Below are positions 1 to 64,000 of a stretch of DNA of 64,000 nt, piece after piece. The notes below the pieces were generated by a model that was given only the letters and a program-made list of their open reading frames with translations, ran no database searches and was not told the DNA's origin. Position numbers and translations under genes: made by a program. The DNA lies in contig NZ_JACYOT010000009.1 in assembly GCF_014858005.1 (NCBI RefSeq), positions 62,001-126,000 of the forward strand, read 5' to 3'. Source of the DNA: Propioniciclava soli. GTDB taxonomy: Bacteria; Actinomycetota; Actinomycetes; Propionibacteriales; Propionibacteriaceae. Numbering within the stretch: the first letter of the stretch is position 1; the number at the start of each line of letters is the position of its first letter.

Positions 1-1
1 G

Positions 2-235
2 GGCAAGGTGTCCGTGGTGGGCGTCGGCATGCGCAGCCACCCCGGTGTGTCGGCGACGTGCTTCCGTGCGCTGGCCGCCGCCGACATCAACATCGCGATG
101 ATCTCAACCTCGGAGATCCGCATCTCGGTGGTCGTCGACGTCGACGACGTGGACGCCGCCGTCCGAGCCTGTCACACGGCGTTCGGCCTCGACAGCGAGG
201 GCCAGGCCGTCGTGTACGCGGGGACCGGCCGCTGA
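2..235 (+). CDS. lysC: Aspartate kinase, C-terminal ACT domain (5' truncated by window edge)
   Basis: Only the last 77 codons are present; the first complete codon is at base 2 and the gene begins outside the window. The peptide reads [20 protein letters not shown], then [20 protein letters not shown] and [14 protein letters not shown], which is the regulatory C-terminal ACT domain of aspartokinase. That enzyme phosphorylates aspartate at the head of the lysine, threonine, methionine and diaminopimelate pathway, and its ACT domains bind feedback amino acids. In many actinobacteria asd follows lysC, but here a membrane protein comes next. The family call is firm; allosteric behaviour cannot be judged from the fragment. 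Confidence 0.93.
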
Positions 236-282
236 GCAGCCCACGCCCCCTGGGCCCGTGGACGTCGGTCGGGCTGTGGCTG

Positions 283-1317
283 GTGCTGCTGGGGTGGCCG
301 TGGCTGCTGCTGTTCGTGGTGGTGCGGCCCTCGCTGAGCGTGCTCGGTTGGGCCACCGCGTGGCTGTGGCTCTCGTGGCTCCTCGGCCTCGCGATCCAGG
401 GCCTGTCCCGCTCGGTCAACCTGATGCTGGCGCGCAGCCTGTACCCGCTCGGCGTGGTCGCTGTGGTGGCCCTCGGCCTGCAGCTGCTCGTCTTCCCCGC
501 CGAGGTGCTCTTCCTCTTCCCCACCACCTGGTACCCGTGGGTGCAGCTGGCCGCCGTGGTGGCCGTGGCGGTCGGGGTGGTGGCCCTCGTGGGGGTCGTG
601 CGCGACACTCTCCTGCCCCCGCGCCCGCCCCGCACGCTGGCGGACGCGCTCATGGCCGCCGCTGAGCCGGGAACCGGAGCGGCCGGGCGGCCGGGCGCGT
701 GGGGACGCCGGCTGCGGCGTGAGCTGGCGGCGACGCTGCCCCACGGCGTCCCGTTGGTGGATCGGGTGCGCGTGGCCGTCGCCCACCGGGCGGCCGTGCT
801 GCTCCGGTACGCGGCGACCGCGGCCGTGGTGCTCGTGTTCGGGGTCGTCGCGCTGGTGTGGGTGCGCGGGGCGTTCGCCGAGGGCTGGGTGGCGCTGCTG
901 GTCGCCCTGGCGTTGGCCGCCGAGACGCGGCTCCACCGGTGGCGCCGCGAGCGGCTGCTCGACGGGTTCGCCGAGCCCGACCCCTGGGCGGGGCGGGGGC
1001 GTTACGACGCCTGGTGGGGGCTGTCCGCCGGGCTGGCCCTCGTCGTGACGCTGCGGACGACCGCGGCCATGGGAGGGCTGCGCGACGACCCGCTGTGGTG
1101 GTACGGCGTCGCGGTGGTGCTCGCCGCGGTGGCCGCCGTCGTTCCGTTCCGCTGGGCGAACACCCATCAGGGCGAGATCTTCGCCGCCTGGCTCGAGCGT
1201 CACCCCGAGCGCGTGGCCGAGCTCGAATCCCTCCGGGCGAGCTGGCCGGAGGACTCCGACGCGCCGTTCGGGGAGCTGCCCGCTCAGGCGGCGCGGCGTC
1301 CGACCGATCGGCGGTAG
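283..1317 (+). CDS. Multi-pass membrane protein of unknown function
   Basis: About 344 residues with several hydrophobic stretches: one right at the N-terminus (WPWLLLFVVV), others around LGVVAVVALGLQLLVF and VQLAAVVAVAVGVVALVGVV, then a charged loop and three further segments in the second half. The C-terminal tail is hydrophilic. I recognise no family. The frame stays open upstream into lysC, so the start is uncertain. GTG at 283 is the first conventional start after the lysC stop, but a CTG at 232, overlapping that stop, would add 17 residues and complete the first membrane segment. The 3' end overlaps the convergent aminotransferase gene by 34 bp. Confidence 0.6.
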   Translation: MLLGWPWLLLFVVVRPSLSVLGWATAWLWLSWLLGLAIQGLSRSVNLMLARSLYPLGVVAVVALGLQLLVFPAEVLFLFPTTWYPWVQLAAVVAVAVGVVALVGVVRDTLLPPRPPRTLADALMAAAEPGTGAAGRPGAWGRRLRRELAATLPHGVPLVDRVRVAVAHRAAVLLRYAATAAVVLVFGVVALVWVRGAFAEGWVALLVALALAAETRLHRWRRERLLDGFAEPDPWAGRGRYDAWWGLSAGLALVVTLRTTAAMGGLRDDPLWWYGVAVVLAAVAAVVPFRWANTHQGEIFAAWLERHPERVAELESLRASWPEDSDAPFGELPAQAARRPTDRR

Positions 1318-2402
1318 TCGTCCAGTCCGCCCAGGAGGCGGTCGACGTCCGGTGTGGGCCGGACGACCAGGCGCAGGAACTGGCTGGTCAGGCCCAGCTT
1401 GTTGCCGCACTCGCGGACGTAGACACCGTGCTCGGCGAGGAGGAAGTCGCGCAGCTCCGGGCCCGACCAATGGTCCGGTAGCTTGACCAGGACGAAGTTG
1501 GTGCTCGTCTCGAACACCGACAACGAGCCGAAGGTGCGCAGCCGCTCGGCCATCGCGCGCCGGTCGCGGGCGGCCAGCGCCAGACTGTGACGGTAGGCGT
1601 CCCGGTGTTGACCCAGCATGCCGACGACAGCCTCGGCCAGGGAGTTGAGGTTCCACTTCGGCAGGGCCTCACCGACGCGGCGGGCGAGCGCCGGGTTGGC
1701 GACGAGGTAGCCGAAACGGACGCCGTGCAGGCCGAAGTTCTTCCCGAGCGACTTGAGCACGATGACGTTGCTGCGCAGCGGCGCGACGTCGACGACGGAG
1801 CGGGCCTCCGCGTCGTCGACGAAGTCGATGAAGGACTCGTCGACGACCACGAGGTCGAGATCGGACAGTTCGTCGAGGAACGCGATCACCTGGTCGCGGG
1901 CCACGATGCCACCGTCGGGGTTGTTGGGCTGGCAGATGACGGCCGCCCGCGAACCGCGCTCGCGGATGAAGCGGGCGTAGTCGGCCAGGTCGAGGGCGAA
2001 CCCGTCGGCCTCGCGCAGCGGGTACAGGTCGACGCGCTTGCCTGTCTCGAACGGCTGGTCGGTCCAACGGCCGAAGGTCGGTATCGGCACGGCGATGCTC
2101 TCGGTGACCAGGAGGTGGTCGATCCAGGTGATGAGTTCGGTGGAGCCGTTGCCCATCGCCACGGTCTGGGGGTGCAGGCCGAGCAGGTCGCTGAGCCGCC
2201 GGGTGGTGGCCGCGGCGTCGCTGGGGTAGTAGGTCAGGAGCTCGGGCAGCGCGGCGGACAGCTGGTCGAACATCGCCGGGGTGGGGAAGTAGCTGTTCGT
2301 CGGGATGCAGAAGTCGACGACGGTGCGCCCGGAGCCCGCCGCCTCCTGCACCTTGAAGAAGGAGGCGGAGTGGGCGGCACGGGTGAGGGAGCGGACGTTC
2401 AT
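1284..2402 (-). CDS. PLP-dependent class I/II aminotransferase (HisC/CobD-like)
   Basis: A 372-residue fold-type I PLP enzyme. Visible features are the AMGNGSTELI phosphate-binding turn near residue 85, CQPNNPDGG near 158-165, VVVDESF with the ring-binding Asp188, and the Schiff-base lysine at about K221 in LKSLGKNFGLHG, followed by the substrate arginine in RFGY. This spacing fits the histidinol-phosphate aminotransferase/threonine-phosphate decarboxylase group. It lies about 100 bp downstream of a SerA-like dehydrogenase on the same strand, so the pair may make or degrade a phosphorylated amino acid. No his or cob genes are nearby, so HisC itself is unlikely. The start follows a good Shine-Dalgarno (AAGGAG). 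Confidence 0.85.
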   Translation of the reverse strand: MNVRSLTRAAHSASFFKVQEAAGSGRTVVDFCIPTNSYFPTPAMFDQLSAALPELLTYYPSDAAATTRRLSDLLGLHPQTVAMGNGSTELITWIDHLLVTESIAVPIPTFGRWTDQPFETGKRVDLYPLREADGFALDLADYARFIRERGSRAAVICQPNNPDGGIVARDQVIAFLDELSDLDLVVVDESFIDFVDDAEARSVVDVAPLRSNVIVLKSLGKNFGLHGVRFGYLVANPALARRVGEALPKWNLNSLAEAVVGMLGQHRDAYRHSLALAARDRRAMAERLRTFGSLSVFETSTNFVLVKLPDHWSGPELRDFLLAEHGVYVRECGNKLGLTSQFLRLVVRPTPDVDRLLGGLDDYRRSVGRRAA

Positions 2403-2414
2403 GCTGGTCTCCTT

Positions 2415-2435
2415 GGTGGTGGTGGTGGTGGTGGT
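2415..2435. repeat. (GGT)7 trinucleotide microsatellite upstream of the aminotransferase
   Basis: Seven perfect GGT triplets on the plus strand read as ACC on the transcribed strand. They sit immediately upstream of the Shine-Dalgarno of the aminotransferase gene, in the roughly 100 bp between it and the SerA-like gene. Perfect triplet runs of this length are uncommon in non-coding DNA. Slippage here would alter leader length without changing any protein. Confidence 0.8.
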
Positions 2436-2503
2436 GATGGCGGCGGTCGTGGTGAATGCGTGTTGGGGGTGCGGCGTCGGGATGGTGCGGGCAGGGGTGG
2501 GCG

Positions 2504-3487
2504 TCAGGCGGCGCGGGAGGCGCGGCCGGTGGTGCCGGTGAGGTGATCGGTGAGCTTGCCCGCCACGTGGGCGGCGATGGCGGCCTGGGACTCCTCGGTT
2601 GATCCGCCGATGTGCGGGGTGAGGATGACGTTCGGCAGGCCCTGCAGGGCGGAGGCGAAGGCGTCCGAACGGCCCGACGGTTCGTCGGGGAAGACGTCGA
2701 GCGCGGCCCCGGCGAGCTGGCCGGACGCCAGCGCGTCCTGCAGCGCGGGCAGGTCGACGACCGGGCCGCGGCTGAGGTTGACGAGCAGCGCGCCGGGCCG
2801 CATCCGGCCGAGCTCGGCGGCGCCGAGGAGGCCGGCGTTGCCCGCCCGGCCGTCCACGTGGAGGCTGACGATGTCGGATGCCCCGAGCAGTTCGTCGAGC
2901 GTCCGGGTGGGCGTGGCGTGGCCGATCGGCTGGCGGTCGGCCAGGTCGTGGAACAGCACGCGGAGGCCGAGCGCCTCGGCGACGACCGACAGCTGGCTGC
3001 CGACGTTGCCGTAGCCGACGATGCCCAGGGTCCGGCCGCGCACCTCGCGGCTGCCCTCGGCGGTCTTGTGCCAGCGGCCCGCGTGGACCGCCCGGTCGTG
3101 GACGGTGAGGCGGCGGCTGAGGGCCAGCAGGTTCGCCACCGCGAGCTCGACCACGCTGCGCGTGCTGGCGTGGGGGGCGTTGAAGACGGCGATGCCGAGT
3201 TCGTCGGCGGCGGCCAGGTCGATCTGGTTGGTGCCGACACAGAAGGCGCCGACCGCCTCCAGATGTTCGGCGCGCTGCAGGACGCGGCGGGTCAGGCGGG
3301 TGCCGGAGCGGATGCCGAGCACCCGGACGCCGGACAGCGCCCGCGTCAGGGCGACGTCGTTGAGCGCCTCGGCGCGGTGGTGGACGGTCAGGCCGGCGTC
3401 GCGGAGCGGGGGGATGGCGTCGGTGTGGACGTTGTCCAGCAGAAGTGCCTGGCCGGCGGTCCCGGGTCGGGGGGCCGTGTGGGTCAT
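2504..3487 (-). CDS. D-2-hydroxyacid dehydrogenase, phosphoglycerate dehydrogenase-like, lacking an ACT domain
   Basis: A 327-residue NAD-dependent D-isomer hydroxyacid dehydrogenase. GAFCVGTNQIDL near residue 80 is the SerA-type substrate-domain signature, and VGYGNVGS (about 157-164) is the dinucleotide-binding turn. The catalytic triad appears as Arg240 in NLSRGPVVD, Glu269 in DVFPDEP and His292 in TPHIGGST. It resembles phosphoglycerate dehydrogenase, which oxidises 3-phosphoglycerate for serine synthesis. It is shorter than typical actinobacterial SerA (about 530 residues) and lacks the intervening and ACT regulatory domains, so it may be an unregulated or specialised paralogue. It precedes the aminotransferase gene and diverges from the thiamine transporter. 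Confidence 0.86.
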   Translation of the reverse strand: MTHTAPRPGTAGQALLLDNVHTDAIPPLRDAGLTVHHRAEALNDVALTRALSGVRVLGIRSGTRLTRRVLQRAEHLEAVGAFCVGTNQIDLAAADELGIAVFNAPHASTRSVVELAVANLLALSRRLTVHDRAVHAGRWHKTAEGSREVRGRTLGIVGYGNVGSQLSVVAEALGLRVLFHDLADRQPIGHATPTRTLDELLGASDIVSLHVDGRAGNAGLLGAAELGRMRPGALLVNLSRGPVVDLPALQDALASGQLAGAALDVFPDEPSGRSDAFASALQGLPNVILTPHIGGSTEESQAAIAAHVAGKLTDHLTGTTGRASRAA

Positions 3488-3637
3488 GTCAGTTCCTTCG
3501 CGGTGTCGGGCGACCCGTTCGGGGCCGTGGAACCACCGTGTCGGCCGCGTCTGTGGCCCTGCTGTGTGCCGGGGCGGGGGCGCGCTGTGACCCTGCGGGT
3601 GGTCGCGGGGCCACGCACGCTAGGGTGGGGAATGAAG

Positions 3638-3722
3638 ACAGGGGAGCGCCCGCAGGGGCGCTGAGAGTGCGGAGCGCCGCAGACCCTCGCACCTGATCCG
3701 GTTCGCACCGGCGGAGGGAGTC
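3638..3722 (+). promoter_or_regulatory. TPP riboswitch (Thi-box) aptamer
   Basis: The conserved TPP aptamer blocks occur in order: ACAGGGGAGC at 3638, GCTGAGAG at about 3660-3667, then ACCCTCGCACCTGATCCGG at about 3683-3701 and the closing GGAGGGAG at 3713-3720. Thiamine pyrophosphate binding to this class represses thiamine uptake or synthesis genes. The location, directly upstream of thiBPQ with no other gene between, agrees. The aptamer is read from diagnostic sequence; I did not run a covariance model. Confidence 0.93.
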
Positions 3723-3750
3723 GAGCTCTTCGGCCCACGGCGGGCCGACC

Positions 3751-3768
3751 CCTCCTACGAACGGGAGG
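3751..3768 (+). promoter_or_regulatory. thiB: Putative expression platform: hairpin masking the thiB Shine-Dalgarno
   Basis: CCTCC at 3751-3755 can pair with GGAGG at 3764-3768 across an eight-base loop. GGAGG is the ribosome-binding site of thiB, whose ATG begins 8 bases later. CCTCC could instead pair with the GGAGGGAG closing strand of the aptamer. This suggests ligand-dependent masking of translation initiation rather than transcription termination. A second hairpin (3731-3747) lies between aptamer and platform. Confidence 0.55.
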
Positions 3769-3776
3769 ACCATCGC

Positions 3777-4913
3777 ATGACCGATCGCCAGCACCCCGGA
3801 CGCCCCACCTCGCCCGGCTGGGGCCGCCGGACCGCGATGCTTCTGGTGCCGGGCCTGCTCGCGCTGGCGGCTTGTACCGGCCCGGCGGCCACCCCGACGC
3901 CGGCGGCGTCCGACACGGCCCCGACGCCCACCACGTCGCCGACGCCCACCGCGTCCGAGTCGACCACCCTGACCGTCGTGACGCACGACTCCTTCGCGTT
4001 GAGCCAGGAGCTGCTGGACGAGTTCGCGGCGCAGACCGGCTACACCGTCACCTACGTCGCGCCCGGGGACGCCGGCAGCCTGACCAACCAGCTGGTGCTG
4101 ACGAAGGACTCCCCGCTCGGTGATGTGGTGTTCGGCATCGACAACACGTTCGCCGGGCGGGCGCTGGACGAGGACGTCGTCGTGCCCTACGTCGCCGAGG
4201 CCCTGCCGGAGCAGGAGGCGGCGACGTTCGCCGCGGACGACACCCATCGGTTGACGCCGATCGACTTCGGGGACGTGTGCATCAATGCCGACCTTGCCTG
4301 GTTCGCCGAGCACGAGCTGGGGGTGCCGACGACGTTGGAGGACCTCGCCGATCCTGCCTACCGGGATCTGCTCGTGGTGTCCAGCCCCGCCACCAGCTCG
4401 CCGGGTCTGGCGTTCCTCATCGCCACCGTGGAGGCGCAGGGGGAGGACGGTTACCTCGACTACTGGCAGCGGCTCCGCGACAACGGCCTGCTCGTCGCGC
4501 AGGACTGGACGGAGGCCTACACGGTGCAGTTCTCCGGCTCGTCGGGGCAGGGGCCGCGGCCGCTCGTGCTGAGCTACGCCACGTCGCCGTCGTTCGAGGT
4601 GGTGGACGGCGCGACCCACACCGGGGCGCTGCTCGGCACGTGCTTCCGGCAGGTGGAGTACGCCGGCGTGATCGCGGGGGCGCAGAACGAGGTCGGGGCG
4701 CAGAAGTTCATCGAGTTCCTGCTCAGCGACGCGGTGCAGGCCGACATCCCCGAGCAGATGTACATGTACCCCGTGCAGCGCTCGGTGGAGCTGCCGGCGG
4801 AGTGGGTCGAGTTCGCGCCGCTGGCGCAGCGGCCCTACACGATGACCCCCGAGGCCATCACCGAGGGGCGCGACACGTGGATCCGTGACTGGGCGACGAC
4901 GGTCATCGGCTGA
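3777..4913 (+). CDS. thiB: Thiamine ABC transporter, substrate-binding lipoprotein
   Basis: A 378-residue exported binding protein. A basic start is followed by a hydrophobic segment ending in the lipobox LALAAC (lipidated Cys33), then a Thr/Pro/Ser-rich linker to about residue 60. The mature part begins LTVVTHDSFALSQELLDEFA, which resembles ThiB of the iron/thiamine/spermidine binding family. It should capture thiamine or its phosphates outside the membrane and hand it to ThiP/ThiQ. ATG at 3777 has GGGAGGA seven bases upstream. It is the first gene of thiBPQ and lies directly under the TPP riboswitch, which strongly supports thiamine over iron or polyamines. Confidence 0.92.
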   Translation: MTDRQHPGRPTSPGWGRRTAMLLVPGLLALAACTGPAATPTPAASDTAPTPTTSPTPTASESTTLTVVTHDSFALSQELLDEFAAQTGYTVTYVAPGDAGSLTNQLVLTKDSPLGDVVFGIDNTFAGRALDEDVVVPYVAEALPEQEAATFAADDTHRLTPIDFGDVCINADLAWFAEHELGVPTTLEDLADPAYRDLLVVSSPATSSPGLAFLIATVEAQGEDGYLDYWQRLRDNGLLVAQDWTEAYTVQFSGSSGQGPRPLVLSYATSPSFEVVDGATHTGALLGTCFRQVEYAGVIAGAQNEVGAQKFIEFLLSDAVQADIPEQMYMYPVQRSVELPAEWVEFAPLAQRPYTMTPEAITEGRDTWIRDWATTVIG

Positions 4914-4914
4914 C

Positions 4915-6567
4915 GTGAGGCTGCGCGTCGGGCCGGCGCTGGGATGGGGAGCTGCCGCCGGCGTCCCGCTGGCCTTCCTGGGGGTGTTCTTCGCGTGGCC
5001 GGTCGCCGCGCTGGTGGGGCGGGGGCTGTTCCCCGACGGCGCCCTCACGCTGGAGGGGTTCGCGTCGGTGCTCGCGTCCCCCCGCACCGGGCGGGTGGTC
5101 ACGACCACCCTGGCGCAGGCGGTGGCCGGGACGCTGGCGTCCCTCGCGCTCGGCCTGCCGGCCGCGTGGGTGCTGTACCGGACGCGGTTCCCCGGCCGCG
5201 GCATCGCCCGGGCCGTCGTCACCATCCCGTTCGTGCTGCCCAGCGTGGTGGTCGGCGTGGCGTTCAAGTCGCTGGTGATCAGCACCGGCCCGCTCGGGTT
5301 CCTCGGCCTCGACGGCAGCTTCGCGATCGTCGTCGCCGCCCTGGCCTTCTTCAACACCGCCGTCGTCGTGCGCACCGTGGGGGGGCTGTGGGCGGGGCTG
5401 GACGGCCGTCCGGCCGAGGTGGCGGCCGTGCTCGGCGCGACGCCGCGACGGGTGTTCGCGACCGTCACCCTGCCGGCCCTCGCGCCCGCGATCGCGTCCA
5501 GCGCCGCGTTGGTGTTCCTGTTCTGCGCGTCGGCCTACGGGGTGGTCATGGTGCTGGGTGGCCCGGCGTACGGCACGATCGAGACCGAGATCTGGTTCCT
5601 CACCAACCAACTGCTCGACCTGACGGCGGCGGCCGCGCTCTCGGTGATCCAGCTGGTGGTGGTGACGATCAGCCTGGTGATCTCGGAGCGGCTGCAGAGC
5701 CGGTTGACCCAGGCGCAGCGGCTGCGCACCGGGGAGTCCGGCATCCCGCGCTGGCGGTGGCGCCGTGACGGCTGGGCGACGCTCGTCACCGGTCTCGTCG
5801 TGGTGCTCGTCGCGCTGCCGCTGGGCAACCTCGTGGTGCGCTCGCTGCGGACGGCGTCCGGGTGGGGCCCCGACCACTACGTCGCGCTGGTCGCTGGGCC
5901 GTCGGGGCCGCTCTCGATCCCGGTGGGTGATGCCATCGGCAATTCGCTGCGGACGGCTGTGCTGGCGACGGTGTTGGCGCTGGTGCTGGGCGTCCTGGTC
6001 AGCCTGGTGGTGTCGCGCCGGCCGCGCTCGCGGGTCGGACGCCGCGCGCTCAGCGTTCTCGACCAGGTGTTCATGCTGCCGCTCGGGGTCTCGGCGGTGA
6101 CGGTCGGGTTCGGCTTCCTCATCACGCTCAACCGGCCGCCGCTGGACCTGCGGAGCTCGATGGCGCTGGTGCCGATCGCGCAGGCCATCGTCGCCCTGCC
6201 GCTGGTGCTGCGGGTGCTGCTGCCCGTGCTGCGGGCCATCGACCCGCGCCTGCGCGAGGCGGCGGCCGTGCTCGGTGCGGGCCCCGGCCGGGTGCTGGCC
6301 AGCGTCGACCTGGCGATGGCGTCCCGCGGGCTCGGGTTGGCGACGGGGTTCGCGTTCGCGACCTCGTTGGGGGAGTTCGGCGCCACGTCCTTCCTCGCGC
6401 GGCCGGACGCGCCGACGCTGCCGGTGGTGGTGTTCCGGCTGATGGGGCGTCCGGGGTGGGAGAACCAGGGCACGGGCATGGCGGCCGCGGTGCTGCTGGC
6501 CGTGATGACGGCCACGGTCATGGCGTTGGCTGAGAGGATGAGACCCATGGAGGCGACCACATGGTGA
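4915..6567 (+). CDS. thiP: Thiamine ABC transporter, fused double permease
   Basis: About 550 residues containing two permease halves in one chain, with around twelve membrane segments. Both halves carry EAA-like loops: EVAAVLGATPRRVFATVTLP in the first and EAAAVLGAGPGRVLASVDLA in the second, where the ATPase docks. This duplicated architecture is typical of ThiP and related iron permeases. The start is taken as GTG 4915, one base after the thiB stop; the open frame further upstream lies inside thiB. The 3' end overlaps thiQ by seven bases, indicating translational coupling. Confidence 0.9.
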   Translation: MRLRVGPALGWGAAAGVPLAFLGVFFAWPVAALVGRGLFPDGALTLEGFASVLASPRTGRVVTTTLAQAVAGTLASLALGLPAAWVLYRTRFPGRGIARAVVTIPFVLPSVVVGVAFKSLVISTGPLGFLGLDGSFAIVVAALAFFNTAVVVRTVGGLWAGLDGRPAEVAAVLGATPRRVFATVTLPALAPAIASSAALVFLFCASAYGVVMVLGGPAYGTIETEIWFLTNQLLDLTAAAALSVIQLVVVTISLVISERLQSRLTQAQRLRTGESGIPRWRWRRDGWATLVTGLVVVLVALPLGNLVVRSLRTASGWGPDHYVALVAGPSGPLSIPVGDAIGNSLRTAVLATVLALVLGVLVSLVVSRRPRSRVGRRALSVLDQVFMLPLGVSAVTVGFGFLITLNRPPLDLRSSMALVPIAQAIVALPLVLRVLLPVLRAIDPRLREAAAVLGAGPGRVLASVDLAMASRGLGLATGFAFATSLGEFGATSFLARPDAPTLPVVVFRLMGRPGWENQGTGMAAAVLLAVMTATVMALAERMRPMEATTW

Positions 6568-7646
6568 CCGGGCTGACCGTGCGCGACGCCGTGGTGCGCT
6601 ACACCACGACCGAGGGGGACACGCGGCGTCCGCCCAACCGCCGGCCGATCCTGAGCTGGGTGCCGCCGCCCCGGCCGAAGCCGGGTGCCACGCGCACCAT
6701 CACGGCGGTGGACGGGGTGTCGCTCGACGTCGGACCCGGGGAGATCGTCGCGCTGCTGGGTGCCTCGGGCTCGGGCAAGTCGTCGCTGCTGCGGGCGATC
6801 GCGGGGCTGGAGCCGCTGGCGTCCGGATCCGTCGCGTGGGACGGGGCGGATCTCGCGCGCGTGGCCGTGCACAAGCGCAACTTCGGGCTGATGTTCCAGG
6901 AACCCGCGCTGTTCCCGAATCTCGACGTGGGCGCCAATGTGGCGTACGGGCTCCACGCGTTGCCGCGGGCGCGGCGGTCGTCGGTGGCCGCGGAGTTCCT
7001 CGAGCTGGTGGGGCTGCCGGGCTTCGCGCGGCGCCGCGTGACCGAGCTGTCGGGCGGGCAGGCGCAACGCGTGGCGCTGGCGCGCTCGCTGGCGCCGCGA
7101 CCGCGGTTGATGTTGCTGGACGAGCCGCTCTCGGCGCTCGACCGAGCGCTGCGGGAGCGGCTGGTGGAGGTGCTCGGCGAGGTGCTGCGCGCCACCGGGA
7201 CGCCCGCGGTTCACGTGACGCACGACCAGGACGAGGCGTTCGCCCTGGCCGACCGGGTGGCCGTGCTCGCCGACGGGGCGCTGCTCCAGGTGGGCACACC
7301 CGCGGAGCTGTGGCGTCAGCCGGCCTCGGCCGCCGTCGCGCGGTTCCTGGGGTACGGCACGTTCCTCACCGACGCTGACGCTGCGACGCTCGGGGTGGGG
7401 CGGCTCGCCGCGTCCGGTCTGGTGGGCCTGGGGCCGGCGAGCCTGGTGCTGGACGCCGGCGGCGTCCGCCTGCCGGTGCGCGCGGAGAACGTCCGCCGGG
7501 GATACGTGTCGATCAAGGTCGAGCTGCCCAGCGGCCAGGTCGCCGAGGTGCGTGCCCCGGAGGCGACGGGGCTGGACGCGGTGGGCGTCCGCCTCGATCC
7601 GGACGCCGTGGCGGTCGTCCGGGACGCGGACCCCACCGCCCGCTGA
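6561..7646 (+). CDS. thiQ: Thiamine ABC transporter, ATP-binding protein
   Basis: A 361-residue ABC ATPase. Walker A is GASGSGKSS (about 67-75), the signature is LSGGQAQR (about 163-170), Walker B is LMLLDEP (about 183-189) followed by the D-loop SALD, and the switch histidine lies in HVTHDQDEAF. It energises ThiP. Two features depart from the compact enterobacterial ThiQ of about 230 residues. There is a Pro/Arg-rich insertion at about residues 18-46 between the first strand and Walker A, and a C-terminal extension of about 110 residues resembling a TOBE-type domain. It is the last gene of the riboswitch-controlled operon and is followed by a large hairpin. Confidence 0.9.
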   Translation: MVTGLTVRDAVVRYTTTEGDTRRPPNRRPILSWVPPPRPKPGATRTITAVDGVSLDVGPGEIVALLGASGSGKSSLLRAIAGLEPLASGSVAWDGADLARVAVHKRNFGLMFQEPALFPNLDVGANVAYGLHALPRARRSSVAAEFLELVGLPGFARRRVTELSGGQAQRVALARSLAPRPRLMLLDEPLSALDRALRERLVEVLGEVLRATGTPAVHVTHDQDEAFALADRVAVLADGALLQVGTPAELWRQPASAAVARFLGYGTFLTDADAATLGVGRLAASGLVGLGPASLVLDAGGVRLPVRAENVRRGYVSIKVELPSGQVAEVRAPEATGLDAVGVRLDPDAVAVVRDADPTAR

Positions 7647-7661
7647 GGCGTGTGATCTGGC

Positions 7662-7711
7662 ATTTGGACCCGAGGAAATGGCGCCATGGCGCCATTCCCT
7701 CGGGTCCAAAT
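7662..7711. repeat. 50-bp near-perfect palindrome downstream of thiQ (terminator-like)
   Basis: Two 24-base arms separated by AT. The left arm begins ATTTGGACCCGAGG and the right arm is its reverse complement with a single mismatch (23 of 24). The symmetric centre is rich in GGCGCC/ATGGCGCCAT. It begins 16 bases after the thiQ stop and has no T-run behind it. It probably folds in RNA and ends or protects the thiBPQ transcript, but a protein-bound palindrome is equally possible. The rest of the gap to 7908 shows no other gene or clear element. Confidence 0.85.
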
Positions 7712-7908
7712 CGGCGTCGCGGGTGCCCGGCCGCGGTTCACCGGCAGGGCACCCCGCGCCGGTCGCCCCCGCCGTATGCTGAACCGGATGGCCATCGCGC
7801 GTCGGTGGGGCCTTCCCCACCACTGGGCCGGCGCTTCATCCCCCAGCGCAGGGGGGCCCGAGGCCGGGCGCGGGGGCCCGGGCCAGCACCCCAGGAAGAG
7901 GGAACACC

Positions 7909-10849
7909 GTGGACTTCGCCAGCACCGTGACGGGCTTCGCCGAGCCGACGATCGAGTACCGGCCCGACCAGCGGTGGTGGCTCGCCGAAGGGCTCCACAC
8001 CGATGCGACGCTGCGCACCGAGATCGCCGCGATGCACCGCCTCGGCTTCGGCGGCATCGAGTTCCTGGCCATGGACGAGGAGGGGGTCGACCACGCGCGC
8101 TACGGCTGGGGCGCCGAGGAGTGGGTGCACGACTCGCAGGTGGTGGTGGAAGAGGCCACCCGGCGGGGGATGGCGGTCAGCTTCACCTCGGGCACGAACT
8201 GGGCGAACGCGAACCTGCCGACCATCACGCCCGAGAGCCCCGCGGCGGCCAAGGAACTCAACGTGACGGTGGAGGAGGTCGCGGGTGGGGCCACGCGCAC
8301 CGGCGCCCTGCGGCGCGTCGATCTGGCCGCGTTCTCGCCGTCGGTGCTGGGGCATCGGGGAGCGGTGTCGGAGCAGACGTTCGTCGCTGTGGTGGCCGCG
8401 CGGGTGCTCGGCACGACCGAGCTGGGCAACGTGCTGGACGTCGACTCCGTCGTGGATCTCACGGCCGACGTGGTGGACGAGACACTCGACTGGACGGCTC
8501 CCGAGGGCGACTGGCGGTTGTACGCCCACTGGATGCACGGCACCGGACAGACGGCGTCGCCGTCGGCGAGGGTCAACTACACCGTGAACTATCTCGACCG
8601 CGACGGCGTCGACGCCGTCATCGACTACTGGGAGCACGAGGTGCTGACGCCGCAGCTGCGCGCGCAGATCGCCGCCAACCCGCGCGCCCAGATGTACATG
8701 GACTCGATGGAGCTCACGGCCTACGGCGAGGGCGGAATGTTCTGGGGCCGGACGGTGGCCGAGGAGTTCCGGGCCCGCCGCGGCTACGACATCACCCCGT
8801 GGTTGCCGTTCCTGACCCGGCGGGTGGCGATGATGGCCTCCCAGACCATCTACCGCAACGAGCCGGACGCGGCGCACGCCGGGGCGGTCGAGAAGGTGCG
8901 CTTCGACTACGTCGCCACCCTGACCGACCTCTACATCGAGAACATGCTGCGCCCGTTCGCGGCGTTCCTGCACCACCACGGCATGACGTTGCGCGCCGAG
9001 ATCAGCTACGGGCTGCCGTTCGAGCTGACGCGTCCGGGGCCGGAGGTCGACGGCATCGAGACCGAGTCGCTGGAGTTCGGCGCGCAGATCGACGCCTACC
9101 GGCTGATGGCCGGCCCGGCGCACCTGTTCGGCAAGCAGTACAGCTCCGAGACGGGCGCCACGACACGCAACTACATGCTCGACCACCGGTTCTACGACCA
9201 GATCATCGCCACCCAGCTCGCCGCCGGCATCACCCGGACGGTCCTGCACGGCTGGGCCAGCCCCGCCGGTGCAAGGGAAACCACCCGGTGGCCGGGTCAC
9301 GAGGGCATGTGGCCGGAGTTCTCCGAGCGGTTCGACACCCGCCAGCCCGGCGCCGAGTTCTATCCGTGGTGGACGACGGCGCTGGCCCGGTGCCAGTTCC
9401 TGCTGCGGCAGGGGCGTCCGCGCATCGACGTGGGCATCCTGCGCACCGACCACTTCACCGACAACGTCTCGGGCATGCGGTTCGTCGACGACGACGGCAC
9501 CCGGGTGGCCGACGAGGTCGCCTACGGCACGTGGTGGATGCGCAACCGGCAGAACCACTGGTGGGCCGACCTCGGCATGCAGGACGCCGGCTGGACCTAT
9601 GAGTTCTTCGACGGCTCCCTGCTGCTGCGCGACGACGTGCGCTTCGCCGACGGGGTCGTCCAGCCGGACGGGCCGGGTTACCAGGCGCTGATCGTGTACC
9701 AGGACGCCCTCGATGCGGACGTCGCCCGGCGACTTCTGGGCTGGGCGCGTGTGGGGCTGCGGGTGTTGCTGGTGGACGGCAGCCGCGAGCTCGTGGAACT
9801 GCAGACCCGGCGCTACCGGACGCACGGGGCCGCCGCCGCGCGGACCCACGGCCTCGACGGGCGCGACGACGAGCTCACCGCGACGATCGCGGAGTTGGTG
9901 GCACTGCCGAGCGTGGCGCGGGTCGGCGACCCGGCCGACACGGTGGCGGCGCTGCGCCGGCTGGGGGTGACCGGCCGGGCGGAGTTCGTCGAGGACAACC
10001 GCAGCGTGCTGACTCACCTGCGCGAGGACGGCGACCTGCTCCACCTGTACGCCTACCACTTCCTCTACGACACCGGCGAGCCCGTCGACATGGACGTCAC
10101 CCTGCCGGGCTCGGGCCTGGTGCACCGGCTGGACGCGTGGAGCGGCACGACGCGTCCGCACGCCGGGGTGCGGGTTGGGCGCGCGGACGCCGCGGGTGAC
10201 CGAACGGTCGTCACCCTCCGGCTCCACCCGGGGGAGACGGCGCTGCTGACGCTGGACCGGTCCGCGGACGCCGCCGCGTCCGAGCCGGCGGAGCTCGAGT
10301 GGGTCGCCGACCTCCCCACGTGGGACGTCACGGTCGAGAGCTGGGACGCGGGGCCCGACGAGACCATCACGGAGGATCGCGGCCTGGGCTACGTGAGCGA
10401 GGAGGTCCGGCCCACGACCACCGTGACGGTGATCGAGCTCGGGCCGACCACGCTTCGGCCCTGGCACGCGCTGCCCGGCGTGGGCGGGGAGGTGTCCGGG
10501 ATCGCGGAGTACACCGCCACGGTGCGCATCGACGACGCCCAGCCCGGGCAGACGTTCGTGCTCGACCTGCGGCGGGCTCGGTTCGGTACGCATCAACGGC
10601 GGCACACCGGTGGGCGTCGACACGTCGCGTCCGGTCGTCCGCACCACCGAGCTGCGCGCGGGGGAGAACACCGTCACCGTGCGCGTGGCCAGCTCGCTCA
10701 ACAAACGGCTCCTGGCGCGTGGGTACTACGACACCCTGCGCGACGTCCTGGGCAACTCCGAGGGCTGGGCGGAGCCGCGCATGCAGCAGACGCACGTCCG
10801 CGACCATGGCCTCCTCGGCCCGGTGCGGCTGGTCCGGGAACGTACCTGA
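7909..10849 (+). pseudogene. GH106-like alpha-L-rhamnosidase/glycosyl hydrolase, frameshifted near the 3' end
   Basis: Frame 1 from GTG 7909 (AGGAAGAGGGA just upstream) encodes a large glycosidase. RWWLAEGLHTDATLRTEIAA and MHRLGFGGIEFLAMDEEGVD, followed by GMAVSFTSGTNWANANLPT, are typical of the rhamnosidase-like GH106 family. At 10569-10571 the family-like sequence LDLGGLGSVRINGG requires a change of frame. One extra C or G around 10570 moves the real continuation into frame 2, which then reads VGVDTSRPVVRTTELRAGEN to a stop at 10849. Joined, the product is about 979 residues. No signal peptide is seen, so a cytoplasmic enzyme is likely. Either the C-terminal beta domain is broken or the base is a sequencing error. 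Confidence 0.78.
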
Positions 10850-10864
10850 GCGGACGCCGTCGGC

Positions 10865-11146
10865 TCAGGCTCGCCGTTGGGTCAGCCCGCGGGGCACGGG
10901 CCAGAGGCGGACGCGCGACCCGGGCTGGGCGGCGCCGGCGATGGCGACGGCTCCGACCAACACCGTGACAGGCCCGAACAGGGCGAGCCACACCAGGGCG
11001 TCGGGCCAGGGCCACTGGCCCAGGAGTGTGACCAGGAGCCACCCGGCCAGGTTGGCGAGGACGAGGAACGGCAGCGCGACCAGTGCGCGCGCCCAGAAGC
11101 CGGTGGGCCACACCGCGTGGGACCGTTCGGTGAGTTGGCCGGCCAT
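10865..11146 (-). CDS. Small two-helix membrane protein, unknown function
   Basis: A 93-residue protein with two hydrophobic segments, ALVALPFLVLANLAGWLLVT and a second around WLALFGPVTVLVGAVAIAGA, and a basic C-terminus. I do not recognise a family. A clear Shine-Dalgarno (AAAGGAGC) stands six bases before the ATG. It is convergent with the broken glycosidase gene, only 15 bp away, and divergent from the AMIN-like secreted protein. Confidence 0.65.
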   Translation of the reverse strand: MAGQLTERSHAVWPTGFWARALVALPFLVLANLAGWLLVTLLGQWPWPDALVWLALFGPVTVLVGAVAIAGAAQPGSRVRLWPVPRGLTQRRA

Positions 11147-11381
11147 GGGCTGCTCCTTTGCGATGCGTTGCGATCCGGGGCGTTGCGGGGCGGGGCGGCG
11201 TCACGGTGCCCCCGCGGGGGTGGGGCTCTCGAGGGCAGGGTAGCGGAGCTCCCGGGGGGCCAGGCGCTCCGAGCGCCACAGCTCTCGTGTCTGCCGCGAA
11301 ACCTGACGGGCACGCCGGGCGTCGTATCAGGGTGAGACGCTGCTCGCTCCTGAGAGCGTCTCCACACGAAAGGGGCCTCTC

Positions 11382-11936
11382 ATGTCCATCTCGATCCTTC
11401 GCCGGTTGGCCGTCGCCACCGCGTTCAGCCTCACGGCGGTGCTCGTGCCGCTCTCCGCGGCGACCGCCGACGCCGCCTCCTGCTCGGTCGTGTGGGGTTC
11501 GGTGCCGCGCAGTGCCGGCACCATGCAGCAGCAGAACCTCGTCGACGTCCGCTCGGGTCAGCACGCATGCTTCGACCGGATCGTCGTCGACCTGGCCGGG
11601 GGCACGCCGAGCGGCTACGCCGTCCGCTACGTCCCCGAGGTCCGTGCGCAGGGCACCGGCGATGTCATCGCGCTGCGGGGTGGCGCCCGGCTGGAGGTCA
11701 CCGTCCTCGCCCCGGCGCACGACGACCGCGGGCGGGCCACGTACGTGCCGGCGAACCCCAACGAGCTCGTGGACGTCACCGGCCATGCCACGCTGCGCCA
11801 AGTGGCGTGGGGCGGTTCGTTCGAGGGGCAGTCCACCCTCGGCGTCGGCGTCCGCGCCCGGCTGCCGTACCGCGTGTTCGTCCTCGATGACGGTGCCACG
11901 AGCCGCCTGGTGATCGACGTCGCACATCAGTGGTGA
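11382..11936 (+). CDS. Secreted AMIN-like domain protein
   Basis: A 184-residue exported protein. Residues 1 to about 31 form a Sec signal peptide (LAVATAFSLTAVLVPLSAAT, cut near ADAAS). The mature part contains HACFDRIVVDLAG, SGYAVRYVPEV, a segment of the type LRQVAWGGSFEGQSTLGVGV and the final PYRVFVLDDG...RLVIDVAHQW, the pattern of the AMIN-like domain common in actinobacterial surface proteins. The role is presumably envelope-associated. Two cysteines (in SCSVVW and HACF) could form a disulphide. The 5' UTR contains an 8-bp inverted repeat (GAGACGCT at 11334 and its complement ending 11362). Confidence 0.75.
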   Translation: MSISILRRLAVATAFSLTAVLVPLSAATADAASCSVVWGSVPRSAGTMQQQNLVDVRSGQHACFDRIVVDLAGGTPSGYAVRYVPEVRAQGTGDVIALRGGARLEVTVLAPAHDDRGRATYVPANPNELVDVTGHATLRQVAWGGSFEGQSTLGVGVRARLPYRVFVLDDGATSRLVIDVAHQW

Positions 11937-12026
11937 GACGACGCCGCTCGCTTCCCACGCAGCGGCGCGCACGTCACTGGGCAGCGGTGCATCGGCCGAA
12001 CTGCGCTGCGGTCGTCTCCACGGGAA

Positions 12027-12066
12027 AGCCGCTCCGACCGGGCTGTGTGCCTGGGTCGGAGCGGCT
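12027..12066 (-). terminator. Hairpin terminator of tRNA-Pro
   Basis: A perfect 13-bp stem (12027-12039 with 12054-12066) encloses a 14-base loop. On the minus strand it lies seven bases beyond the 3' end of tRNA-Pro and is followed by TTTC, consistent with a weak intrinsic terminator. It could also end the AMIN-like gene, which stops at 11936. Confidence 0.65.
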
Positions 12067-12072
12067 CTGTGG

Positions 12073-12149
<77 letters not shown>

Positions 12150-12198
12150 ATGGCCCTCACGAGCCGACGAGCAGTCTAGCCGATCCGCGTCCTGATTC

Positions 12199-13113
12199 TC
12201 ACATCGGGTCGGGCGCCGGGATCAGCGTCAGCAGGGTCGCCTCCGGCGGGCAGGCGAACCGGTAGGGCGCGAAGGGCGACATGCCCACCCCGGCCGACAC
12301 GTGCACCTGGGCCGTCCTGTTGCCCACCTTGTGCCCGAACATGCCGCTGGCGTGCTCGCGGGGGAGGTCGCAGTTGGTGACCAGTGCGCCCTTGCCGGGC
12401 ACGCACACCTGACCGCCGTGCGTGTGGCCGGCCAGGATCAGCTCGACGCCGTCCGCCGTCATGGCGTCGAGGATGCGCCGGTAGGGAGCGTGTGTGACGC
12501 CGAGGTTGAGCACCCCGGGTGTGGCTGGTCCGGCGACGGCGGGGTAGTCGTCGCGGTGGTGGTGGGCGTCGCCGGTGCCGCGGACGTGCACCGTCCGGCC
12601 CGCCACCTCGATCTGGGCACGCTGGTTGTCGACGTCGACCCACCCCACGCTCTCGAACGCGGCGCGAAGTTCGTCGGTGGGCAGGTCGGACGCCTCGCCT
12701 CCAGCGTCGCCCAAGGAGCGCCCCGAGTGGCCCAGCAGGTAACCCACGGGCAGCTTGAACCGCGGCCCCTCGTAGTCATTGCTCCCGAACACGAACACGC
12801 CGGGCACGTCGGTCAACCGGGCGAGAGACTCCATCAGGGGCCCGACCGCCTGGGGTGAGCTGATGTTGTCACCCGTCGTGACCACCAGGTCGGGCTCCAA
12901 CCCGCCCAGGCCGCGCAGGAAGTCACGTTTGCGCGCCTGCGAGGGCACCAGGTGAATGTCCGACACGTGCAGCACGGTGAACGGATCGGCCCCCCGGGGC
13001 AGCACCGGCACCTGGTAACGGCGCACCCGGAAGTCATGGGCCTCGATCAGCGCGCCGTACGCCACGCAGGCCGCGCCCGCGCCGAGGACGCCCGCGGCTA
13101 GTCGCCCGATCAT
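12199..13113 (-). CDS. Metallophosphoesterase, membrane-anchored
   Basis: A 304-residue calcineurin-like phosphoesterase. One N-terminal hydrophobic stretch (LAAGVLGAGAACVAYGALIE) is probably an anchor. Metal-site motifs appear in order: VSDIHL, TTGDN, SNDYEG in place of the usual GNHE, and GHTHGGQV. The ATG at 13113 overlaps the ponA2 stop in an ATGA, so the two are translated together. This pairing is widely conserved in actinobacteria (as with the M. tuberculosis ponA2 neighbour). The substrate is unknown; a lipid- or envelope-linked phosphoester is plausible given the anchor and the neighbour. Confidence 0.87.
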   Translation of the reverse strand: MIGRLAAGVLGAGAACVAYGALIEAHDFRVRRYQVPVLPRGADPFTVLHVSDIHLVPSQARKRDFLRGLGGLEPDLVVTTGDNISSPQAVGPLMESLARLTDVPGVFVFGSNDYEGPRFKLPVGYLLGHSGRSLGDAGGEASDLPTDELRAAFESVGWVDVDNQRAQIEVAGRTVHVRGTGDAHHHRDDYPAVAGPATPGVLNLGVTHAPYRRILDAMTADGVELILAGHTHGGQVCVPGKGALVTNCDLPREHASGMFGHKVGNRTAQVHVSAGVGMSPFAPYRFACPPEATLLTLIPAPDPM

Positions 13114-15533
13114 CCGTTGCCGCCCGGGGCGGCCGGGGGTTGGTCGCCCGGGGGCTGTGCGGGCGCCGGTTCGGCTGCGGGTGGTTCGGCGGGAGGCGCC
13201 GAGGTCGCTGCGGGGGCCGGGGCCGGGGCCGGCGCCGGCCCGCTGGACACGCGCAGGGTGATCGTCGACCACTGGGGCGCGGTGCCCCGGGGCGAGATGC
13301 CGAGGAACGTACCGGAGGGGCGGTCACTCTCGACCCGGGAGATGCGGGTGCCGAAGCCGGCCTCCTGCAGCCGCGCCCGGCAGGCGTTGACCCCCAACCC
13401 GGAACAGCTCGGCACGTCGATCTCGGGTGGGGTGTAGCGGGTCGGGGCCACGAACTCGCCGCGCTCGTACCCCTCCAGGGCGACCTCCATGGCCGGTTTC
13501 CACAGGTGGGCGCCGGCCTCGCCGCCCGAACTGCCGCGCAGCCGGATCCGACCGTTCTGAATGGGCGCGCCCTCGAGGGACGGTTCCCTGCGGCCCACGA
13601 AGCGCTCGGCCCGCTTGTCCACCGTGATCATGGCGGCGGTGGCGAGCTGGGGTGTGTAACCGAGGGTCCAGATCGTCGGCGCGTTGGTGTCCGTACCGGT
13701 CTTGCCGGCGATGCTGTAGCCGGGAATGTTGGCCGCCCGGGCCGTGCCGCTGCGGAAGGGGCCGCGCATGACGTCGGTGATGCGGTCAGCCACCTCGGGG
13801 GCCATCACCTGCTGGCAGTCGGCGCTCGGCACGTCGTACGTCTTGCCGTCGGGCCCGGTGACCGACTGGATGATGATCGGGTTGCACCGGGTGCCGCGGG
13901 CGGCGATGGTCGCGTACGCGTTGGCGAGCGAAATGGGGGAGACCTCCGCCGTACCCAGCGTCAGGGATGGGTTCTGGATGTTGATGACCCCGGGGCCCGT
14001 GTTCTCCGCGTCACTGATACCGAATCGCTGGTTGCCGGAGAGCTTGAGGCCCAGCTTCTCGGCCATCTTGGCTACGTCGCACAGGCCGACGTCCTGCTCC
14101 AGAGCGACGAAGAAGTTGTTCACCGAGTTGGTGGTTCCCGAGTACAGGTCGAACGACCCGCCGACCCCGTTCACCTCCCAGTCCTTCGCCGTCACCGTGC
14201 CGTCGCAGGTGCGGAACGTCTCGCCCGACCAGTCCTGGGACCGCTCCACCTGGTAGGTACGCCCGGTCGGCATGCCCTTCTCGATGGCCGCCGCCACGAC
14301 GAACATCTTGAAGGTCGAGCCGCCGAAGTAACCCTCCGCACCGCCGAGGCTCGGCTCCATGGCGTAGTTCCAGTAGGTCTGGCCCGGGCCTTCACCCCTC
14401 TCGGGGCGGCTCTGCGCGATGGCCTTGATGAGACCCGTGCCCGGCTCGATGGTGGCGATGACACCAAGCACCGGATCGGTCGGGTAGATGTAGTTCGATA
14501 CCGCAGCCTGCGCGGCGTCCTGGGTGCGGGGATCGATCTCGGTCTGGATCGTCAGGCCGCCCCGCTTGAGGAAGCGCTTCCTGCTGTCGGAGTCAGGCCC
14601 GAGGCTGTCCATCTGCAACAGCGTGCGGTACACGATGTCGCACAGCTGCTGGTACCGGGCCGCGTTGCAGCCATGCGGCGTCTCCGTCACCAGGGCGCGG
14701 TCGAAGCCCTCGGCCTTGGCGGCCTCCCCATCCTCCGGGCTGATGACCCCCTGGAACTGCATCACGTCGAGGACGTTGTTGCGCCGCTCCAGGGCGATCT
14801 TCTCGTTGCTGATCGGGTCGGTCGTCGCAGGGTTGCGGACGAGGCCCGCCAGCATCGCGGACTGGCTGAGCGTCAGGTCCTTGGCCGTGGTGCCGAAGTA
14901 GCGGCGGGCCGCCGCCTCGACGCCGTAGGCGCCGGCGCCGTAGTAGGACAGGTTGAGGTAGCGCTCAAGGATCTCATCCTTGCTGAGCTTCTGCTCCAGC
15001 GCGATGGCGTACCGGAGCTCGAGCACCTTGCGGGCGAACGTCCGGTCCCTGGCCGCGCTGAGCGCGTCCTCGTCGTTGTCGGCGACGGCCTTGTCGATGA
15101 GAGCGAGCTTCACGTACTGCTGGGTGAGGGTCGAGCCGCCCTGGGTGTTGCCGCTCGTGGTGCGGACGAGAGCGCGCAGCGTGCCGCGCAGGTCAAGTGC
15201 CCCGTGCTCGTAGAAGCGCTGGTCCTCGATCGAGATCTGGGCCTGCCGCATCGTGGGTGAGATTTCGTCGAGCGGAACGTAGACGCGGTACTCCTCGAAG
15301 AAGTTCGTCAACAGCGAGCCGTCGGCCATGAGCACGCGCGAGCCCTCAGCCGGGGGTGGCGTCTCCACCTCGGCCGGGATCGAGTCGAGCGCAGCGGCAC
15401 CCAGCTTCGACACCTCCGACGCGACACCGGCGGTCGGTACGGCCAGGCCGGCGACGAGCACACCGCCCAGCACGCTGACGGCGAGGAACATCAGGCTCGA
15501 GTAGAGCTTTCGTCCCAGCGAAGGTTCACCCAT
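13110..15533 (-). CDS. ponA2: Bifunctional class A penicillin-binding protein with PASTA domain
   Basis: An 807-residue peptidoglycan synthase. A short cytoplasmic start leads to one membrane anchor (about 12-35). The glycosyltransferase domain has catalytic Glu103 in SIEDQRFYEHG and STLTQQ at 134-139. The transpeptidase domain has S406-T-F-K409, the S470-V-N472 triad and K611-T-G-T. One PASTA domain (about 690-755, starting PPEIDVPSCSGLGVNACRAR) is followed by a Pro/Ala-rich tail. The ATG at 15533 follows a TACTCT hexamer by six bases with no Shine-Dalgarno, so it may be leaderless. Context (metallophosphoesterase downstream, WhiB divergent) identifies the PonA2 type linked to dormancy and stress survival in mycobacteria. 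Confidence 0.93.
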   Translation of the reverse strand: MGEPSLGRKLYSSLMFLAVSVLGGVLVAGLAVPTAGVASEVSKLGAAALDSIPAEVETPPPAEGSRVLMADGSLLTNFFEEYRVYVPLDEISPTMRQAQISIEDQRFYEHGALDLRGTLRALVRTTSGNTQGGSTLTQQYVKLALIDKAVADNDEDALSAARDRTFARKVLELRYAIALEQKLSKDEILERYLNLSYYGAGAYGVEAAARRYFGTTAKDLTLSQSAMLAGLVRNPATTDPISNEKIALERRNNVLDVMQFQGVISPEDGEAAKAEGFDRALVTETPHGCNAARYQQLCDIVYRTLLQMDSLGPDSDSRKRFLKRGGLTIQTEIDPRTQDAAQAAVSNYIYPTDPVLGVIATIEPGTGLIKAIAQSRPERGEGPGQTYWNYAMEPSLGGAEGYFGGSTFKMFVVAAAIEKGMPTGRTYQVERSQDWSGETFRTCDGTVTAKDWEVNGVGGSFDLYSGTTNSVNNFFVALEQDVGLCDVAKMAEKLGLKLSGNQRFGISDAENTGPGVINIQNPSLTLGTAEVSPISLANAYATIAARGTRCNPIIIQSVTGPDGKTYDVPSADCQQVMAPEVADRITDVMRGPFRSGTARAANIPGYSIAGKTGTDTNAPTIWTLGYTPQLATAAMITVDKRAERFVGRREPSLEGAPIQNGRIRLRGSSGGEAGAHLWKPAMEVALEGYERGEFVAPTRYTPPEIDVPSCSGLGVNACRARLQEAGFGTRISRVESDRPSGTFLGISPRGTAPQWSTITLRVSSGPAPAPAPAPAATSAPPAEPPAAEPAPAQPPGDQPPAAPGGNG

Positions 15534-15539
15534 GGAAAC

Positions 15540-15545
15540 AGAGTA
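15540..15545 (-). promoter_or_regulatory. ponA2: Putative -10 element for leaderless ponA2 transcript
   Basis: TACTCT on the minus strand is separated from the ponA2 ATG by six bases, the distance expected if transcription starts at the A of ATG. No Shine-Dalgarno is present. No good -35 is visible. Confidence 0.45.
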
Positions 15546-15672
15546 CGTCACCCCACCGACGATTCCCCGGTGGGGTGCCGGCGAGCACGGCGCCGCCCCG
15601 GCGAGCGGGAGGCGGGGATTGGCGCAGGACCGACCGTCTACGACACAATGTAGGAGGTGCTGGACGGTGGTC

Positions 15673-15702
15673 TTGTGCAACGGATGCCCGCCCTCATAGA
15701 GT
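15673..15702 (+). promoter_or_regulatory. Putative promoter of the whiB gene
   Basis: TTGTGC (15673-15678) and TAGAGT (15697-15702) are separated by 18 bases and resemble vegetative -35/-10 boxes. This lies about 90 bases before the whiB ATG in the divergent ponA2/whiB region. Confidence 0.4.
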
Positions 15703-15790
15703 GCGGACACATGCGCGGTTCCCCCGGCCAGCGAGGTTTCGGCTCGGGTGGGCCGTGCCGGCAATGGACAGCCAGGTGGAAGGACGTGCG

Positions 15791-16069
15791 ATGACGGTCC
15801 TGGAGACGGAGCACTGGACGCTCAAGGCGCGCTGCCGCGGGATGCAGGACCAACTGTTTCCCGAGGGGGCCGATCAGAAGAGGGCCAGAGCCGTGTGTTC
15901 CGGGTGCCCCGTCCGCTCCGAATGCCTCGCCGAAGCCCTCGACAACCGCATCGAGTGGGGGGTGTGGGGTGGCATGACCGAGCGGGAGCGACGCCAGCTG
16001 CTGCGCCAGCGCGCCGACATCACCTCGTGGCAGTCGGTGCTGTGCGAGACCAGGCCCGACGGCCACTGA
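15791..16069 (+). CDS. whiB4: WhiB-family iron-sulphur transcriptional regulator (WhiB4-like by context)
   Basis: A 92-residue Wbl protein. The four [4Fe-4S]-binding cysteines are Cys15, Cys36, Cys39 and Cys45 (C-x20-C-x2-C-x5-C), followed by the beta-turn GVWGG (57-61) and the basic TERERRQLLRQR. Wbl proteins sense oxygen, NO or redox state and act with the principal sigma factor. The divergent ponA2 and the downstream DUF4177-RidA-nth-thioredoxin-NUDIX order match the neighbourhood of mycobacterial whiB4, which is the basis of the symbol. ATG 15791 gives the usual short N-terminus; upstream in-frame starts exist. Confidence 0.88.
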   Translation: MTVLETEHWTLKARCRGMQDQLFPEGADQKRARAVCSGCPVRSECLAEALDNRIEWGVWGGMTERERRQLLRQRADITSWQSVLCETRPDGH

Positions 16070-16105
16070 GCTTTTCTGTCGGAGGCATCATCTAGGCTCG
16101 GGTCC

Positions 16106-16267
16106 ATGACCAAGTGGGAGTACGCCACCGCGCCCGTGCTGGTGCACGCGACGAAGCAGATCCTCGACACCTGGGGCGCCGACGGGTGGGAGCTCGTCAC
16201 CATCGTCCCCGGCCCCAACCCCCAGAACATGGTGGCCTACTTCAAGCGGCCACTGACCTCGGCATGA
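16106..16267 (+). CDS. DUF4177-like small protein
   Basis: A 53-residue protein beginning [20 protein letters not shown], with [19 protein letters not shown] and YFKRPL. The DGWELV...YFKR pattern is that of the DUF4177 family, small proteins of unknown role. A TAGGCT hexamer seven bases before the ATG suggests a leaderless transcript starting the DUF4177-ridA-nth-thioredoxin-NUDIX run. Its stop overlaps the ridA start (ATGA). Confidence 0.8.
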
Positions 16268-16728
16268 GCCCCACCAGGCGGCTGGCCGAGCTCGGGCTCA
16301 CGCTGCCCCCCGTGGCCGCGCCCGTCGCTGCCTACGTCCCCGCCGTCGAGGCCGCTGGGCTCGTCGTCACCTCGGGCCAGCTGCCAACGCGTGGCGGGGC
16401 CCTGGTGTCCGTGGGCAAGGTCGGAGCCGAGGTCAGCGTGGCGGACGCCGTGGCTGCCGCGCGGGTGGCGGTGCTCAACGCGCTGGCGGCCGCGTCCGCC
16501 GTGGTGGGCGGCCTGGACGCGATCGGTCGCGTCGTCAAGCTCGTGGTGTACGTCGCCAGCGCGCCCGACTTCACAGGCCAACCGCAGGTCGCCAACGGCG
16601 CCAGCGTCCTGCTGGGGGAGATCTTCGGTGCGGCGGGGGAGCATGCTCGCAGCGCCGTCGGCGTGGGCGTCCTGCCCCTGGATGCGCCCGTCGAGATCGA
16701 ACTCACCGTCGCACCCGCCGGGTCGTAG
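16264..16728 (+). CDS. RidA family (YjgF/YER057c/UK114) protein
   Basis: A 154-residue RidA-like protein. [12 protein letters not shown] near residue 38, the loop around [20 protein letters not shown], the conserved Arg in [20 protein letters not shown] and the Glu after it match the family active site. Classical RidA hydrolyses reactive enamine/imine intermediates from PLP enzymes such as threonine dehydratase. This longer subgroup, found next to whiB4 and nth in actinobacteria, is less well defined. The ATG overlaps the DUF4177 stop; its own stop shares one base with the GTG of nth. Confidence 0.86.
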
Positions 16729-17408
16729 TGGCTGCACCCGGCCAGCCGCAGGCCATCGACGCGGCGCTCGGGGAGCTCTACTCGGATGCGGATTGCGAGC
16801 TCGACTTCACCTCCCCGCTCGAGCTGCTCGTCGCCACCGTCCTGTCGGCCCAGTCGACCGACCGCCGGGTGAACGCGGTGACGCCGGCGCTGTTCGCCCG
16901 TTACCCGGACGCCGCCGCGTACGCGGGTGCCGACGTCGCCGAGCTGGAGGCCCTGATCACACCCACCGGGTTCTTCCGGGCCAAGGCCGGGCACCTCATC
17001 GGCATCGGCGCCGCGCTGGTTGAACGCTTCGACGGTGCGGTGCCCGGCACGCTGGCCGACCTCGTCACGCTGCCCGGTGTGGGGCGCAAGACCGCGAACG
17101 TGGTGCTCGGCAACGCCTTCGACGTCCCGGGCCTGACGCCCGACACCCACTTCATCCGGCTCGCCAACCGATTCGGCTGGGTCGCGTCCACCAAACCCGA
17201 CGCCGTGGAGCAGGCCGTCGGAGAACTGTTCCCGCCCGAGGACTGGGTCCAGCTCAGCCACCGTGTCATCTGGCACGGACGCCGCCGCTGCCACGCGCGG
17301 CGTCCGGCCTGTGGCGTTTGCCCCCTGGAGGGGCTGTGCCCGAGCTACGGCGAGGGCCCGACGGACCCGGTCGTCGCGGCCACGCTCGTCCGCGAGCCGC
17401 GCGGATGA
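16728..17408 (+). CDS. nth: Endonuclease III (bifunctional DNA glycosylase/AP lyase)
   Basis: A 226-residue base-excision repair enzyme removing oxidised pyrimidines. The helix-hairpin-helix [14 protein letters not shown] carries catalytic Lys121, and Asp139 lies in [12 protein letters not shown]. The C-terminal [4Fe-4S] cluster is C188-x6-C195-x2-C198-x5-C204. The start is GTG 16728, overlapping the ridA stop by one base; the ATGA at the 3' end couples it to the thioredoxin-like gene. Its position beside the redox-sensing WhiB fits an oxidative-stress theme. Confidence 0.95.
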
Positions 17409-18019
17409 GGCGTCTCGCCGCCCTGGTTGCGTGCGTGCTGGTGCTGAGCGGGTGCGCGGCGTCGAGCGGCACCGCTCCCGCCGTGTCCCCGCCGCCGCTG
17501 GCGGTGGCCCCCGAACTGGTCTCCCAGCGCGAGGCGGCAGGGATTCCTGACTGCCCAGCCACTCCGCTGGAGGCCGAGGCCGTGGCCGGCGGGTTGCCCG
17601 ACGTGGTCGTCGGCTGCCTGGGCAGCGGGCGGCAGGTGAACCTGGCCGCCCTGCGCGGCACCCCGATGGTGCTCAACGTGTGGGCGCAGTGGTGCGGCCC
17701 CTGCCGCGCCGAGGCGCCCCACCTGGCGGAGTTCGCGGCGGAGGCGGCGGCGTCCGAACAGCCCCTGGTGGTGCTGGGCGTCGACTACGACGACCCCGAG
17801 CCGGCGCTCGCGCTGGAGTTCGCGGGGGGCGCCGGCTGGACGTATCCCCACCTGCACGATCCCTCGAAACGGATCGCCGGGCCGCTGCGCATCGACGGCA
17901 TCCCCGTGACGCTCTTCGTCAACGACCGCGGTCAGGTCGTCTACCGGGTGGTCGGGCCAGTGGCGTCCACCCAGCAGCTGCGTGACCTGGCCGCCGCGCA
18001 CCTGGGGGTGACGCTGTGA
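17405..18019 (+). CDS. Thioredoxin-like TlpA/ResA-family lipoprotein
   Basis: A 204-residue exported thiol-disulphide protein. A lipoprotein signal ends in VLVLSGC with lipidated Cys17. The thioredoxin fold contains [15 protein letters not shown] with active-site Cys97 and Cys100, and the cis-proline loop in [12 protein letters not shown]. It probably reduces extracytoplasmic disulphides at the membrane surface; a partner such as CcdA is not visible here. The start is the ATG overlapping the nth stop, and the 3' end overlaps the NUDIX gene by four bases. Confidence 0.9.
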
Positions 18020-18690
18020 ACGCGCTGCCCCCGGGGCTCGCGGCCCTGCGCGGCGTGCTGGCTGAGGCGGACGCCGGTGCCGGAGTGGTCGGCTCCCGGG
18101 CGACGGGCCGGGGCCGACGCGCCGCCGTCCTCATCCTGTTCTGGTGGGACGCCGACGTGCCGCCGGGGGGCGGCATCGACGGGCTGCGGCTCGCCCTCGT
18201 CGAGAAGTCACCGCGGCTGCGCTCGCACGCCGGCCAACTCGCCTTCCCCGGCGGCGGGGTCGACCCGGCGGACGCCGACGACGTGGCCGCTGCGCTGCGT
18301 GAGGCGGAGGAGGAGGTGGGCATCGCGCCGGCCGAGGTCGAGGTGCTGGGCGTGTTGCCGGCCGCGTCCGTCCGCGTCTCGGGCTACCGGGTGACGCCCG
18401 TGGTGGGCTGGTGGCGGACGCCGCGTCCGCTGCTGGTGGCCGACACCGACGAGATCGCGGCCGTCCACGCCGTGGCCGTGACCGAGCTGTTGGAGCCGGC
18501 GAACCGGGTCACCTGGGAGCACCCGCTGGGTTATGAGGGGCCGGCGTTCGTGGTGGACGACCTGTTCGTGTGGGGATTCACCGGTGACCTGCTGGCCGGT
18601 CTGGTGCGGGTGGCCGGGTGGGAGCGGTCCTGGGATCCGGCGATGCGCACCCCCGTTCCCCGCCGGTTCCTCCGCGACACCGGCCAGTAG
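18016..18690 (+). CDS. NUDIX hydrolase, CoA pyrophosphatase (NudL) type
   Basis: A 224-residue NUDIX enzyme starting at GTG 18016, inside the previous stop (GTGA). The NUDIX box runs from GGGVDPADAD to LREAEEEVGI (about 79-103). Just before it, LRSHAGQLAFPGG is the CoA-group motif that distinguishes enzymes cleaving coenzyme A or acyl-CoA into phosphopantetheine and 3',5'-ADP. It is the last gene of the overlapping run that begins with DUF4177. Confidence 0.88.
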   Translation: MNALPPGLAALRGVLAEADAGAGVVGSRATGRGRRAAVLILFWWDADVPPGGGIDGLRLALVEKSPRLRSHAGQLAFPGGGVDPADADDVAAALREAEEEVGIAPAEVEVLGVLPAASVRVSGYRVTPVVGWWRTPRPLLVADTDEIAAVHAVAVTELLEPANRVTWEHPLGYEGPAFVVDDLFVWGFTGDLLAGLVRVAGWERSWDPAMRTPVPRRFLRDTGQ

Positions 18691-18717
18691 CGCCGCCCGG
18701 CGTGGCAGGATCGACGC

Positions 18718-20418
18718 ATGGAGCAGCCCCTCAGCGACCCGTGGTGGTCCGACGCCGTCGTCTACCAGATCTACCCCCGCTCGTTCTGCGACAGCAACGG
18801 CGACGGCGTGGGCGACCTGCAGGGCATCATCAGCAAGCTCGACTACGTGGCCGATCTCGGCGTCGACGTGGTGTGGCTCTCCCCGATCTATGCCTCCCCG
18901 CAGGACGACAACGGGTACGACATCGCCGACTATGAGGAGATCGACCCGCTGTTCGGCACCATGGGCGACTTCGAGGAGCTCGTAGCGGGGCTGCACCGGC
19001 GCGGCCTCAAGCTGGTGATGGATCTGGTGGTCAACCACACCTCGGACGAGCACTCCTGGTTCCAGAGCTCGCGCGACCCACAGTCGCCGAAGCGCGAGTG
19101 GTACCACTGGCGTCCGGCGCGCGAAGGCTTCGAACCGGGCACGCCGGGTGCCGAGCCCACCAACTGGGGGTCGTTCTTCGGCGGGTCGGCATGGGCGTAT
19201 GACGAGGCGTCCGGTGAGTACTACCTCCACCTGTTCAGCCGCAAGCAGCCGGACCTCAACTGGGAGAACCCCGAGGTGCGCGAGGCCGTGTACGCGATGA
19301 TGAACCGCTGGGTCGAGCGGGGCGTCGACGGGTTCCGCATGGACGTCATCAACCTCATCAGCAAGACCATGCCGCTCGCGGACGGCCACCAGCGGCCCGG
19401 AGAGCCGTACAGCTTCGAGGTGGAGCGGGTGGCGAACGGCCCACGCATGGTGGAGTTTTTGGAGGAGATGAACGCCGCGGTCGGCATCGACGCCCGGCAG
19501 CTGTTCACCGTGGGGGAGATGGTCATGTGCACGGCCGAGCAGGCCCGGATCTACACCAGCCGGGCCCATCCGCGGTTGGGCATGGTGTTCACGTTCGAGC
19601 ACATGAGCCTCGACCAGGGGCCGGGCAGCAAGTTTGAACTGAAGCCGCTGCACCTGCCCGACCTCAAGACGAACCTCGCCCACTGGCAGGAGCAGCTCGG
19701 CGAGGAGGGGTGGAACTCGCTGTACTTCGAGAACCACGACCAGCCGCGCGTCGTGAGCCGGTTCGGTGACGACTCACCCGAGCACCGCGTGGCCGCCGCA
19801 AAGGCTTGGGCGACCGTGCTGCACCTGCACCGGGGGACGCCCTATGTCTACCAGGGCCAAGAGATCGGCATGACCAACGCCGGCTTCACGCGCATCAAGC
19901 AGTACCGCGACATCGAGTCGCTCAACTACTTCGCGGACGCCACCGCCGCCGGTGTGCCGGAGCAGACGGTGTTGGCGGGGCTGGCGTTGAAGAGCCGCGA
20001 CAATGCGCGGACGCCGATCCCGTGGGGCGCCGGCCCGCAGGGGGGCTTCACGCGCGGGACGCCGTGGCTGCCGCTCAACGCCAACGCCGACACCGTCAAC
20101 GTGCAGGCCGCGCTCGCCGCGTCCGACGGGGTGCGGGCCCACTACCAGCGGCTGATCGCGCTGCGGCACGAGCTCGAGGTGATCCAGAAGGGGCGCTTCG
20201 ACCTGCTGCTGCCCGAAGACCCGAAGTTGTGGGTCTTCACGCGGACGCTGACCAGCGAGCAGGTGCTGGTGGTCGCCAACATGAGCGCGCACCTGGCCAG
20301 CGTGCCGGTGCAGCAGCTGCCCGACCTGCGTGACGCGGAGCTGCTGCTCGGGGGCAGCGGTGCCGACATCCAGACGCTGGAGCCGTGGGAGGCGCGGGTC
20401 TACTTGGTGCGCGGCTGA
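18718..20418 (+). CDS. GH13 alpha-glucosidase (oligo-1,6-glucosidase/trehalose-6-phosphate hydrolase group)
   Basis: A 566-residue cytoplasmic alpha-amylase-family enzyme. The four conserved regions are visible: DLVVNHTS near 102, GFRMDVI with the nucleophile Asp209, GEMVM with the acid/base Glu267, and FENHDQPR with Asp341. Val directly after the nucleophile favours alpha-1,6 activity as in Bacillus oligo-1,6-glucosidase. The QPDLNWENPEVR segment is typical of this subfamily. No sugar transporter or regulator is adjacent. CAGGAT six bases before the ATG suggests its own leaderless promoter. Confidence 0.9.
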   Translation: MEQPLSDPWWSDAVVYQIYPRSFCDSNGDGVGDLQGIISKLDYVADLGVDVVWLSPIYASPQDDNGYDIADYEEIDPLFGTMGDFEELVAGLHRRGLKLVMDLVVNHTSDEHSWFQSSRDPQSPKREWYHWRPAREGFEPGTPGAEPTNWGSFFGGSAWAYDEASGEYYLHLFSRKQPDLNWENPEVREAVYAMMNRWVERGVDGFRMDVINLISKTMPLADGHQRPGEPYSFEVERVANGPRMVEFLEEMNAAVGIDARQLFTVGEMVMCTAEQARIYTSRAHPRLGMVFTFEHMSLDQGPGSKFELKPLHLPDLKTNLAHWQEQLGEEGWNSLYFENHDQPRVVSRFGDDSPEHRVAAAKAWATVLHLHRGTPYVYQGQEIGMTNAGFTRIKQYRDIESLNYFADATAAGVPEQTVLAGLALKSRDNARTPIPWGAGPQGGFTRGTPWLPLNANADTVNVQAALAASDGVRAHYQRLIALRHELEVIQKGRFDLLLPEDPKLWVFTRTLTSEQVLVVANMSAHLASVPVQQLPDLRDAELLLGGSGADIQTLEPWEARVYLVRG

Positions 20419-20963
20419 GCGGGGCCCTCGCCCGGGGTGTACACCGAGGCGGCGGTGGCACCGCTGCCGGAGCCATCGACGACGGTGGCTCCCGCGCCGG
20501 TGGTGCGGTTCGCGGCGCGCAACGGGTCGTGACCGGCGACGATGGCGCGGACGTTGGCCTGGCCACGGTTGATCGCGGTGGTGACGGCGTCCACGGACTT
20601 CTCGGCCTCGGCGACCGTCTTCTCCGCCCCCTCGAACTTGATCTTGGATTTGCCGATCAGGGCCAGGATGCCGGCGATGACCAGCAGAATCACCGCCATC
20701 GTGAGGAAGCCGAGGGTGAACGCCCACACGATGCTGACGAGGCCGGTGTACAGGGCCGTGAAAGCCAGGCCGCCGCAGATGAACAACAGGGTGACCGCCT
20801 GGAGGGCGAAGTAACCCGCGGCACCGAACAGGCCGGCCCCGATGCCGAGGCTCTTGGCCTGCGGGATCAACTCGGCCTTGGCGAGCTCGATCTCTCCCTT
20901 GACGATGGTCTGGACGTCCGACGTGATGTCGGCGATGACGTCACCGATCTCGGGCTCGGCCAT
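20400..20963 (-). CDS. Phage-holin-like (DUF1469) membrane protein
   Basis: A 187-residue protein starting MAEPEIGDVIADITSDVQTI. It has an amphipathic helix (VKGEIELAKAEL), two adjacent membrane helices (about 50-75 and 80-105), an Ala/Glu-rich helix and a disordered Gly/Thr tail. This matches the actinobacterial holin-superfamily proteins encoded near the whiB4/nth region; despite the name they are not phage genes. The start has AGGAGG seven bases upstream. The 3' end overlaps the convergent GH13 gene by 19 bp. Confidence 0.85.
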   Translation of the reverse strand: MAEPEIGDVIADITSDVQTIVKGEIELAKAELIPQAKSLGIGAGLFGAAGYFALQAVTLLFICGGLAFTALYTGLVSIVWAFTLGFLTMAVILLVIAGILALIGKSKIKFEGAEKTVAEAEKSVDAVTTAINRGQANVRAIVAGHDPLRAANRTTGAGATVVDGSGSGATAASVYTPGEGPAQPRTK

Positions 20964-21043
20964 GGCGGTCTCCTCCTGGTGTGGAACGCTGGTGGGCGGC
21001 GCAGCGCCCGACGCCATGCTAGCCCGCTCGCGTCCGGCGCGCT

Positions 21044-21805
21044 CTACAGGCGGATCGCGAGCCCGTCGTCGGGCGGGGTGATCGAGTCGTTCGGCAGGGC
21101 GGAGTGGTTGACCTCCGCGCGCCAGCACGCCACCTGGTAGGGCAGCAGCAGCGGCTCGGGGGGGCGGGCGGACGACTCGTACAGCTCCCCGACCTCGCGC
21201 ATGAGCTGCGCCAGCCGGTCGGCGGGCAGGTCGGGGAACCGGTGGGCGACCATCTGCATGAGGTCGACCCGCGCAATGGGCACCCAGAGCCGGTGGTTGC
21301 GCCGCTCGACGGTGGGGAACCACGGCACGTCGGCCAGGGCGGCGACACTGTCGGTGCCGTAGTTGCCGGTCATGGCCTCCGGATCGACGTCCTGGAGCAG
21401 CGCGGCCAGCCGGCGGACCCACGGCACCGAGTCGTCACGGATCATCCACGACAGGGCCAACCGGCCCCCCGGGGTCAGCACGCGTGCGAGCTCGGGGAGG
21501 ACGGCGTCGGCCTGGAGGTGCTGCAGCGACTGGTGGACGAACACGGCGTCGAAGGCGTGCGCGGCGAACGGCAGGCGTTCGGGGCGCGCGACGGTGGGCA
21601 GGGCCCCGGGTGCCCGGTGCACCAGGGCCCGCAGGCCGCCGCGGCTGGCGTCGCAGGCGACCAGGGCCGCACCGCTCCCGGCCAGCTGCTCGATCACGGG
21701 AGCTCCCGATCGGCCCAGCACGAGCGCCCGCGCCTGCCCGAGGGGACGCGGGACGAGCCACGTGAGGGCGGCGTCCGGGAACGCCGGGAGTCCGGGGCTG
21801 GTCAT
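21044..21805 (-). CDS. Class I SAM-dependent methyltransferase (UbiE/Methyltransf_11-like)
   Basis: A 253-residue protein. The SAM-binding motif is weak (ALVLGRSGAPVIEQL), but VACDAS, then FDAVFVHQSLQHLQ and LPELARVLTPGGRLALSWMI give the motif I-IV pattern of small-molecule or quinone methyltransferases. The substrate is unknown. A TACCAT hexamer seven bases before the ATG suggests leaderless transcription. It diverges from the tad locus, whose first gene begins about 110 bp away. Confidence 0.85.
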   Translation of the reverse strand: MTSPGLPAFPDAALTWLVPRPLGQARALVLGRSGAPVIEQLAGSGAALVACDASRGGLRALVHRAPGALPTVARPERLPFAAHAFDAVFVHQSLQHLQADAVLPELARVLTPGGRLALSWMIRDDSVPWVRRLAALLQDVDPEAMTGNYGTDSVAALADVPWFPTVERRNHRLWVPIARVDLMQMVAHRFPDLPADRLAQLMREVGELYESSARPPEPLLLPYQVACWRAEVNHSALPNDSITPPDDGLAIRL

Positions 21806-21878
21806 GGGCTCGATGGTAGCGAGCCGCCCGGCCGGGGCCTGTGCATGACCACGCACGGCTGTCCACAGGGCCCGGGCC

Positions 21879-21912
21879 GGTGACCGGATCGGCCGGTGGC
21901 GGCCGAATGTGG
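21879..21912 (+). promoter_or_regulatory. Shared tad motif, copy 1 (upstream of ssd-tadABC)
   Basis: GGTGAC (21879-21884) and GGCGGCCGAATGTGG (21898-21912) stand 13 bases apart just before ssd. The same two blocks with exactly the same 13-base spacing occur before the pilin gene at 25679-25712. Each is also preceded by GTCCACAG (21861 here). The copies share no coding function, so a common promoter or operator is the simplest reading. Confidence 0.6.
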
Positions 21913-21916
21913 GGGT

Positions 21917-22966
21917 GTGGGAACTTCGAGCGCGCCCGTGGTGCTGGCGACGGCTGAGGCGGCGGTGGTCGACGCGGTCGAGTCGGTGGCGGCGGCGCTC
22001 CGGGTGGGTGTCACCGTCGTCACGACGCCGGACGCGGCCCTGGCGGCCTGGGCGGGGGCGCGGGTGGTGTTGGTGGGGCCCGACATCGCCCCGGCGCTGG
22101 CGTCGGAAGGGGTGAGACGCCGGCCGCGGGCCTACCTGCTGGGGTTCGATCCGTGGGGCGTCGCGCCGTGGTCGGTGGCGTTGGGGGCAGAGGTCATCGT
22201 GCTGCCGCAGGCCGTGGCGTGGCTCACCGACATCCTCGGCGCCGACGACGCCGACGCGTGCCCCGTGGTGGCGGTGGTGGGGGGCAGCGGCGGGGCGGGG
22301 GCGTCCACGCTGGCGGCCGGCCTGGCGCTGGCCGCGGCGGAGCGGGGCGTCGCGTCCGCCCTGGTGGACGCCGACCCGGTGGGCGGTGGCCTCGACCTGC
22401 TGCTCGGGGCGGAGCGGCTGCCCGGCCACCGGTGGGGCCGCATGGCGGGCGCGCAGGGCGAGGTGGGCGACGTGCGCGGGCTGCTGCCGCGCGTCGAGGG
22501 GGTGACGCTGCTCTCGATGGCGCGCGACGCCGGTGAGCTGCCGGGCGCCGGTGCCGTGGCGGCGGTGACGCGCTCGCTCGCGCGGCACCACGGCCTGGTG
22601 GTGCTCGACGCGGGCCGGACGCCGTGGCCCGCCGCCCGTGCGCTGGTGCGCAGCGCCTGGCCGACGATGCTCGTGGCCAGCGCCGGCGTCCGGGCCGTCG
22701 CGTCGGCACGGGCCGTGGTCACCGCGCTGGAGCTGGACGGGGCCGGAGTCGTGGTGCGCGCCGTGCCCGGGGTGCGGGTGCCGCCCGAGCTGGTCGCCGA
22801 GGCCCTCGGCCTGGAGCTGTGGGGTCAGGTGCCCTTCGACCGGGGCGTGGTCGCCGCCGCGGAGGCGGGGGAGCCCCCGTGGCTCGGCCGCTCGCGGTGG
22901 GGCCGCGCCGTGGCTGGGCTGCTGGAGACGGTCTTGGCGAGGGCCGGCGATGACGATCGATCTTGA
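21917..22966 (+). CDS. ssd: Ssd/CpaE-like MinD-family protein of the tad locus
   Basis: A 349-residue protein: an N-terminal receiver-like domain (VVLATAEAAVVDAVESVAAA to about residue 110) followed by a MinD-like ATPase fold. The P-loop reads GGSGGAGASTLAAGL, so the invariant Walker A lysine is alanine, as I recall for this family; ATP hydrolysis may be lost. VDADPVGGGLDLLLG is the Walker A' aspartate region. These proteins place the Tad secretion ATPase or affect septation. GTG 21917 is preferred because an upstream GTG (21896) lies inside the shared regulatory motif. It overlaps tadA by 17 bp. Confidence 0.85.
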   Translation: MGTSSAPVVLATAEAAVVDAVESVAAALRVGVTVVTTPDAALAAWAGARVVLVGPDIAPALASEGVRRRPRAYLLGFDPWGVAPWSVALGAEVIVLPQAVAWLTDILGADDADACPVVAVVGGSGGAGASTLAAGLALAAAERGVASALVDADPVGGGLDLLLGAERLPGHRWGRMAGAQGEVGDVRGLLPRVEGVTLLSMARDAGELPGAGAVAAVTRSLARHHGLVVLDAGRTPWPAARALVRSAWPTMLVASAGVRAVASARAVVTALELDGAGVVVRAVPGVRVPPELVAEALGLELWGQVPFDRGVVAAAEAGEPPWLGRSRWGRAVAGLLETVLARAGDDDRS

Positions 22967-24089
22967 CGCCGTCCGGGCCCGGCTCAGCGCCGCGGGGTTG
23001 GGGGCCCGACCCGCCGAGGTGGCCGGTGTGCTGGCGGACCTCGGGCACGTGGTCAGTGATGGGGCCTTGCTCGCCACCGTGGACGCGTTGCGCCGCGAGA
23101 GCACCGGAGCCGGTCCGCTGGACGAGCTGCTCCGGCTGCCCGGCATCACCGACGTGCTGGTCAACGGCCCGCACGAGGTGTGGATCGACCGGGGCCGCGG
23201 CCTCGAGCGCAGCGCCGCCGCGTTCACCGACGACGCCTCCGTGCGGCGGCTCGCGGTGCGGCTGGCGGCGCTCGTTGGGCGCCGGCTCGACGACTCCTCG
23301 CCGTTCGTGGACGCCCGCCTGCCCGATGGCACGCGGGTGCACGCGGTGCTCGCCTGCGTCGCGGGGCAGACCTGCCTGTCGCTGCGGGTGCCGGCCCGTA
23401 CCGCACTGACCTTGGCGGACTGGGAGGCCGGCGGCGGCCTGACGGCACAGGGGCGTGCGGTGCTGACCGGGCTGGTGCGGCAGCGCCGCGCTGTGCTGGT
23501 GACCGGTGGTACCGGTTCGGGGAAGACGACGTTGCTCGCCTCCCTGCTCGGGGTGGTGGACGCCGGTGAGCGCCTGGTCATCGTCGAGGACTCCCGCGAG
23601 TTGTGCCCCGACCACCCCCACGCCGTGCGGCTGGAGGCCCGCTCGGCCAACGCCGAGGGCGCCGGACGGGTGGGGCTCACCGACCTGGTGCGCAACGCCC
23701 TGCGGATGCGTCCCGATCGGATCGTGGTGGGCGAGGTGCGCGGCGCCGAACTCGCGGATCTGCTGGCGGCCCTCAACACCGGCCACGAGGGCGGGCTCGG
23801 CACGGTGCACGCCAATGCACCCGCCTCGGTGCCCGCCCGGTTGGAGGCGCTCGGCGCGCTGGGTGGGCTGGGCCGGCATGCACTGCACGCCCAGGTCGCC
23901 GCCGCCCTGGACGCCGTCGTGCACGTCCGACGCGCCGGGGACGGTCGCCGCTTCGTCAGCACGATCGGTGTCGTTCGGGCCGGGTCGGACGGCCTCGTGC
24001 GGGTCGAGTCGGCCCTGACCTGGGACGACGCCGGCGTGGCCCGGGCGGGGCCCGCGGCGGCCGACCTGACCGTGCTGGCGGGGGCGTAG
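22950..24089 (+). CDS. tadA: TadA-family type II/IV secretion ATPase
   Basis: A 379-residue secretion ATPase powering assembly of Flp pili. The N-terminal domain carries LLRLPGITDVLVNGPHEVWI; Walker A is TGGTGSGKTTL, the Asp box is IVEDSREL, Walker B is RPDRIVVGEVRG, and the His box is NTGHEGGLGTVHAN. The start ATG is inside the end of ssd. The downstream genes tadB and tadC follow within five bases. It should act as a cytoplasmic hexamer under the TadB/TadC platform. Confidence 0.93.
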   Translation: MTIDLDAVRARLSAAGLGARPAEVAGVLADLGHVVSDGALLATVDALRRESTGAGPLDELLRLPGITDVLVNGPHEVWIDRGRGLERSAAAFTDDASVRRLAVRLAALVGRRLDDSSPFVDARLPDGTRVHAVLACVAGQTCLSLRVPARTALTLADWEAGGGLTAQGRAVLTGLVRQRRAVLVTGGTGSGKTTLLASLLGVVDAGERLVIVEDSRELCPDHPHAVRLEARSANAEGAGRVGLTDLVRNALRMRPDRIVVGEVRGAELADLLAALNTGHEGGLGTVHANAPASVPARLEALGALGGLGRHALHAQVAAALDAVVHVRRAGDGRRFVSTIGVVRAGSDGLVRVESALTWDDAGVARAGPAAADLTVLAGA

Positions 24090-24093
24090 CGCC

Positions 24094-24939
24094 GTGGGCC
24101 TGGTGGTGGTGGCCGCGGGCGCCGCGGCGCTGGCCGCGTGGTGGTGGACACCCAACGGACGGGCACTGCGGGCCGGCGCCACCGTCCCCGGGGTGCGCGG
24201 TGGACGCGGCCGCACGCAGGTCGGACGCGGCGGCCGGCGGGCGCGGAGGCTGTTCGTCGGTGCCGTGGCGGTGGTGGGACTGGTGCTGGGCGTGGGTCTG
24301 GGGGTGGGGTGGGCTGGCGGGGGAGCCCTTGTCACCGTGGCGCTGGTGGGTGCCCTCCTGACCGGCACCGGGGCGCGGCTGACCAACCGACGCCGCGAGC
24401 GCCTGCGCCGAGTCGCTGCGCGGCGCGGTGTGGCCGCCGCGGCCGAGAGCGTCGCCGCGCTGATGCGCGCCGGCCGGATGCCGACGCAGGCGCTGACGCA
24501 GGCGGCGTCCGACTGCCCGGTGCTGCGAGAAGCAGCTGCCGAGCTGGCATCCGGCGGGGAGGTGGCCGACGCCCTACGACGCTCGGCGCTGGCGCCCGGG
24601 CAGGAGGGACTGCGCCAGCTCGCCGACGCCTGGCAGGTCGCGGTGCGCACGGGAGCGGGGTTGACCGAGGCGTGGCAGGCGGTGGCGGAGAACCTGGAGG
24701 CCGAGGAGGAGGTGGCGCGGTCGGTGCTGACCGAGATGGCCGCCGCCCGCGCCGCGGGCCGCGTGATGGGGGTGTTGCCCGTGGCCGGCGTCGGGTTGGC
24801 GTACCTGTGGGGTGGGGACCCGGCCGCCTTCTGGCTGGGCAGTGTGGGAGGTGCCGCCACCGCCGTGACCGGCGTGGCCCTCGGCTGCCTCGGGGTGGTG
24901 TGGACCGACGTGGTGGTCGAACGGGCGGGGGGACGATGA
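24094..24939 (+). CDS. tadB: TadB-like type II secretion F-domain membrane protein
   Basis: A 281-residue platform protein. Two N-terminal membrane segments (at the start and about 55-90) and two C-terminal ones flank a cytoplasmic helical GspF domain with AAESVAALMRAGRMPTQALT and VRTGAGLTEAWQAVAENLEA, the usual repeat pattern of GspF/TadB. The start is GTG 24094, four bases after tadA, and the end overlaps tadC by four bases. It pairs with TadC to form the inner-membrane base of the pilus. Confidence 0.86.
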   Translation: MGLVVVAAGAAALAAWWWTPNGRALRAGATVPGVRGGRGRTQVGRGGRRARRLFVGAVAVVGLVLGVGLGVGWAGGGALVTVALVGALLTGTGARLTNRRRERLRRVAARRGVAAAAESVAALMRAGRMPTQALTQAASDCPVLREAAAELASGGEVADALRRSALAPGQEGLRQLADAWQVAVRTGAGLTEAWQAVAENLEAEEEVARSVLTEMAAARAAGRVMGVLPVAGVGLAYLWGGDPAAFWLGSVGGAATAVTGVALGCLGVVWTDVVVERAGGR

Positions 24940-25565
24940 CGGTGCTGGTGGGTGTCGCGACGCTGGCGTGGGGGCTGGCCGTGTGGCTGCTGATCCCACC
25001 GGCCGGGGCAGCACGGCTCCGCGCGGCGCCGCGGGCACCGGACGCCGGGCGCTCCCGGTGGGATGTGTGGGCGGCCGAGGTGCGCGCCCGCCTGCCCGAG
25101 AGCAGGGCGGAGCGACGCCGCCGCGAGGCGCTGATGGCCTCGGTGCCAGTGGTGTGCGGCCTCCTGGCCGTGTGTGTGGAGGCGGGGGCGCCGGCCCGCT
25201 CGGCCGTGGCGGTGGTGGCCGCAACCGTCGCGGAGCCGGTCGCCACCGAGTTGCACGGGGTGGGCCAGCGCATCGCGCTCGGCATCGATGAGCCGGCCGC
25301 CTGGGCGGCGCTGGCTGCTGTGCCCGGCTACCGCGCCGTGGCCCGGGACCTGGCCCAGGCCGTCGCGCGCGGCACGGGCGTGGCCGAGCTCTTGCGCCGC
25401 CACGCGCGAGAGGCGCGGCGTGACGCGGTGGGGGCCGCCCAGGCCCGGGCGCGGACGGCCGGGGTGTACAGCGTGATTCCGTTGATGCTCTGCTTCCTGC
25501 CCGCCTTCCTGTTGCTCGGGGTGGTTCCCGTGCTGGCGGCGATCCTCGGCTCGGCGCTCGGGTGA
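24936..25565 (+). CDS. tadC: TadC-like type II secretion F-domain membrane protein
   Basis: A 209-residue partner of TadB. It has an N-terminal membrane helix (LVGVATLAWGLAVWLLIPPA), a GspF-type helical domain and a C-terminal double hydrophobic segment (YSVIPLMLCFLPAFLLLGVV). The ATG overlaps the tadB stop in ATGA. It ends the first tad unit; the pilin gene follows after about 190 bp with its own upstream motif. Confidence 0.84.
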   Translation: MTVLVGVATLAWGLAVWLLIPPAGAARLRAAPRAPDAGRSRWDVWAAEVRARLPESRAERRRREALMASVPVVCGLLAVCVEAGAPARSAVAVVAATVAEPVATELHGVGQRIALGIDEPAAWAALAAVPGYRAVARDLAQAVARGTGVAELLRRHAREARRDAVGAAQARARTAGVYSVIPLMLCFLPAFLLLGVVPVLAAILGSALG

Positions 25566-25678
25566 GGCCGATCCGCCCGGGTGGTCCGGGGTGCGGCTGG
25601 CCGCCATTGGATCCGCAGGCGTCGGTTCATCCACAGGCGTCGACCATCCCGCAGCGCCGTCCACAGGCGGATGAGGGC

Positions 25679-25712
25679 GGTGACGGTTTGGGGCGGCGGC
25701 GGCCGAATGTGG
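25679..25712 (+). promoter_or_regulatory. Shared tad motif, copy 2 (upstream of the Flp pilin)
   Basis: GGTGAC (25679-25684), 13 bases, then GGCGGCCGAATGTGG (25698-25712) repeat the arrangement found before ssd. GTCCACAG precedes it at 25659. It lies 45 bases before the pilin ATG. The final block contains GCCGAATG, loosely like a WhiG/FliA -10 (GCCGATAA), but the upstream block does not fit that consensus. Confidence 0.6.
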
Positions 25713-25757
25713 AGGGTGTGCCGCGCGGGGCGGTGCGAGGAGAAGGAGGAAACAACC

Positions 25758-26096
25758 ATGGACGACCACAACAACTCCGGCGTCAGCACGCTCGCCGGCG
25801 GCACGGTGCTGGCTGACACGGTGCTGGCTGACGCGGTGGTGCACGAGACGGTGCTGCCCGAGACGGTGCTGCACGAGATGGTCTTGGCCGACGCGGGCGT
25901 CGTCAGTCAGGGCACGGACGGCTGCGCCCGCGACGAGCGGGGGCTCACCACGGTGGAGTACGCCGTCGGGCTGGTCCTGGTCATCACGATCGTCGGGCTG
26001 CTCATCACCGCCGCGAACCAGGGCTGGTTCATGGATCTGGTGAAGGTGCTCGTGCGTGCGATCTTCGCCGCGGTGACCGGTGTCGTGACGGGGTGA
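25758..26096 (+). CDS. Flp-type pilin (DUF4244-like) with repeat-bearing leader
   Basis: A 112-residue prepilin. The C-terminal half is DERGLTTVEYAVGLVLVITI: processing after Gly would leave Glu at +5 and Tyr at +6, the Flp/TadE signature. A hydrophobic helix and a short amphipathic tail follow. The leader is unusual. Residues about 16-45 are six pentapeptides of the form TVLAD, TVLAD, AVVHE, TVLPE, TVLHE, MVLAD, encoded by a 15-bp tandem repeat, so the leader is about 60 residues instead of the more usual 20-30. AAGGAGGA stands seven bases before the ATG. No prepilin peptidase gene is present in the window. Confidence 0.85.
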   Translation: MDDHNNSGVSTLAGGTVLADTVLADAVVHETVLPETVLHEMVLADAGVVSQGTDGCARDERGLTTVEYAVGLVLVITIVGLLITAANQGWFMDLVKVLVRAIFAAVTGVVTG

Positions 26097-26103
26097 GGCC
26101 GGC

Positions 26104-26130
26104 GCGGGGCCGGCGTGGCGCCGGCCCCGC
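26104..26130 (+). terminator. Strong GC hairpin between pilin and tadE
   Basis: A perfect 12-bp stem (GCGGGGCCGGCG and its complement) with a three-base loop begins eight bases after the pilin stop. There is no T-run. It probably ends most pilin transcripts or protects their 3' end, with partial read-through to the minor pseudopilin genes. Confidence 0.7.
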
Positions 26131-26161
26131 ACTCGCCGCTTGACGCAACAAAGGAGGAGAC

Positions 26162-26539
26162 GTGCACGACGTGACGACAGGGGCCGGTGGGCCACGGCGG
26201 GGAGGGTGCCGCCGCGGCCAGCGGGGCATGGTGACCGTGGAGGTGGCGTTGGCCAGCATCGGCCTGGCCGTTCTCGTCGGGGGCGGCTTCACCGTGGCCC
26301 ACGCGGGGTTCCGGATGGTCGAGTGCCAGGTGGCCGCCAATGAGATCGCCCGGCAACAGGCCCGGGGGGACGCGGCGGCGGTGCGGCGCGCCACGGCGGA
26401 CGCCCCGGAGGGGGCGTCGGTGGCGGTCCGCACGGTTGACGGGCGCGCCGAGGTCGAGGTCGGCTGGCGCGCCGCGTGGGGCCCGGTCGTCTGGCCGGTC
26501 GCAGCCCGGGCCGCGGTGATCGAGGAGCCCGGCCCGTGA
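26162..26539 (+). CDS. tadE: TadE-family pseudopilin
   Basis: A 125-residue protein. After a basic, Gly-rich leader the sequence RGMVTVEVALASIGLAVLVG gives a prepilin-type cleavage site with Glu at +5 and one membrane helix. The rest is a small extracytoplasmic domain. It resembles the TadE-like proteins that follow the pilin in actinobacterial tad loci. The start is GTG 26162 with AAAGGAGGAG upstream. The stop overlaps the next start (GTGA). Confidence 0.83.
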   Translation: MHDVTTGAGGPRRGGCRRGQRGMVTVEVALASIGLAVLVGGGFTVAHAGFRMVECQVAANEIARQQARGDAAAVRRATADAPEGASVAVRTVDGRAEVEVGWRAAWGPVVWPVAARAAVIEEPGP

Positions 26540-26913
26540 CCGGCCCGGGCGCGCGCGACGAGCGCGGGGCCGGCACGCTGCTGGTGGCCCTGGCCGGGGC
26601 GGCCCTGTGCCTGGTGCTGGCGGCGGCCGTGCTTGCGGCCGCGTTCGCCTACGCCCGGAGCCGGGTGGAGGGTGCCGCGGATCTGGCGGCGCTGGCCGGG
26701 GGGCGCTCCCAGGCGATGGGCCGGGAGGCGTGCCCCGCGGCGGAGGAGTCCGCGCGCGCGAACGGCGCGCGGATCACCGGCTGCACCGTGACGGGGGATG
26801 AGGTCGAGTTCGTCGTCGAGGTCAGCACCGCACTGCCGGTGGCCTGGGGGCCGTGGGATGCGCAGGTGCAGGGGCGTGCCTGGGCCGGCGTGGTGACGGG
26901 CGCCCCGGAATGA
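26536..26913 (+). CDS. TadE/TadG-like secretion helper protein (Rv3654c-like)
   Basis: A 125-residue protein with a prepilin-like start (ARDERGAGTLLVALAGAALC) but no Glu at +5. One membrane helix leads into AYARSRVEGAADLAALAGG, the Tad/TadG-type segment, and a small domain with two cysteines. It is the last gene of the tad locus. Its last 92 bp overlap the convergent helicase gene in the other strand. Confidence 0.78.
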   Translation: MTGPGARDERGAGTLLVALAGAALCLVLAAAVLAAAFAYARSRVEGAADLAALAGGRSQAMGREACPAAEESARANGARITGCTVTGDEVEFVVEVSTALPVAWGPWDAQVQGRAWAGVVTGAPE

Positions 26914-29155
26914 GCGCGGCCACCACCAGGGCGGCGGCGTCCTTGTCGAGCGGGTTGTTGCCGTTGCCGCACTTCGGGCTCACGACGCAGGCCGGGCAGC
27001 CGGTCTCGCAGCCGCAGGTGAGCAGGCGATCCAGCGTGGCGGTCCACCAGCGTTCGGCGGCGTCGAAGCCGGCGTCCGCGATGCCGGAGCCGCCCGGGAG
27101 GCCGTCGTGGACGAACACTGTGGGCAGGCCCGTGTCGGGGTGGAGGACGGTCGAGAGACCGCCGATGTCCCAGCGGTCACAGGGCACGAGCGCCGGCAGC
27201 AGGCCGATCGCGGTGTGTTCGGCGCCGTGCACCGCCCCGGGCAGCGCGGCGTCGGCGAACGGCAGGCGGGCGACCACGTCGGCGGGCAGCGTCCACCACG
27301 TGGCGCGCGTGGTCATCCGCCGAGGCGGGAACTCGAGCGGGTTCGAGTCCCACACCTTCCCGGTCTCGGCGTCGCGGCGCAGGTATCCGGTGACCTGCCC
27401 GGCGAGCTCGACGGTGCCGACGTGAACCGTCCCGAGGCCGAGCGGACGCGTCCGGTCGGTGGTGAGGATCCGCACGTCGGAGACGGACTGGGCCTGCGTG
27501 AAGTACTCCGGCCGCGCGGCCCGCACCAGCGCGACCCGGTCGTGTTCGTCGAGTTCGTCGACGACCCACGTCTCACCCTGGTGCACGTAGACGGCCTCGG
27601 GGTGCACCGTGCGGTCGGCGGCCGCCGGGTCGACCTGCCCGATGACGCGGCCGGTCGCGCGGTCCACCACCTCGACCGCCTTGCCGTGCATGGCGCGCAG
27701 GTCGATCGAGTCGACGGCCCGCTGGGCGTGCGTCCAGAACCATCCCGCCGGACGCCGGCGCAGCACCCCCTGCCGGGTGAGGGCGTCGGCCAGCTCGACG
27801 GTCCGGGGGCCGAACCAGGCGGCGTCCGCACCGGTCAGCGGGATCTCCTGGGCTGCCGCCGCCAGGTGGGGGCCGAGCACGAACGGGTTCTCGACGGGCA
27901 CGATGGCGCGCTCCACCGGGGCGTCGAAGATCAGCTCGGGGTGGTCGACCAGATAGGCGTCGAGCGGGTCGTCGCGGGCGGCCAGCACGGCGAGCGCCTC
28001 GCGCCCGGAGCGTCCTGCCCGGCCCACCTGTTGCCAGAACGCGGCGAGCGTGCCGGGGAACCCGGCGGTCACCACCGCATCCATGCCGGCGATGTCGACC
28101 CCCAGCTCGAGGGCGTTGGTCGAGGCCACGCCACGCAGCCGACCCTCGGTGAGGGCCGCCTCGATGGAGCGACGGTCCGACGGCAGGTAGCCAGAGCGGT
28201 AGGACGCGATCGCCTCGGGCATGGGGCTGAGTTCCCGGGCGCGGATGGCGACCAGCTCGGCCTGGAGCCGCGAGGTGGTGAACGCGAGCGTCTGACCCTC
28301 CTGGCTCAGCTGTGTGAGCAGGGACGCTGCGGTCTCGGTGAGGTTTCTGTCGGGCCGCAGCAACACGATGTCGCGTGCCGGACGCGGCGAGCCGTCGGCC
28401 ACCACGGGCACGACGTCGGGGTCACCGATGAGGGCGGCAGCGGTTGCTTCGGGCTCGGTCATGGTGGCCGAGGCCAGCACGAACACGGGGTCGGCGCCGT
28501 AGTGGTGGGAGAGGCGGCGCAGCCGCCGCAACACGGCGGCGAGGTGGGCGCCGAACAACCCGCGATAGCGGTGCGCCTCGTCCACGACCACGTAGCGCAA
28601 CCCGCCCAACAGCCGGGCGTGACGGCCGTGGTTGGGCAGCACCGAGCGGTGCAGCATGTCGGGGTTGGTGAGGACGAGATCGGCGAAGTCGCGCGCGAAG
28701 CGGCGCTCGTCGTCGTCGGAGTCACCGTCCAGGGTCCCGGGTTTCCAGCCGCTCGGCCCGAGGAGGCGGCTGGCGCGGAGCTGGTCGTGCGCGAGGGCCT
28801 TGGTGGGGGCGAGGTAGAGCGCCGTGGCACGGCCGGTGAGGCGCAACCCGCCGGCGCGGGCCAGCGGCGGGCGTCCACCGGCCCCGGAGAGCGTGGCGGC
28901 CAGGATCGGCAGGAGGTAGGCCAACGACTTGCCCGAGGCGGTGGGCGTCGCGACGGCGACGTGGTGGCCGGCGAAGGCGGCCTCGGCGGCCTCGGCCTGA
29001 TGGGTCCACGGACGGTCGATCCCCAGCTCGGCGCACGTCTCGACGACGCGCGGGTCGACCCAGGTGGGCCACGGGGCCGTGGCGCCTGCCGTGGCGGGGA
29101 GGCGGCGGGTGTGGGCGACGCGTGGGTCGGCGCTGAGCCAGGCCGGGATGCTCAT
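26822..29155 (-). CDS. DEAD/DEAH-box helicase with C-terminal DUF1998-type cysteine cluster
   Basis: A 777-residue superfamily 2 helicase. Motif I is ATPTASGKSLAYL, motif II VVDEAHRYRG, motif III LASATM, and motif VI VGRAGRSGR. A C-terminal domain has four cysteines (CGCETGCPACVVSPKCGNGN) typical of the MrfA/Rv3649 group implicated in DNA repair. The protein then ends in a basic Pro/Ala tail running past the tad genes. The start ATG overlaps the amidohydrolase stop, so both are probably cotranscribed. Confidence 0.9.
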   Translation of the reverse strand: MSIPAWLSADPRVAHTRRLPATAGATAPWPTWVDPRVVETCAELGIDRPWTHQAEAAEAAFAGHHVAVATPTASGKSLAYLLPILAATLSGAGGRPPLARAGGLRLTGRATALYLAPTKALAHDQLRASRLLGPSGWKPGTLDGDSDDDERRFARDFADLVLTNPDMLHRSVLPNHGRHARLLGGLRYVVVDEAHRYRGLFGAHLAAVLRRLRRLSHHYGADPVFVLASATMTEPEATAAALIGDPDVVPVVADGSPRPARDIVLLRPDRNLTETAASLLTQLSQEGQTLAFTTSRLQAELVAIRARELSPMPEAIASYRSGYLPSDRRSIEAALTEGRLRGVASTNALELGVDIAGMDAVVTAGFPGTLAAFWQQVGRAGRSGREALAVLAARDDPLDAYLVDHPELIFDAPVERAIVPVENPFVLGPHLAAAAQEIPLTGADAAWFGPRTVELADALTRQGVLRRRPAGWFWTHAQRAVDSIDLRAMHGKAVEVVDRATGRVIGQVDPAAADRTVHPEAVYVHQGETWVVDELDEHDRVALVRAARPEYFTQAQSVSDVRILTTDRTRPLGLGTVHVGTVELAGQVTGYLRRDAETGKVWDSNPLEFPPRRMTTRATWWTLPADVVARLPFADAALPGAVHGAEHTAIGLLPALVPCDRWDIGGLSTVLHPDTGLPTVFVHDGLPGGSGIADAGFDAAERWWTATLDRLLTCGCETGCPACVVSPKCGNGNNPLDKDAAALVVAALIPGRPSPRRPRHAPAPAHPTAPRPPAVRC

Positions 29156-30666
29156 GCCGTCGGCCCCTCGGTGGTGTGGGTCAGGCGGCCGGCGCACACG
29201 GTGGCGACCACGCCCACCGTGGGGCCGGGAGCCGAGTCGAGGACGGCCAGGTCGCCGGGCGCGCCCGGCGTGAGGCGGACGCCGTCCACCGATGCGGCCA
29301 GCGCCTCGCGCCACGACACGCACTGCTCGGGGTGCCAAGGCCCACGGGCGTCGTCACTGCGGCGCACCGCGGCGGCCATCGCCGCCCAGGGGTCGGGGCG
29401 TGCCACGGGGGCGTCCGAACCGAAGGCCAGGCGCGCCCCGGCGTCCAGCAAAGAACGGAAGGGGTACATCCGGCCGGTGCGTCCCGGCCAGACGGCCTCG
29501 GCGGCGTCCCGGTCGTCGGGGAGGTGCAAGGGCTGCACGCTGGCGGTGACCCCGAGCGCAGCGAACCGGTCGATGTCATCGGTGCAGAGCAGCTGCGCGT
29601 GTTCGACCGAACCCTGGGCGCCGGTCGCCGCGAAGGCGTCGAGCGCCGCGCGGTTGGCGCGATCCCCGATCGCGTGGACCGCCGCGCCGAGACCGGCGGC
29701 GTGGGCCCGACCCAGCAGGCGGGCCAACTCGTCCTCACCGACGTTGGCCGCGCCCGCCCAACCCTCTCCCGGCACCGCGTCCAGGGGGCTCGGGGCGTAC
29801 GGGTCGCAGCACCATGCCGTCCGGGTTCCCATCGACCCGTCCGAGATCACCTTGAGTGGGCCCATCGTGACCAGGCCGGAGTCGTCCAATCGGTCACCGG
29901 TCCGCCACCCTGCTGCAATGACGTCGTCGAGGGCGTCGGGGTACACCGCGGCGCGGACGCGCACCGCGTCCCAACCGACCGCCGTGCGGGCGGGCCAGGC
30001 GCGCCACGCCGCGCCCAGCTCGAAGTCAACGATGCCGGTGACGCCGCGTGCGGCCAGGCGCCGGGCCGCGTTGCGCCAGTCGGAGGCTGTGGGATCGGCC
30101 CCGGGCAGCTCACCGATCCGGGGGAACACGTCGAACCACTCCTGCTCGGCCAGCACGCCCCGGCGGTGGCCGAGCCCGAGCGCGGACAGGGCAGCCGAGT
30201 TCAGCCAGCCGCTGTGCACGTCACCCGCGATGAGCACCACCGGGGTGCGCCCGCTGGCGGCGTCCAGGTCGGCCACCTGGGGGCGGGAGGGCCAGATGGC
30301 CAGGCGGTGCCCGAACCCGATCAGCGCGGGGACTGGATCGGCGTGTGCGAGGTGGCTTTGTTGGTCGACGCGGCGTGTCACTGCCTGCGCGACGCGCGCG
30401 CAGGCGTCCGCCGCCGACGCGGTTCCCGCCATCGGCAGCCAAGTGGTCGAGCGCACCCACTGCTCGGCGTGCACGTGGGCATCCCACAACCCCGGCACCA
30501 CCCACCGACCCGCCGCGGCCCAAGTGGGCTCGCCCGCCGCGGCCAGACCGGGGCCCACCTCGGCGACCACCCCACCGCGGATGCGCACGTCGACGACCCC
30601 ACCCGGGGGATCATCGGGGTCCAGTGGCACGGGGCGCACGTCGCGCACCAACAGGTCTCCCGTCAC
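29152..30666 (-). CDS. Metal-dependent amidohydrolase (YtcJ-like, Amidohydro_3)
   Basis: A 504-residue member of the amidohydrolase superfamily. The strand-1 motif is DAHVHAE near residue 67. LIAGDVHSGWLNSAALSALG, then VISDGSMGTR, HAIGDRANRAALDAF, the EHAQLL histidine and FGSDAPVARPDPW follow in family order. Substrates of the group are poorly known. The start is taken as GTG 30666 after AAGGAGGG; an upstream ATG at 30732 would overlap the divergent methyltransferase. Confidence 0.85.
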   Translation of the reverse strand: MTGDLLVRDVRPVPLDPDDPPGGVVDVRIRGGVVAEVGPGLAAAGEPTWAAAGRWVVPGLWDAHVHAEQWVRSTTWLPMAGTASAADACARVAQAVTRRVDQQSHLAHADPVPALIGFGHRLAIWPSRPQVADLDAASGRTPVVLIAGDVHSGWLNSAALSALGLGHRRGVLAEQEWFDVFPRIGELPGADPTASDWRNAARRLAARGVTGIVDFELGAAWRAWPARTAVGWDAVRVRAAVYPDALDDVIAAGWRTGDRLDDSGLVTMGPLKVISDGSMGTRTAWCCDPYAPSPLDAVPGEGWAGAANVGEDELARLLGRAHAAGLGAAVHAIGDRANRAALDAFAATGAQGSVEHAQLLCTDDIDRFAALGVTASVQPLHLPDDRDAAEAVWPGRTGRMYPFRSLLDAGARLAFGSDAPVARPDPWAAMAAAVRRSDDARGPWHPEQCVSWREALAASVDGVRLTPGAPGDLAVLDSAPGPTVGVVATVCAGRLTHTTEGPTA

Positions 30667-30730
30667 TGCGCCCTCCTTCCCCTCGCCTGCGGATCCGTCA
30701 CCGGGGGGCGTGCCGTGACAGGCTGGAGCC

Positions 30731-32284
30731 ATGGATCCTGCCGCGGACGCCGCCGCCCTCGCCCGCCACCTGACGGATGCTGGCTACACCCTAGATGCCG
30801 TCACCGACAGAATCGGCGAGGCGGCGACGGCGGCCTTGGCGCGCAACACGACCCTGGCCACGCGCGACGCCCTGGGCGACGCGAGCGACCCCCAGGCCGC
30901 GCTCGTGCGGGCGTTCCTGATGCAGGACGCCGTGCCCGCCGCCGCGTTGCGGGGCGCGCTCGGCAACCTCGACCGGTGGGCGGGGCAGGGTCTGCTCACG
31001 GTGGAGGGGGACAGCGCGCGCGCCACGGTCGAGATCCGCCCGTACGCCTCCGCCGGGTCAGCCCGGCAGACCGTCGCTCCGGGTGGGGGCAGCGGGCCGG
31101 GCGGCGCCGTGGACGGGTGGGTGGTGCACGACCAGATCCCCACCCTGGATGGCCGGATCGCCCCCAGCCGCCCCGACTTCGTGCTCGGTCTGTCGCCGGC
31201 GTCCACGGCCCTGGCCCAGATGACGGCGCGGCGTCCGGTGGGGCGGGCGCTCGATCTCGGCACGGGCTGCGGGGTGCAGTCGCTGCACCTGGCGGGGCAC
31301 GCCGGGCGGGTCACGGCCACCGACCTCAACCCGAGGGCGCTGCGGCTGGCCCGGTGGACGGCTGGCTTGAACGGTGTCGACCTCGATCTGCGGGAGGGGT
31401 CGCTCTACGAGCCGGTCGCCGAGGAGACGTTCGACCTCATCGTCACCAACCCCCCGTTCGTGCTCGCCCCGCCCACCGACGAGCGGCTCGTCTATCGCGA
31501 GGGCAGTGAGCGAGGGGACGACCTGATGCGTCGGGTGGTGACCGAGGGCGGGCACCGGCTGGCCGCCGGCGGCATGCTGCAGGTGCTGGGCAACTGGGCG
31601 ATCACCGACGACCAGGACTGGGCCGAGCGCCTCCGCGCCTGGGTCGAGCCGACCGGTTGCGACGCCTTGGTGTTGGAGCGCGAGCGGCTCGACCCGTACG
31701 CCTACATCGAGGTGTGGCTCGCCGACGCCGGGCTCGTCGGCACCGACGCGTACGGCCCGCGCTACGCGGCTTGGCTGGCCTACTTCCGCGCGCTCGGGAT
31801 CGCCGAGATCGGGATGGGGTGGATCGTCCTGCACCGGCCGGTCGAGCCAGGGCGGGCACCGGACGTCCGCTGCGAGTCCTGGCCCCACGCCGTGCACCAG
31901 CCGGTGGGCGAGGCGTTCGAGCGGTATCCGGACGCCCTCGCGCTGGCCCGGTTGCCGGACGCGGCCCTGGCCGCCACGCGCCTGCGCCTGGATCCGCGCG
32001 TGGACGCCGAGACGCTCGGCCGGCCCGGCGCCGCCGACCCCGAGCACCTGGTGTTCCGGCAACGGTTCGGCCTCGCCCGCGCGGTCGAGGCCGACACGGC
32101 GCTGGCCGCGGTGGTGGGGGCCTGCGACGGCGACCTACCGCTGGGGGCGCTCACCGCGGCCGTGGCCCAGCTGCTCGCGGTGGACGCCGACGCGCTCGCC
32201 GCCGAGGTGCTGCCGCGGGTGCGCGACCTGGTGCGCGAGGGCTACCTGCTCGCCGCGCCGCCGGCGTCCGACGCGCTCAGTTGA
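30731..32284 (+). CDS. Class I methyltransferase with N-terminal DUF7059-type domain (PrmC/HemK-like core)
   Basis: A 517-residue protein. Residues 1 to about 150 form an Ala-rich helical domain. The SAM site is ALDLGTGCGVQSLHLAGHAG (about 173-192) and the catalytic-type motif is LIVTNPPFVLAPP near 240, the NPPF signature of N-methyltransferases acting on glutamine, adenine or guanine. A C-terminal domain of about 200 residues follows. Such proteins often sit near topA in actinobacteria. The target is not known; rRNA or protein glutamine are possible. CAGGCT six bases before the ATG suggests leaderless transcription. Confidence 0.86.
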   Translation: MDPAADAAALARHLTDAGYTLDAVTDRIGEAATAALARNTTLATRDALGDASDPQAALVRAFLMQDAVPAAALRGALGNLDRWAGQGLLTVEGDSARATVEIRPYASAGSARQTVAPGGGSGPGGAVDGWVVHDQIPTLDGRIAPSRPDFVLGLSPASTALAQMTARRPVGRALDLGTGCGVQSLHLAGHAGRVTATDLNPRALRLARWTAGLNGVDLDLREGSLYEPVAEETFDLIVTNPPFVLAPPTDERLVYREGSERGDDLMRRVVTEGGHRLAAGGMLQVLGNWAITDDQDWAERLRAWVEPTGCDALVLERERLDPYAYIEVWLADAGLVGTDAYGPRYAAWLAYFRALGIAEIGMGWIVLHRPVEPGRAPDVRCESWPHAVHQPVGEAFERYPDALALARLPDAALAATRLRLDPRVDAETLGRPGAADPEHLVFRQRFGLARAVEADTALAAVVGACDGDLPLGALTAAVAQLLAVDADALAAEVLPRVRDLVREGYLLAAPPASDALS

Positions 32285-33488
32285 CGGGGCTGCTGCCCAG
32301 GGTGACGGTCTCGGTGTTGAGCACGCCGGACGCGTCCAGCCACGTGACGCTGACCCGGTCGCCGGGCTCGAGCGCGTCGAGCACCTCGGAGAGTTCGGCC
32401 TGGCTCGCGACGGTGGTGCCGTCGAGGGCGGTGATCCGGTCGCCCGCGGCGATCCCGACGACCTCGGCCGGGCCGTCGGCCACCACACCGGCCACGGTCA
32501 GGCCGCCCGCCTGCACGGAGATGCCCAGGTAGGCCCGGGCGCCGATCTGCACCGTGCCGGTCTCGGCGCCGTCGCGGATCTGCTCGATCACGGCCAGGGC
32601 GTCCTCGATCGGGACGGCATAGGCGGTGGTGGTGACGGTGGCGCCGGTCACGGCGCCCCGCCGCCCGCGCCCCCCGGGACCCCCGGGCCCGGCCGTGACG
32701 GTCTGGCCGCCCGCGGTGGTCATGCCGGCCACCTCGCCCTCGGCGTCGAACATGGGCCCGCCCGAGTCGCCGGGCTGGGCGCCGGCGTTGGTCTGGATGA
32801 CCCCCGACAGGTCCTCGGTGCCCTCGTTGCCCGAGACGGTGACCGACTGCTCCAGGGCCGTGACCTGCCCGGACGCGGCCACGAGCTCTCCGCCGCCGTT
32901 GGCGTTGCCAACCGCCGTGAGGGCGTCCCCGACGGCCAGGGTGTCGTCGTCGAGCGTGACCGTCGCGAGCCCGGAGGCGCCCTCGAGTTGCAGCAGCGCG
33001 ACGTCGGCCGTGGCATCGTGCCCGAGCACCGTGGCCGCGTAGGTGTCACCGGTGCTGGCGATGGTGACCTCGACGTCCGTGGTGCCCTGGACGACGTGAT
33101 AGTTGGTGAGCACCTGGCCGTCGGACGTCAGCACCATGCCGGTGCCGGCACCCTCCCCGCTGGTGGTCGTCACCGTGATGAGCGCGACGCCGCGCGCCAG
33201 GTCGTCGTCCACCGTGCCGGTGAGCGAAGCGGTGGCGCCCGCACCGGTGCTGCCGCTGGCCGGGGTGGGGGCCGTGGCCGGATCGGTGGTGACGGAGGGG
33301 GTCGGGGTGAGCGTCGGGGTGGTGGCGGGGCTGGGGCTCACCGGGGCTGGGGTCGTGATGGCGACGGGTGTGGCAGAGGTGGCCGTCTCGGCCGCGGCGG
33401 GCGCGAGATGGGGGGCGATGGCGGGCACACCGAGGGCGAGCGCGGCGGCTCCGGCGATGGCGGCGATGGTGGTGCGTGGGTTCGACAT
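32277..33488 (-). CDS. Secreted trypsin-like serine protease with PDZ domain (HtrA/DegP type)
   Basis: A 403-residue protein. A signal peptide (IAAIAGAAALALGVPAIA) is followed by a Thr/Pro-rich linker to about residue 90. The S1 domain has His in LTNYHVVQ, Asp in ATADVALLQL and Ser in QPGDSGGPMF. A C-terminal PDZ domain contains YLGISV and VVGIAAGDRITALDG. It resembles extracytoplasmic quality-control proteases. A paralogue lies immediately upstream on the same strand, with a 68-bp palindrome between them. The 3' end overlaps the convergent methyltransferase by eight bases. Confidence 0.9.
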   Translation of the reverse strand: MSNPRTTIAAIAGAAALALGVPAIAPHLAPAAAETATSATPVAITTPAPVSPSPATTPTLTPTPSVTTDPATAPTPASGSTGAGATASLTGTVDDDLARGVALITVTTTSGEGAGTGMVLTSDGQVLTNYHVVQGTTDVEVTIASTGDTYAATVLGHDATADVALLQLEGASGLATVTLDDDTLAVGDALTAVGNANGGGELVAASGQVTALEQSVTVSGNEGTEDLSGVIQTNAGAQPGDSGGPMFDAEGEVAGMTTAGGQTVTAGPGGPGGRGRRGAVTGATVTTTAYAVPIEDALAVIEQIRDGAETGTVQIGARAYLGISVQAGGLTVAGVVADGPAEVVGIAAGDRITALDGTTVASQAELSEVLDALEPGDRVSVTWLDASGVLNTETVTLGSSPVN

Positions 33489-33598
33489 GGCGGGGCTCCT
33501 CGGCGCAAAGTTCGATGTGCCCTCAGTCGACCGCTGGCACCTGTGCCTCACCTGTGCACCGCGTCCGAAGCTCATGTGAGCCGGGGGCGGAGGGGCTC

Positions 33599-33666
33599 CG
33601 ACACGCCTGCTTCGGTCTCAAACTCCGCCTTGCAAGGCGGAGTTTGAGACCGAAGTGAGCGTGTCG
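33599..33666. repeat. 68-bp palindromic repeat, copy 1
   Basis: Arms of 34 bases: CGACACGC... with core TCTCAAACTCCGCCTTG, then its complement CAAGGCGGAGTTTGAGA. Three mismatches lie at arm positions 9-11; the rest pairs. It lies 74 bp downstream of the second protease gene and before the first. Copies 2-4 are at 37746, 39031 and about 55608. The remaining 70 bp to the next gene contain GGCGCC-rich short inverted repeats. Confidence 0.9.
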
Positions 33667-33739
33667 CCGCCTCACCGGCGCCGCCGGCGCAGGCGCCGCC
33701 CCGCAGGCGCCGATGGCCCCCGTTGCCGAGGCGGCTGGG

Positions 33740-34912
33740 TCAGTTGAGAGGACTCTCCGCCGGGGTGATCTCCCCGGACTGCGCGCGTCCGCCCTGGGTC
33801 TCCCACGTCAGCGGCACGCCCGTGCCGGGGCGGATCTCGTCCAGTAGGTGCGCGAGGGCCAGGCGGGACGGCGTCGGACGGCGGTTCAACGTCAGGATGC
33901 GGTCACCGGCCGCCAGCCCCGCCCGCTGCGCCGCCGAACCGGGCTCCACGCGCTGCACCACGACGCCGTCGGAGTCGTCGGCCTCGACCACGATGCCGAG
34001 GTACGCCTTGGGGCCGATCACCACCGAGCCCGAGTCGTCCCCGGCGCCGATGCGCTCCACCACGTCGAGCGCCTCGGCGATCGGGACGGCGTACACCTGA
34101 CGGTCCTCAACATCCTCGGCGCCGCCGGCGGTCGTCATGCCCAGCACCTCCAGGTCGGCGTCGTACATCGGCCCGCCGGAATCGCCCGGCCACGCCGGCG
34201 CGTTCGTCTGAACGAGGCCCGACAGGGTCTCCGGCGGATCCTCCGGCAACGGGCCGCTCACCTGGATCGAGCGGCCCAGCGCCTGCACGTTGCCGCGGTG
34301 GGCGGTGACATACCCCTGGCCGTTCGCGTTGCCCGCGGCCACCACCACGTCGCCGACGTCCACCGGGTCGCGGTCGATCGTGACCACCTCGAGGTCCCGC
34401 GCGCCGTCAAGGCGCAGGAGCGCGATGTCCGCCGTCGCATCGCGCCCGACCAAGGTCGCGTCGTAGCTCCGCCCGGTGGACGCGACCGTCACCGTGAGCG
34501 ACGCGGTGGACCGCACCACGTGGTAGTTCGTGAGCACCAACCCGTCGGGGGTGAGCACCATGCCCGTGCCGGCCACGGAGTCGGCCGGCGTCTGCCCCGC
34601 GATGAGGACGACGCCGCGCTGCACCCGGTCGTCGACCGGGACGGGCCCGACCGTCTGCTCGGGCGTCGGGCCCTCGGGGTCGTTCCCGCTGGGCAACGGG
34701 ACCGGCGTCATGACCGTCCCCGGCGCCACCGGGCTGGGAACCGGGGCCCGGCTCACCGCCCACGCCCGCAGCGACACCACCCCGACGAACGCCACCGACA
34801 GGCTGAGCAGCAGGGCCAGCACGGCCCGCGCGAAGACGGTCACGGTCGGCGTCCGGCGCGGCTCGGGACGCCGCACCACCGGCGGTGGCGGGGCGGGCCA
34901 GGGCGGGGTCAC
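33740..34912 (-). CDS. Membrane-anchored trypsin-like serine protease with PDZ domain
   Basis: A 390-residue paralogue of the adjacent protease. A cytoplasmic Pro-rich start leads to one uncleaved anchor (AVLALLLSLSVAFVGVVSL). The S1 domain has His in LTNYHVVR, Asp in ATADIALLRL and Ser in WPGDSGGPMY; a PDZ domain with YLGIVV and AGLAAGDRILTLN follows. Both paralogues end in short SP(V/L)N tails. The start is GTG 34912, placed six bases after TAGACT, suggesting a leaderless transcript. A tandem duplication followed by divergence of the export signal is likely. Confidence 0.9.
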   Translation of the reverse strand: MTPPWPAPPPPVVRRPEPRRTPTVTVFARAVLALLLSLSVAFVGVVSLRAWAVSRAPVPSPVAPGTVMTPVPLPSGNDPEGPTPEQTVGPVPVDDRVQRGVVLIAGQTPADSVAGTGMVLTPDGLVLTNYHVVRSTASLTVTVASTGRSYDATLVGRDATADIALLRLDGARDLEVVTIDRDPVDVGDVVVAAGNANGQGYVTAHRGNVQALGRSIQVSGPLPEDPPETLSGLVQTNAPAWPGDSGGPMYDADLEVLGMTTAGGAEDVEDRQVYAVPIAEALDVVERIGAGDDSGSVVIGPKAYLGIVVEADDSDGVVVQRVEPGSAAQRAGLAAGDRILTLNRRPTPSRLALAHLLDEIRPGTGVPLTWETQGGRAQSGEITPAESPLN

Positions 34913-35031
34913 GGGCCCAGTCTAGGCACCGGCCACGTCGCGGCCGTGGCGTGGGACCTTGCCCGGAACCGCTAGCATCCGATTCTGGCGGGTGCCGGAC
35001 GGCCTCCGCCCACCCAGAAGGAAAGCAGGAC

Positions 35032-37689
35032 GTGGCCACCGCAGCGCATCGCCGCCTCGTGATCGTCGAGTCACCCACCAAGGCGCGCACCCTCACCCAG
35101 GTTCTCGGCACCTCCTACGTGGTCGAGTCGAGCCGCGGGCACGTGCGCGACCTGCCGACGGGCGCGGCCGAGGTGCCCGCCAAGTACAAGGGACAGAAGT
35201 GGGCGCGCACCGGCGTCAACGTGGAGGACGACTTCGAGCCGCTGTACGTCGTCTCCCCCGAGAAGAAGGCCACGATCCGCGACCTGAAGGAGAAGCTCAA
35301 GGGCGTCGACGAACTCATCCTCGCCACCGATGAGGATCGCGAGGGCGAGGCCATCGCGTGGCACCTGCTGCAGGAGCTCAAGCCGAAGGTTCCGTACAAG
35401 CGCATGGTCTTCCACGAGATCACGCCCGAGGCGATCCGCGCGGCGGCCGACAGCCTGCGCGACCTCGACACCGATCTCGTCGACGCCCAGGAGACCCGCC
35501 GCATCCTCGACCGTCTCTACGGCTACGAGGTCAGCCCCGTGCTGTGGAAGAAGGTCATGCCCAAGCTGTCGGCCGGCCGGGTGCAGTCGGTCGCGACGCG
35601 CCTGGTGGTCGACCGCGAGCGCGAGCGCATGGCGTTCCGCTCGGCCAACTACGCCGACCTCACGGCTCTGCTCGATGCGGGGCCGGACGCCGACCCGCGC
35701 CAGTTCAGCGCCCGCGTCAGCGCGGCCGCCGGGCTGCGCATCGCCGGCAGCCGCGACTTCAACGCCGGTGGTCAGCTCACCGCCAAGCAGGCGCTGCACC
35801 TCGACCTGGCGGGGGCCGACGCGCTGGCGTCCGGGCTGCGCGCGGCGTCCGTGGTGGTCGATGGGGTGGAAGCCAAGCCGTACACGCGGCGTCCCTACCC
35901 GCCCTTCCGCACCACGACGCTGCAGCAGGACGCGGGCCGCAAGCTCGGGTTCACCGCGCAGCGGACGATGTCGGTGGCCCAGGAGCTCTACGAGGGCGGT
36001 TTCATCACCTACATGCGTACCGACTCGGTGACGCTTTCGGGGACGGCGATCGCGGCGTCCCGGGCCCAGGTGACCGAGCTGTACGGGGCGAACTTCCTGC
36101 CCGAGAAGCCGCGCACGTACACCTCGAAGGTGAAGAACGCCCAGGAGGCGCACGAGGCGATCCGGCCGGCCGGTGACCAGTTCCGGACGCCGCAGGCGAC
36201 AGGCCTGGCGGGTGATGCCTACCGCCTCTACGACCTGATCTGGAAGCGGACGATCGCCTCGCAGATGCGTGACGCCGAGGGCCAGACGGTGACGATCACG
36301 ATGACGGCGAACCTGGGGGAGCCGGTCGAGGTGGCGAACGTCACCTCCGGCGAACTGGTGTCGGTCGGCGATGCGACGCTGACGGCGTCCGGGCGGACGA
36401 TCACGTTCCCGGGGTTCCTGCGCGCCTACGTGGCCGGCACCGAGGAGGGCGACGACTCCGACGACGCCACCGCGCGGCTGCCGCAGCTCGCGTCCGGCGC
36501 CGCGTTGGCGGTGGAGGACGTGACGGCCGAGGCCCACGACACCCGTCCGCCGTCGCGCTACACCGAGCCGTCGCTGGTGGCGAAGTTGGAGGAGCTGGAG
36601 ATCGGCCGTCCCTCGACGTACGCGTCGATCATCCGGACGATCACGAGCCGTGACTATGTGTACAAGAAGGGCTCGGCGCTGGTGCCGACGTGGCTGGCGT
36701 TCGCGGTGACACGGCTGCTCGAGGAGCACTTTTCGCGGTTGGTGGACTACCAGTTCACCGCGCAGATGGAGGAGATCCTGGACGAGGTGGCGGCCGGTGA
36801 CGCCCAGCGCCTCGACGTGCTGAAGGACTTCTACTACGGCTCGGAGGGCTACGAGGGGCTCGAGAAGCTCGTCGGCGAGCTGGGTGACATCGATGCGCGG
36901 ATGCTCTCGACGTTCCACCCGGTGGCCGGGCAGGACTCCGGCATCGCGGTGCGCGTCGGCCGTTACGGCACCTACATCGAGGACGCCGAGGGGCGCCGCG
37001 CGAACGTGGACGACGACCTGGCTCCTGATGAACTGACGGTCGAGAAGGCCCTGGAGCTGTTGGCGACCCCGGCCGGCATGGAGCGCGAGCTCGGCGTCGA
37101 CCCCGACTCGGGGCACCGCGTCGTGGCCAAGAACGGGCGTTTCGGCCCCTACGTCACCGAGGTGCTGGACGAGGACGCGCCGAAGGCGGCCAAGCCGCGC
37201 ACGGCGTCGCTGTTCTCCGACATGACGCTGGACGGGGTGACGCTCGAGGACGCGCTGCGGCTGATGAGCCTGCCGCGCGTCGTCGGTGAGATCGACGGCG
37301 AGCCGGTGACGGCCCAGAACGGTCGTTACGGGCCCTACCTGAAGAAGGGCACCGACTCGCGTTCGCTGGCCACGGAGGAGGAGCTGTTCACGGTCACGCT
37401 GGAGCAGGCGACCGCGATCTTCGCCGAGCCGAAGACCCGGGGACGCCGTGCCGCGGCTGGCCCGCTGAAGGAGCTGGGGGCCGATCCGGCGTCGGGGAAA
37501 CCGGTGGTGGTGAAGGACGGCCGCTTCGGGCCGTACGTGACCGACGGCGAGTTCAACGCCACGCTGCGCAAGGCGGACTCGGTGGAGGACATCACCCTGG
37601 AGCGCGCCGCCGAGTTGCTGGCGGAGAAGCGTGCCAAGGGCCCGGCCCCCAAGAAGACCACCACCCGTCGCCGGACGACGAAGAAGTAG
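35032..37689 (+). CDS. topA: DNA topoisomerase I (type IA)
   Basis: An 885-residue enzyme relaxing negative supercoils. The Toprim domain starts LVIVESPTKARTL and continues with ATDEDREGEAIAWH; the DNA-cleaving tyrosine is Tyr327 in FITYMRTDS. The C-terminus lacks zinc fingers and instead has repeated GR(Y/F)G(P/T)Y modules near residues 643, 703, 764 and 825, ending in KKTTTRRRTTKK, the basic tail of actinobacterial TopA. GTG 35032 follows AAGGAAAG. A palindromic repeat follows the stop by 57 bp. Confidence 0.96.
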   Translation: MATAAHRRLVIVESPTKARTLTQVLGTSYVVESSRGHVRDLPTGAAEVPAKYKGQKWARTGVNVEDDFEPLYVVSPEKKATIRDLKEKLKGVDELILATDEDREGEAIAWHLLQELKPKVPYKRMVFHEITPEAIRAAADSLRDLDTDLVDAQETRRILDRLYGYEVSPVLWKKVMPKLSAGRVQSVATRLVVDRERERMAFRSANYADLTALLDAGPDADPRQFSARVSAAAGLRIAGSRDFNAGGQLTAKQALHLDLAGADALASGLRAASVVVDGVEAKPYTRRPYPPFRTTTLQQDAGRKLGFTAQRTMSVAQELYEGGFITYMRTDSVTLSGTAIAASRAQVTELYGANFLPEKPRTYTSKVKNAQEAHEAIRPAGDQFRTPQATGLAGDAYRLYDLIWKRTIASQMRDAEGQTVTITMTANLGEPVEVANVTSGELVSVGDATLTASGRTITFPGFLRAYVAGTEEGDDSDDATARLPQLASGAALAVEDVTAEAHDTRPPSRYTEPSLVAKLEELEIGRPSTYASIIRTITSRDYVYKKGSALVPTWLAFAVTRLLEEHFSRLVDYQFTAQMEEILDEVAAGDAQRLDVLKDFYYGSEGYEGLEKLVGELGDIDARMLSTFHPVAGQDSGIAVRVGRYGTYIEDAEGRRANVDDDLAPDELTVEKALELLATPAGMERELGVDPDSGHRVVAKNGRFGPYVTEVLDEDAPKAAKPRTASLFSDMTLDGVTLEDALRLMSLPRVVGEIDGEPVTAQNGRYGPYLKKGTDSRSLATEEELFTVTLEQATAIFAEPKTRGRRAAAGPLKELGADPASGKPVVVKDGRFGPYVTDGEFNATLRKADSVEDITLERAAELLAEKRAKGPAPKKTTTRRRTTKK

Positions 37690-37745
37690 CCTCCGCGGCG
37701 GCGTAGGGGCGCCAGCGGGGCGCCAGCGGGGCGCCAGGGGGGCGC

Positions 37746-37813
37746 CGACACGCTCACTTCGGTCTCAAACTCCGCCTTGGGAGGCGGAGTTTGAGACCAC
37801 ATCGAGCGTGTCG
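37746..37813. repeat. 68-bp palindromic repeat, copy 2
   Basis: The left arm is CGACACGCTCACTTCGGTCT and then CAAACTCCGCCTT; the right arm returns AGGCGGAGTTTGAGACC and ends GAGCGTGTCG, with a few unpaired bases between. It starts 57 bp after the topA stop and could terminate topA transcription. Its right end lies about 20 bp before the promoter of the VOC gene. Confidence 0.9.
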
Positions 37814-37846
37814 CCGCTGTTGGGTCCGCGGACGTACGATGCGGCC

Positions 37847-38377
37847 ATGACTGACGCCCTGCCCCGCGGAATCAACCACATCGGCATCACGGTGCCGGAC
37901 CTGGAGGAGGCGACGCGGTTCTTCAAGGCCGGGTTGGGCGCGAAGGTGGCCTACGACGGTCTGACGCGCGACGACGAGCCGCGGTGCGGGGCGCAGACCG
38001 AGGAGCAGCTGGGATTGCCCCCGGGGGCCAAGATCCGCCGGCAGCGCATGATCGTGGCCGGAACCGGCCCGTCGCTGGAGCTGTTCGAGATCGAGGGCCC
38101 TCAGCGAGCGGCGGTCGGGTTGGCCGACCTGGGGCTCAACCACCTGTCCTTCTATGTGGATGACATCGAGGGCTCGCTGCGTCGGCTGGTGGACGCCGGC
38201 GGTCAGGCACTCTCTGCCGTGCACCCCAACAGCCGCTACGAGGACACCCCCGGCAACGGAAGCGTCTACGTGCGGGCACCCTGGGGGACGTTGATCGAGC
38301 TGCAGACGATCCCGTCCGGGCACTACTACCCCGACGACAGTGAGGCCGAGGTCTGGACGCCTCCGCGCGCGGGATAG
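37847..38377 (+). CDS. VOC-family (glyoxalase/bleomycin resistance/dioxygenase) protein
   Basis: A 176-residue protein with two betaalphabetabetabeta modules. GINHIGITVPDLEEATRFF supplies the first metal-ligand position (His), LELFEIEG the Glu, LNHLSFYVDDIEGSLRRL the second His and APWGTLIELQTIP the last Glu, so a metal site is complete. The reaction (dioxygenase, lyase or isomerase) cannot be set from sequence. TACGAT ends six bases before the ATG, consistent with leaderless expression. Confidence 0.87.
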   Translation: MTDALPRGINHIGITVPDLEEATRFFKAGLGAKVAYDGLTRDDEPRCGAQTEEQLGLPPGAKIRRQRMIVAGTGPSLELFEIEGPQRAAVGLADLGLNHLSFYVDDIEGSLRRLVDAGGQALSAVHPNSRYEDTPGNGSVYVRAPWGTLIELQTIPSGHYYPDDSEAEVWTPPRAG

Positions 38378-38401
38378 CGCCGGTGACGCTGGTGGCGCCG
38401 G

Positions 38402-38953
38402 TCAGGTGACGGTGAGGCCGGCCCGCTTGCGGCGGTTGCAGGGGCCGCACAGCACTTGGAGATTCTCGGCGTTCGACGAGCCACCCCGGGAAACGGGGAT
38501 GACGTGGTCGAACTGCAGTTCCACGTCGGAGCCGCAGGCGCGGCAGCGTCCACCGTCGCGGCTCCAGACGTAGTGCTTGACGTCGTCCGGGATCGCGGAT
38601 CGACGTTGCGGGGGAGACGTCCTCGATTGAGCGACGCTCTGTTGGGCGTGACGGACGCGGCGCTCCTGCTGTTCGCGGCGCGTCACCAGCAGCGCGTGGA
38701 CGCCCGCGGCGGTCAGGCCGTCGTTGTCCCAGTAGAAGCGGTTCTCGAACATCCAGTAGGAGCGATCACCCCAGGAGCCGATCTTGACCGGGTAGGTCTG
38801 CTGCTGGGACATGTAGCGGTTGAACTCGTCGCGCGTCATCAGGCCGACCTCGAAATTGCGCTGGGGTGAGGCGCTGAACACGACCCGACCTGAACTGCTC
38901 AAGAAGCGCTTCTCAAAGTAGATCTGTGCGTTCTCCTGGCGTCGCAGCGACAC
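38402..38953 (-). CDS. HNH endonuclease-domain protein
   Basis: A 183-residue protein. The C-terminal HNH domain has [20 protein letters not shown], then [20 protein letters not shown]: two CxxC zinc pairs and the catalytic DH. The first 110 residues contain [20 protein letters not shown] and a Trp/Tyr-rich segment ([20 protein letters not shown]) that I do not recognise. Stand-alone HNH proteins of this type may act in repair, defence or as domesticated homing nucleases. No methylase or defence partner adjoins it. The start is GTG 38953 with a GGAGGG upstream. Confidence 0.82.
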
Positions 38954-39030
38954 GGCGTCCCTCCGGTGGATTTCATCGATTCGTGGTTTGGAGAGCTTAC
39001 CTGGGGGGTGGGTCGGGTGCTGGCCTGCGC

Positions 39031-39098
39031 CGACACGCTCACTTGGGGCTCAAACTCCGCCTCCGGAGGCGGAGTTTGAGCCCCAAGTGAGCGTGTCG
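39031..39098. repeat. 68-bp perfect palindrome, copy 3
   Basis: All 34 arm positions pair. Relative to copies 1 and 2 the segment ACTTCGGTCTC is changed to ACTTGGGGCTC, and the opposite arm carries the matching change GAGCCCCAAGT, so pairing is retained. On the minus strand the repeat encodes the last residues and stop of the NUDIX gene. Confidence 0.93.
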
Positions 39099-39505
39099 CG
39101 GGGCCCGGTGCGCCGCCCGAGGGCCGCCAACACATGCTGGGTCAGCAGTGGCGCCAGGGGGACGCCGGCGCCCGGGTCGGCGTCCAACGAGACCCAGGCG
39201 ATCTCATCGATCTCTGCGCAGGCCCGTGGCTCACCCGGCAGGGGAGCGGTGAAGACGTCGGAGGTGATCGTCCACCCCGGCTCGTTCGCCGCCGGCGCCG
39301 ACCACGTGCCGAGCAGCGCGACGGCGTCCGCCTCGAGGTCGAGACCCACCTCCTCGCGCACCTCCCGCAGGGTCGCGGCGAGGTGGGTCTCACCGGCCTC
39401 GACCTTGCCACCGGGCAGCATGAACACCGACGTCCCCCGCTTGCGGACGACGAGCAACTCACCGGACGGATTCACCAAGGTGCAGGACACCACGAAGATG
39501 TGCAC
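39050..39505 (-). CDS. NUDIX hydrolase (MutT-like), C-terminus supplied by a palindromic repeat
   Basis: A 151-residue NUDIX protein. The box runs from GGKVEAGETHL to LREVREEVGL (about 32-54), with FMLPGG before it. The substrate is unspecified; nucleotide triphosphate sanitation is typical of this compact type. The start is GTG 39505, six bases after a TAGGGT hexamer (leaderless). The last 15 or so residues ([15 protein letters not shown]) and the stop codon come from palindrome copy 3, implying that the repeat replaced or extended the original 3' end. Confidence 0.83.
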   Translation of the reverse strand: MHIFVVSCTLVNPSGELLVVRKRGTSVFMLPGGKVEAGETHLAATLREVREEVGLDLEADAVALLGTWSAPAANEPGWTITSDVFTAPLPGEPRACAEIDEIAWVSLDADPGAGVPLAPLLTQHVLAALGRRTGPRDTLTWGSNSASGGGV

Positions 39506-39624
39506 ACCTCGACCCTAGACGGCGAGGAGGCGACCGGGTCACAGGACGGACGGGCACCCTCGTCGTCGAGGCGCCGGCACCGGCCGGTGATCGTCTCGCG
39601 AGGGCATCGTGATGATGGACGGGG

Positions 39625-39813
39625 CGCGTGGCGCACCTCGACGCCACCTGGCGCACCTCCACCCCACCTGGCGCACCGGCCACCCACGTGGCGCACCGGC
39701 CGCCCACGTGGCGCAGTGGAGCTCACCTGGCGGCCCGTGCAAGGCCCTCCACGTGAGCTGCACTGCGCCACGTGCGGTTCAGGTACGCCACGTGCACGGC
39801 ACTCCGCCAGGTG
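39625..39813. repeat. Convergent 20-bp-periodic CACGTGGCGCA array, locus A
   Basis: Forward units (CGCGTGGCGCA, CACCTGGCGCA twice, CACGTGGCGCA twice) start at 39625, 39645, 39665, 39685 and 39705, exactly 20 bp apart. A sixth, CACCTGGCGGC at 39724, opens a 36-bp core (39722-39757). Beyond the core the unit runs in reverse, TGCGCCACGTG (39764-39774), TACGCCACGTG (39784-39794) and TCCGCCAGGTG (39803-39813). It lies between the catalase stop and the NUDIX start, and no gene fits. The rest of the gap (39506-39624 and 39814-39975) shows nothing further. Confidence 0.9.
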
Positions 39814-39975
39814 GGGGGCCGCCACGGCGCTCGCCATCGTCGCCGAGCCACTCCCAGCAAGACGGCCCAGCGCACACCCCCCACGCCAACGGCCCCCACC
39901 CGAAACCGGGTGGGGGCCGCTCTGGCCAACCTCAGCCCCGGACGCGATCTGCGGGTCGCGCCCGGGGCAAGCAGG

Positions 39976-41430
39976 TCAGCCCTGGACGTTGGCCTGCACG
40001 CGCGAGGCGACGCCGGGGTCGATGGAGGTCCAGTACCACATGAAGCGGTCGGCAACCCCCTCGTCGGTGATCGCCTTGAGCTGCCCGGTCAGCGTTTCGA
40101 CGAGCCGGTCGCGCGCCGCGTCGTCGAAGACCTCACGCACCAGCTTGCCGGGCTGGCTGAAGTCGTCGTCGTCCTCCCGCAGCGTGTACGCGGCGCGCAC
40201 CATCGCACCGTCGGACTCCCAGCCCTCGGCTACCTCGCCCTGCCACTCGGAGTACGAGCGGCCGAAGGAGTTCGGGGCGTAGACGGGCTGGTCACCGCTG
40301 TGGTGGTAGGTCATGTTGCCCTCGAACATCCAGTGGTTGGCCCCCTCGATGCCGCCCTCGACACCGAGCGGCTGGTTGACCGGCAGCTGGTGGAAGTTCG
40401 TACCGACCCGGGCGCGGTGGGCGTCCGCGTAGGCGAACACCCGGCCGAGGAGCATCTTGTCGGGGGAGTACCCGATGCCCGGCACGATGTTCGACGGCGC
40501 GAACGCCGCCTGCTCGATCTGGGCGAAGAAGTTCGTGGGGTTCTCGTTGAGCTCCAGGACGCCCACCTCGTGCAGGGGGAAGTCCTCGTGCGGCCACACC
40601 TTGGTGAGGTCGAACGGGTTGATGCGGTAGGTCTTGGCCTCCTCGTACCCCATCACCTGCACCGACATCGTCCACTTCGGAAGCTCACCACGCTTGATGG
40701 CGTCGAACAGGTCGCGCCGGTGGTAATCGGCGTCGCCGCCGGCCACGGCCTCGGCCTCGTCGTTGGTGAGGAACTCCATCCCCTGCTGGGTGTGGAAGTG
40801 GTACTTCACCCAGAACCGCTCGCCCGCCTCGTTGACCCACTGGTAGGTGTGCGAGCCGTAGCCGTTCATGTGACGCCACGTTCGCGGCAGGCCACGGTCA
40901 CCCATGAGATAGGTCACCTGGTGTGCGGACTCCGGCGACAGCGTCCAGAAGTCCCACTGCATGGTGGCGTCGCGCAGGCCACTGTCGGGCAGCCGCTTCT
41001 GGCTGCGGATGAAGTGCGGGAACTTCATCGGGTCGCGCACGAAGAAGATCGGGGTGTTGTTGCCGACGAGGTCGTAGTTGCCCTCGGTCGTGTAGAACCG
41101 CAGCGAGAAGCCGCGGACGTCGCGCCAGGTGTCGGGGGAGCCGAGCTCACCCGCGACGGTCGAGAAGCGCAGCAGCGTCTTCGTCTCGGTGCCGGGGGCG
41201 AAGACGGCGGCCTTCGTCCACCGCGACACGTCCTGCGTCACCGTGAACCGGCCGAATGCCCCGGCGCCCTTCGCGTGCGGACGCCGCTCGGGCACGTTCG
41301 CGCGGTTGAAGTGGGCGAGCGTCTCGACGAGGTGGACGTCGTGGAGCAGGAGTGGGCCGTTGGGTCCGACACTCAGGGAATGGGCATCGCTCTCGGCGGG
41401 TGCGCCGCCCGTGGTCTGCGAGTGCGTCAT
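39976..41430 (-). CDS. Monofunctional haem catalase (small-subunit, clade 3 type)
   Basis: A 484-residue catalase converting hydrogen peroxide to water and oxygen. Catalytic His52 lies in [12 protein letters not shown], the distal Asn in [13 protein letters not shown] (about 125), and the haem-ligand Tyr334 in [13 protein letters not shown]. The length and the absence of a C-terminal flavodoxin-like domain indicate the small-subunit class. The start ATG 41430 has GAGAGGA upstream. It diverges from tmk. No OxyR or Fur gene is beside it. Confidence 0.95.
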
Positions 41431-41538
41431 CGATGGGTCCTCTCGAATCGGGTCCGGCTGGCCGTGCGAACCAGCCCTCAACCAGTGAACACCCCCGCAC
41501 CGACATTCCTTCCCCCTCGTGAGCTTAGGATGGCCTGC

Positions 41539-42216
41539 GTGCGGGGCATCTTCATCGTGTTCGAGGGCGGCGACGGCGTCGGCAAGTCGACCCAGGCCGA
41601 GCTGCTGACCGCCTGGCTCACGAGCCGGGGACGTGAGGTCGTCCGCACCTTCGAGCCCGGGGACGGCCCGGTCAATGCGCAGATTCGCCGCATCCTCCTC
41701 AGCCGCGCCACCGAGAACCTCTCACCGCGTGCCGAGGCGTTGCTGTTCGCCGCAGACAAGGCCCAACACGTGGACGCCCTCGTCCGGCCCGCCCTCGCGC
41801 GCGGGGCCGTCGTCGTGTCGGACCGCTACGTCGACTCGACCCTGGCCTACCAGGGGGCCGGCCGCGTCCTGGAGTTGGCGGAGGTCGAACGCGTCAATCG
41901 CTGGGCCACCGACGACCTGCGCCCCGATCTCACCGTGTTGCTCGACCTCGACCCCACCCTCGGCCTGGCCGGCATCGCGGACGCCGATCGCATGGAGGCC
42001 GCCGGCGGGGACTTCCACGCCCGCGTCCGCGCCGGGTTCCTCGCCCTCGCGGAGCGCGACCCCGCCCGCTACCTCGTCCTGCCCGCGCGCGACTCCCGCG
42101 AGGCCATCGCGGACGCCGTCCGCGTGCGCGTCGCCGCACTGCTCGGCCCGGACGCGTCCGGCCGGGCGGCGTCCGACCCGAAACTGTCGGACGCCCCCGG
42201 CAGACTCAGCACATGA
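41539..42216 (+). CDS. tmk: Thymidylate kinase
   Basis: About 225 residues, phosphorylating dTMP to dTDP. The P-loop is [12 protein letters not shown] near the N-terminus, the DR(Y/H) motif is [15 protein letters not shown], and the LID region lies around [12 protein letters not shown] 41539 is chosen as start: a TAGGAT hexamer ends seven bases before it, suggesting leaderless expression, and the product then begins [11 protein letters not shown] as in other Tmk. An ATG at 41530 overlaps that hexamer. The stop overlaps holB (ATGA), a tmk-holB pairing widespread in bacteria. Confidence 0.92.
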
Positions 42217-43394
42217 GCACATCGACGGTCACACCAACCGCCACGCCACCGGTCGGGGAGGGCGTCTGGGCCGAGCTCGTGGGGCAGGAGCGGGCCGTGG
42301 AGACCTTGCGGCGCGCCGTCGCGGGCGAGCGGCACGCGATGACCCACGCCTGGCTCGTCACCGGCCCGCCCGGTTCCGGGCGTTCCAACGCGGCGAAGGC
42401 GTTCGCCGCAGCGCTGCAGTGCGAGCGGGGCGGGTGCGGGGAGTGCCGCGCCTGCCGCACCGCGTTGTCCGGCGCGCACCCAGACGTCACGCTCGTGCGC
42501 ACCGAGCAGCTCTCGATCGGTGTCGATGACGTGCGCGAACTGGTGCGACGCGCCGCGATGTCGCCCACCCTGGGGCGGGCCCAGGTGATCGTGGTGGAGG
42601 ACGCCGACCGCGTCACCGAGCGCGGCGCGGACGCGCTCCTCAAGGCCGTCGAGGAACCCGCGGCCAGGACGGTGTGGGTGCTCTGCGCCCCCACCCCGGA
42701 CGACGTGGTGGTCACCATCCGCTCACGGTGCCGCCGCGTGGAGCTGGCGACGCCCTCGGACGAGGCGGTCGCCGAACTGCTCACGCGCCGGGACGGCATC
42801 CCGTACGAGATGGCCGCCCACGCCGCCCGCGTGGCCCAGGGGCACATCGGGCGGGCCCGCGTGCTGGCCCGCAATGAGGACGCGCGCCGCCGCCGCGCGG
42901 AGGTGCTCCGCATCCCCGCCGCGCTGACGACGCTGGGGGAGTGCCTGCAGGCCGCGGCCAACGTCGTCGACGCCGCGAGCGAGGAGGCCGGGCAGGCGAC
43001 CCAGGACGTGGACGCCCGCGAGAAGGCCGAGCTGTCCGAGGCGCTCGGCGTCGGCACCCGTGGCACCAGGCCCCGCAATGCGGCCGCCGCACTGAAGGAC
43101 CTGGAGGAGCAGCAGAAGGCGCGCACGAAGCGGTTGCAGCGTGACGCGCTCGACCGGGTGCTCACGGAGTTCACCAGCTACTACCGGGACGTGCTGGCGC
43201 TGCAGACCGGCGGCACCGCGCGCCTGATCAACGCCGATCTGCTGACCGATCTGCAGGCCCTCGCCGGGCGCAGCACCCCGGTGCAGACGATTGGGCGGTT
43301 GGACGCCATCCTGGCTTGTCGCGAAGCTCTCGAGACCAACGTCGCCCCCCAGCTGGCGCTGGAGTCGTTGATGATCAGCCTGCATGCCCCCTGA
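42213..43394 (+). CDS. holB: DNA polymerase III subunit delta'
   Basis: A 393-residue clamp-loader subunit. VWAELVGQERAVETLRRAVA begins the AAA+ module; the P-loop is GPPGSGRSN (51-59), with Arg instead of Lys, as expected for the non-hydrolysing delta' subunit. The zinc cysteines lie in CERGGCGECRAC; VEDADRVTERGADALLKAVE is the equivalent of the Walker B/sensor region. A charged C-terminal extension (about 250-310) contains EEQQKARTKRLQRDALDRVL. The ATG overlaps the tmk stop, so both are cotranslated. Confidence 0.93.
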   Translation: MSTSTVTPTATPPVGEGVWAELVGQERAVETLRRAVAGERHAMTHAWLVTGPPGSGRSNAAKAFAAALQCERGGCGECRACRTALSGAHPDVTLVRTEQLSIGVDDVRELVRRAAMSPTLGRAQVIVVEDADRVTERGADALLKAVEEPAARTVWVLCAPTPDDVVVTIRSRCRRVELATPSDEAVAELLTRRDGIPYEMAAHAARVAQGHIGRARVLARNEDARRRRAEVLRIPAALTTLGECLQAAANVVDAASEEAGQATQDVDAREKAELSEALGVGTRGTRPRNAAAALKDLEEQQKARTKRLQRDALDRVLTEFTSYYRDVLALQTGGTARLINADLLTDLQALAGRSTPVQTIGRLDAILACREALETNVAPQLALESLMISLHAP

Positions 43395-43474
43395 CCGGCC
43401 GTGTCGCTGCGGGGGATCGCCGCCCACGTTTGGGACGATGGAAAGGCTTCTGACCCGCAGCGAAGGACTTCCCC

Positions 43475-44494
43475 ATGGCCGACGAACGCCACCCCGCCAG
43501 CCCGTACGAGCCCGGCGATGAATCGCACGTGACGTACGAGAGTGAGTATGCCGAGACGCCGCGTGAGCACCAGGACTCCGACGCCACCCAGGAATACGCC
43601 ATGACCGATGCGTTCCGGGACGAGCGCGACGCCCACGCCGGCGCGCACGCGCACGGGACGTTCGAGGACGCCGCCCCACAGGGCGACGACCCCGACCATC
43701 GCGACCACGAGCCGCGGAGCCTGGACGACCAGCCCGTGTGGGACGACCGCGATGACACGTTCTACCGCAGCGAGGGGGGCGCCACGGCGGCGTCGGTTCC
43801 CGCGGGGGAGGGCGACGTCGCCCCGGCGGTTGCCGGTGCCGGTGCGGTGCCGCACGCGAGCAGCGAGTCTGTTCGCGCCGAGCGGGAGCGGCTGCAGGCG
43901 GAGCGCAACGCCCGGCGTGAGGCGCGGCTGGCCGCCCTGGCGCCCGCCCCCCAGCCCGATCCCGGGCTCGCCGCCCAGCGCTCGGAGGCGGCTGGTGTGG
44001 CACCCGTCGTCACGGAGCAGGTCGTCACCGAGCGCATCGTCACCCGCCGCAGCACGGACCGCTTCGGCCCCTCGCTCGGGCTGTTCCTGCTCCGCCTCGT
44101 CGTGGCGGCCATCATGGGCGTGCACGGCGTCCAGAAGTTGCTCAACCTGCCGGGCACGACGGCGATGATCGGCCAGACGATGATTCCGTACCCCTCGATC
44201 ATGGCCATCGTGATCGGCGCGGCCGAGGTGGCCATCGCGATCGCGCTCGTGTTCGGCCTGATGACCCGGATCGCTGGCCTCGGCGTGCTGCTGATCGCGG
44301 GCGGGGCCCTCGCGTTCGTGCTGTGGGGCAGCTGGAACCCGTTCGTCCCTGGTGAATCCGGTTTCACCGGCGAGCTGGAGCTGCTGCTCGCGGCGGTCGG
44401 GGTGTTGCTGTTGTTCACCGGTGGTGGCGGCTGGGCTGTCGATCGCGGCTTCCGCGCCCGGCGTGCCGCCGAGCGCGAAGCGCGCGAGGTCTGA
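43475..44494 (+). CDS. DoxX-family membrane protein with long acidic N-terminal region
   Basis: A 339-residue protein. Residues 1 to about 190 are hydrophilic, rich in Asp, Glu, His and Ala, with a charged helix (RAERERLQAERNARREARLA). The C-terminal 150 residues hold four membrane segments, with LGLFLLRLVVAAIMGVHGVQ and GAAEVAIAIALVFGLMTRIA, the DoxX/DoxD pattern. DoxX proteins can take part in membrane redox or thiol stress complexes; the disordered N-terminal region is unusual in length. The ATG is 80 bp after holB. Confidence 0.82.
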   Translation: MADERHPASPYEPGDESHVTYESEYAETPREHQDSDATQEYAMTDAFRDERDAHAGAHAHGTFEDAAPQGDDPDHRDHEPRSLDDQPVWDDRDDTFYRSEGGATAASVPAGEGDVAPAVAGAGAVPHASSESVRAERERLQAERNARREARLAALAPAPQPDPGLAAQRSEAAGVAPVVTEQVVTERIVTRRSTDRFGPSLGLFLLRLVVAAIMGVHGVQKLLNLPGTTAMIGQTMIPYPSIMAIVIGAAEVAIAIALVFGLMTRIAGLGVLLIAGGALAFVLWGSWNPFVPGESGFTGELELLLAAVGVLLLFTGGGGWAVDRGFRARRAAEREAREV

Positions 44495-44498
44495 TCCG

Positions 44499-45974
44499 GT
44501 GCCCGCGCTGCGGGCACGCACGAGCGCGGCCCTGGTGGCCGCGCTCGTCGCGGTTGCGGGGTGTACCGGCACCTCGCCCCAGCCGGCATCCCAACCCAAT
44601 ACCCCGGCCAGCCAGCAACCCACGCCCTCGGCCGAGCCCGCGGCATCCGCCCCCACGCCGGTGTGGGAGCCGTGTTCTTACGGTGAGTGCGCTGCGGTGG
44701 ACGTTCCGCTCGACCACGCCGCCCCGGACGGACCCGCGATCACGCTGGCGCTGACGCGCGTCCCCGCCAGCCGGCAGCCCGCCGTGGGCACGCTGTTCGT
44801 CAACCCCGGCGGGCCGGGTGGTTCGGGCCGGACCTTCGCAGCCGGCTTCCCGACGGCCGGTCTCGAGGGCTACGACATCGTGGGCTGGGATCCGCGCGGG
44901 ATCGGTGCCTCCACCCCGGCCCAATGCCCCTCTGGCGCGGCTGCGGACGCGTACCTGGGGCTCGACGGGTCGCCCGACAGCCCCGAGGAGGTCGACGCGC
45001 TGGCAGCCGGCAACGCGGCGTTCGCCCGCGCCTGCCGTGACCTGACGGGTGACCTGATCGACCACCTGTCCGTCCGTGACACCGCGGCGGATCTCGATCT
45101 GCTCCGCGAGGCCCTCGGCGAGGAGCGGCTCACCTACTACGGCGCCTCCTACGGCACCGCGATCGGCGCGGCCTATGTGGCGCTGTACCCCGACCGCGTT
45201 GGCCGGTTGGTGCTGGACGCCGGCGTCGAGCCGCGGCGTCCGCCGGGCGTGCCGCAGGCGTTCGCCTTTGAGAGCGGCTTGGCCGCGTTCTCGGCGTGGT
45301 GCGCGGCGTCCGGCTGCCCCCTCGGCCCGGACGCCTCGGCTCGCGTCGCTGCCCTGCTGGGCGACCTGGACGCCACCCCGCTGGCCGTGGGAGACCGCAC
45401 CCTGACCCAGAGCCTCGCCACGAGCGGGATCGTGACGATCCTCGGTAGCGGCGAGGGCGGCTGGTCGACGTTGGCGGACGCCCTCGCCGCGGCCGAGGCG
45501 GGCGACGGCGCGCCGCTGCTGCAGGCGGCCGACGCCCAGACCGGACGCCGCCCCGACGGCACGCACACGAGCATGCTGGCCGGGTTCACTGCCACGTACT
45601 GCGCCGACGACGACGTGCGCTCCGCCACGCTCGCGCAGGAGCGGTGGGCCGACGAGCAGGCCGTGGCGCCCATCCTGGGTCACGCGATGGGCTCGCCGTT
45701 CCTGTGCGTGGGGTGGACGGCGGCTCCGGCCGAGCCGCTGCCCCTGCCCGCCACACCGGGGGGTGAGGTGGTGGTCATCGGCGCCCCCGGCGACCCGGTG
45801 ACGCCATTCCCCTGGTCGCAGGAGCTGGCCGCGGCGTTGCCCGGATCGGTGCTCGTCGAGGCACCCGGCCACGGTCACGTGGCGTTCCGGCGCGGTTCGG
45901 CGTGCGTGGACGCCGTGGTCGTGGGGCTCCTGGCCGACGCGGCGGTGCCCGGCGAGGGAACGAGCTGCGCCTGA
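44499..45974 (+). CDS. Alpha/beta hydrolase lipoprotein, tripeptidyl aminopeptidase (TAP) type
   Basis: About 491 residues. A lipoprotein signal ends in LVAVAGC, then a Pro/Ser/Gln-rich linker. The hydrolase has FVNPGGPGGSGRTF (oxyanion loop), nucleophile Ser in YYGASYGTAIG, Asp in GAPGDPVTP and His in GHGHVAF near the end, the SlpD/SlpE-type secreted peptidase layout. It probably trims peptides outside the cell. GTG 44499 is four bases after the DoxX gene, so the two may be cotranscribed. Confidence 0.88.
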   Translation: MPALRARTSAALVAALVAVAGCTGTSPQPASQPNTPASQQPTPSAEPAASAPTPVWEPCSYGECAAVDVPLDHAAPDGPAITLALTRVPASRQPAVGTLFVNPGGPGGSGRTFAAGFPTAGLEGYDIVGWDPRGIGASTPAQCPSGAAADAYLGLDGSPDSPEEVDALAAGNAAFARACRDLTGDLIDHLSVRDTAADLDLLREALGEERLTYYGASYGTAIGAAYVALYPDRVGRLVLDAGVEPRRPPGVPQAFAFESGLAAFSAWCAASGCPLGPDASARVAALLGDLDATPLAVGDRTLTQSLATSGIVTILGSGEGGWSTLADALAAAEAGDGAPLLQAADAQTGRRPDGTHTSMLAGFTATYCADDDVRSATLAQERWADEQAVAPILGHAMGSPFLCVGWTAAPAEPLPLPATPGGEVVVIGAPGDPVTPFPWSQELAAALPGSVLVEAPGHGHVAFRRGSACVDAVVVGLLADAAVPGEGTSCA

Positions 45975-46050
45975 CGCCCGTCGCCACCTCGCCCCGGTTT
46001 CACCCGGGGCGACCTCACGGCTATAGTTGTGCACCGGCCCGGCGGGCCGC

Positions 46051-46123
46051 GCCACCTTAGCTCAGTTGGTAGAGCGACGCACTCGTAATGCGTAGGTCAG
46101 CAGTTCGAATCTGCTAGGTGGCT
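46051..46123 (+). tRNA. tRNA-Thr (CGT anticodon)
   Basis: GCCACCT pairs with AGGTGGC as acceptor stem. The D-arm is TAGCTCAGTTGGTAGAGC, the anticodon loop CTCGTAA gives CGT, and the T-arm is CAGCAGTTCGAATCTGC. CCA is not encoded, in contrast to the tRNA-Pro gene. The 210 bp downstream hold only a weak 47-codon frame (46130-46273), not called as a gene. Confidence 0.97.
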
Positions 46124-46303
46124 CTCTTCATGCCCTCCCACGCGGTGAACCTGTTTGTCGCGGAACCGGCCCCGGCCGATCTGGACGCCGCCCGCCGGTA
46201 TCGCGACCGGTTGCAGCCCCTGGCCGCGCCGGCCGGACCGGTCGCGTCCCCCGGGGAGAAGTTGTCGCCCTGAGGAAGGCGCGTGTCACCCTGAGACGTG
46301 CGA

Positions 46304-46332
46304 CGTCCCGGTGCCCTCAGGGCACCGGGACG
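46304..46332 (-). terminator. Hairpin terminator after the secreted dioxygenase gene
   Basis: A perfect 13-bp stem with a three-base loop (TCA), starting four bases beyond the stop codon of the minus-strand dioxygenase gene. It may also stop read-through from tRNA-Thr on the other strand. No T-run follows. Confidence 0.75.
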
Positions 46333-46336
46333 CCTC

Positions 46337-47371
46337 TCACGGCTGGGTGCCCCTCGGGGTTCCGTCACCGCCGGGACCGCCGCCGGCGGCGGGAGCGCTC
46401 GCAGCCTCCTGCTCGGTCGTGGTGTCGATGGGTACGTCGATGCTCATGGTGTACCCGTCCGCCACGCTGCCGCTGATCGTGGGCAGCTGCATGTCCCACC
46501 CGTCGGAGAACACGTTGTCCGTCGCGAGCGTGACGTTGGCGAAGTTGGCCGGCGACTCGGTGTAGCGGGAATCCTCGTACACCGCCGAGCACTCGTCCTC
46601 CGGCATGGCAATCTGCGAGGTGAGGACATTGTTGGTCGCGTCGGTGATGGAGGCGACATCGGGAAAGACCTCGAAATGCATGTGGGGCCAGCGTCCGTCA
46701 TAACACCCGGGAAAGATCGTGGTGAAGGTCACGGTTCCCTCGGCACCGGCCACCTGGACGCCGCGGAGATAGGTTTCTTCGGTGACGGCGTCGGAATACA
46801 TGGAGTACTGGCCCAAGGCGTCCGCCTGCCACAGGTACACGGCGGCACCGGTGAAGGGGGCGTCGTCGTTGGCCATGTCGATGATGTTCATCGTGAGGGT
46901 GACCGTCACCCCGGCGGCGACGCCGTTGCCGTCGATGCTCGACCGGATGTCGCTGCGCTCGACCCCGGTGATGTCGAGGACGTCGGGGCCGTTTGAGCCG
47001 TCCCCCGGGTAGGGGCCGGCCGTCTCGGTCGGCATCTCCTCATCGGTGCTGGACGCGGTCGTGCTCGCCGTGGCGTCCGGGGTGGTCGTGGTCTGCGCGG
47101 TGGACGTTCCCGCAGTGGTCGTCGTGGCCGTGGTGCCGCTCGTGCACGCAGCCAGGACGGTGGTCGCCGCTCCGGCGCCGATGACACCGAGGAAGCGACG
47201 GCGGGTGGCCAAGGTGGCGATGTCGAAGGTGAGCCCCTGGTCCACCAGCTCCTCCTGGGGGCGGGTGAGGCGGCGGCCCTCGTACGTGCGATCGGTGTCG
47301 GTGGTGGGCTGGCCCTCATGCTCGGAGGCCGGCGGGAACGGGCGGGTCGGTCGGGAGAACAGGGGGCTCAT
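46337..47371 (-). CDS. Exported intradiol ring-cleavage dioxygenase-like lipoprotein (Tat signal)
   Basis: A 344-residue protein. A cytoplasmic start of about 55 residues is followed by TRRRFLGVIGAGAATTVLAAC, a twin-arginine signal ending in a lipobox, then a Thr-rich linker. The core has ETAGPYPGDGSNGPD, a beta-sandwich segment VTVTLTMNIIDMANDDAPF and FPGCYDGRWPHMHFEVF, which contains the second Tyr and both His ligands of the non-haem Fe(III) site. Cytoplasmic intradiol enzymes open catechols. The exported actinobacterial type may act on extracellular aromatics, which is inferred rather than seen. ATG 47371 is used. Confidence 0.85.
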   Translation of the reverse strand: MSPLFSRPTRPFPPASEHEGQPTTDTDRTYEGRRLTRPQEELVDQGLTFDIATLATRRRFLGVIGAGAATTVLAACTSGTTATTTTAGTSTAQTTTTPDATASTTASSTDEEMPTETAGPYPGDGSNGPDVLDITGVERSDIRSSIDGNGVAAGVTVTLTMNIIDMANDDAPFTGAAVYLWQADALGQYSMYSDAVTEETYLRGVQVAGAEGTVTFTTIFPGCYDGRWPHMHFEVFPDVASITDATNNVLTSQIAMPEDECSAVYEDSRYTESPANFANVTLATDNVFSDGWDMQLPTISGSVADGYTMSIDVPIDTTTEQEAASAPAAGGGPGGDGTPRGTQP

Positions 47372-47604
47372 CACGGGTCCTTGTTCCTGTGGTGTGTGCT
47401 GACATCCCCCACGCTAGGGTGCGAACCTGCGCGCCGGCTGTGCGGCACCTGTGGATGCTCCGGGCAGGGCGGACGCCGCGCACGGCGGGCCCGCCCGAAG
47501 CCCGGCGGGTAGGGTGCAGAGCGTTGCCGCGAGCGTCCCGCGGGGAGCCGTGACCGGCGGCGTCCGAGGGATGGCTCGCATCCTCGCCCGAGGGGAAGTT
47601 CCGC

Positions 47605-48093
47605 ATGGCCACGCCCGATTTCATCATCGACCTGCGCGAGAAGATCGGGACGATGCCGCTGTGGCTCTCGGGGGTGACGGCCTGCGTCCACCGTGAGACC
47701 GACGCTGGTACGGAATGGCTGCTGGCCCGCCGCGCCGACAACGGCTCCTGGACGCCGGTGACCGGCATCATCGATCCGGGGGAACACCCCGGCGATGCTG
47801 CCCTCCGCGAGGTCGCCGAGGAGGCCGACGTCGTCGCCGAGATCGAACGGCTGGTGTGGGTCGATGTGACGGACGTGGTCACGTACGCCAACGGCGACCA
47901 GACGCAGTACATCAACTTCACGTTCCGCTGCCGCTACGTCTCGGGCGAGCCGGCCCCGGCCGATGGGGAGAACACCGAGGTCGGCTTCTTCCCCGAGGAC
48001 GCCCTCCCCGCGGTCGAGGGGCGCCACGCCGCCGTCCTCGCCGCCGCCATCCGCAACAAGCCGGAGTGCGGCCTCGGGCCACTCCCGAGCTGA
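47605..48093 (+). CDS. NUDIX hydrolase
   Basis: A 162-residue protein, with MPLWLSGVTACVHRE, a NUDIX box GIIDPGEHPGDAALREVAEE (about 54-73) continuing ADVVAEI, and a conserved QYINFTFRCRYVSGEP segment. In the box the final Gly of the consensus (EEXGX) is replaced (EEADV), so activity or specificity may differ from MutT. It has a GAGGGGAAG Shine-Dalgarno. No partner genes suggest its substrate. Confidence 0.83.
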   Translation: MATPDFIIDLREKIGTMPLWLSGVTACVHRETDAGTEWLLARRADNGSWTPVTGIIDPGEHPGDAALREVAEEADVVAEIERLVWVDVTDVVTYANGDQTQYINFTFRCRYVSGEPAPADGENTEVGFFPEDALPAVEGRHAAVLAAAIRNKPECGLGPLPS

Positions 48094-48134
48094 GACCGGA
48101 CGCCGCGCCGGGTCGGCGGCCGACCGCGGCGCCG

Positions 48135-48620
48135 TCAGATCCGTTCCAGGCACGCCTCGCCGCGAGCGAGGGCGTGGAGCATGGCGTCCCCGTCGGCGTA
48201 ACGCTGCACCTCGCGGCGGGTCAGCGCCTCGATCTGCCAGAACGACCCCTCCTCCTTCATTCCCCAGACGTGGTCGCGGTTGGCGGCGACGACGAGGAAG
48301 CGGTGGGGCAGGCGGGTGGTCAGGCGGGCCCGTTCGTGGGCCCGGTTGGTGGCCAGGCAGCCGGCGAAACCGGCGGCGGCGAGCGGGGAGGTGTCGGCCG
48401 CGATCTCGGCGTCCACCCCGAGGACGTGGAATCCACCCACGCTGAAGCCGTTGCACTCGGCGAGGAAGGAGGCGTAGGAGCGGGGCAGGCAGACGCCCAG
48501 CTCCAAGCGCACGGCTTGGCGCAGGTGCTGGATCTGCGCGGCACAGGCGGCGGGACGCACCACGTCCCCGCTGCGCGCCCGGCGGCGCAGCGTCGCGAGA
48601 TCGGTGGTGAACGTTCCCAT
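48135..48620 (-). CDS. SMI1/KNR4 (SUKH) family protein
   Basis: A 161-residue single-domain protein. LRQAVRLELGVCLPRSYASF, LAECNGFSVGGFHVLGV and the FLVVAANRDHVWGM segment match the SUKH/YrhA-type fold. Many SUKH proteins are immunity proteins to contact-dependent or polymorphic toxins. No toxin gene is beside this one, so it may be an orphan or have a housekeeping role. TAGCAT six bases before the ATG suggests leaderless transcription. Confidence 0.72.
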   Translation of the reverse strand: MGTFTTDLATLRRRARSGDVVRPAACAAQIQHLRQAVRLELGVCLPRSYASFLAECNGFSVGGFHVLGVDAEIAADTSPLAAAGFAGCLATNRAHERARLTTRLPHRFLVVAANRDHVWGMKEEGSFWQIEALTRREVQRYADGDAMLHALARGEACLERI

Positions 48621-48745
48621 GGCGGGATGCTAGGAGCGTCCGGGGCCGAATCGGCCGGCCCTCACACACCCGCCATGCGATTGTCACACCCCCGTCACAC
48701 GGCCCTCTCGCCCGCTTGCGCGGGCGGGCCCGGCCGCCATTCCCC

Positions 48746-49462
48746 TCAGAGGTCGTGCACGCGCACCAGCAGGGCATGGTCGGTGCCCAGCTCACGGCCC
48801 TGCCCGGCCAACATCTCCGGCAGGAATTCGTCGGGGGAAGGATGGTCCGGGAGGTCGGCGAGATAGGCCCGGTGGGCCGCGAGCGAGGCGACGGCGGCGG
48901 CCACGTCGGCGTCCGACACGGCGATGCCGTGGCTCAGCGGGGAGCCGCCGGCGACCACGAGGCGGGAGACGTGCCACGGCTCGAGACCCTCCCGATCCAC
49001 CAGCTCGCGGAAGACCCAGGGGTTGCCGGCGTCGCGGGCGCCGTCGACGGCGGCGAGGCCCGCGACGCGGTGGTCGGCCTGGTTGAGCCCCCAGGGTGCC
49101 TCGTCGGCCCACGTCGTGGTGAGCACGACATCGGGGCGGAACGTGCGCACCTCGCGGGCGACGTCGCGGCGCAGGTCGAGCGAGGGCTGCAGCACGCCGT
49201 CGGGATGGTCGAGGATCGTCAGGCGTTCGACGCCGACCGCGGCACACGCCTCGCGCTGCTCGGCCGCACGCAGCGGCCCCACCTCCTCCGGCGGCGCCTG
49301 CATGCCGGCCTCGCCGGAGGTGAACAACAGGTACGCGACCTCGATGCCGGCGCTCGTCCAGTGGTGGACGGCCGCGGAGGCGCCGTACTCGAGATCGTCA
49401 GGGTGCGCGACGACGCACAGCACGCGCCGGATTCCCTCGTCGGAGAAGCGTTCGATGCCCAT
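48746..49462 (-). CDS. PIG-L family deacetylase (LmbE-like)
   Basis: A 238-residue zinc-dependent N-deacetylase. The metal/catalytic motif AHPDD lies at 19-23, the general region LLFTSGEAGMQ follows, and the third ligand His is in NQADHRVAG. Related enzymes include MshB (mycothiol) and LmbE. The mycothiol step is possible in an actinobacterium but MshB is usually longer (about 290-300 residues), so only the family is assigned. TAGGGT ends six bases before the ATG. The gene diverges from DUF2207 with an inverted repeat between. Confidence 0.85.
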   Translation of the reverse strand: MGIERFSDEGIRRVLCVVAHPDDLEYGASAAVHHWTSAGIEVAYLLFTSGEAGMQAPPEEVGPLRAAEQREACAAVGVERLTILDHPDGVLQPSLDLRRDVAREVRTFRPDVVLTTTWADEAPWGLNQADHRVAGLAAVDGARDAGNPWVFRELVDREGLEPWHVSRLVVAGGSPLSHGIAVSDADVAAAVASLAAHRAYLADLPDHPSPDEFLPEMLAGQGRELGTDHALLVRVHDL

Positions 49463-49481
49463 GGGGCCACCCTAGATCAGG

Positions 49482-49546
49482 CCTCCGACAGTACGGCCTG
49501 GTCGAGACCTTCGACGAAACCGGAGTCGGACGCGGACTGTCGGAGG
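49482..49546. promoter_or_regulatory. Inverted repeat between divergent PIG-L and DUF2207 genes
   Basis: CCTCCGACAGT (49482-49492) and ACTGTCGGAGG (49536-49546) are perfect complements, 43 bases apart. With flanks, GATCAGGCCTCC and the complement of GGGCTGGTC extend the match imperfectly to about 20 bases. Each arm lies next to one of the two facing -10-like hexamers, as expected for an operator controlling both genes. Confidence 0.55.
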
Positions 49547-49565
49547 GCTGGTCTACCGTGGACGC

Positions 49566-51392
49566 ATGACCCGCACCCTGCGCGCCACCGTCCTGGGCAT
49601 CCTCGCCGCCGTCCTCGGGCTGCTCGTGTTCGCGGGTGCCCCTGCGACCGCCCGTGCCGACGAGGACAACTGGGCCATCAACCGGTACGACGTGACCGCC
49701 CGCGTGGACGCCGACGGGACGGCCCACGTCACGGTTGACCTCGATTTCGACTTCGCCGATGAGCCCGGCCACGGTCCCTTCGTGGCGCTCGTCGAACAAC
49801 AACGCGTGGAGGGGAACCCCGACGTCTGGCGCAGGGTGAGCTACGACCTGGGCGAGGTGACCAGCAGCACCGGCGCTCCCACCGACGTCGAGACCTCGCA
49901 CGAGGACGGCTCGCTGCTCGTCCGTATCGGGGATGAGGACGTGGAGGTCGGCGGCGTCCAGAACTACCGCCTCGAGTACACGGCGCGCGGGCTCATCGCG
50001 CCCCAGCAGGCGACGAGCGGGCTGGACGAGGTGAACTGGAACGTGGTCGGCACCGGGTGGCAGGTGCCGCTTCGCAACGTGAGCCTCACGCTCTCGGGGC
50101 CGACCAACATCCAACGGACGGCCTGCTTCTGGGGCTCCGGGTTCACCGAGCCCTGCACCCACGACGCCACCGCCGCCACGGCCACCTACAGCCACGACCT
50201 GCTGGAGCCCGGCGAGGGTCTCCAGGCCGTGGCAGGCTTCCCGTCTGGCACGTTCGTCGGAGCCGGGCCGGTGTTCGAGAAGCGCTACCACCCGGGCAAC
50301 CTGATCCCCCTCACCCCCGCCACCGGTCTCGTGACGGCCGCCCTCACGGTGCTGGGCGTGGGCGCGGTGCTGCTGCGGACGCGGCGGGGCGCCCGCGACG
50401 AGGCCTATCTCGGCCTGACGCCCGGCGTCCGGCCCGCGCCCGGCCAGGAGGCCGCCGTCGGTGCCGCGTTGGCCAAGGCGCCCGTGACCGTGGCGTTCAC
50501 CCCGCCCAAGGGCGCGCGCCCGGGCGAGGTCGGCGTCCTGCTGGATGCCACGGCCGACGACGTCGACGTCACCGCCACGATCATCGATCTCGCCGTGCGC
50601 GGGCACGTCCAGATCAGCGAGGCCGGCCGGGGCTGGCGTTTCACCGAGCGTCGCACCGACGACCCCCTCACCGGCCCCGAGGCGCACGTGCTCAACACGC
50701 TGTTCTCCGCCGGCAACCAGGTCACGACGAAGGAGCTGGAGGACAAGCGCTACCACGACCTGCTGCCCGGCACCCGCGGGCGGCTGTACGCCCGGGTGAC
50801 GCGCGACCTGCACTGGTTCGCCGAGCAGCCGAACCACAGCCGCACGATCGCCGCCTTCGCCGGGGTGGCCATCGCGGTGGCCGGCGTGATCCTCGGGGCG
50901 ATCCTGGCGGTCGCCGCCGGCTGGGGTCTGGTGGGGCTGGCGCTGTTGATCACCGGTGTGCTCGTCATGGCGCTCAGCAATCGGTTCGGACGCCGCACCG
51001 CCGAGGGCTCCGCGGTGCTCGCCGAGGCCAAGGGCTTCGAGTTGTACCTGCGGACGGCCGAGGCCGACCAGATCCGCTTCGAGGAGGGCATCGACATCTT
51101 CTCGCGCTACCTGCCGTACGCCATCGTGTTCGGCGTCGCGGACCGGTGGGTGAAGATCTTCTCCGACCTGGCGGCCCGGGGTCAGTACACCCCGGACGAC
51201 TGGTACATCGGCCCGTCCGGCTTCTTCTACGGCGCCTCGTTCGGCAACGCGTTGAACTCGCTGTCGGGCAACCTCAGCTCGGCGATGCAGGCCTCGGTCG
51301 CCAACCAGACGCAGGCGACGGCCGGCTCCTCGGGCGGGTCGGGGTTCTCCGGCGGCGGCGGGTTCGGCGGAGGCGGTGGCGGCGGCTGGTGA
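49566..51392 (+). CDS. DUF2207 domain-containing membrane protein
   Basis: A 608-residue protein. A signal peptide (about 1-30) precedes an extracytoplasmic beta-rich domain with INRYDVTARVDADGTAHVTV, the DUF2207 hallmark. A membrane helix follows at about 245-265, then a cytoplasmic domain (VGVLLDATADDVDVTATIID), two further helices (about 435-475), and a C-terminal Gly/Ser tail ending GGGGFGGGGGGGW. Members are widespread, with no known function. TACCGT six bases before the ATG suggests leaderless transcription. Confidence 0.87.
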   Translation: MTRTLRATVLGILAAVLGLLVFAGAPATARADEDNWAINRYDVTARVDADGTAHVTVDLDFDFADEPGHGPFVALVEQQRVEGNPDVWRRVSYDLGEVTSSTGAPTDVETSHEDGSLLVRIGDEDVEVGGVQNYRLEYTARGLIAPQQATSGLDEVNWNVVGTGWQVPLRNVSLTLSGPTNIQRTACFWGSGFTEPCTHDATAATATYSHDLLEPGEGLQAVAGFPSGTFVGAGPVFEKRYHPGNLIPLTPATGLVTAALTVLGVGAVLLRTRRGARDEAYLGLTPGVRPAPGQEAAVGAALAKAPVTVAFTPPKGARPGEVGVLLDATADDVDVTATIIDLAVRGHVQISEAGRGWRFTERRTDDPLTGPEAHVLNTLFSAGNQVTTKELEDKRYHDLLPGTRGRLYARVTRDLHWFAEQPNHSRTIAAFAGVAIAVAGVILGAILAVAAGWGLVGLALLITGVLVMALSNRFGRRTAEGSAVLAEAKGFELYLRTAEADQIRFEEGIDIFSRYLPYAIVFGVADRWVKIFSDLAARGQYTPDDWYIGPSGFFYGASFGNALNSLSGNLSSAMQASVANQTQATAGSSGGSGFSGGGGFGGGGGGGW

Positions 51393-51451
51393 GGTGCCGG
51401 TTGCCGCGCCGGGCCCTCGACCGGGCCGCAGGGGCATGGCACGCTGGGCGC

Positions 51452-51739
51452 ATGTGCCGCAACATCCGTCCGCTGTTCAACTTCGAGCCCCCCGCCCACC
51501 CCGAGGAGGTGGAGGCGGCCTCGCTGCAGTACGTCCGCAAGGTGAGCGGCATGACCAAGCCGTCGCAGGCGAACCAAGCCGCCTTCGATGCTGCGGTGGC
51601 CGAGGTCGAGGCGGCGACGCAACGGCTGCTGGACGCCCTGTCCACCGCCGCTCCGCCCAAGGACCGCGAGACCGAGGCCGCGAAGGCGCGTGCCCGCAAC
51701 GAGGTGCGCTTCGGGACGCCGGCAGCGGCGTCCGCGTGA
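51452..51739 (+). CDS. DUF2277 family protein
   Basis: A 95-residue protein starting MCRNIRPLFNFEPPAHPEEV and continuing with LQYVRKVSGMTKPSQANQAA, then a helix AEVEAATQRLLDAL. The MCRNI(R/K)xLxNF...PP start is diagnostic for DUF2277, whose function is unknown. The ATG follows CACGCT by six bases. Its stop overlaps the GTG of the DNA glycosylase gene, and the two are probably cotranslated. Confidence 0.88.
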   Translation: MCRNIRPLFNFEPPAHPEEVEAASLQYVRKVSGMTKPSQANQAAFDAAVAEVEAATQRLLDALSTAAPPKDRETEAAKARARNEVRFGTPAAASA

Positions 51740-52389
51740 GGTCGGACCCGCTGGCTCCGGGCCCTGCGGGGCCGGGGGCGGGGGTTGGGGACGCGCCCGT
51801 CCCGCCCGATGTGTCGCGGCGTGCGCTCGAGGTGGCGCCGGAGCTGCTCGGCTGCGTGCTGTGGGCCGACGGCGTGGGCGTCCGGCTGGTCGAGGTGGAG
51901 GCCTACGAGGGCGCCGACGACCCGGCGTCCCACGCGTGGCGCGGGCCGAGCGGACGCAACGAGGTCATGTTCGGCGAGGCGGGCCACCTGTACGTCTACC
52001 AGATGCACGGCCACGCCTGCTGCAACATCGTCTGCGGGCCGACCGGTGTGGCGAGCGCGGTGCTCGTCCGCGCGGGTGAGGTCGTCGCCGGGGTGGAGCG
52101 AGCGCGCGAGCGGCGCCCGGGCGTCCGGGACGCGTGGCTGGCCCGTGGCCCAGGAAACCTGACCCGGGCGCTCGGCCTGGCCGCGGCCGACAACGGCGCG
52201 CCTTTGTTGGGCGGCGGACGCGTCCGGCTGGAGGCCGGGTCGCCGCCGACCGCAGTGGGCCGGGGGCCGCGCGTGAACGTGTCCCGGGCGTGGGAGCGCG
52301 ACTGGCGCTTCACCGACCCGTCATCGGCCTCCGTGTCGGCCCTCAAGCTGCACGCCAACGCCCGGACCCCGCGGCCCGCCGGCCGCTGA
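51736..52389 (+). CDS. 3-methyladenine DNA glycosylase (AAG/MPG family)
   Basis: A 217-residue base-excision enzyme. RLVEVEAYEGADDPASHAWR holds the catalytic Glu55 and Tyr57; NEVMFGEAGHLYVYQMHGHA aligns with the DNA-intercalating and lesion-pocket segment; ARGPGNLTRALGL follows as in the family. It excises alkylated purines. The start is GTG 51736, within the DUF2277 stop. Confidence 0.92.
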   Translation: MRSDPLAPGPAGPGAGVGDAPVPPDVSRRALEVAPELLGCVLWADGVGVRLVEVEAYEGADDPASHAWRGPSGRNEVMFGEAGHLYVYQMHGHACCNIVCGPTGVASAVLVRAGEVVAGVERARERRPGVRDAWLARGPGNLTRALGLAAADNGAPLLGGGRVRLEAGSPPTAVGRGPRVNVSRAWERDWRFTDPSSASVSALKLHANARTPRPAGR

Positions 52390-52393
52390 GGGC

Positions 52394-52570
52394 TCACTCC
52401 TGGACGGAGGCGTCCTCCTGGACGGAGGCGTCCTTCATGGGACGGCACACGACCGTTCCGTCCTGAAACACGTGGCACTCGAACGTGGCTGCGTTGGCGG
52501 CCGTGGCGCCGAGCAGCGAGACGCCGGCGCCGATGAGCAGGGCGGTGGCCCAAGCGGTGATCCTCTTCAT
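52394..52570 (-). CDS. Small secreted two-cysteine peptide
   Basis: A 58-residue preprotein. MKRITAWATALLIGAGVSLL and GATAANA form a signal peptide, leaving about 31 residues: TFECHVFQDGTVVCRPM and then a duplicated DASVQE. The two cysteines are nine residues apart and could bridge. The duplicated end is an exact 18-bp tandem repeat at 52397-52432. AAGGAACC upstream is a fair Shine-Dalgarno. The family is not recognised. Confidence 0.65.
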   Translation of the reverse strand: MKRITAWATALLIGAGVSLLGATAANAATFECHVFQDGTVVCRPMKDASVQEDASVQE

Positions 52571-52703
52571 GGTGGGTTCCTTCCGGTGGTGTGCGTCACG
52601 AATCTCGTGACACCTCCCAGGAGGCCGGCAGGCCGGTCCGTGATACGCCGCCGCCCGACCGCGCATCCGGGTGTGGGTGGGGGCGTGACGATGGGTGGAG
52701 CGA

Positions 52704-53738
52704 TCAGGTCCCGGCGTCTGGCTCGTCCGCGAGCCAGGTGTCGACCTCGGTGCGCCAGGCCTGCTTGTCGTGGTCGGCAGCGAAGCTCGCGTCGATGGAG
52801 GCACGCGCGAGCGCGGCGAGCTCGGCATCGGTGCAGCCGTGGACGTGGCGGGCGGTGGCGTACTGATCGTTGAGCCGGGAGAGGAACAGCAGGGGGTCGT
52901 CGGCGCCGAGCGCGACGCGGGCGCCGGCGTCCAGCAACCGGCGCAGGGGCACGGCCCCCAGGTCGGGGTAGACGCCGAGGTGCACGTTGGAGGCCGGGCA
53001 CACCTCGAAGGAGACGCCCGCGGCCACGAGTTCGTCGAGCAGGGCCCGATCCTCCGTCGCGCGGACGCCGTGACCCAGCCGGGTCGGTTCGAGGTGGCGA
53101 AAGACCTGGCGCACGTGCTCGGGGCCGCGCAGTTCTCCGCCGTGGGGCACGCCGGGCAGACCGGCACGCCGGGCGATGCGGAATGCCCCGTCCCACTCAG
53201 CGGTGTCGCCCTCCCACTCGTCGTTGTTGAGGCCGAAGCCGCACACATCACCGGGGCCCTGGCCGGCGTGCCGGGCGGCGAGGCGGGCCAGCGTCCGGGC
53301 GTCGAAGGGGTGTCGGATGCGCGAGGCGGCGACGATGACCCCCACCTGCACCCCGGCGATGGCGGACGCGACCCGGGCCTCGTCGCAGATGATCTCGAGG
53401 GCGGGCTGCAGCCCGCCGACGGAGGCCGCGTACGAGGTCGGATCCACCTGGATCTCGAGGCGGCGCGACCCCTCCTCGGAGTCCTCGACGGCGGCGGCCC
53501 GGACGACGGTGCGCAGCGCGTCCTCGCCCTTCACCACGGCGCGAGCGATGTCGTAGAAGCGCTGGAAGCGGAACCAGCCGCGCTTGTCGGCCGGCACCTC
53601 GAGGGCGACGGAGTCCACGAGCGCGCTGGGGAGTTCGACGCCCTGGCCGCTGGCGAGCGTGACCAGGGTGGGAATGCTCATCGACCCGGTGAAGTGCAGG
53701 TGGAGGTGCGCCTTCGGCAGCCCGGTGAGCGTGCGCAT
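52704..53738 (-). CDS. Adenosine deaminase-family protein
   Basis: A 344-residue metallo-deaminase. The zinc ligands lie in KAHLHLHFTGS (H11, H13 region), in PHGGELRG with the catalytic Glu-type position, in RLGHGVRA, and in LGADDPLLF with two Asp residues. The order is that of adenosine/adenine/AMP deaminases. The sequence FTGS rather than LDGS after the HxH suggests the Add-like branch in actinobacteria; adenosine is the likeliest substrate but untested. TAGCAT six bases before the ATG suggests leaderless transcription. Confidence 0.87.
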   Translation of the reverse strand: MRTLTGLPKAHLHLHFTGSMSIPTLVTLASGQGVELPSALVDSVALEVPADKRGWFRFQRFYDIARAVVKGEDALRTVVRAAAVEDSEEGSRRLEIQVDPTSYAASVGGLQPALEIICDEARVASAIAGVQVGVIVAASRIRHPFDARTLARLAARHAGQGPGDVCGFGLNNDEWEGDTAEWDGAFRIARRAGLPGVPHGGELRGPEHVRQVFRHLEPTRLGHGVRATEDRALLDELVAAGVSFEVCPASNVHLGVYPDLGAVPLRRLLDAGARVALGADDPLLFLSRLNDQYATARHVHGCTDAELAALARASIDASFAADHDKQAWRTEVDTWLADEPDAGT

Positions 53739-53783
53739 CCGTCGATGCTACCCAGCCGCCGCCCCAGCGGGCAGGATGGGGGC

Positions 53784-54104
53784 ATGACCCAGCAGATTCC
53801 CTTGACCGACTTCATCACCCGCCACGCCGAGGGCGCCGTCGTGGTGGACGTGCGCGAGGCCGACGAGTACGCGCAGGGCCACGTTCCGGGCGCGGTGTTC
53901 GCTCCGATGAGCGACATCACGTCCCACCTGGCCGACCTGCCGCGGGGCCGCGAGGTCTACGTCATTTGCGCCGCTGGCCGCCGCAGCCTCGCGATGGCCG
54001 AACTGATGGAGGCCAACGGCATCCTGGCGATCTCCGTGGACGAGGGCACCCAGGGCTGGGTCGCCGCCGGTCAGCCGGTGGTCACCGAGTCAGACCCGCG
54101 CTGA
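53784..54104 (+). CDS. Single-domain rhodanese
   Basis: A 106-residue sulphurtransferase. VVVDVREADEYAQGHVPGAV is the CH2A motif; the active loop ICAAGRRSLA contains Cys62 as persulphide carrier. Its last 34 bp overlap the convergent metallophosphoesterase gene. CAGGAT six bases before the ATG is a possible leaderless -10. The sulphur acceptor is not indicated by neighbours. Confidence 0.9.
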   Translation: MTQQIPLTDFITRHAEGAVVVDVREADEYAQGHVPGAVFAPMSDITSHLADLPRGREVYVICAAGRRSLAMAELMEANGILAISVDEGTQGWVAAGQPVVTESDPR

Positions 54105-55081
54105 ACCCCGGCGCCTGCGAGTCGCGCGCGGGCGTCCGCGCTGCTGATGGAGGGGTGGACGCCCTCGCCGCGGGCCAGGGGCACGGCCGTGACGACGAAG
54201 GAATCCTCGAACAGCTCGACCAGGGAGAAGCCGGTGTTGGCGTCCTGGCCGCGCAGGTCGGGGCTGAGGCCGACCTCCTGGGTGTAGGTCAGCGAGGACG
54301 CCATGGCCACCGGGACGCCCGCCACCGTGCCGAACCCCGTCTGGTGGAAGTGGCCCGAGAGGATCAGGCGGGTGTCGGTGCCGCGCACGACCTCGGCGAG
54401 GGCACCGGGGTTGCGGAGCGGCCACAGTTCAGTGGCGTCCTGGGGCTGGGGGAGCGGGCAGTGGTGGACGACGAGAACGGTGCCAGCCTCAGCGGGGTGC
54501 TCGAGCCGGGCCGAGAGCCAACTGAGGGCCTCATCGCTGAGCTGACCCGCCGGCGTCCCGGGGACGTTGGAGTCCACCGTCAGCACGCGCAGCCCGCGGA
54601 GGTCGTGCTCGCCCAGGATGAGACCTGAAGGTCCCACGCCGTCGCCGATCCCGAGGCCGGCCCGGAAGGCCGCGCGTTCGTCGTGGTTGCCGTTGCCCCA
54701 GATCACGCGGACGCCTGCCGTCGCCGCTGCGGCGCCGACCTGTTCGGCCAAGAAGGCGTAGGACGCCGGCGAGCCGTCGTCGGAGAGATCCCCGGAGAAC
54801 ACCCATGCGTCGCAGCGCACACCCCAGGTGGTGAGTACGTCCAGGGCGGCGGTGAGACGGGCTCGGGCGTCCACCACGCCGTCGATGCGGGAGCCGTCGC
54901 CGGTGAGGTGAAGGTCGGACAGGTGCGCCAGCACGTGGCGGGGCCGCGGCCGGGAGAGCGGGGGTTGGGGAGTCGCTGCGGACGCGGTGCTATCGGTGGA
55001 CGCGGTGGTGGCGGGCGCCGGGCCCCGCGGGCTCGATGGTGTTGCGCCGGTGGCGGAAGGATCCAGGGGTGGTGGGGTCAT
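54071..55081 (-). CDS. Metallophosphoesterase (CpdA/Icc-like)
   Basis: A 336-residue phosphoesterase. After a Pro/Ser/Thr-rich N-terminal 45 residues come HLSDLHL, FSGDLSDDG, IWGNGNHDERAAF, VVHHCPLP and LSGHFHQTGFG, the complete metal-ligand set of the cyclic-nucleotide phosphodiesterase type. It probably hydrolyses cAMP or another phosphodiester; cyclic-nucleotide genes are not visible here. The ATG has AGGAGGACACG upstream. The 600-bp gap before it holds repeat array B. Confidence 0.86.
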   Translation of the reverse strand: MTPPPLDPSATGATPSSPRGPAPATTASTDSTASAATPQPPLSRPRPRHVLAHLSDLHLTGDGSRIDGVVDARARLTAALDVLTTWGVRCDAWVFSGDLSDDGSPASYAFLAEQVGAAAATAGVRVIWGNGNHDERAAFRAGLGIGDGVGPSGLILGEHDLRGLRVLTVDSNVPGTPAGQLSDEALSWLSARLEHPAEAGTVLVVHHCPLPQPQDATELWPLRNPGALAEVVRGTDTRLILSGHFHQTGFGTVAGVPVAMASSLTYTQEVGLSPDLRGQDANTGFSLVELFEDSFVVTAVPLARGEGVHPSISSADARARLAGAGVQRGSDSVTTG

Positions 55082-55324
55082 CGTGTCCTCCTCAGTCACT
55101 GCCTCAGGGTAGGGGCTGGGGCTGACAATCGAGCGCGTCGAGGTGCACCGGACCCAGCCGATCAGGCAGCGACCTCGGGGCGGGCGGGTTTGTCGCACCG
55201 GCGGCGTCCGACAGCGGGGCCCATGCTGCGTTGGCGTCGAAGCCAGGGATGGTGTTCGGGTCCACAACCGGCAAGTCCGGATCCGGTGTGGGTGTCGCGA
55301 TTGCTCTGCCGGGGGTGTCGGCCC

Positions 55325-55552
55325 CACATGGCGCGCCATGCGATCACGTGGCGCGCTCAGTGATCACGTGGCGCAGGGGAACTTACGTGGCGCAGGGGAA
55401 CTCACGAGGCGCAGCGGAACTCACGTGGCGGGCCTTGGACGGGCCTCCAGGTGAGGCCCGCATCGCCATGTGAGGTCGGGGCGCGCCACGTGAGCTCAGG
55501 GTGCGCCACGTGAGGTCGGGGTGCGCCAGGTGCAAGGGGAATGCGCGACGTG
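55325..55552. repeat. Convergent 19-20-bp-periodic CACGTGGCGCA array, locus B
   Basis: Six forward units begin at 55325, 55345, 55365, 55384, 55403 and 55422 (CACGTGGCGCA with one or two changes each). The last opens a 36-bp core (55420-55455). Six reverse units end at 55453 (in the core), 55472, 55492, 55512, 55532 and 55552. The layout is symmetrical, six against six. The core is the reverse complement of the locus A core with 33 of 36 identities. It lies between ppa and the metallophosphoesterase gene, both minus strand. The remaining gap 55082-55324 shows no gene. Confidence 0.92.
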
Positions 55553-55607
55553 AGACGAGCTGAGCTGATCGAGATCAGGCTGACTCCGGAGGAACCGACG
55601 GCCCTGC

Positions 55608-55676
55608 TCACACTCCGGTTCCTGCCTCAAACTCCGGCTCCAAACCTGGAGTTTGAGACCCAAGCGTGCGTGTCGC
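55608..55676. repeat. 68-bp-class palindromic repeat, copy 4 (degenerate left arm)
   Basis: CTCAAACTCCGGCTCC and CCTGGAGTTTGAG form the inner stem, and the right arm continues ACCCAAGCGTGCGTGTCG as in copies 1-3. The left outer arm (GCTCACACTCCGGTTCCTGC) no longer pairs well. It begins 22 bp downstream of the ppa stop and 55 bp from array B. Confidence 0.75.
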
Positions 55677-55697
55677 GGCCCCACCGGGGGCCGGTGC

Positions 55698-56306
55698 TCA
55701 GCCCTCCGCGGGCTTCTCGTCGTGGAGGCCGCCGATGGTGTCGCGGGCGTCGCCGCCCTGGGGCGGGGTGAACTCGTTCTCGAAGTCGGTGCCGCGGGCG
55801 CGATCCCAGCTGGCGCGGATCTCGTTCTCCGCGTCCTCGCGGGCGACCCAGACGGCTCCCTCGACGGACTTGCCGGGCTCGAGATCCTTGTACACCGAGA
55901 AGAAGTGCTCGATCTCCAGCAGCGCGAGGTCGGCGAGGTCGGTGAGGTTGCGCAGGCCCTGCTGACGGATGTCGGCGATCGGCACGCACAGCACCTTGTC
56001 GTCACCGCCCATCTCGTCCTGCATCCGGAACATGCCGATGGCGCGGCACTCGATGAGCGCCCCGGGGAACGTCGCCTCGGGCAGCAGCACCATCGCGTCG
56101 AGCGGGTCGCCGTCCTGCCCGAGGGTGCCCTCGATGAAGCCGTAGTCGTTCGGGTACTGCGTGGAGGTGAACAGCGTGCGATCGAGGCGGATCCGGCCGT
56201 TGTGGTGATCCATCTCGTACTTGTTCTTGGTGCCCTTGGGGATCTCGACGGTCACGTCGAAGCGGAGTTCAGGCTTCATCTTGGGACGTTCGAACGCGTG
56301 ACGCAT
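55698..56306 (-). CDS. ppa: Inorganic pyrophosphatase (family I)
   Basis: A 202-residue soluble pyrophosphatase. Motifs: EIPKGTKNKYEMD, YPNDYGFIEGTLG and the signature DGDPLDAMVL (65-74) with the three Mg-binding aspartates. It removes pyrophosphate from biosynthesis. A nine-residue N-terminal extension and a C-terminal acidic tail of about 25 residues make it longer than typical 160-170-residue family members. An internal ATG (56279) would give the short form, but the AAGGAA Shine-Dalgarno favours 56306. It diverges from dacB. Confidence 0.95.
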   Translation of the reverse strand: MRHAFERPKMKPELRFDVTVEIPKGTKNKYEMDHHNGRIRLDRTLFTSTQYPNDYGFIEGTLGQDGDPLDAMVLLPEATFPGALIECRAIGMFRMQDEMGGDDKVLCVPIADIRQQGLRNLTDLADLALLEIEHFFSVYKDLEPGKSVEGAVWVAREDAENEIRASWDRARGTDFENEFTPPQGGDARDTIGGLHDEKPAEG

Positions 56307-56406
56307 CGGGGTTCCTTCGGCTCGTGGGTCAGAACAGGTTTGAGCGTAGCGGGTGGCAGGATGGGGGTCACCCTCCCGGCGTCACCTCCGGGAGTGACGA
56401 CAGGAG

Positions 56407-57861
56407 ATGCGCGTGGCACGTCGCCGGGGCTGGGTCTGGCCGACCGTCACCTGGATCGCCGTGCTCACCGTCGGCGTGGCCGTCTGGGTGGTTCGGTTCC
56501 CCGTGGCGCAGGCGCTCGACACCGACCCCCGGGTCGGCGTCGGCCACGTGGCGGCGCGTCCCGTGGCCGACGCCCCGGACGCCGTCCTCCCCGTCCTCCC
56601 CGCCCCCTCCGTCACCCCCACCTCCGACCCCGCCACCCCCGTCCCCGCCACCCCCGTTCCCGATCCAGGCACCCCCGACCCAGACACCCCCAATCCCGCC
56701 GCCGTCGCGGCCCGGCTGGCCGCGATCCCCAACCCGGGCGGGGGCGACATCGTGGGCGTCGTGCTGGATGCCCGCACCGGGGCCGAGATTCACCGGATCG
56801 GCGACGGGGTGCGGACGCCGGCGTCCAGCATGAAGGTGCTCTCGGGGGTGGTGGCCCTCGACGTGCTCGGCCCCGAGACCCGCTTCGCGACCACGGCCCT
56901 CCTCACCGCCGACGCCGGCACGGTCGTGCTCCGCGGTGGAGGGGACCCGCTGCTCACCTCGGCCCCGGCCGCCGCGGGCACCCACCCCCAGCCGGCCTCG
57001 CTGCAGGAGCTGGCCGCGGCGACGTCGGCCGCGCTGCAGGCGCGCGGGATCGGCACGGTCGCGCTCGACCTCGACGCCACGCGCTTCGGCGGCCCGGCCT
57101 GGAATCCGGAGTGGCCCGACATCTTCGCCACCTCGGTGGCGCCCATCACCGCCCTGACGGCCGACCACGCGCGCCCCGACCCGGCGAGCGCCGTGCGCGA
57201 CCCCGACCCGGCGCGCTTCGCCGCCACCCGCTTCGCCGAGGCCCTGAGGTCGGCCGGCATCGCCGTGACCGCCGTCAACCCCGCGGCCACGCCCGGTGAT
57301 GCCGTCGAGCTCGCCCACGTGGAGTCCCCGCCGGTGCGCGCCCTGGTGGGGGAGTCGCTGCTGCGCTCCGACAACGACACCGCCGAAACCCTCACCTGGC
57401 AGGTCGCGGTGGCGCGCGGCCGCCCCGCGACCCCGGCGGACGCCGCCGCCGTCCTGGCCGAGGAGCTCCAACGCCTCGGGCTGTGGACCGACGGCATGGT
57501 GGTGCACGACGGCAACGGCATCGCCGGCACGAACCAGGTGAGCCCGGACGCGCTGGCCCGCGCGGTGGCCCTGGGCATCGCCCACGACGACCTCCGCGCC
57601 CTCGCCACCGGGCTGCCCGTCGCCGGCGTCACCGGCACGCTCGCGGAGCGCTACACCGCGCCCGATTCCCTCGCCGGCCGCGGCGTCGTGCGGGCCAAGA
57701 CCGGCACCATCCGCGGGGTCAACACCCTCACGGGGTACACGGTGACCGCCGACGGCCATCCGCTGGTGTTCGCGTTCATGGTGTCCGGCGGAGCGGGGCA
57801 GACCTCGGCCCGCGCCTGGCTGGACGCGGCGAGCGCGGCGCTCGCGTCCTGCGGCTGCTGA
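56407..57861 (+). CDS. dacB: D-alanyl-D-alanine carboxypeptidase/endopeptidase (PBP4, family S13)
   Basis: A 484-residue penicillin-binding protein trimming peptidoglycan peptides. One N-terminal membrane segment (TWIAVLTVGVAVWVVRF) is followed by a Pro/Thr/Asp linker with short repeats (PATPVPDPGTPDPDTP, about 76-97). Active-site motifs are S140-S-M-K143, S321-D-N323 and K431-T-G. It starts the run dacB-DUF2342-tilS-hpt, the same order I recall from M. tuberculosis beside ppa. Confidence 0.91.
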   Translation: MRVARRRGWVWPTVTWIAVLTVGVAVWVVRFPVAQALDTDPRVGVGHVAARPVADAPDAVLPVLPAPSVTPTSDPATPVPATPVPDPGTPDPDTPNPAAVAARLAAIPNPGGGDIVGVVLDARTGAEIHRIGDGVRTPASSMKVLSGVVALDVLGPETRFATTALLTADAGTVVLRGGGDPLLTSAPAAAGTHPQPASLQELAAATSAALQARGIGTVALDLDATRFGGPAWNPEWPDIFATSVAPITALTADHARPDPASAVRDPDPARFAATRFAEALRSAGIAVTAVNPAATPGDAVELAHVESPPVRALVGESLLRSDNDTAETLTWQVAVARGRPATPADAAAVLAEELQRLGLWTDGMVVHDGNGIAGTNQVSPDALARAVALGIAHDDLRALATGLPVAGVTGTLAERYTAPDSLAGRGVVRAKTGTIRGVNTLTGYTVTADGHPLVFAFMVSGGAGQTSARAWLDAASAALASCGC

Positions 57862-57899
57862 GCGCGTCGACCCGGCCAGGCCCGCCTACGCTGGGCGGC

Positions 57900-58874
57900 A
57901 TGGGATCGGTTCCGCACGTCGACGCCGGCGCCGCCGTCGCGACCGGGGTGCGACTGATGCCCCCCGGCCCGGCCCGATCGCCGGCGCAGGCGCGCGCCCT
58001 CGTGTCCTCCTTGCGCCGGGCCGCCGCGGCGTCGGTGCAGCCCGTGGCCGACGTCACCCGGCTCGACGCCACCGCCGCGGGGCCCATGCGCATCGTCGAC
58101 CGGGCCTCGTGGCTCCAGGCGAACGTGACCATGGCGGTCGCGATGGTGGCGGAGGGCTCCGCCGAGCACCGCGCGCCGCAGGGCCTGCGTGAGCGCCTCG
58201 CCGCCCGCGCGAACGGCGCCCAGCTCGGGGCGGTGCTGGCGGCGTTGGGCACCCGCATCCTCGGCCAGTGGTTGCCGTTCGCGCCGGAGCCGCAGCTCCT
58301 GCTGGTGGCGCCCAACGTGGCCAAGGTGGAGGCGTCGCTCGGCGTCCGGCCCCGGGACTTCCGGCTGTGGGTCTGCCTGCACGAGCAGACCCATCGCCTC
58401 CAGTTCGCGCGCGCCCCCTGGTTGCGCGACCACCTGATCGGCGAGATGGCTTTGCTGCTGGCCGACGTGGACGCCGCCGCCGGGCCCGAGCGCCCGCACA
58501 GCCTCGTCGAGGCCGCGCTGAGCCCCGATCAACGTGTGGTGTTCGCCCGCGTCGGGGCCGTGATGGCCCTGCTGGAGGGGTACGCCGACGACATGATGGA
58601 CCGGGTGGGTCCCGATGTCGTGCCCACGGTCGCCCACATCCGCCGCACGTTCGAGGCGCGGCGCCACCGCGGCGGCGCCGTCGCAGTGCTCAACCGCCTG
58701 CTGGGCATGGACGTGAAGCTCGCCCAGTACCGCGACGGCGCCCGCTTCTGCCGGGCCGTCATCGGTCGGGTCGGCGTCGACGGACTCAATGCCGCCTACG
58801 ACGGCCCCGAGCAGCTCCCGAGCGCCGCCGAGATCGCCGACCCCGGGCGCTGGGTGCGCCGCGTCCACGGCTGA
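57900..58874 (+). CDS. Zinc-dependent metalloprotease-like protein (DUF2342/zincin)
   Basis: A 324-residue actinobacterial protein of the coenzyme F420/zincin-like group. H161-E-Q-T-H165 in WVCLHEQTHRLQF is a gluzincin-type zinc motif; ALLEGYADDMMD supplies a likely third ligand. No signal peptide is seen, so it appears cytoplasmic. The substrate is unknown. TACGCT seven bases before the ATG could give an internal leaderless start within the dacB-hpt run. Its stop shares one base with the tilS ATG. Confidence 0.85.
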   Translation: MGSVPHVDAGAAVATGVRLMPPGPARSPAQARALVSSLRRAAAASVQPVADVTRLDATAAGPMRIVDRASWLQANVTMAVAMVAEGSAEHRAPQGLRERLAARANGAQLGAVLAALGTRILGQWLPFAPEPQLLLVAPNVAKVEASLGVRPRDFRLWVCLHEQTHRLQFARAPWLRDHLIGEMALLLADVDAAAGPERPHSLVEAALSPDQRVVFARVGAVMALLEGYADDMMDRVGPDVVPTVAHIRRTFEARRHRGGAVAVLNRLLGMDVKLAQYRDGARFCRAVIGRVGVDGLNAAYDGPEQLPSAAEIADPGRWVRRVHG

Positions 58875-59818
58875 TGGCCCGGCGCGCCCTGGGGCCGGCC
58901 ACGCTGCGCGTCGTGCAGGCGGTGGACGCCCTCGCCCCCGCCCCCTGGCTGGTCGCGTGCTCCGGGGGAGCGGACTCCTTGGCGCTCGCCTGGGCCGCCC
59001 ACCACGTCGCGACCCGCCGCGGCACCCGCGCCCGGGCCCTCGTCGTCGACCACCAGCTGCAGGCCGGGTCGGACGCCGTGGCCGCCCGCGTGGTCGCCAC
59101 GCTGGCCACGTTCGGGCTCGATGCCCACGCCGTCCCCGTCGTCGTCGGCCACGACGGGGCCGGGCCCGAGGCGTCCGCCCGGGCAGCGCGCCACGCCGCC
59201 CTCGCAGCGGGCCTCGCCCCCGACGAACGCGTCCTGCTGGGCCACACCTTGGACGACCAGGCCGAGACCGTGCTGCTCGGCCTGGCGCGCGGCTCGGGTC
59301 TCGCGTCGCTGGGTGGCATGGCGGCCGCGCGGGACCATCTCAGCCGGCCCCTGCTCGGGTTGCGCCGAGACACCACGCGCGCCTGCTGCGACGAGCTCGG
59401 TCTCACGCCGTGGGACGACCCCATGAACGCCGACCGCCACTTCGCGCGCGTCCGCGTCCGCGACGTCGTGCTGCCCGTGCTCGAGGCCGAGCTCGGCCCG
59501 GGCGTCGCCGAGGCCCTGGCCCGCACCGCCCAGATCGCCCGCGCGGCGTCGGAGGAGTTGGACGCCCGCGCGCCGTTCCCCGACGCGCTCGCCGCAGACT
59601 GCGCCCACCTGGCCGGGCTCGCTCCCGGCCAGCGGCGCCGCGCGCTGCGCGCCTGGCTGCTGCGGATGGGTGCGGTCGAGGCGCAGGCCGTGCACGTGGC
59701 CGCGGTGGAGCGGCTGGTCACCGCCTGGCGCGGCCAACGCGGGGTCGACGTGCCGGGCGGCCGGGTGGCCCGCCGGGACGGGCGCCTGACCTGGACGCCC
59801 CGTTCCGCGTTAGGCTGA
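58874..59818 (+). CDS. tilS: tRNA(Ile)-lysidine synthase
   Basis: A 314-residue PP-loop ATPase that converts C34 of tRNA-Ile(CAU) to lysidine so that it reads AUA. The PP-loop is ACSGGADSLAL (28-38), with ALVVDHQLQ, the GHTLDDQAETVLLGLARGSG motif and RPLLGLRR following. The C-terminal substrate-binding part is short, as in other actinobacteria. The ATG overlaps the previous stop; hpt follows after four bases. Confidence 0.93.
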   Translation: MARRALGPATLRVVQAVDALAPAPWLVACSGGADSLALAWAAHHVATRRGTRARALVVDHQLQAGSDAVAARVVATLATFGLDAHAVPVVVGHDGAGPEASARAARHAALAAGLAPDERVLLGHTLDDQAETVLLGLARGSGLASLGGMAAARDHLSRPLLGLRRDTTRACCDELGLTPWDDPMNADRHFARVRVRDVVLPVLEAELGPGVAEALARTAQIARAASEELDARAPFPDALAADCAHLAGLAPGQRRRALRAWLLRMGAVEAQAVHVAAVERLVTAWRGQRGVDVPGGRVARRDGRLTWTPRSALG

Positions 59819-59822
59819 GCAG

Positions 59823-60374
59823 GTGAAGGCCTCCCAGATCCCCGCGGAACTGACCCAGGTGCTGTACACGAAGGAGCAGGTGGACGATCGCCTGCGCGAC
59901 GTGGCGGCCGAGATCGACGCCGAGTACGGCGACAAGGACCTCCTCCTCGTGGGCGTCCTCAACGGCGCCGTCATGGTGATGGCCGACCTCTCCCGGGCGC
60001 TGCGCAGCCACGTGGAGATGGACTGGATGGCGATCTCGTCCTACGGGTCCGGCACCCAGAGCTCCGGCGTCGTGCGCATCCTCAAGGACCTCACCACCGA
60101 CATCGAGGGCCGCCACGTCCTGGTGGTGGAGGACATCATCGACACCGGCCTCACGCTGGCCTACCTGATGCAGAACCTCGCTTCGCGCAAGCCCGCCAGC
60201 CTCGAGATCATGACGATGTTCCGCAAGCCGGAGGCGCTGAAGAACCCGGTGTCGGTGAAATACGTCGGCTTCGACCTGCCCGACGAGTTCGTCGTGGGCT
60301 ACGGCCTCGACTACGCCGGTCGGTACCGCAACCTCACCGACGTGGGCACCCTCGCCCCCCACGTCTACGCCTGA
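59823..60374 (+). CDS. hpt: Hypoxanthine(-guanine) phosphoribosyltransferase
   Basis: A 183-residue purine-salvage enzyme. LLVGVLNGAVMVMADLSRAL, the flexible loop SSYGSGTQSSG, the PRPP motif VLVVEDIIDTGLT and KYVGFDLPDEFVVGYGLDYA are all present. The start is GTG 59823, six bases after TAGGCT, so it may have its own leaderless transcript as well as read-through from tilS. ftsH often follows in this order, but here the methionine transporter does. Confidence 0.95.
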   Translation: MKASQIPAELTQVLYTKEQVDDRLRDVAAEIDAEYGDKDLLLVGVLNGAVMVMADLSRALRSHVEMDWMAISSYGSGTQSSGVVRILKDLTTDIEGRHVLVVEDIIDTGLTLAYLMQNLASRKPASLEIMTMFRKPEALKNPVSVKYVGFDLPDEFVVGYGLDYAGRYRNLTDVGTLAPHVYA

Positions 60375-60381
60375 GGCGGGG

Positions 60382-60401
60382 CAACCCCCGGCCGGGGGTT
60401 G
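60382..60401. terminator. 20-bp perfect palindrome after hpt
   Basis: CAACCCCCGGCCGGGGGTTG is perfectly symmetrical and begins seven bases after the hpt stop. It is a likely transcription end for hpt. Its last bases overlap the -35 of the putative metQ promoter. Confidence 0.65.
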
Positions 60402-60428
60402 GAGCACCGGCGAACGCGGTACTAGTCT
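60399..60428 (+). promoter_or_regulatory. Putative promoter of leader-metQNI
   Basis: TTGGAG (60399-60404) and TAGTCT (60423-60428) are separated by 18 bases. A start near 60435 would give an untranslated stretch of about 45 bases before the leader peptide. Confidence 0.42.
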
Positions 60429-60480
60429 GAGGGACACAAAAGGTCGGCCCGGCGCCGGCCCCGCAGTACGGGAGGTTATG

Positions 60481-60576
60481 GTGGCGCGTCGCGTGCCCAT
60501 GGTCCGGCAGCCGTTGGCCTGCTGGTCGCGCCGCCACATCGACATGATGCGGGCGAACTCCGACCGCTGTCGCTGA
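60481..60576 (+). CDS. Putative sulphur-responsive leader peptide of the metQNI operon
   Basis: A 31-codon frame with GGAGG five bases before GTG 60481 (an in-frame ATG lies at 60478). It ends SRRHIDMMRANSDRCR. The pattern RRHIDLMR...CR matches the short leader peptides found before sulphur and methionine genes in actinobacteria, in which translation of terminal Cys codons is thought to control downstream genes. Only one Cys codon is near the stop, and ATG codons occur twice in HIDMM. A GC-rich imperfect hairpin (about 60631-60654) and partly repeated AGCACCGCAC units fill the 195 bp before metQ. Confidence 0.7.
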   Translation: MARRVPMVRQPLACWSRRHIDMMRANSDRCR

Positions 60577-60771
60577 CGCCTCCTGCGTCGCGGACGCCCC
60601 GCCCCGAGCCCGCCGCCCCAGAGGCCCAGTCCCCCGGGCCGGTGCAGGCCGGGGATGCCACTCCACACCCGACGCTCGCGCACCGCGCTCTTCAGCACCG
60701 CACTCCCCAGCACCGCACCTTGACCTGACGAACGAACTCCCCACCCACCTGTCTACCCGAAGGCCACCACC

Positions 60772-61656
60772 ATGCGTTTCACTAAGCCCGCCGCCGCCCT
60801 CGCGGCCACGTTCCTGTTCGCCCTCGCCGGCTGCGGGTCGCCCAGCAGCGATACCACGGCCGCGACCGCGGACGACGCCGTGATCTCGGTCGGCGTCGTC
60901 GGCGCCAGCTCACCGGAGTGGACCGTGTTCACCGACAAGGCCGCCGATCTCGGCATCGACGTCGAGATTCGCGACTTCACCGACTACACGACGCCGAACC
61001 CGGCCGTGTCCGACGGTTCGCTGACCGCCAACCAGTTCCAGCACCTGCTCTACCTGGCGCGCTACAACCTCGACAACAACGCCGATCTGGTGCCGATCGC
61101 GTCCACCGCGATCTATCCGCTGGCGCTCTACAGCAGCTCGTTCACCTCGGTCGACGCGATCCCCGAGGGTGCCCAGATCGCCGTCCCGAACGACGAGACC
61201 AACAAGTCGCGCGCCATCCACCTCCTCGCCGAGAACGGTTTGCTCACCCTCACCGAGGGCACCGGGATCATCGCCGCGGAGGAGAACATCGACACCGCGG
61301 CCTCACGCGTGAGCGTCGCTCCGATGGACGCCCAGCAGACCGTCACCGCGCTGCCGTCTATCGCCGGCGCGGTCGTCAACAACGACTTCGTCAACGACGC
61401 CGGGCTCGACCCCGCCGATGCCCTCGTCGAGGACGACCCCGCCGACCCCTCAGCGCAGCCCTACATCAACGTGTTCGTCGTCCGGGCCGCGGACGCCGAC
61501 AACGAGCGTCTGGCCCAGCTCGCCACCATCTTCCACGACCCCGACTTCACAGCGGCGCTGGCGGAGCAGTCGGCCGACTCGGCCGTGATCGTGGACGAGA
61601 CGCCCGAGGAGCTCCAGGCGATTCTCGCCGACGTCCAGTCCTCGCTGGCGGGCTGA
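60772..61656 (+). CDS. metQ: Methionine ABC transporter, substrate-binding lipoprotein
   Basis: A 294-residue NlpA-family protein. The signal ends in LFALAGC (Cys21). FTDYTTPNPAVSDGSLTANQ and FQHLLYLARYN give the NlpA pattern, with PIASTAIYPLALYSSSF and INVFVVRAAD later. It binds D- or L-methionine outside the cell. The gene follows a leader peptide and starts metQNI. MetQ proteins usually have a conserved Asn in the ligand pocket; N195-type candidates occur in VVNNDFVNDAG. Confidence 0.9.
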   Translation: MRFTKPAAALAATFLFALAGCGSPSSDTTAATADDAVISVGVVGASSPEWTVFTDKAADLGIDVEIRDFTDYTTPNPAVSDGSLTANQFQHLLYLARYNLDNNADLVPIASTAIYPLALYSSSFTSVDAIPEGAQIAVPNDETNKSRAIHLLAENGLLTLTEGTGIIAAEENIDTAASRVSVAPMDAQQTVTALPSIAGAVVNNDFVNDAGLDPADALVEDDPADPSAQPYINVFVVRAADADNERLAQLATIFHDPDFTAALAEQSADSAVIVDETPEELQAILADVQSSLAG

Positions 61657-61669
61657 CCGAGGGCTCCCG

Positions 61670-62725
61670 ATGGCTGAACCCATCATCGCGTTCGACGGCG
61701 TGCACAAGGTGTTCGAGGGATCGAACCGGGTGCACGCCGTCGACGACGTCTCGCTCACGATCGACGCCGGGGAGATCTTCGGCGTCATCGGGTTCTCCGG
61801 GGCCGGCAAGTCGACCCTCGTGCGTCTCGTGAACGGCCTCGAGCCGGTGACGTCGGGCCGCCTGGTCGTCGACGGCCACGAGGTGTCGGCCATGTCGGAG
61901 AAGCAGCTGCGCGCCGTGCGGCCCGACATCGGCATGATCTTCCAGCAGTTCAACCTGTTCGGCTCCAAGACCATCGCGGAGAACGTCGCCTACCCGCTCC
62001 GCCTCGCGAAGTGGGACGCCGGACGCCGCGCCGCGCGCGTCGCCGAGCTGCTCGCCTTCGTGGGCCTCACCGACAAGGCGGACGCCCACCCCTCCCAGCT
62101 CTCCGGCGGTCAGAAGCAACGCGTCGGCATCGCCCGCGCGCTGGCGACCAGCCCGAAGATCCTGCTCGCCGACGAGTGCACCTCGGCGCTCGACCCCCAG
62201 ACCACCCGCGAGGTGCTCGACGTCCTGCGCCGCGTCAATGCGGAGCTGGGGGTCACCATCGTGCTCATCACCCACGAGATGGACGTCGTCCGCTACCTGT
62301 GCGACCGCGTCCTCATCATGGAGAACGGCCGCGCCGTGGAGCTCGGCGACGTCTACCAGGTGTTCGCCCGCCCCCGCGCGCAGGTGACGCAGCGGTTCGT
62401 GGCGGCCACGATGCGCGACAAGCCGAGCGCGGACGCCCTGGGTCGCCTCGCGGCGACCCACCCCGGGCGCCTCGTCACCGTGCCGATCGTGGACGACGCC
62501 CACACCGACGCCGAGCGCAGCTCGGTCTTCGCCCGCCACGGCCTCGAGGCGCGTGTGATCTACGGCGGCATCATCGAGATCTCCGAGCGCCCGTACGGGT
62601 CGCTCACCTACGCCGTGACGGGCGCGGACACCGCCGTGGACGCCGCGCTGGCCGACCTCGCCGGTTCCGGCGGCTACACCGAGCACGACCGGGCCACGCT
62701 CCCGAACTCGGAGGGTCACCGATGA
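61670..62725 (+). CDS. metN: Methionine ABC transporter, ATP-binding protein with NIL domain
   Basis: A 351-residue ATPase. Walker A is GFSGAGKSTL (41-50), Q-loop IFQQFNLF, signature LSGGQKQRVGIARAL, Walker B ILLADECTSALDPQ and the switch His in ITHEMD. The C-terminal domain from about 270 (SSVFARHGLEARVIYGGIIE) is the NIL domain that binds methionine and inhibits transport. It begins 13 bases after metQ and its stop overlaps metI (ATGA). Confidence 0.94.
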   Translation: MAEPIIAFDGVHKVFEGSNRVHAVDDVSLTIDAGEIFGVIGFSGAGKSTLVRLVNGLEPVTSGRLVVDGHEVSAMSEKQLRAVRPDIGMIFQQFNLFGSKTIAENVAYPLRLAKWDAGRRAARVAELLAFVGLTDKADAHPSQLSGGQKQRVGIARALATSPKILLADECTSALDPQTTREVLDVLRRVNAELGVTIVLITHEMDVVRYLCDRVLIMENGRAVELGDVYQVFARPRAQVTQRFVAATMRDKPSADALGRLAATHPGRLVTVPIVDDAHTDAERSSVFARHGLEARVIYGGIIEISERPYGSLTYAVTGADTAVDAALADLAGSGGYTEHDRATLPNSEGHR

Positions 62726-63384
62726 AGTTCGACTTCGCCGCGAACGGCGGCATCTTCCTCGAGGCGATCGGCACGACGCTCTACATCGTCGCCGTCGCGC
62801 TGGGCGTGGGCGGACTCGTCGGGCTCGGCCTCGGCGTGCTGCTCTTCGTGACGCGTCCGGGCGGCCTCCGGCCGAACGCGATCCTGTTCAACCTGTTGAA
62901 CCTGCTCATCAACTTCTTCCGGCCCATCCCGTTCATCATCTTCATCGCAGCGATGGGGCCGCTGACGCTGGCCGTGGTGGGTTCGAGCATCGGCACCAAC
63001 GCGTTCATCTTCCCCGCCGCGCTGATGGTGAGCTTCGCCTCGGCCCGTCTGGTGGAGCAGTCGCTGGTGTCGCTCGACCCGGGCGTCGTCGAGGCGGCCC
63101 GCTCCATGGGGGCGTCCACCTGGACGATCATCCGCACCGTCGCGATCCCCGAGGCGCTGGCGCCGCTGATCCTGGCCTACACGTTCCTCTTCGTCGCCGT
63201 GGTCGACATGTCGGCCCTGGCGGGCATCGTGGCCGGCGGCGGGCTGGGCGCGTTCGCGCTCAGCTACGGCTACCAGCGCTTCGACTGGGCGGTGACCTGG
63301 CTCACGGTGGCCGTCATCGTCGTGCTGGTGCAGTCGGTGCAGTATCTCGGCAACTGGTTGGCCCGCAAGGCGCTGCGGCGCTGA
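62722..63384 (+). CDS. metI: Methionine ABC transporter, permease
   Basis: A 220-residue permease with five membrane helices. GTTLYIVAVALGVGGLVGLG, NFFRPIPFIIFIAAMGPLTL and the coupling loop VVEAARSMGASTWTIIRTVA are typical of MetI. The ATG overlaps the metN stop. A hairpin follows the stop. Confidence 0.93.
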   Translation: MKFDFAANGGIFLEAIGTTLYIVAVALGVGGLVGLGLGVLLFVTRPGGLRPNAILFNLLNLLINFFRPIPFIIFIAAMGPLTLAVVGSSIGTNAFIFPAALMVSFASARLVEQSLVSLDPGVVEAARSMGASTWTIIRTVAIPEALAPLILAYTFLFVAVVDMSALAGIVAGGGLGAFALSYGYQRFDWAVTWLTVAVIVVLVQSVQYLGNWLARKALRR

Positions 63385-63389
63385 ACTCT

Positions 63390-63414
63390 GCCCGCGCCCG
63401 CCGGGGGCGCGGGC
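63390..63414 (+). terminator. Hairpin terminator after metI
   Basis: GCCCGCGCCC (63390-63399) pairs with GGGCGCGGGC (63405-63414) around a five-base loop, six bases past the metI stop and five before the convergent HTH gene stop. It may serve both strands. Confidence 0.65.
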
Positions 63415-63418
63415 GCGG

Positions 63419-63727
63419 TCAGGAGCCGGCGATCTCCCGCAGGGCGGCGAGATGGGCGTCCCAGGTGCGGCGTCCCTGCGCGGTGAGGGAGAACCACGTC
63501 CGGGGCCGCTTGCCGACGTAGCCCTTGCGGATGCGAACGATCCCGGCCTCCTCCAGCGCGGACGCCTGCCGGCTGAGCACGGAGTCGCTCACCTGCAGGT
63601 GGTCGCGAACGGCCGCGAACTCGATCTCATCGGTGGCGGCCAGGGCGGCGACCAGGGAGAAGCGGACCGGGTGGGTCAGCTGGTCGGCGAGGTGGTGGCG
63701 CGGGTGGGCTGCTGAATCGGAGGTCAC
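63419..63727 (-). CDS. Winged-helix transcriptional regulator (HTH_34/ArsR-like)
   Basis: A 102-residue DNA-binding protein. LTHPVRFSLVAALAATDEIE, FAAVRDHLQVSDSVLSRQAS and ALEEAGIVRIRKGYVGKRPR give a winged helix, and TWFSLTAQGRRTWDAHLAAL closes it. This type usually controls an adjacent membrane or transporter gene. The start is GTG 63727, overlapping the stop of the upstream membrane-protein gene, so the two form one unit and the neighbour is the probable target. Confidence 0.85.
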   Translation of the reverse strand: MTSDSAAHPRHHLADQLTHPVRFSLVAALAATDEIEFAAVRDHLQVSDSVLSRQASALEEAGIVRIRKGYVGKRPRTWFSLTAQGRRTWDAHLAALREIAGS

Positions 63728-64000
63728 TGCCGTGCCTCCCGCCAGGCGCCGGCGACCGTCACGATGGTGAGGGCCGCGATGGCGGCCAGGGTGAACCAGA
63801 GCTCGCCCTTCCACCACACGGTGGAGCCGATGATCGCCACCGCCCAGGTGATGCCCCAGGCCGTCATGGCGGTGCGCCACCGCTTTCCGAACCCCGCCTT
63901 CGTCGAGCGGGAGAAGACAGCCATCATGCCCATCAGGATCGCGAGCCACCCGGCCATGGTGACCATCGGCAACCAGATGAGGCGCTCGTCGGCCCGGGTG
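63724..64000 (-). CDS. Small membrane protein, 5' end beyond the window
   Basis: The frame stays open to the window edge (it reads TRADERLIWLPMVTMAGWLA into the visible part), so the start lies outside. Two or three hydrophobic segments are seen, including WLAILMGMMAVF and ELWFTLAAIAALTIVTVAGA. It is translationally coupled to the HTH regulator (GTGA overlap). No family is recognised; such pairs often encode a membrane protein and its repressor. Confidence 0.7.
   Translation of the reverse strand, partial: TRADERLIWLPMVTMAGWLAILMGMMAVFSRSTKAGFGKRWRTAMTAWGITWAVAIIGSTVWWKGELWFTLAAIAALTIVTVAGAWREARQ

Follow-up and report, generated by a model that had tools for sequence, protein, structure and literature searches.

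The bacterial repeats closest to the arrays described here are the REP, BIME and REPIN elements, which are likewise short, dispersed and intergenic, in some cases species-specific, and present as several types per genome with partners in opposite orientation (PMC3733652, PMC8266576). REP-type repeats are described there as palindromes, mostly between unidirectional and convergent ORFs and near 3' ends, and the GTAG class is possibly moved by RAYT transposases (PMC3733652). CGTC REPs are said to have no cognate RAYT. The arrays share this habitat, in that they lie mostly in tandem and convergent gaps and nearer to the upstream stop codon. However, their unit CACGTGGCGCA is a one-directional, non-palindromic 11-bp motif instead of a palindrome of 20-40 bp, and neither GTAG nor CGTC is found by eye in the consensus of 38 aligned cores. 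The 32-bp array core is itself a palindrome but, unlike in REPs, the pairing of core plus inner units exceeded none of 500 shuffles. A search of the genome for PF01797 (Y1_Tnp, RAYT-type) gave no match, with 5 of 14 control genomes positive, and we rejected a REP moved by a RAYT on this result. With a hairpin unit, a tag and a RAYT all missing, we do not file the arrays as REPs; at most, they may work like a BIME-type mosaic.

The ends of IS21-, Tn7- and Tn402-type transposons carry several inverted, regularly spaced short transposase sites on two sides, a layout that the arrays resemble. A transposon has the opposite pattern of conservation, however: in the arrays it is the centre that is kept and the outer ends that are ragged, and no transposase was found among the genes scanned beside 38 of them. 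Seven loci with rve domains (2-3 kb) contain no phased array, only scattered one-mismatch motifs, and IS21- or Tn7-type ends were rejected on this basis. Partition and nucleoid sites (parS, plasmid parC) consist of a core plus phased iterons. The arrays have the same layout, with CACGTG half-sites in the centre, but occur in more than 40 copies, and none of the sister species searched has their sequence. Judging from titles and the openings of abstracts, the literature searched holds no description of such arrays.

The window analysed here is a stretch of 64,000 nucleotides (contig C65, positions 62001-126000) of a 3,795,546-bp assembly in 65 contigs, with a G+C content of ~71% (40 samples). 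It contains two arrays, locus A and locus B, and the features below are given in window coordinates.

55325..55413, forward strand: left arm of locus B, five forward units with motif starts at 55325, 55345, 55365, 55384 and 55403 (spacing 19-20 bp)
55422..55453, no strand: core of locus B, a 32-bp imperfect palindrome CACGTGGCGGGCCTTGGACGGGCCTCCAGGTG with 0 mismatches to the degenerate core consensus
55462..55552, reverse strand: right arm of locus B, five reverse units with motif ends at 55472, 55492, 55512, 55532 and 55552
39625..39812 (outer ends approximate), no strand: locus A, the window's other array of this family, core at 39724-39755
55628..55655, no strand: palindromic stem CAAACTCCGGCTCCAAACCTGGAGTTTG beside locus B, member of a different dispersed family
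55698..56279, reverse strand: inorganic pyrophosphatase (ppa; Pfam Pyrophosphatase), right flank of locus B, start uncertain
54071..54934, reverse strand: metallophosphoesterase (Pfam Metallophos), left flank of locus B, start uncertain

The gap that holds locus B is thus bounded by two co-directional minus-strand genes, ppa (stop at 55698) and the metallophosphoesterase, whose similarity to sister sequences extends to ~54958. Locus A is built in the same way, as a core plus mirror-image unit arms. The initial annotation had counted six forward and six reverse units at locus B, which is correct if each core half is taken as one unit. It had also reported that the 36-bp core at 55420-55455 is 33/36 identical to the reverse complement of the locus A core (39722-39757), and the two indeed differ at 3 of 36 positions; read directly, they differ at 7 of 36 (29/36 identical). 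The imperfect symmetry of the cores was likewise reproduced, with 8 (A) and 10 (B) of 36 positions differing from the core's own reverse complement. Since each core nearly equals its own reverse complement, the relative direction of A and B rests on few (three) positions. Two of these, centre positions 10 and 13, are reversed between the loci in keeping with the opposite orientation that had been claimed, but position 7 is not. The cores are oriented only in part, because the three polar positions sometimes disagree: positions 10 and 13 are linked (Fisher p = 0.0005), and position 7 has no clear linkage to either (p = 0.09, 0.21).

This 3.80-Mb genome contains at least 42 arrays of the family to which locus B belongs (family 1), spread over 13 contigs. 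A DNA search with locus B as the query returned 85 matches, merged by hand into 40 places; 40 of 80 first-look candidates were scored, so that 42 is a lower bound. The 42 comprise 38 arrays whose core is clear, one in which it is split (L043) and three that lack it (L036, L044, L100), the last four being included in the count and left outside the 38-core statistics. With up to 3 mismatches, the 32-letter core pattern gave 32 strand matches at 23 places (9 of them counted on both strands, the pattern being nearly palindromic) against 0 for a backward-read control, and the paired-unit pattern gave 204 matches against 15; these controls exclude a chance origin. The two-copy or single-duplication origin that the initial annotation named as the contrary outcome was not found genome-wide, and its proposal of a dispersed, amplified element agrees with a conserved core and attached unit arrays.

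A typical array consists of the 32-bp centre with mirror-image units on both sides, phased at 19-20 bp, each unit made up of the 11 conserved bases CACGTGGCGCA and loosely conserved bases, over a median length of 170 bp (range 110-266). Within 200 bp of the 38 cores, 272 motif matches point toward the core and 4 away, a count that involves no choice of units by score, although the score matrix was trained on the same arms. In the same count, neighbouring motifs lie 19 or 20 bp apart in 252 of 272 cases (38-core set). Units picked by motif score and within allowed steps, a choice that inflates motif conservation and phasing, carry 1.47-1.56 bits in the motif versus 0.33-0.47 in the spacer at ranks 2-5. 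When the second unit out from the core is instead taken at a fixed offset, with no selection by motif, the column means are 1.20 bits for motif positions and 0.32 bits for spacer positions. The innermost spacer is better conserved (1.07 bits).

The lengths of left and right arms are uncorrelated (r = 0.05). Outer spacers are 61% identical within an arm, 37% between loci and 30% as expected from composition, which points to a common founder and local unit duplication. The outer spacers of opposite arms at the same locus give the lowest identity of the comparisons (0.33), below that of permuted pairs (0.330 versus 0.375; the observed value was reached or exceeded in 988 of 1000 permutations). 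Higher-order units of 39-40 bp also occur within arrays. The founder probably already carried outer units, and its copies spread before the arms grew independently by tandem duplication.

Genes were called with our own codon-usage model, which differs from published gene finders, and on these calls none of the 42 array centres lies inside a gene. The array of L025 (3025-3174) is the sole one among 38 measured that an ORF overlaps (3083-4642, reverse strand, 92 bp by its 3' end). Tandem gaps hold 21 arrays, convergent gaps 14 and divergent gaps 6, and one array at a contig edge (L019) has no class. The background is an 800-kb sample of 487 tandem, 98 convergent and 95 divergent pairs (class difference p = 0.002), which is non-random in that it contains 1 of the 42 arrays where ~9 are expected; compared with it, convergent gaps (14 of 41 classified arrays) are over-represented. 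Arrays in 20 tandem gaps lie a median of 78 bp from the upstream stop and 228 bp from the downstream start (p = 0.002).

No transposase or recombinase family was detected in the 70 genes scanned singly out of the 71 flanking the 38 cored arrays, and 6 of these 70 match no family. The scan covers the cored arrays, to the exclusion of the neighbours of L036, L043, L044 and L100 and of the ORF overlapping L025. The remaining gene encodes a catalase. No family has more than 3 members among the 71, as seen from the 25 of 122 families shown, and on these results we rejected a mobile gene or a shared partner beside the arrays. Neither an insertion boundary nor a target duplication was seen at the arrays, whose ends are ragged. 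One array neighbour, L023:3461-4924 (forward strand), has a weak match to DUF222 (E 6e-6), a domain known from the 13E12 repeat proteins of mycobacteria.

The family 1 letters appear to be confined to this genome among those compared. Unit pairs number 175 here versus 0-3 in each of the 197 further genomes compared from the taxonomic family, which include 12 from the same genus, and a DNA search of 56 relatives with locus A gave marginal single matches only, in 5 of the 56. At one orthologous gap, compared in nine of the 12 same-genus genomes with 55698-56174 as the ppa query, the metallophosphoesterase similarity stops ~5-110 bp away from the ppa stop in 8 of the 9 sisters, whereas the distance in this genome is ~740 bp; the exception, G009, showed no metallophosphoesterase next to ppa. 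The gap at locus B also holds some 400-500 bp of other extra sequence. The mobility suggested by the initial annotation is thus indirectly favoured by the absence from the relatives searched and by the tight interval in eight sisters; no transposase was found beside the arrays scanned. In a collection of genome contigs, from which this genome's own records or those of a very close one were possibly left out, the half-core pattern had one match, in a MAG and without an array, which we read as chance. Viral contigs gave 2 and 1 single pattern matches and no arrays, and phage and plasmid records no match to locus B.

Samples of two sister species contain different arrays. Each sample consisted of 20 stretches of 20 kb. 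In G005, 8 of these contain 20-bp arrays built from GGGGGCGACTCGTC-type units, whose cores include GCCCCCGTTGCAGCGGGGGC and GCCCCCGTTCCTGCGGGGGC; in G001, 2 contain GCCGAGGGCTTGGG units of 22 bp, in one case as two arrays that mirror each other about a CGTTGCAACG centre. The scans of both sisters also list other, unlike repeats. The array loci are L114-L123 and L199-L208 (G005) and L131 and L216 (G001). Whole elements in G005 are tandemly repeated in larger units (L114 71-1137, L205 9146-10105). Samples of 80 kb from G008 (same genus), G015, G017 and G029 (other genera) and G034 (another family), small as they are, contained no mirror-image 20-bp array; they did contain one unlike 21-bp repeat (G017) and one 36-bp repeat (G034).

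A second family in the genome under study follows the same 20-bp plan, with the unit CAGGGAGGCG + 10 and a core that by eye is approximately CCCCTGCCGTTGCAACGGCAGGGG. Read with the letters CAGGGAGGCG, its units run away from the core, which is often centred on GTTGCAAC. The family 2 pattern has 175 matches versus 2 in the control, an abundance similar to that of family 1, and merging gave at least 35 places among the 100 matches listed. In the comparison across the taxonomic family it has 161 matches here versus 0-2 each in 196 other genomes. Examples in the own genome are:

L013 4196-4345: family 2 array
L020 3459-3710: family 2 array
L036 3208-3440: family 2 array
L150 13977-14269: family 2 array
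L173 4830-4950: family 2 array

Of 41 family 1 regions, 11 also have family 2 in the gap, versus 5 of 154 gaps of at least 150 bp in the 800-kb sample (p = 2e-5), a value uncorrected for gap length and subject to the non-random sampling described above. Several family 2 arrays sit at contig ends, so the repeats may break assemblies. A TTGCAA centre was seen in family 2, in G001 and in part of G005; it is not claimed as universal to all families because many G005 cores have TTCCTG instead.

We tentatively favour the reading, at a probability of about 45%, that these loci are dispersed, non-autonomous arrays of putative double-stranded protein-binding sites. Locus B would then be a single copy of an intergenic repeat element that is specific to the species, dispersed and non-autonomous, with double-stranded DNA as its working form. 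The polar 32-bp centre would nucleate a putative sequence-specific DNA-binding protein, predicted to be encoded elsewhere in the genome, and the mirror-image arms, with an 11-bp motif every ~two helical turns (19-20 bp), would hold further protein subunits. Some copying mechanism would have carried the element, as a core with some outer units, to at least 42 intergenic gaps, where each arm could have been lengthened or shortened separately through tandem unit duplication. The cell would most likely tolerate it as selfish DNA and may have recruited it as a roadblock or organiser at the ends of genes. Several points count against this reading: no binding protein came to light, the 19-20-bp phasing would pass on through tandem duplication even without selection, gene conversion could be an alternative source of motif conservation, and 6 of the 41 classified arrays lie in divergent gaps.

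These divergent arrays also weigh against a distinctly unlikely alternative, in which the arrays function as folded RNA or single-stranded DNA, either terminating transcription in both directions or serving as RNA-processing hairpins at the ends of genes. The excess in convergent gaps (p = 0.002 over three classes) and the proximity to stop codons are what such hairpins would predict, and locus B folds very stably (z = -8.2 as RNA, -9.1 as DNA), but these scores weigh little because any inverted repeat folds well. Among the 38 aligned cores, left-right pairing was 81.1% versus a shuffle mean of 83.9% (500 of 500 shuffles at or above the observed value), and 498 of 500 shuffles equalled or exceeded the observed covariation score. 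The true register pairs far better than slid versions (81% versus 29-46%; covariation 0.083 versus 0.027-0.051), since the centre is a palindrome. The deficit falls mostly on centre positions 7, 10 and 13, at which 11, 6 and 6 of 38 cores have matched pairs versus 19.9, 18.9 and 17.0 expected and the common mismatches are A.G/C.T, C.C/G.G and G.A/T.C. The explanation is either polarity of the centre or selection against perfect palindromes; a general ban on palindromes is disfavoured, as perfect ones of 46 and 60 bp are present elsewhere in the window. A hairpin role of the centre is weakened by the pairing and the compensatory changes, both below shuffles, and the pair counts together with the opposite-arm test led us to reject, as the main reading, an RNA or DNA hairpin as the selected form. 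Around locus B (54900-55800) there are 0 intrinsic terminator sites, defined as a GC-rich stem followed by a T run. Rfam has no match at the two arrays of the window, in which it finds only two tRNAs (12076-12149, reverse strand; 46051-46123, forward strand) and a TPP riboswitch (3630-3736).

An unlikely explanation is that the sites serve the host: a protein that structures the nucleoid, insulates or silences would polymerise from the core outward, the arrays would be kept for host benefit, and the different letters per species would stem from rapid co-evolution between the protein and its sites. This explanation would suit the mirror-image, phased arms about a single conserved centre, the distribution over 13 contigs and the gaps shared by two families of the same plan, the last with the reservations on gap length and sampling already given. 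The pattern is, however, absent from the 12 same-genus genomes searched, and the arrays could not be placed in replication order, as GC skew was too weak to order contigs from origin to terminus. With dnaA on contig C3, the actinobacterial-type dif pattern had a single match with one mismatch, C45:40447-40468, and an array at C45:39107-39234 (L042, G000:C45:36100-42300) lies 1.2 kb from this only dif-like site found. By our own estimate such proximity arises by chance in ~3% of cases with 42 arrays, so that chance can give it. The segregation or nucleoid-organising site suggested by the initial annotation is left in doubt, as absence of the sequence from the sisters searched is unexpected of a conserved host system. 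Neutral satellites, which slippage during replication and gene conversion would generate in gaps prone to palindromes without any reader acting in trans, are very unlikely. Homogenisation within arms, the 39-40-bp higher-order units and the large tandem expansions in one sister (54.8 copies at 68% match) are as slippage would produce, but it would not readily give the very unequal conservation of motif and spacer, the one direction kept by 272 motif matches against 4, or a core and outer-unit consensus common to the loci.

A wider claim, which we consider unlikely, concerns the genus as a whole. It would posit that genome parasites or host organisers form a class found throughout the genus, with a build of mirror-image arrays of putative binding sites, in phase with the helix, around a short polar centre, whose "alphabet" is swapped wholesale between sisters while the plan is kept, driven by co-evolving DNA-binding or copying proteins and with hairpins selected against. 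From the letters, the arrays look like a family of fast-changing protein-landing sites: abundant and in the habitat of REPs but of another build, with phased one-way motifs in mirror image, hairpin pairing below expectation, no Y1 match and sister species with different letters. If a cognate protein exists, they would represent a new repeat-spreading or chromosome-coating system, and the turnover within the genus would allow changes in such a code to be followed as a natural experiment.

Other repeats were observed alongside the arrays. A dispersed near-perfect palindrome TTTGGACCCGAGGAAATGGCGCCATGGCGCCATTTCCTCGGGTCCAAA, sometimes beside an array, occurs at window 7662-7711 and at L009 3165, L035 454 and L041 3202, with weaker copies at L022 6873, L038 859 and L039 4080. 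Palindromes sharing CAAACTCC...GGAGTTTG lie at window 33610-33655, 37761-37798, 39035-39094 and 55628-55655; their outer stems differ yet still pair, those of 46 and 60 bp are perfect, and by their sequence they look like hairpin terminators or a REP-like family. In a genome of another genus (G157, genus g17), three head-to-tail 20-bp units GACCTGGCGCTCTTTCCACC (reverse strand) at L099 ~1527-1587 adjoin a long inverted repeat and are possibly a related array. Sister G001 carries a 54-bp perfect palindrome, CATTTCCGGGTGGCGTGACCCCAAGGATCC..., at L133 6600-6653.
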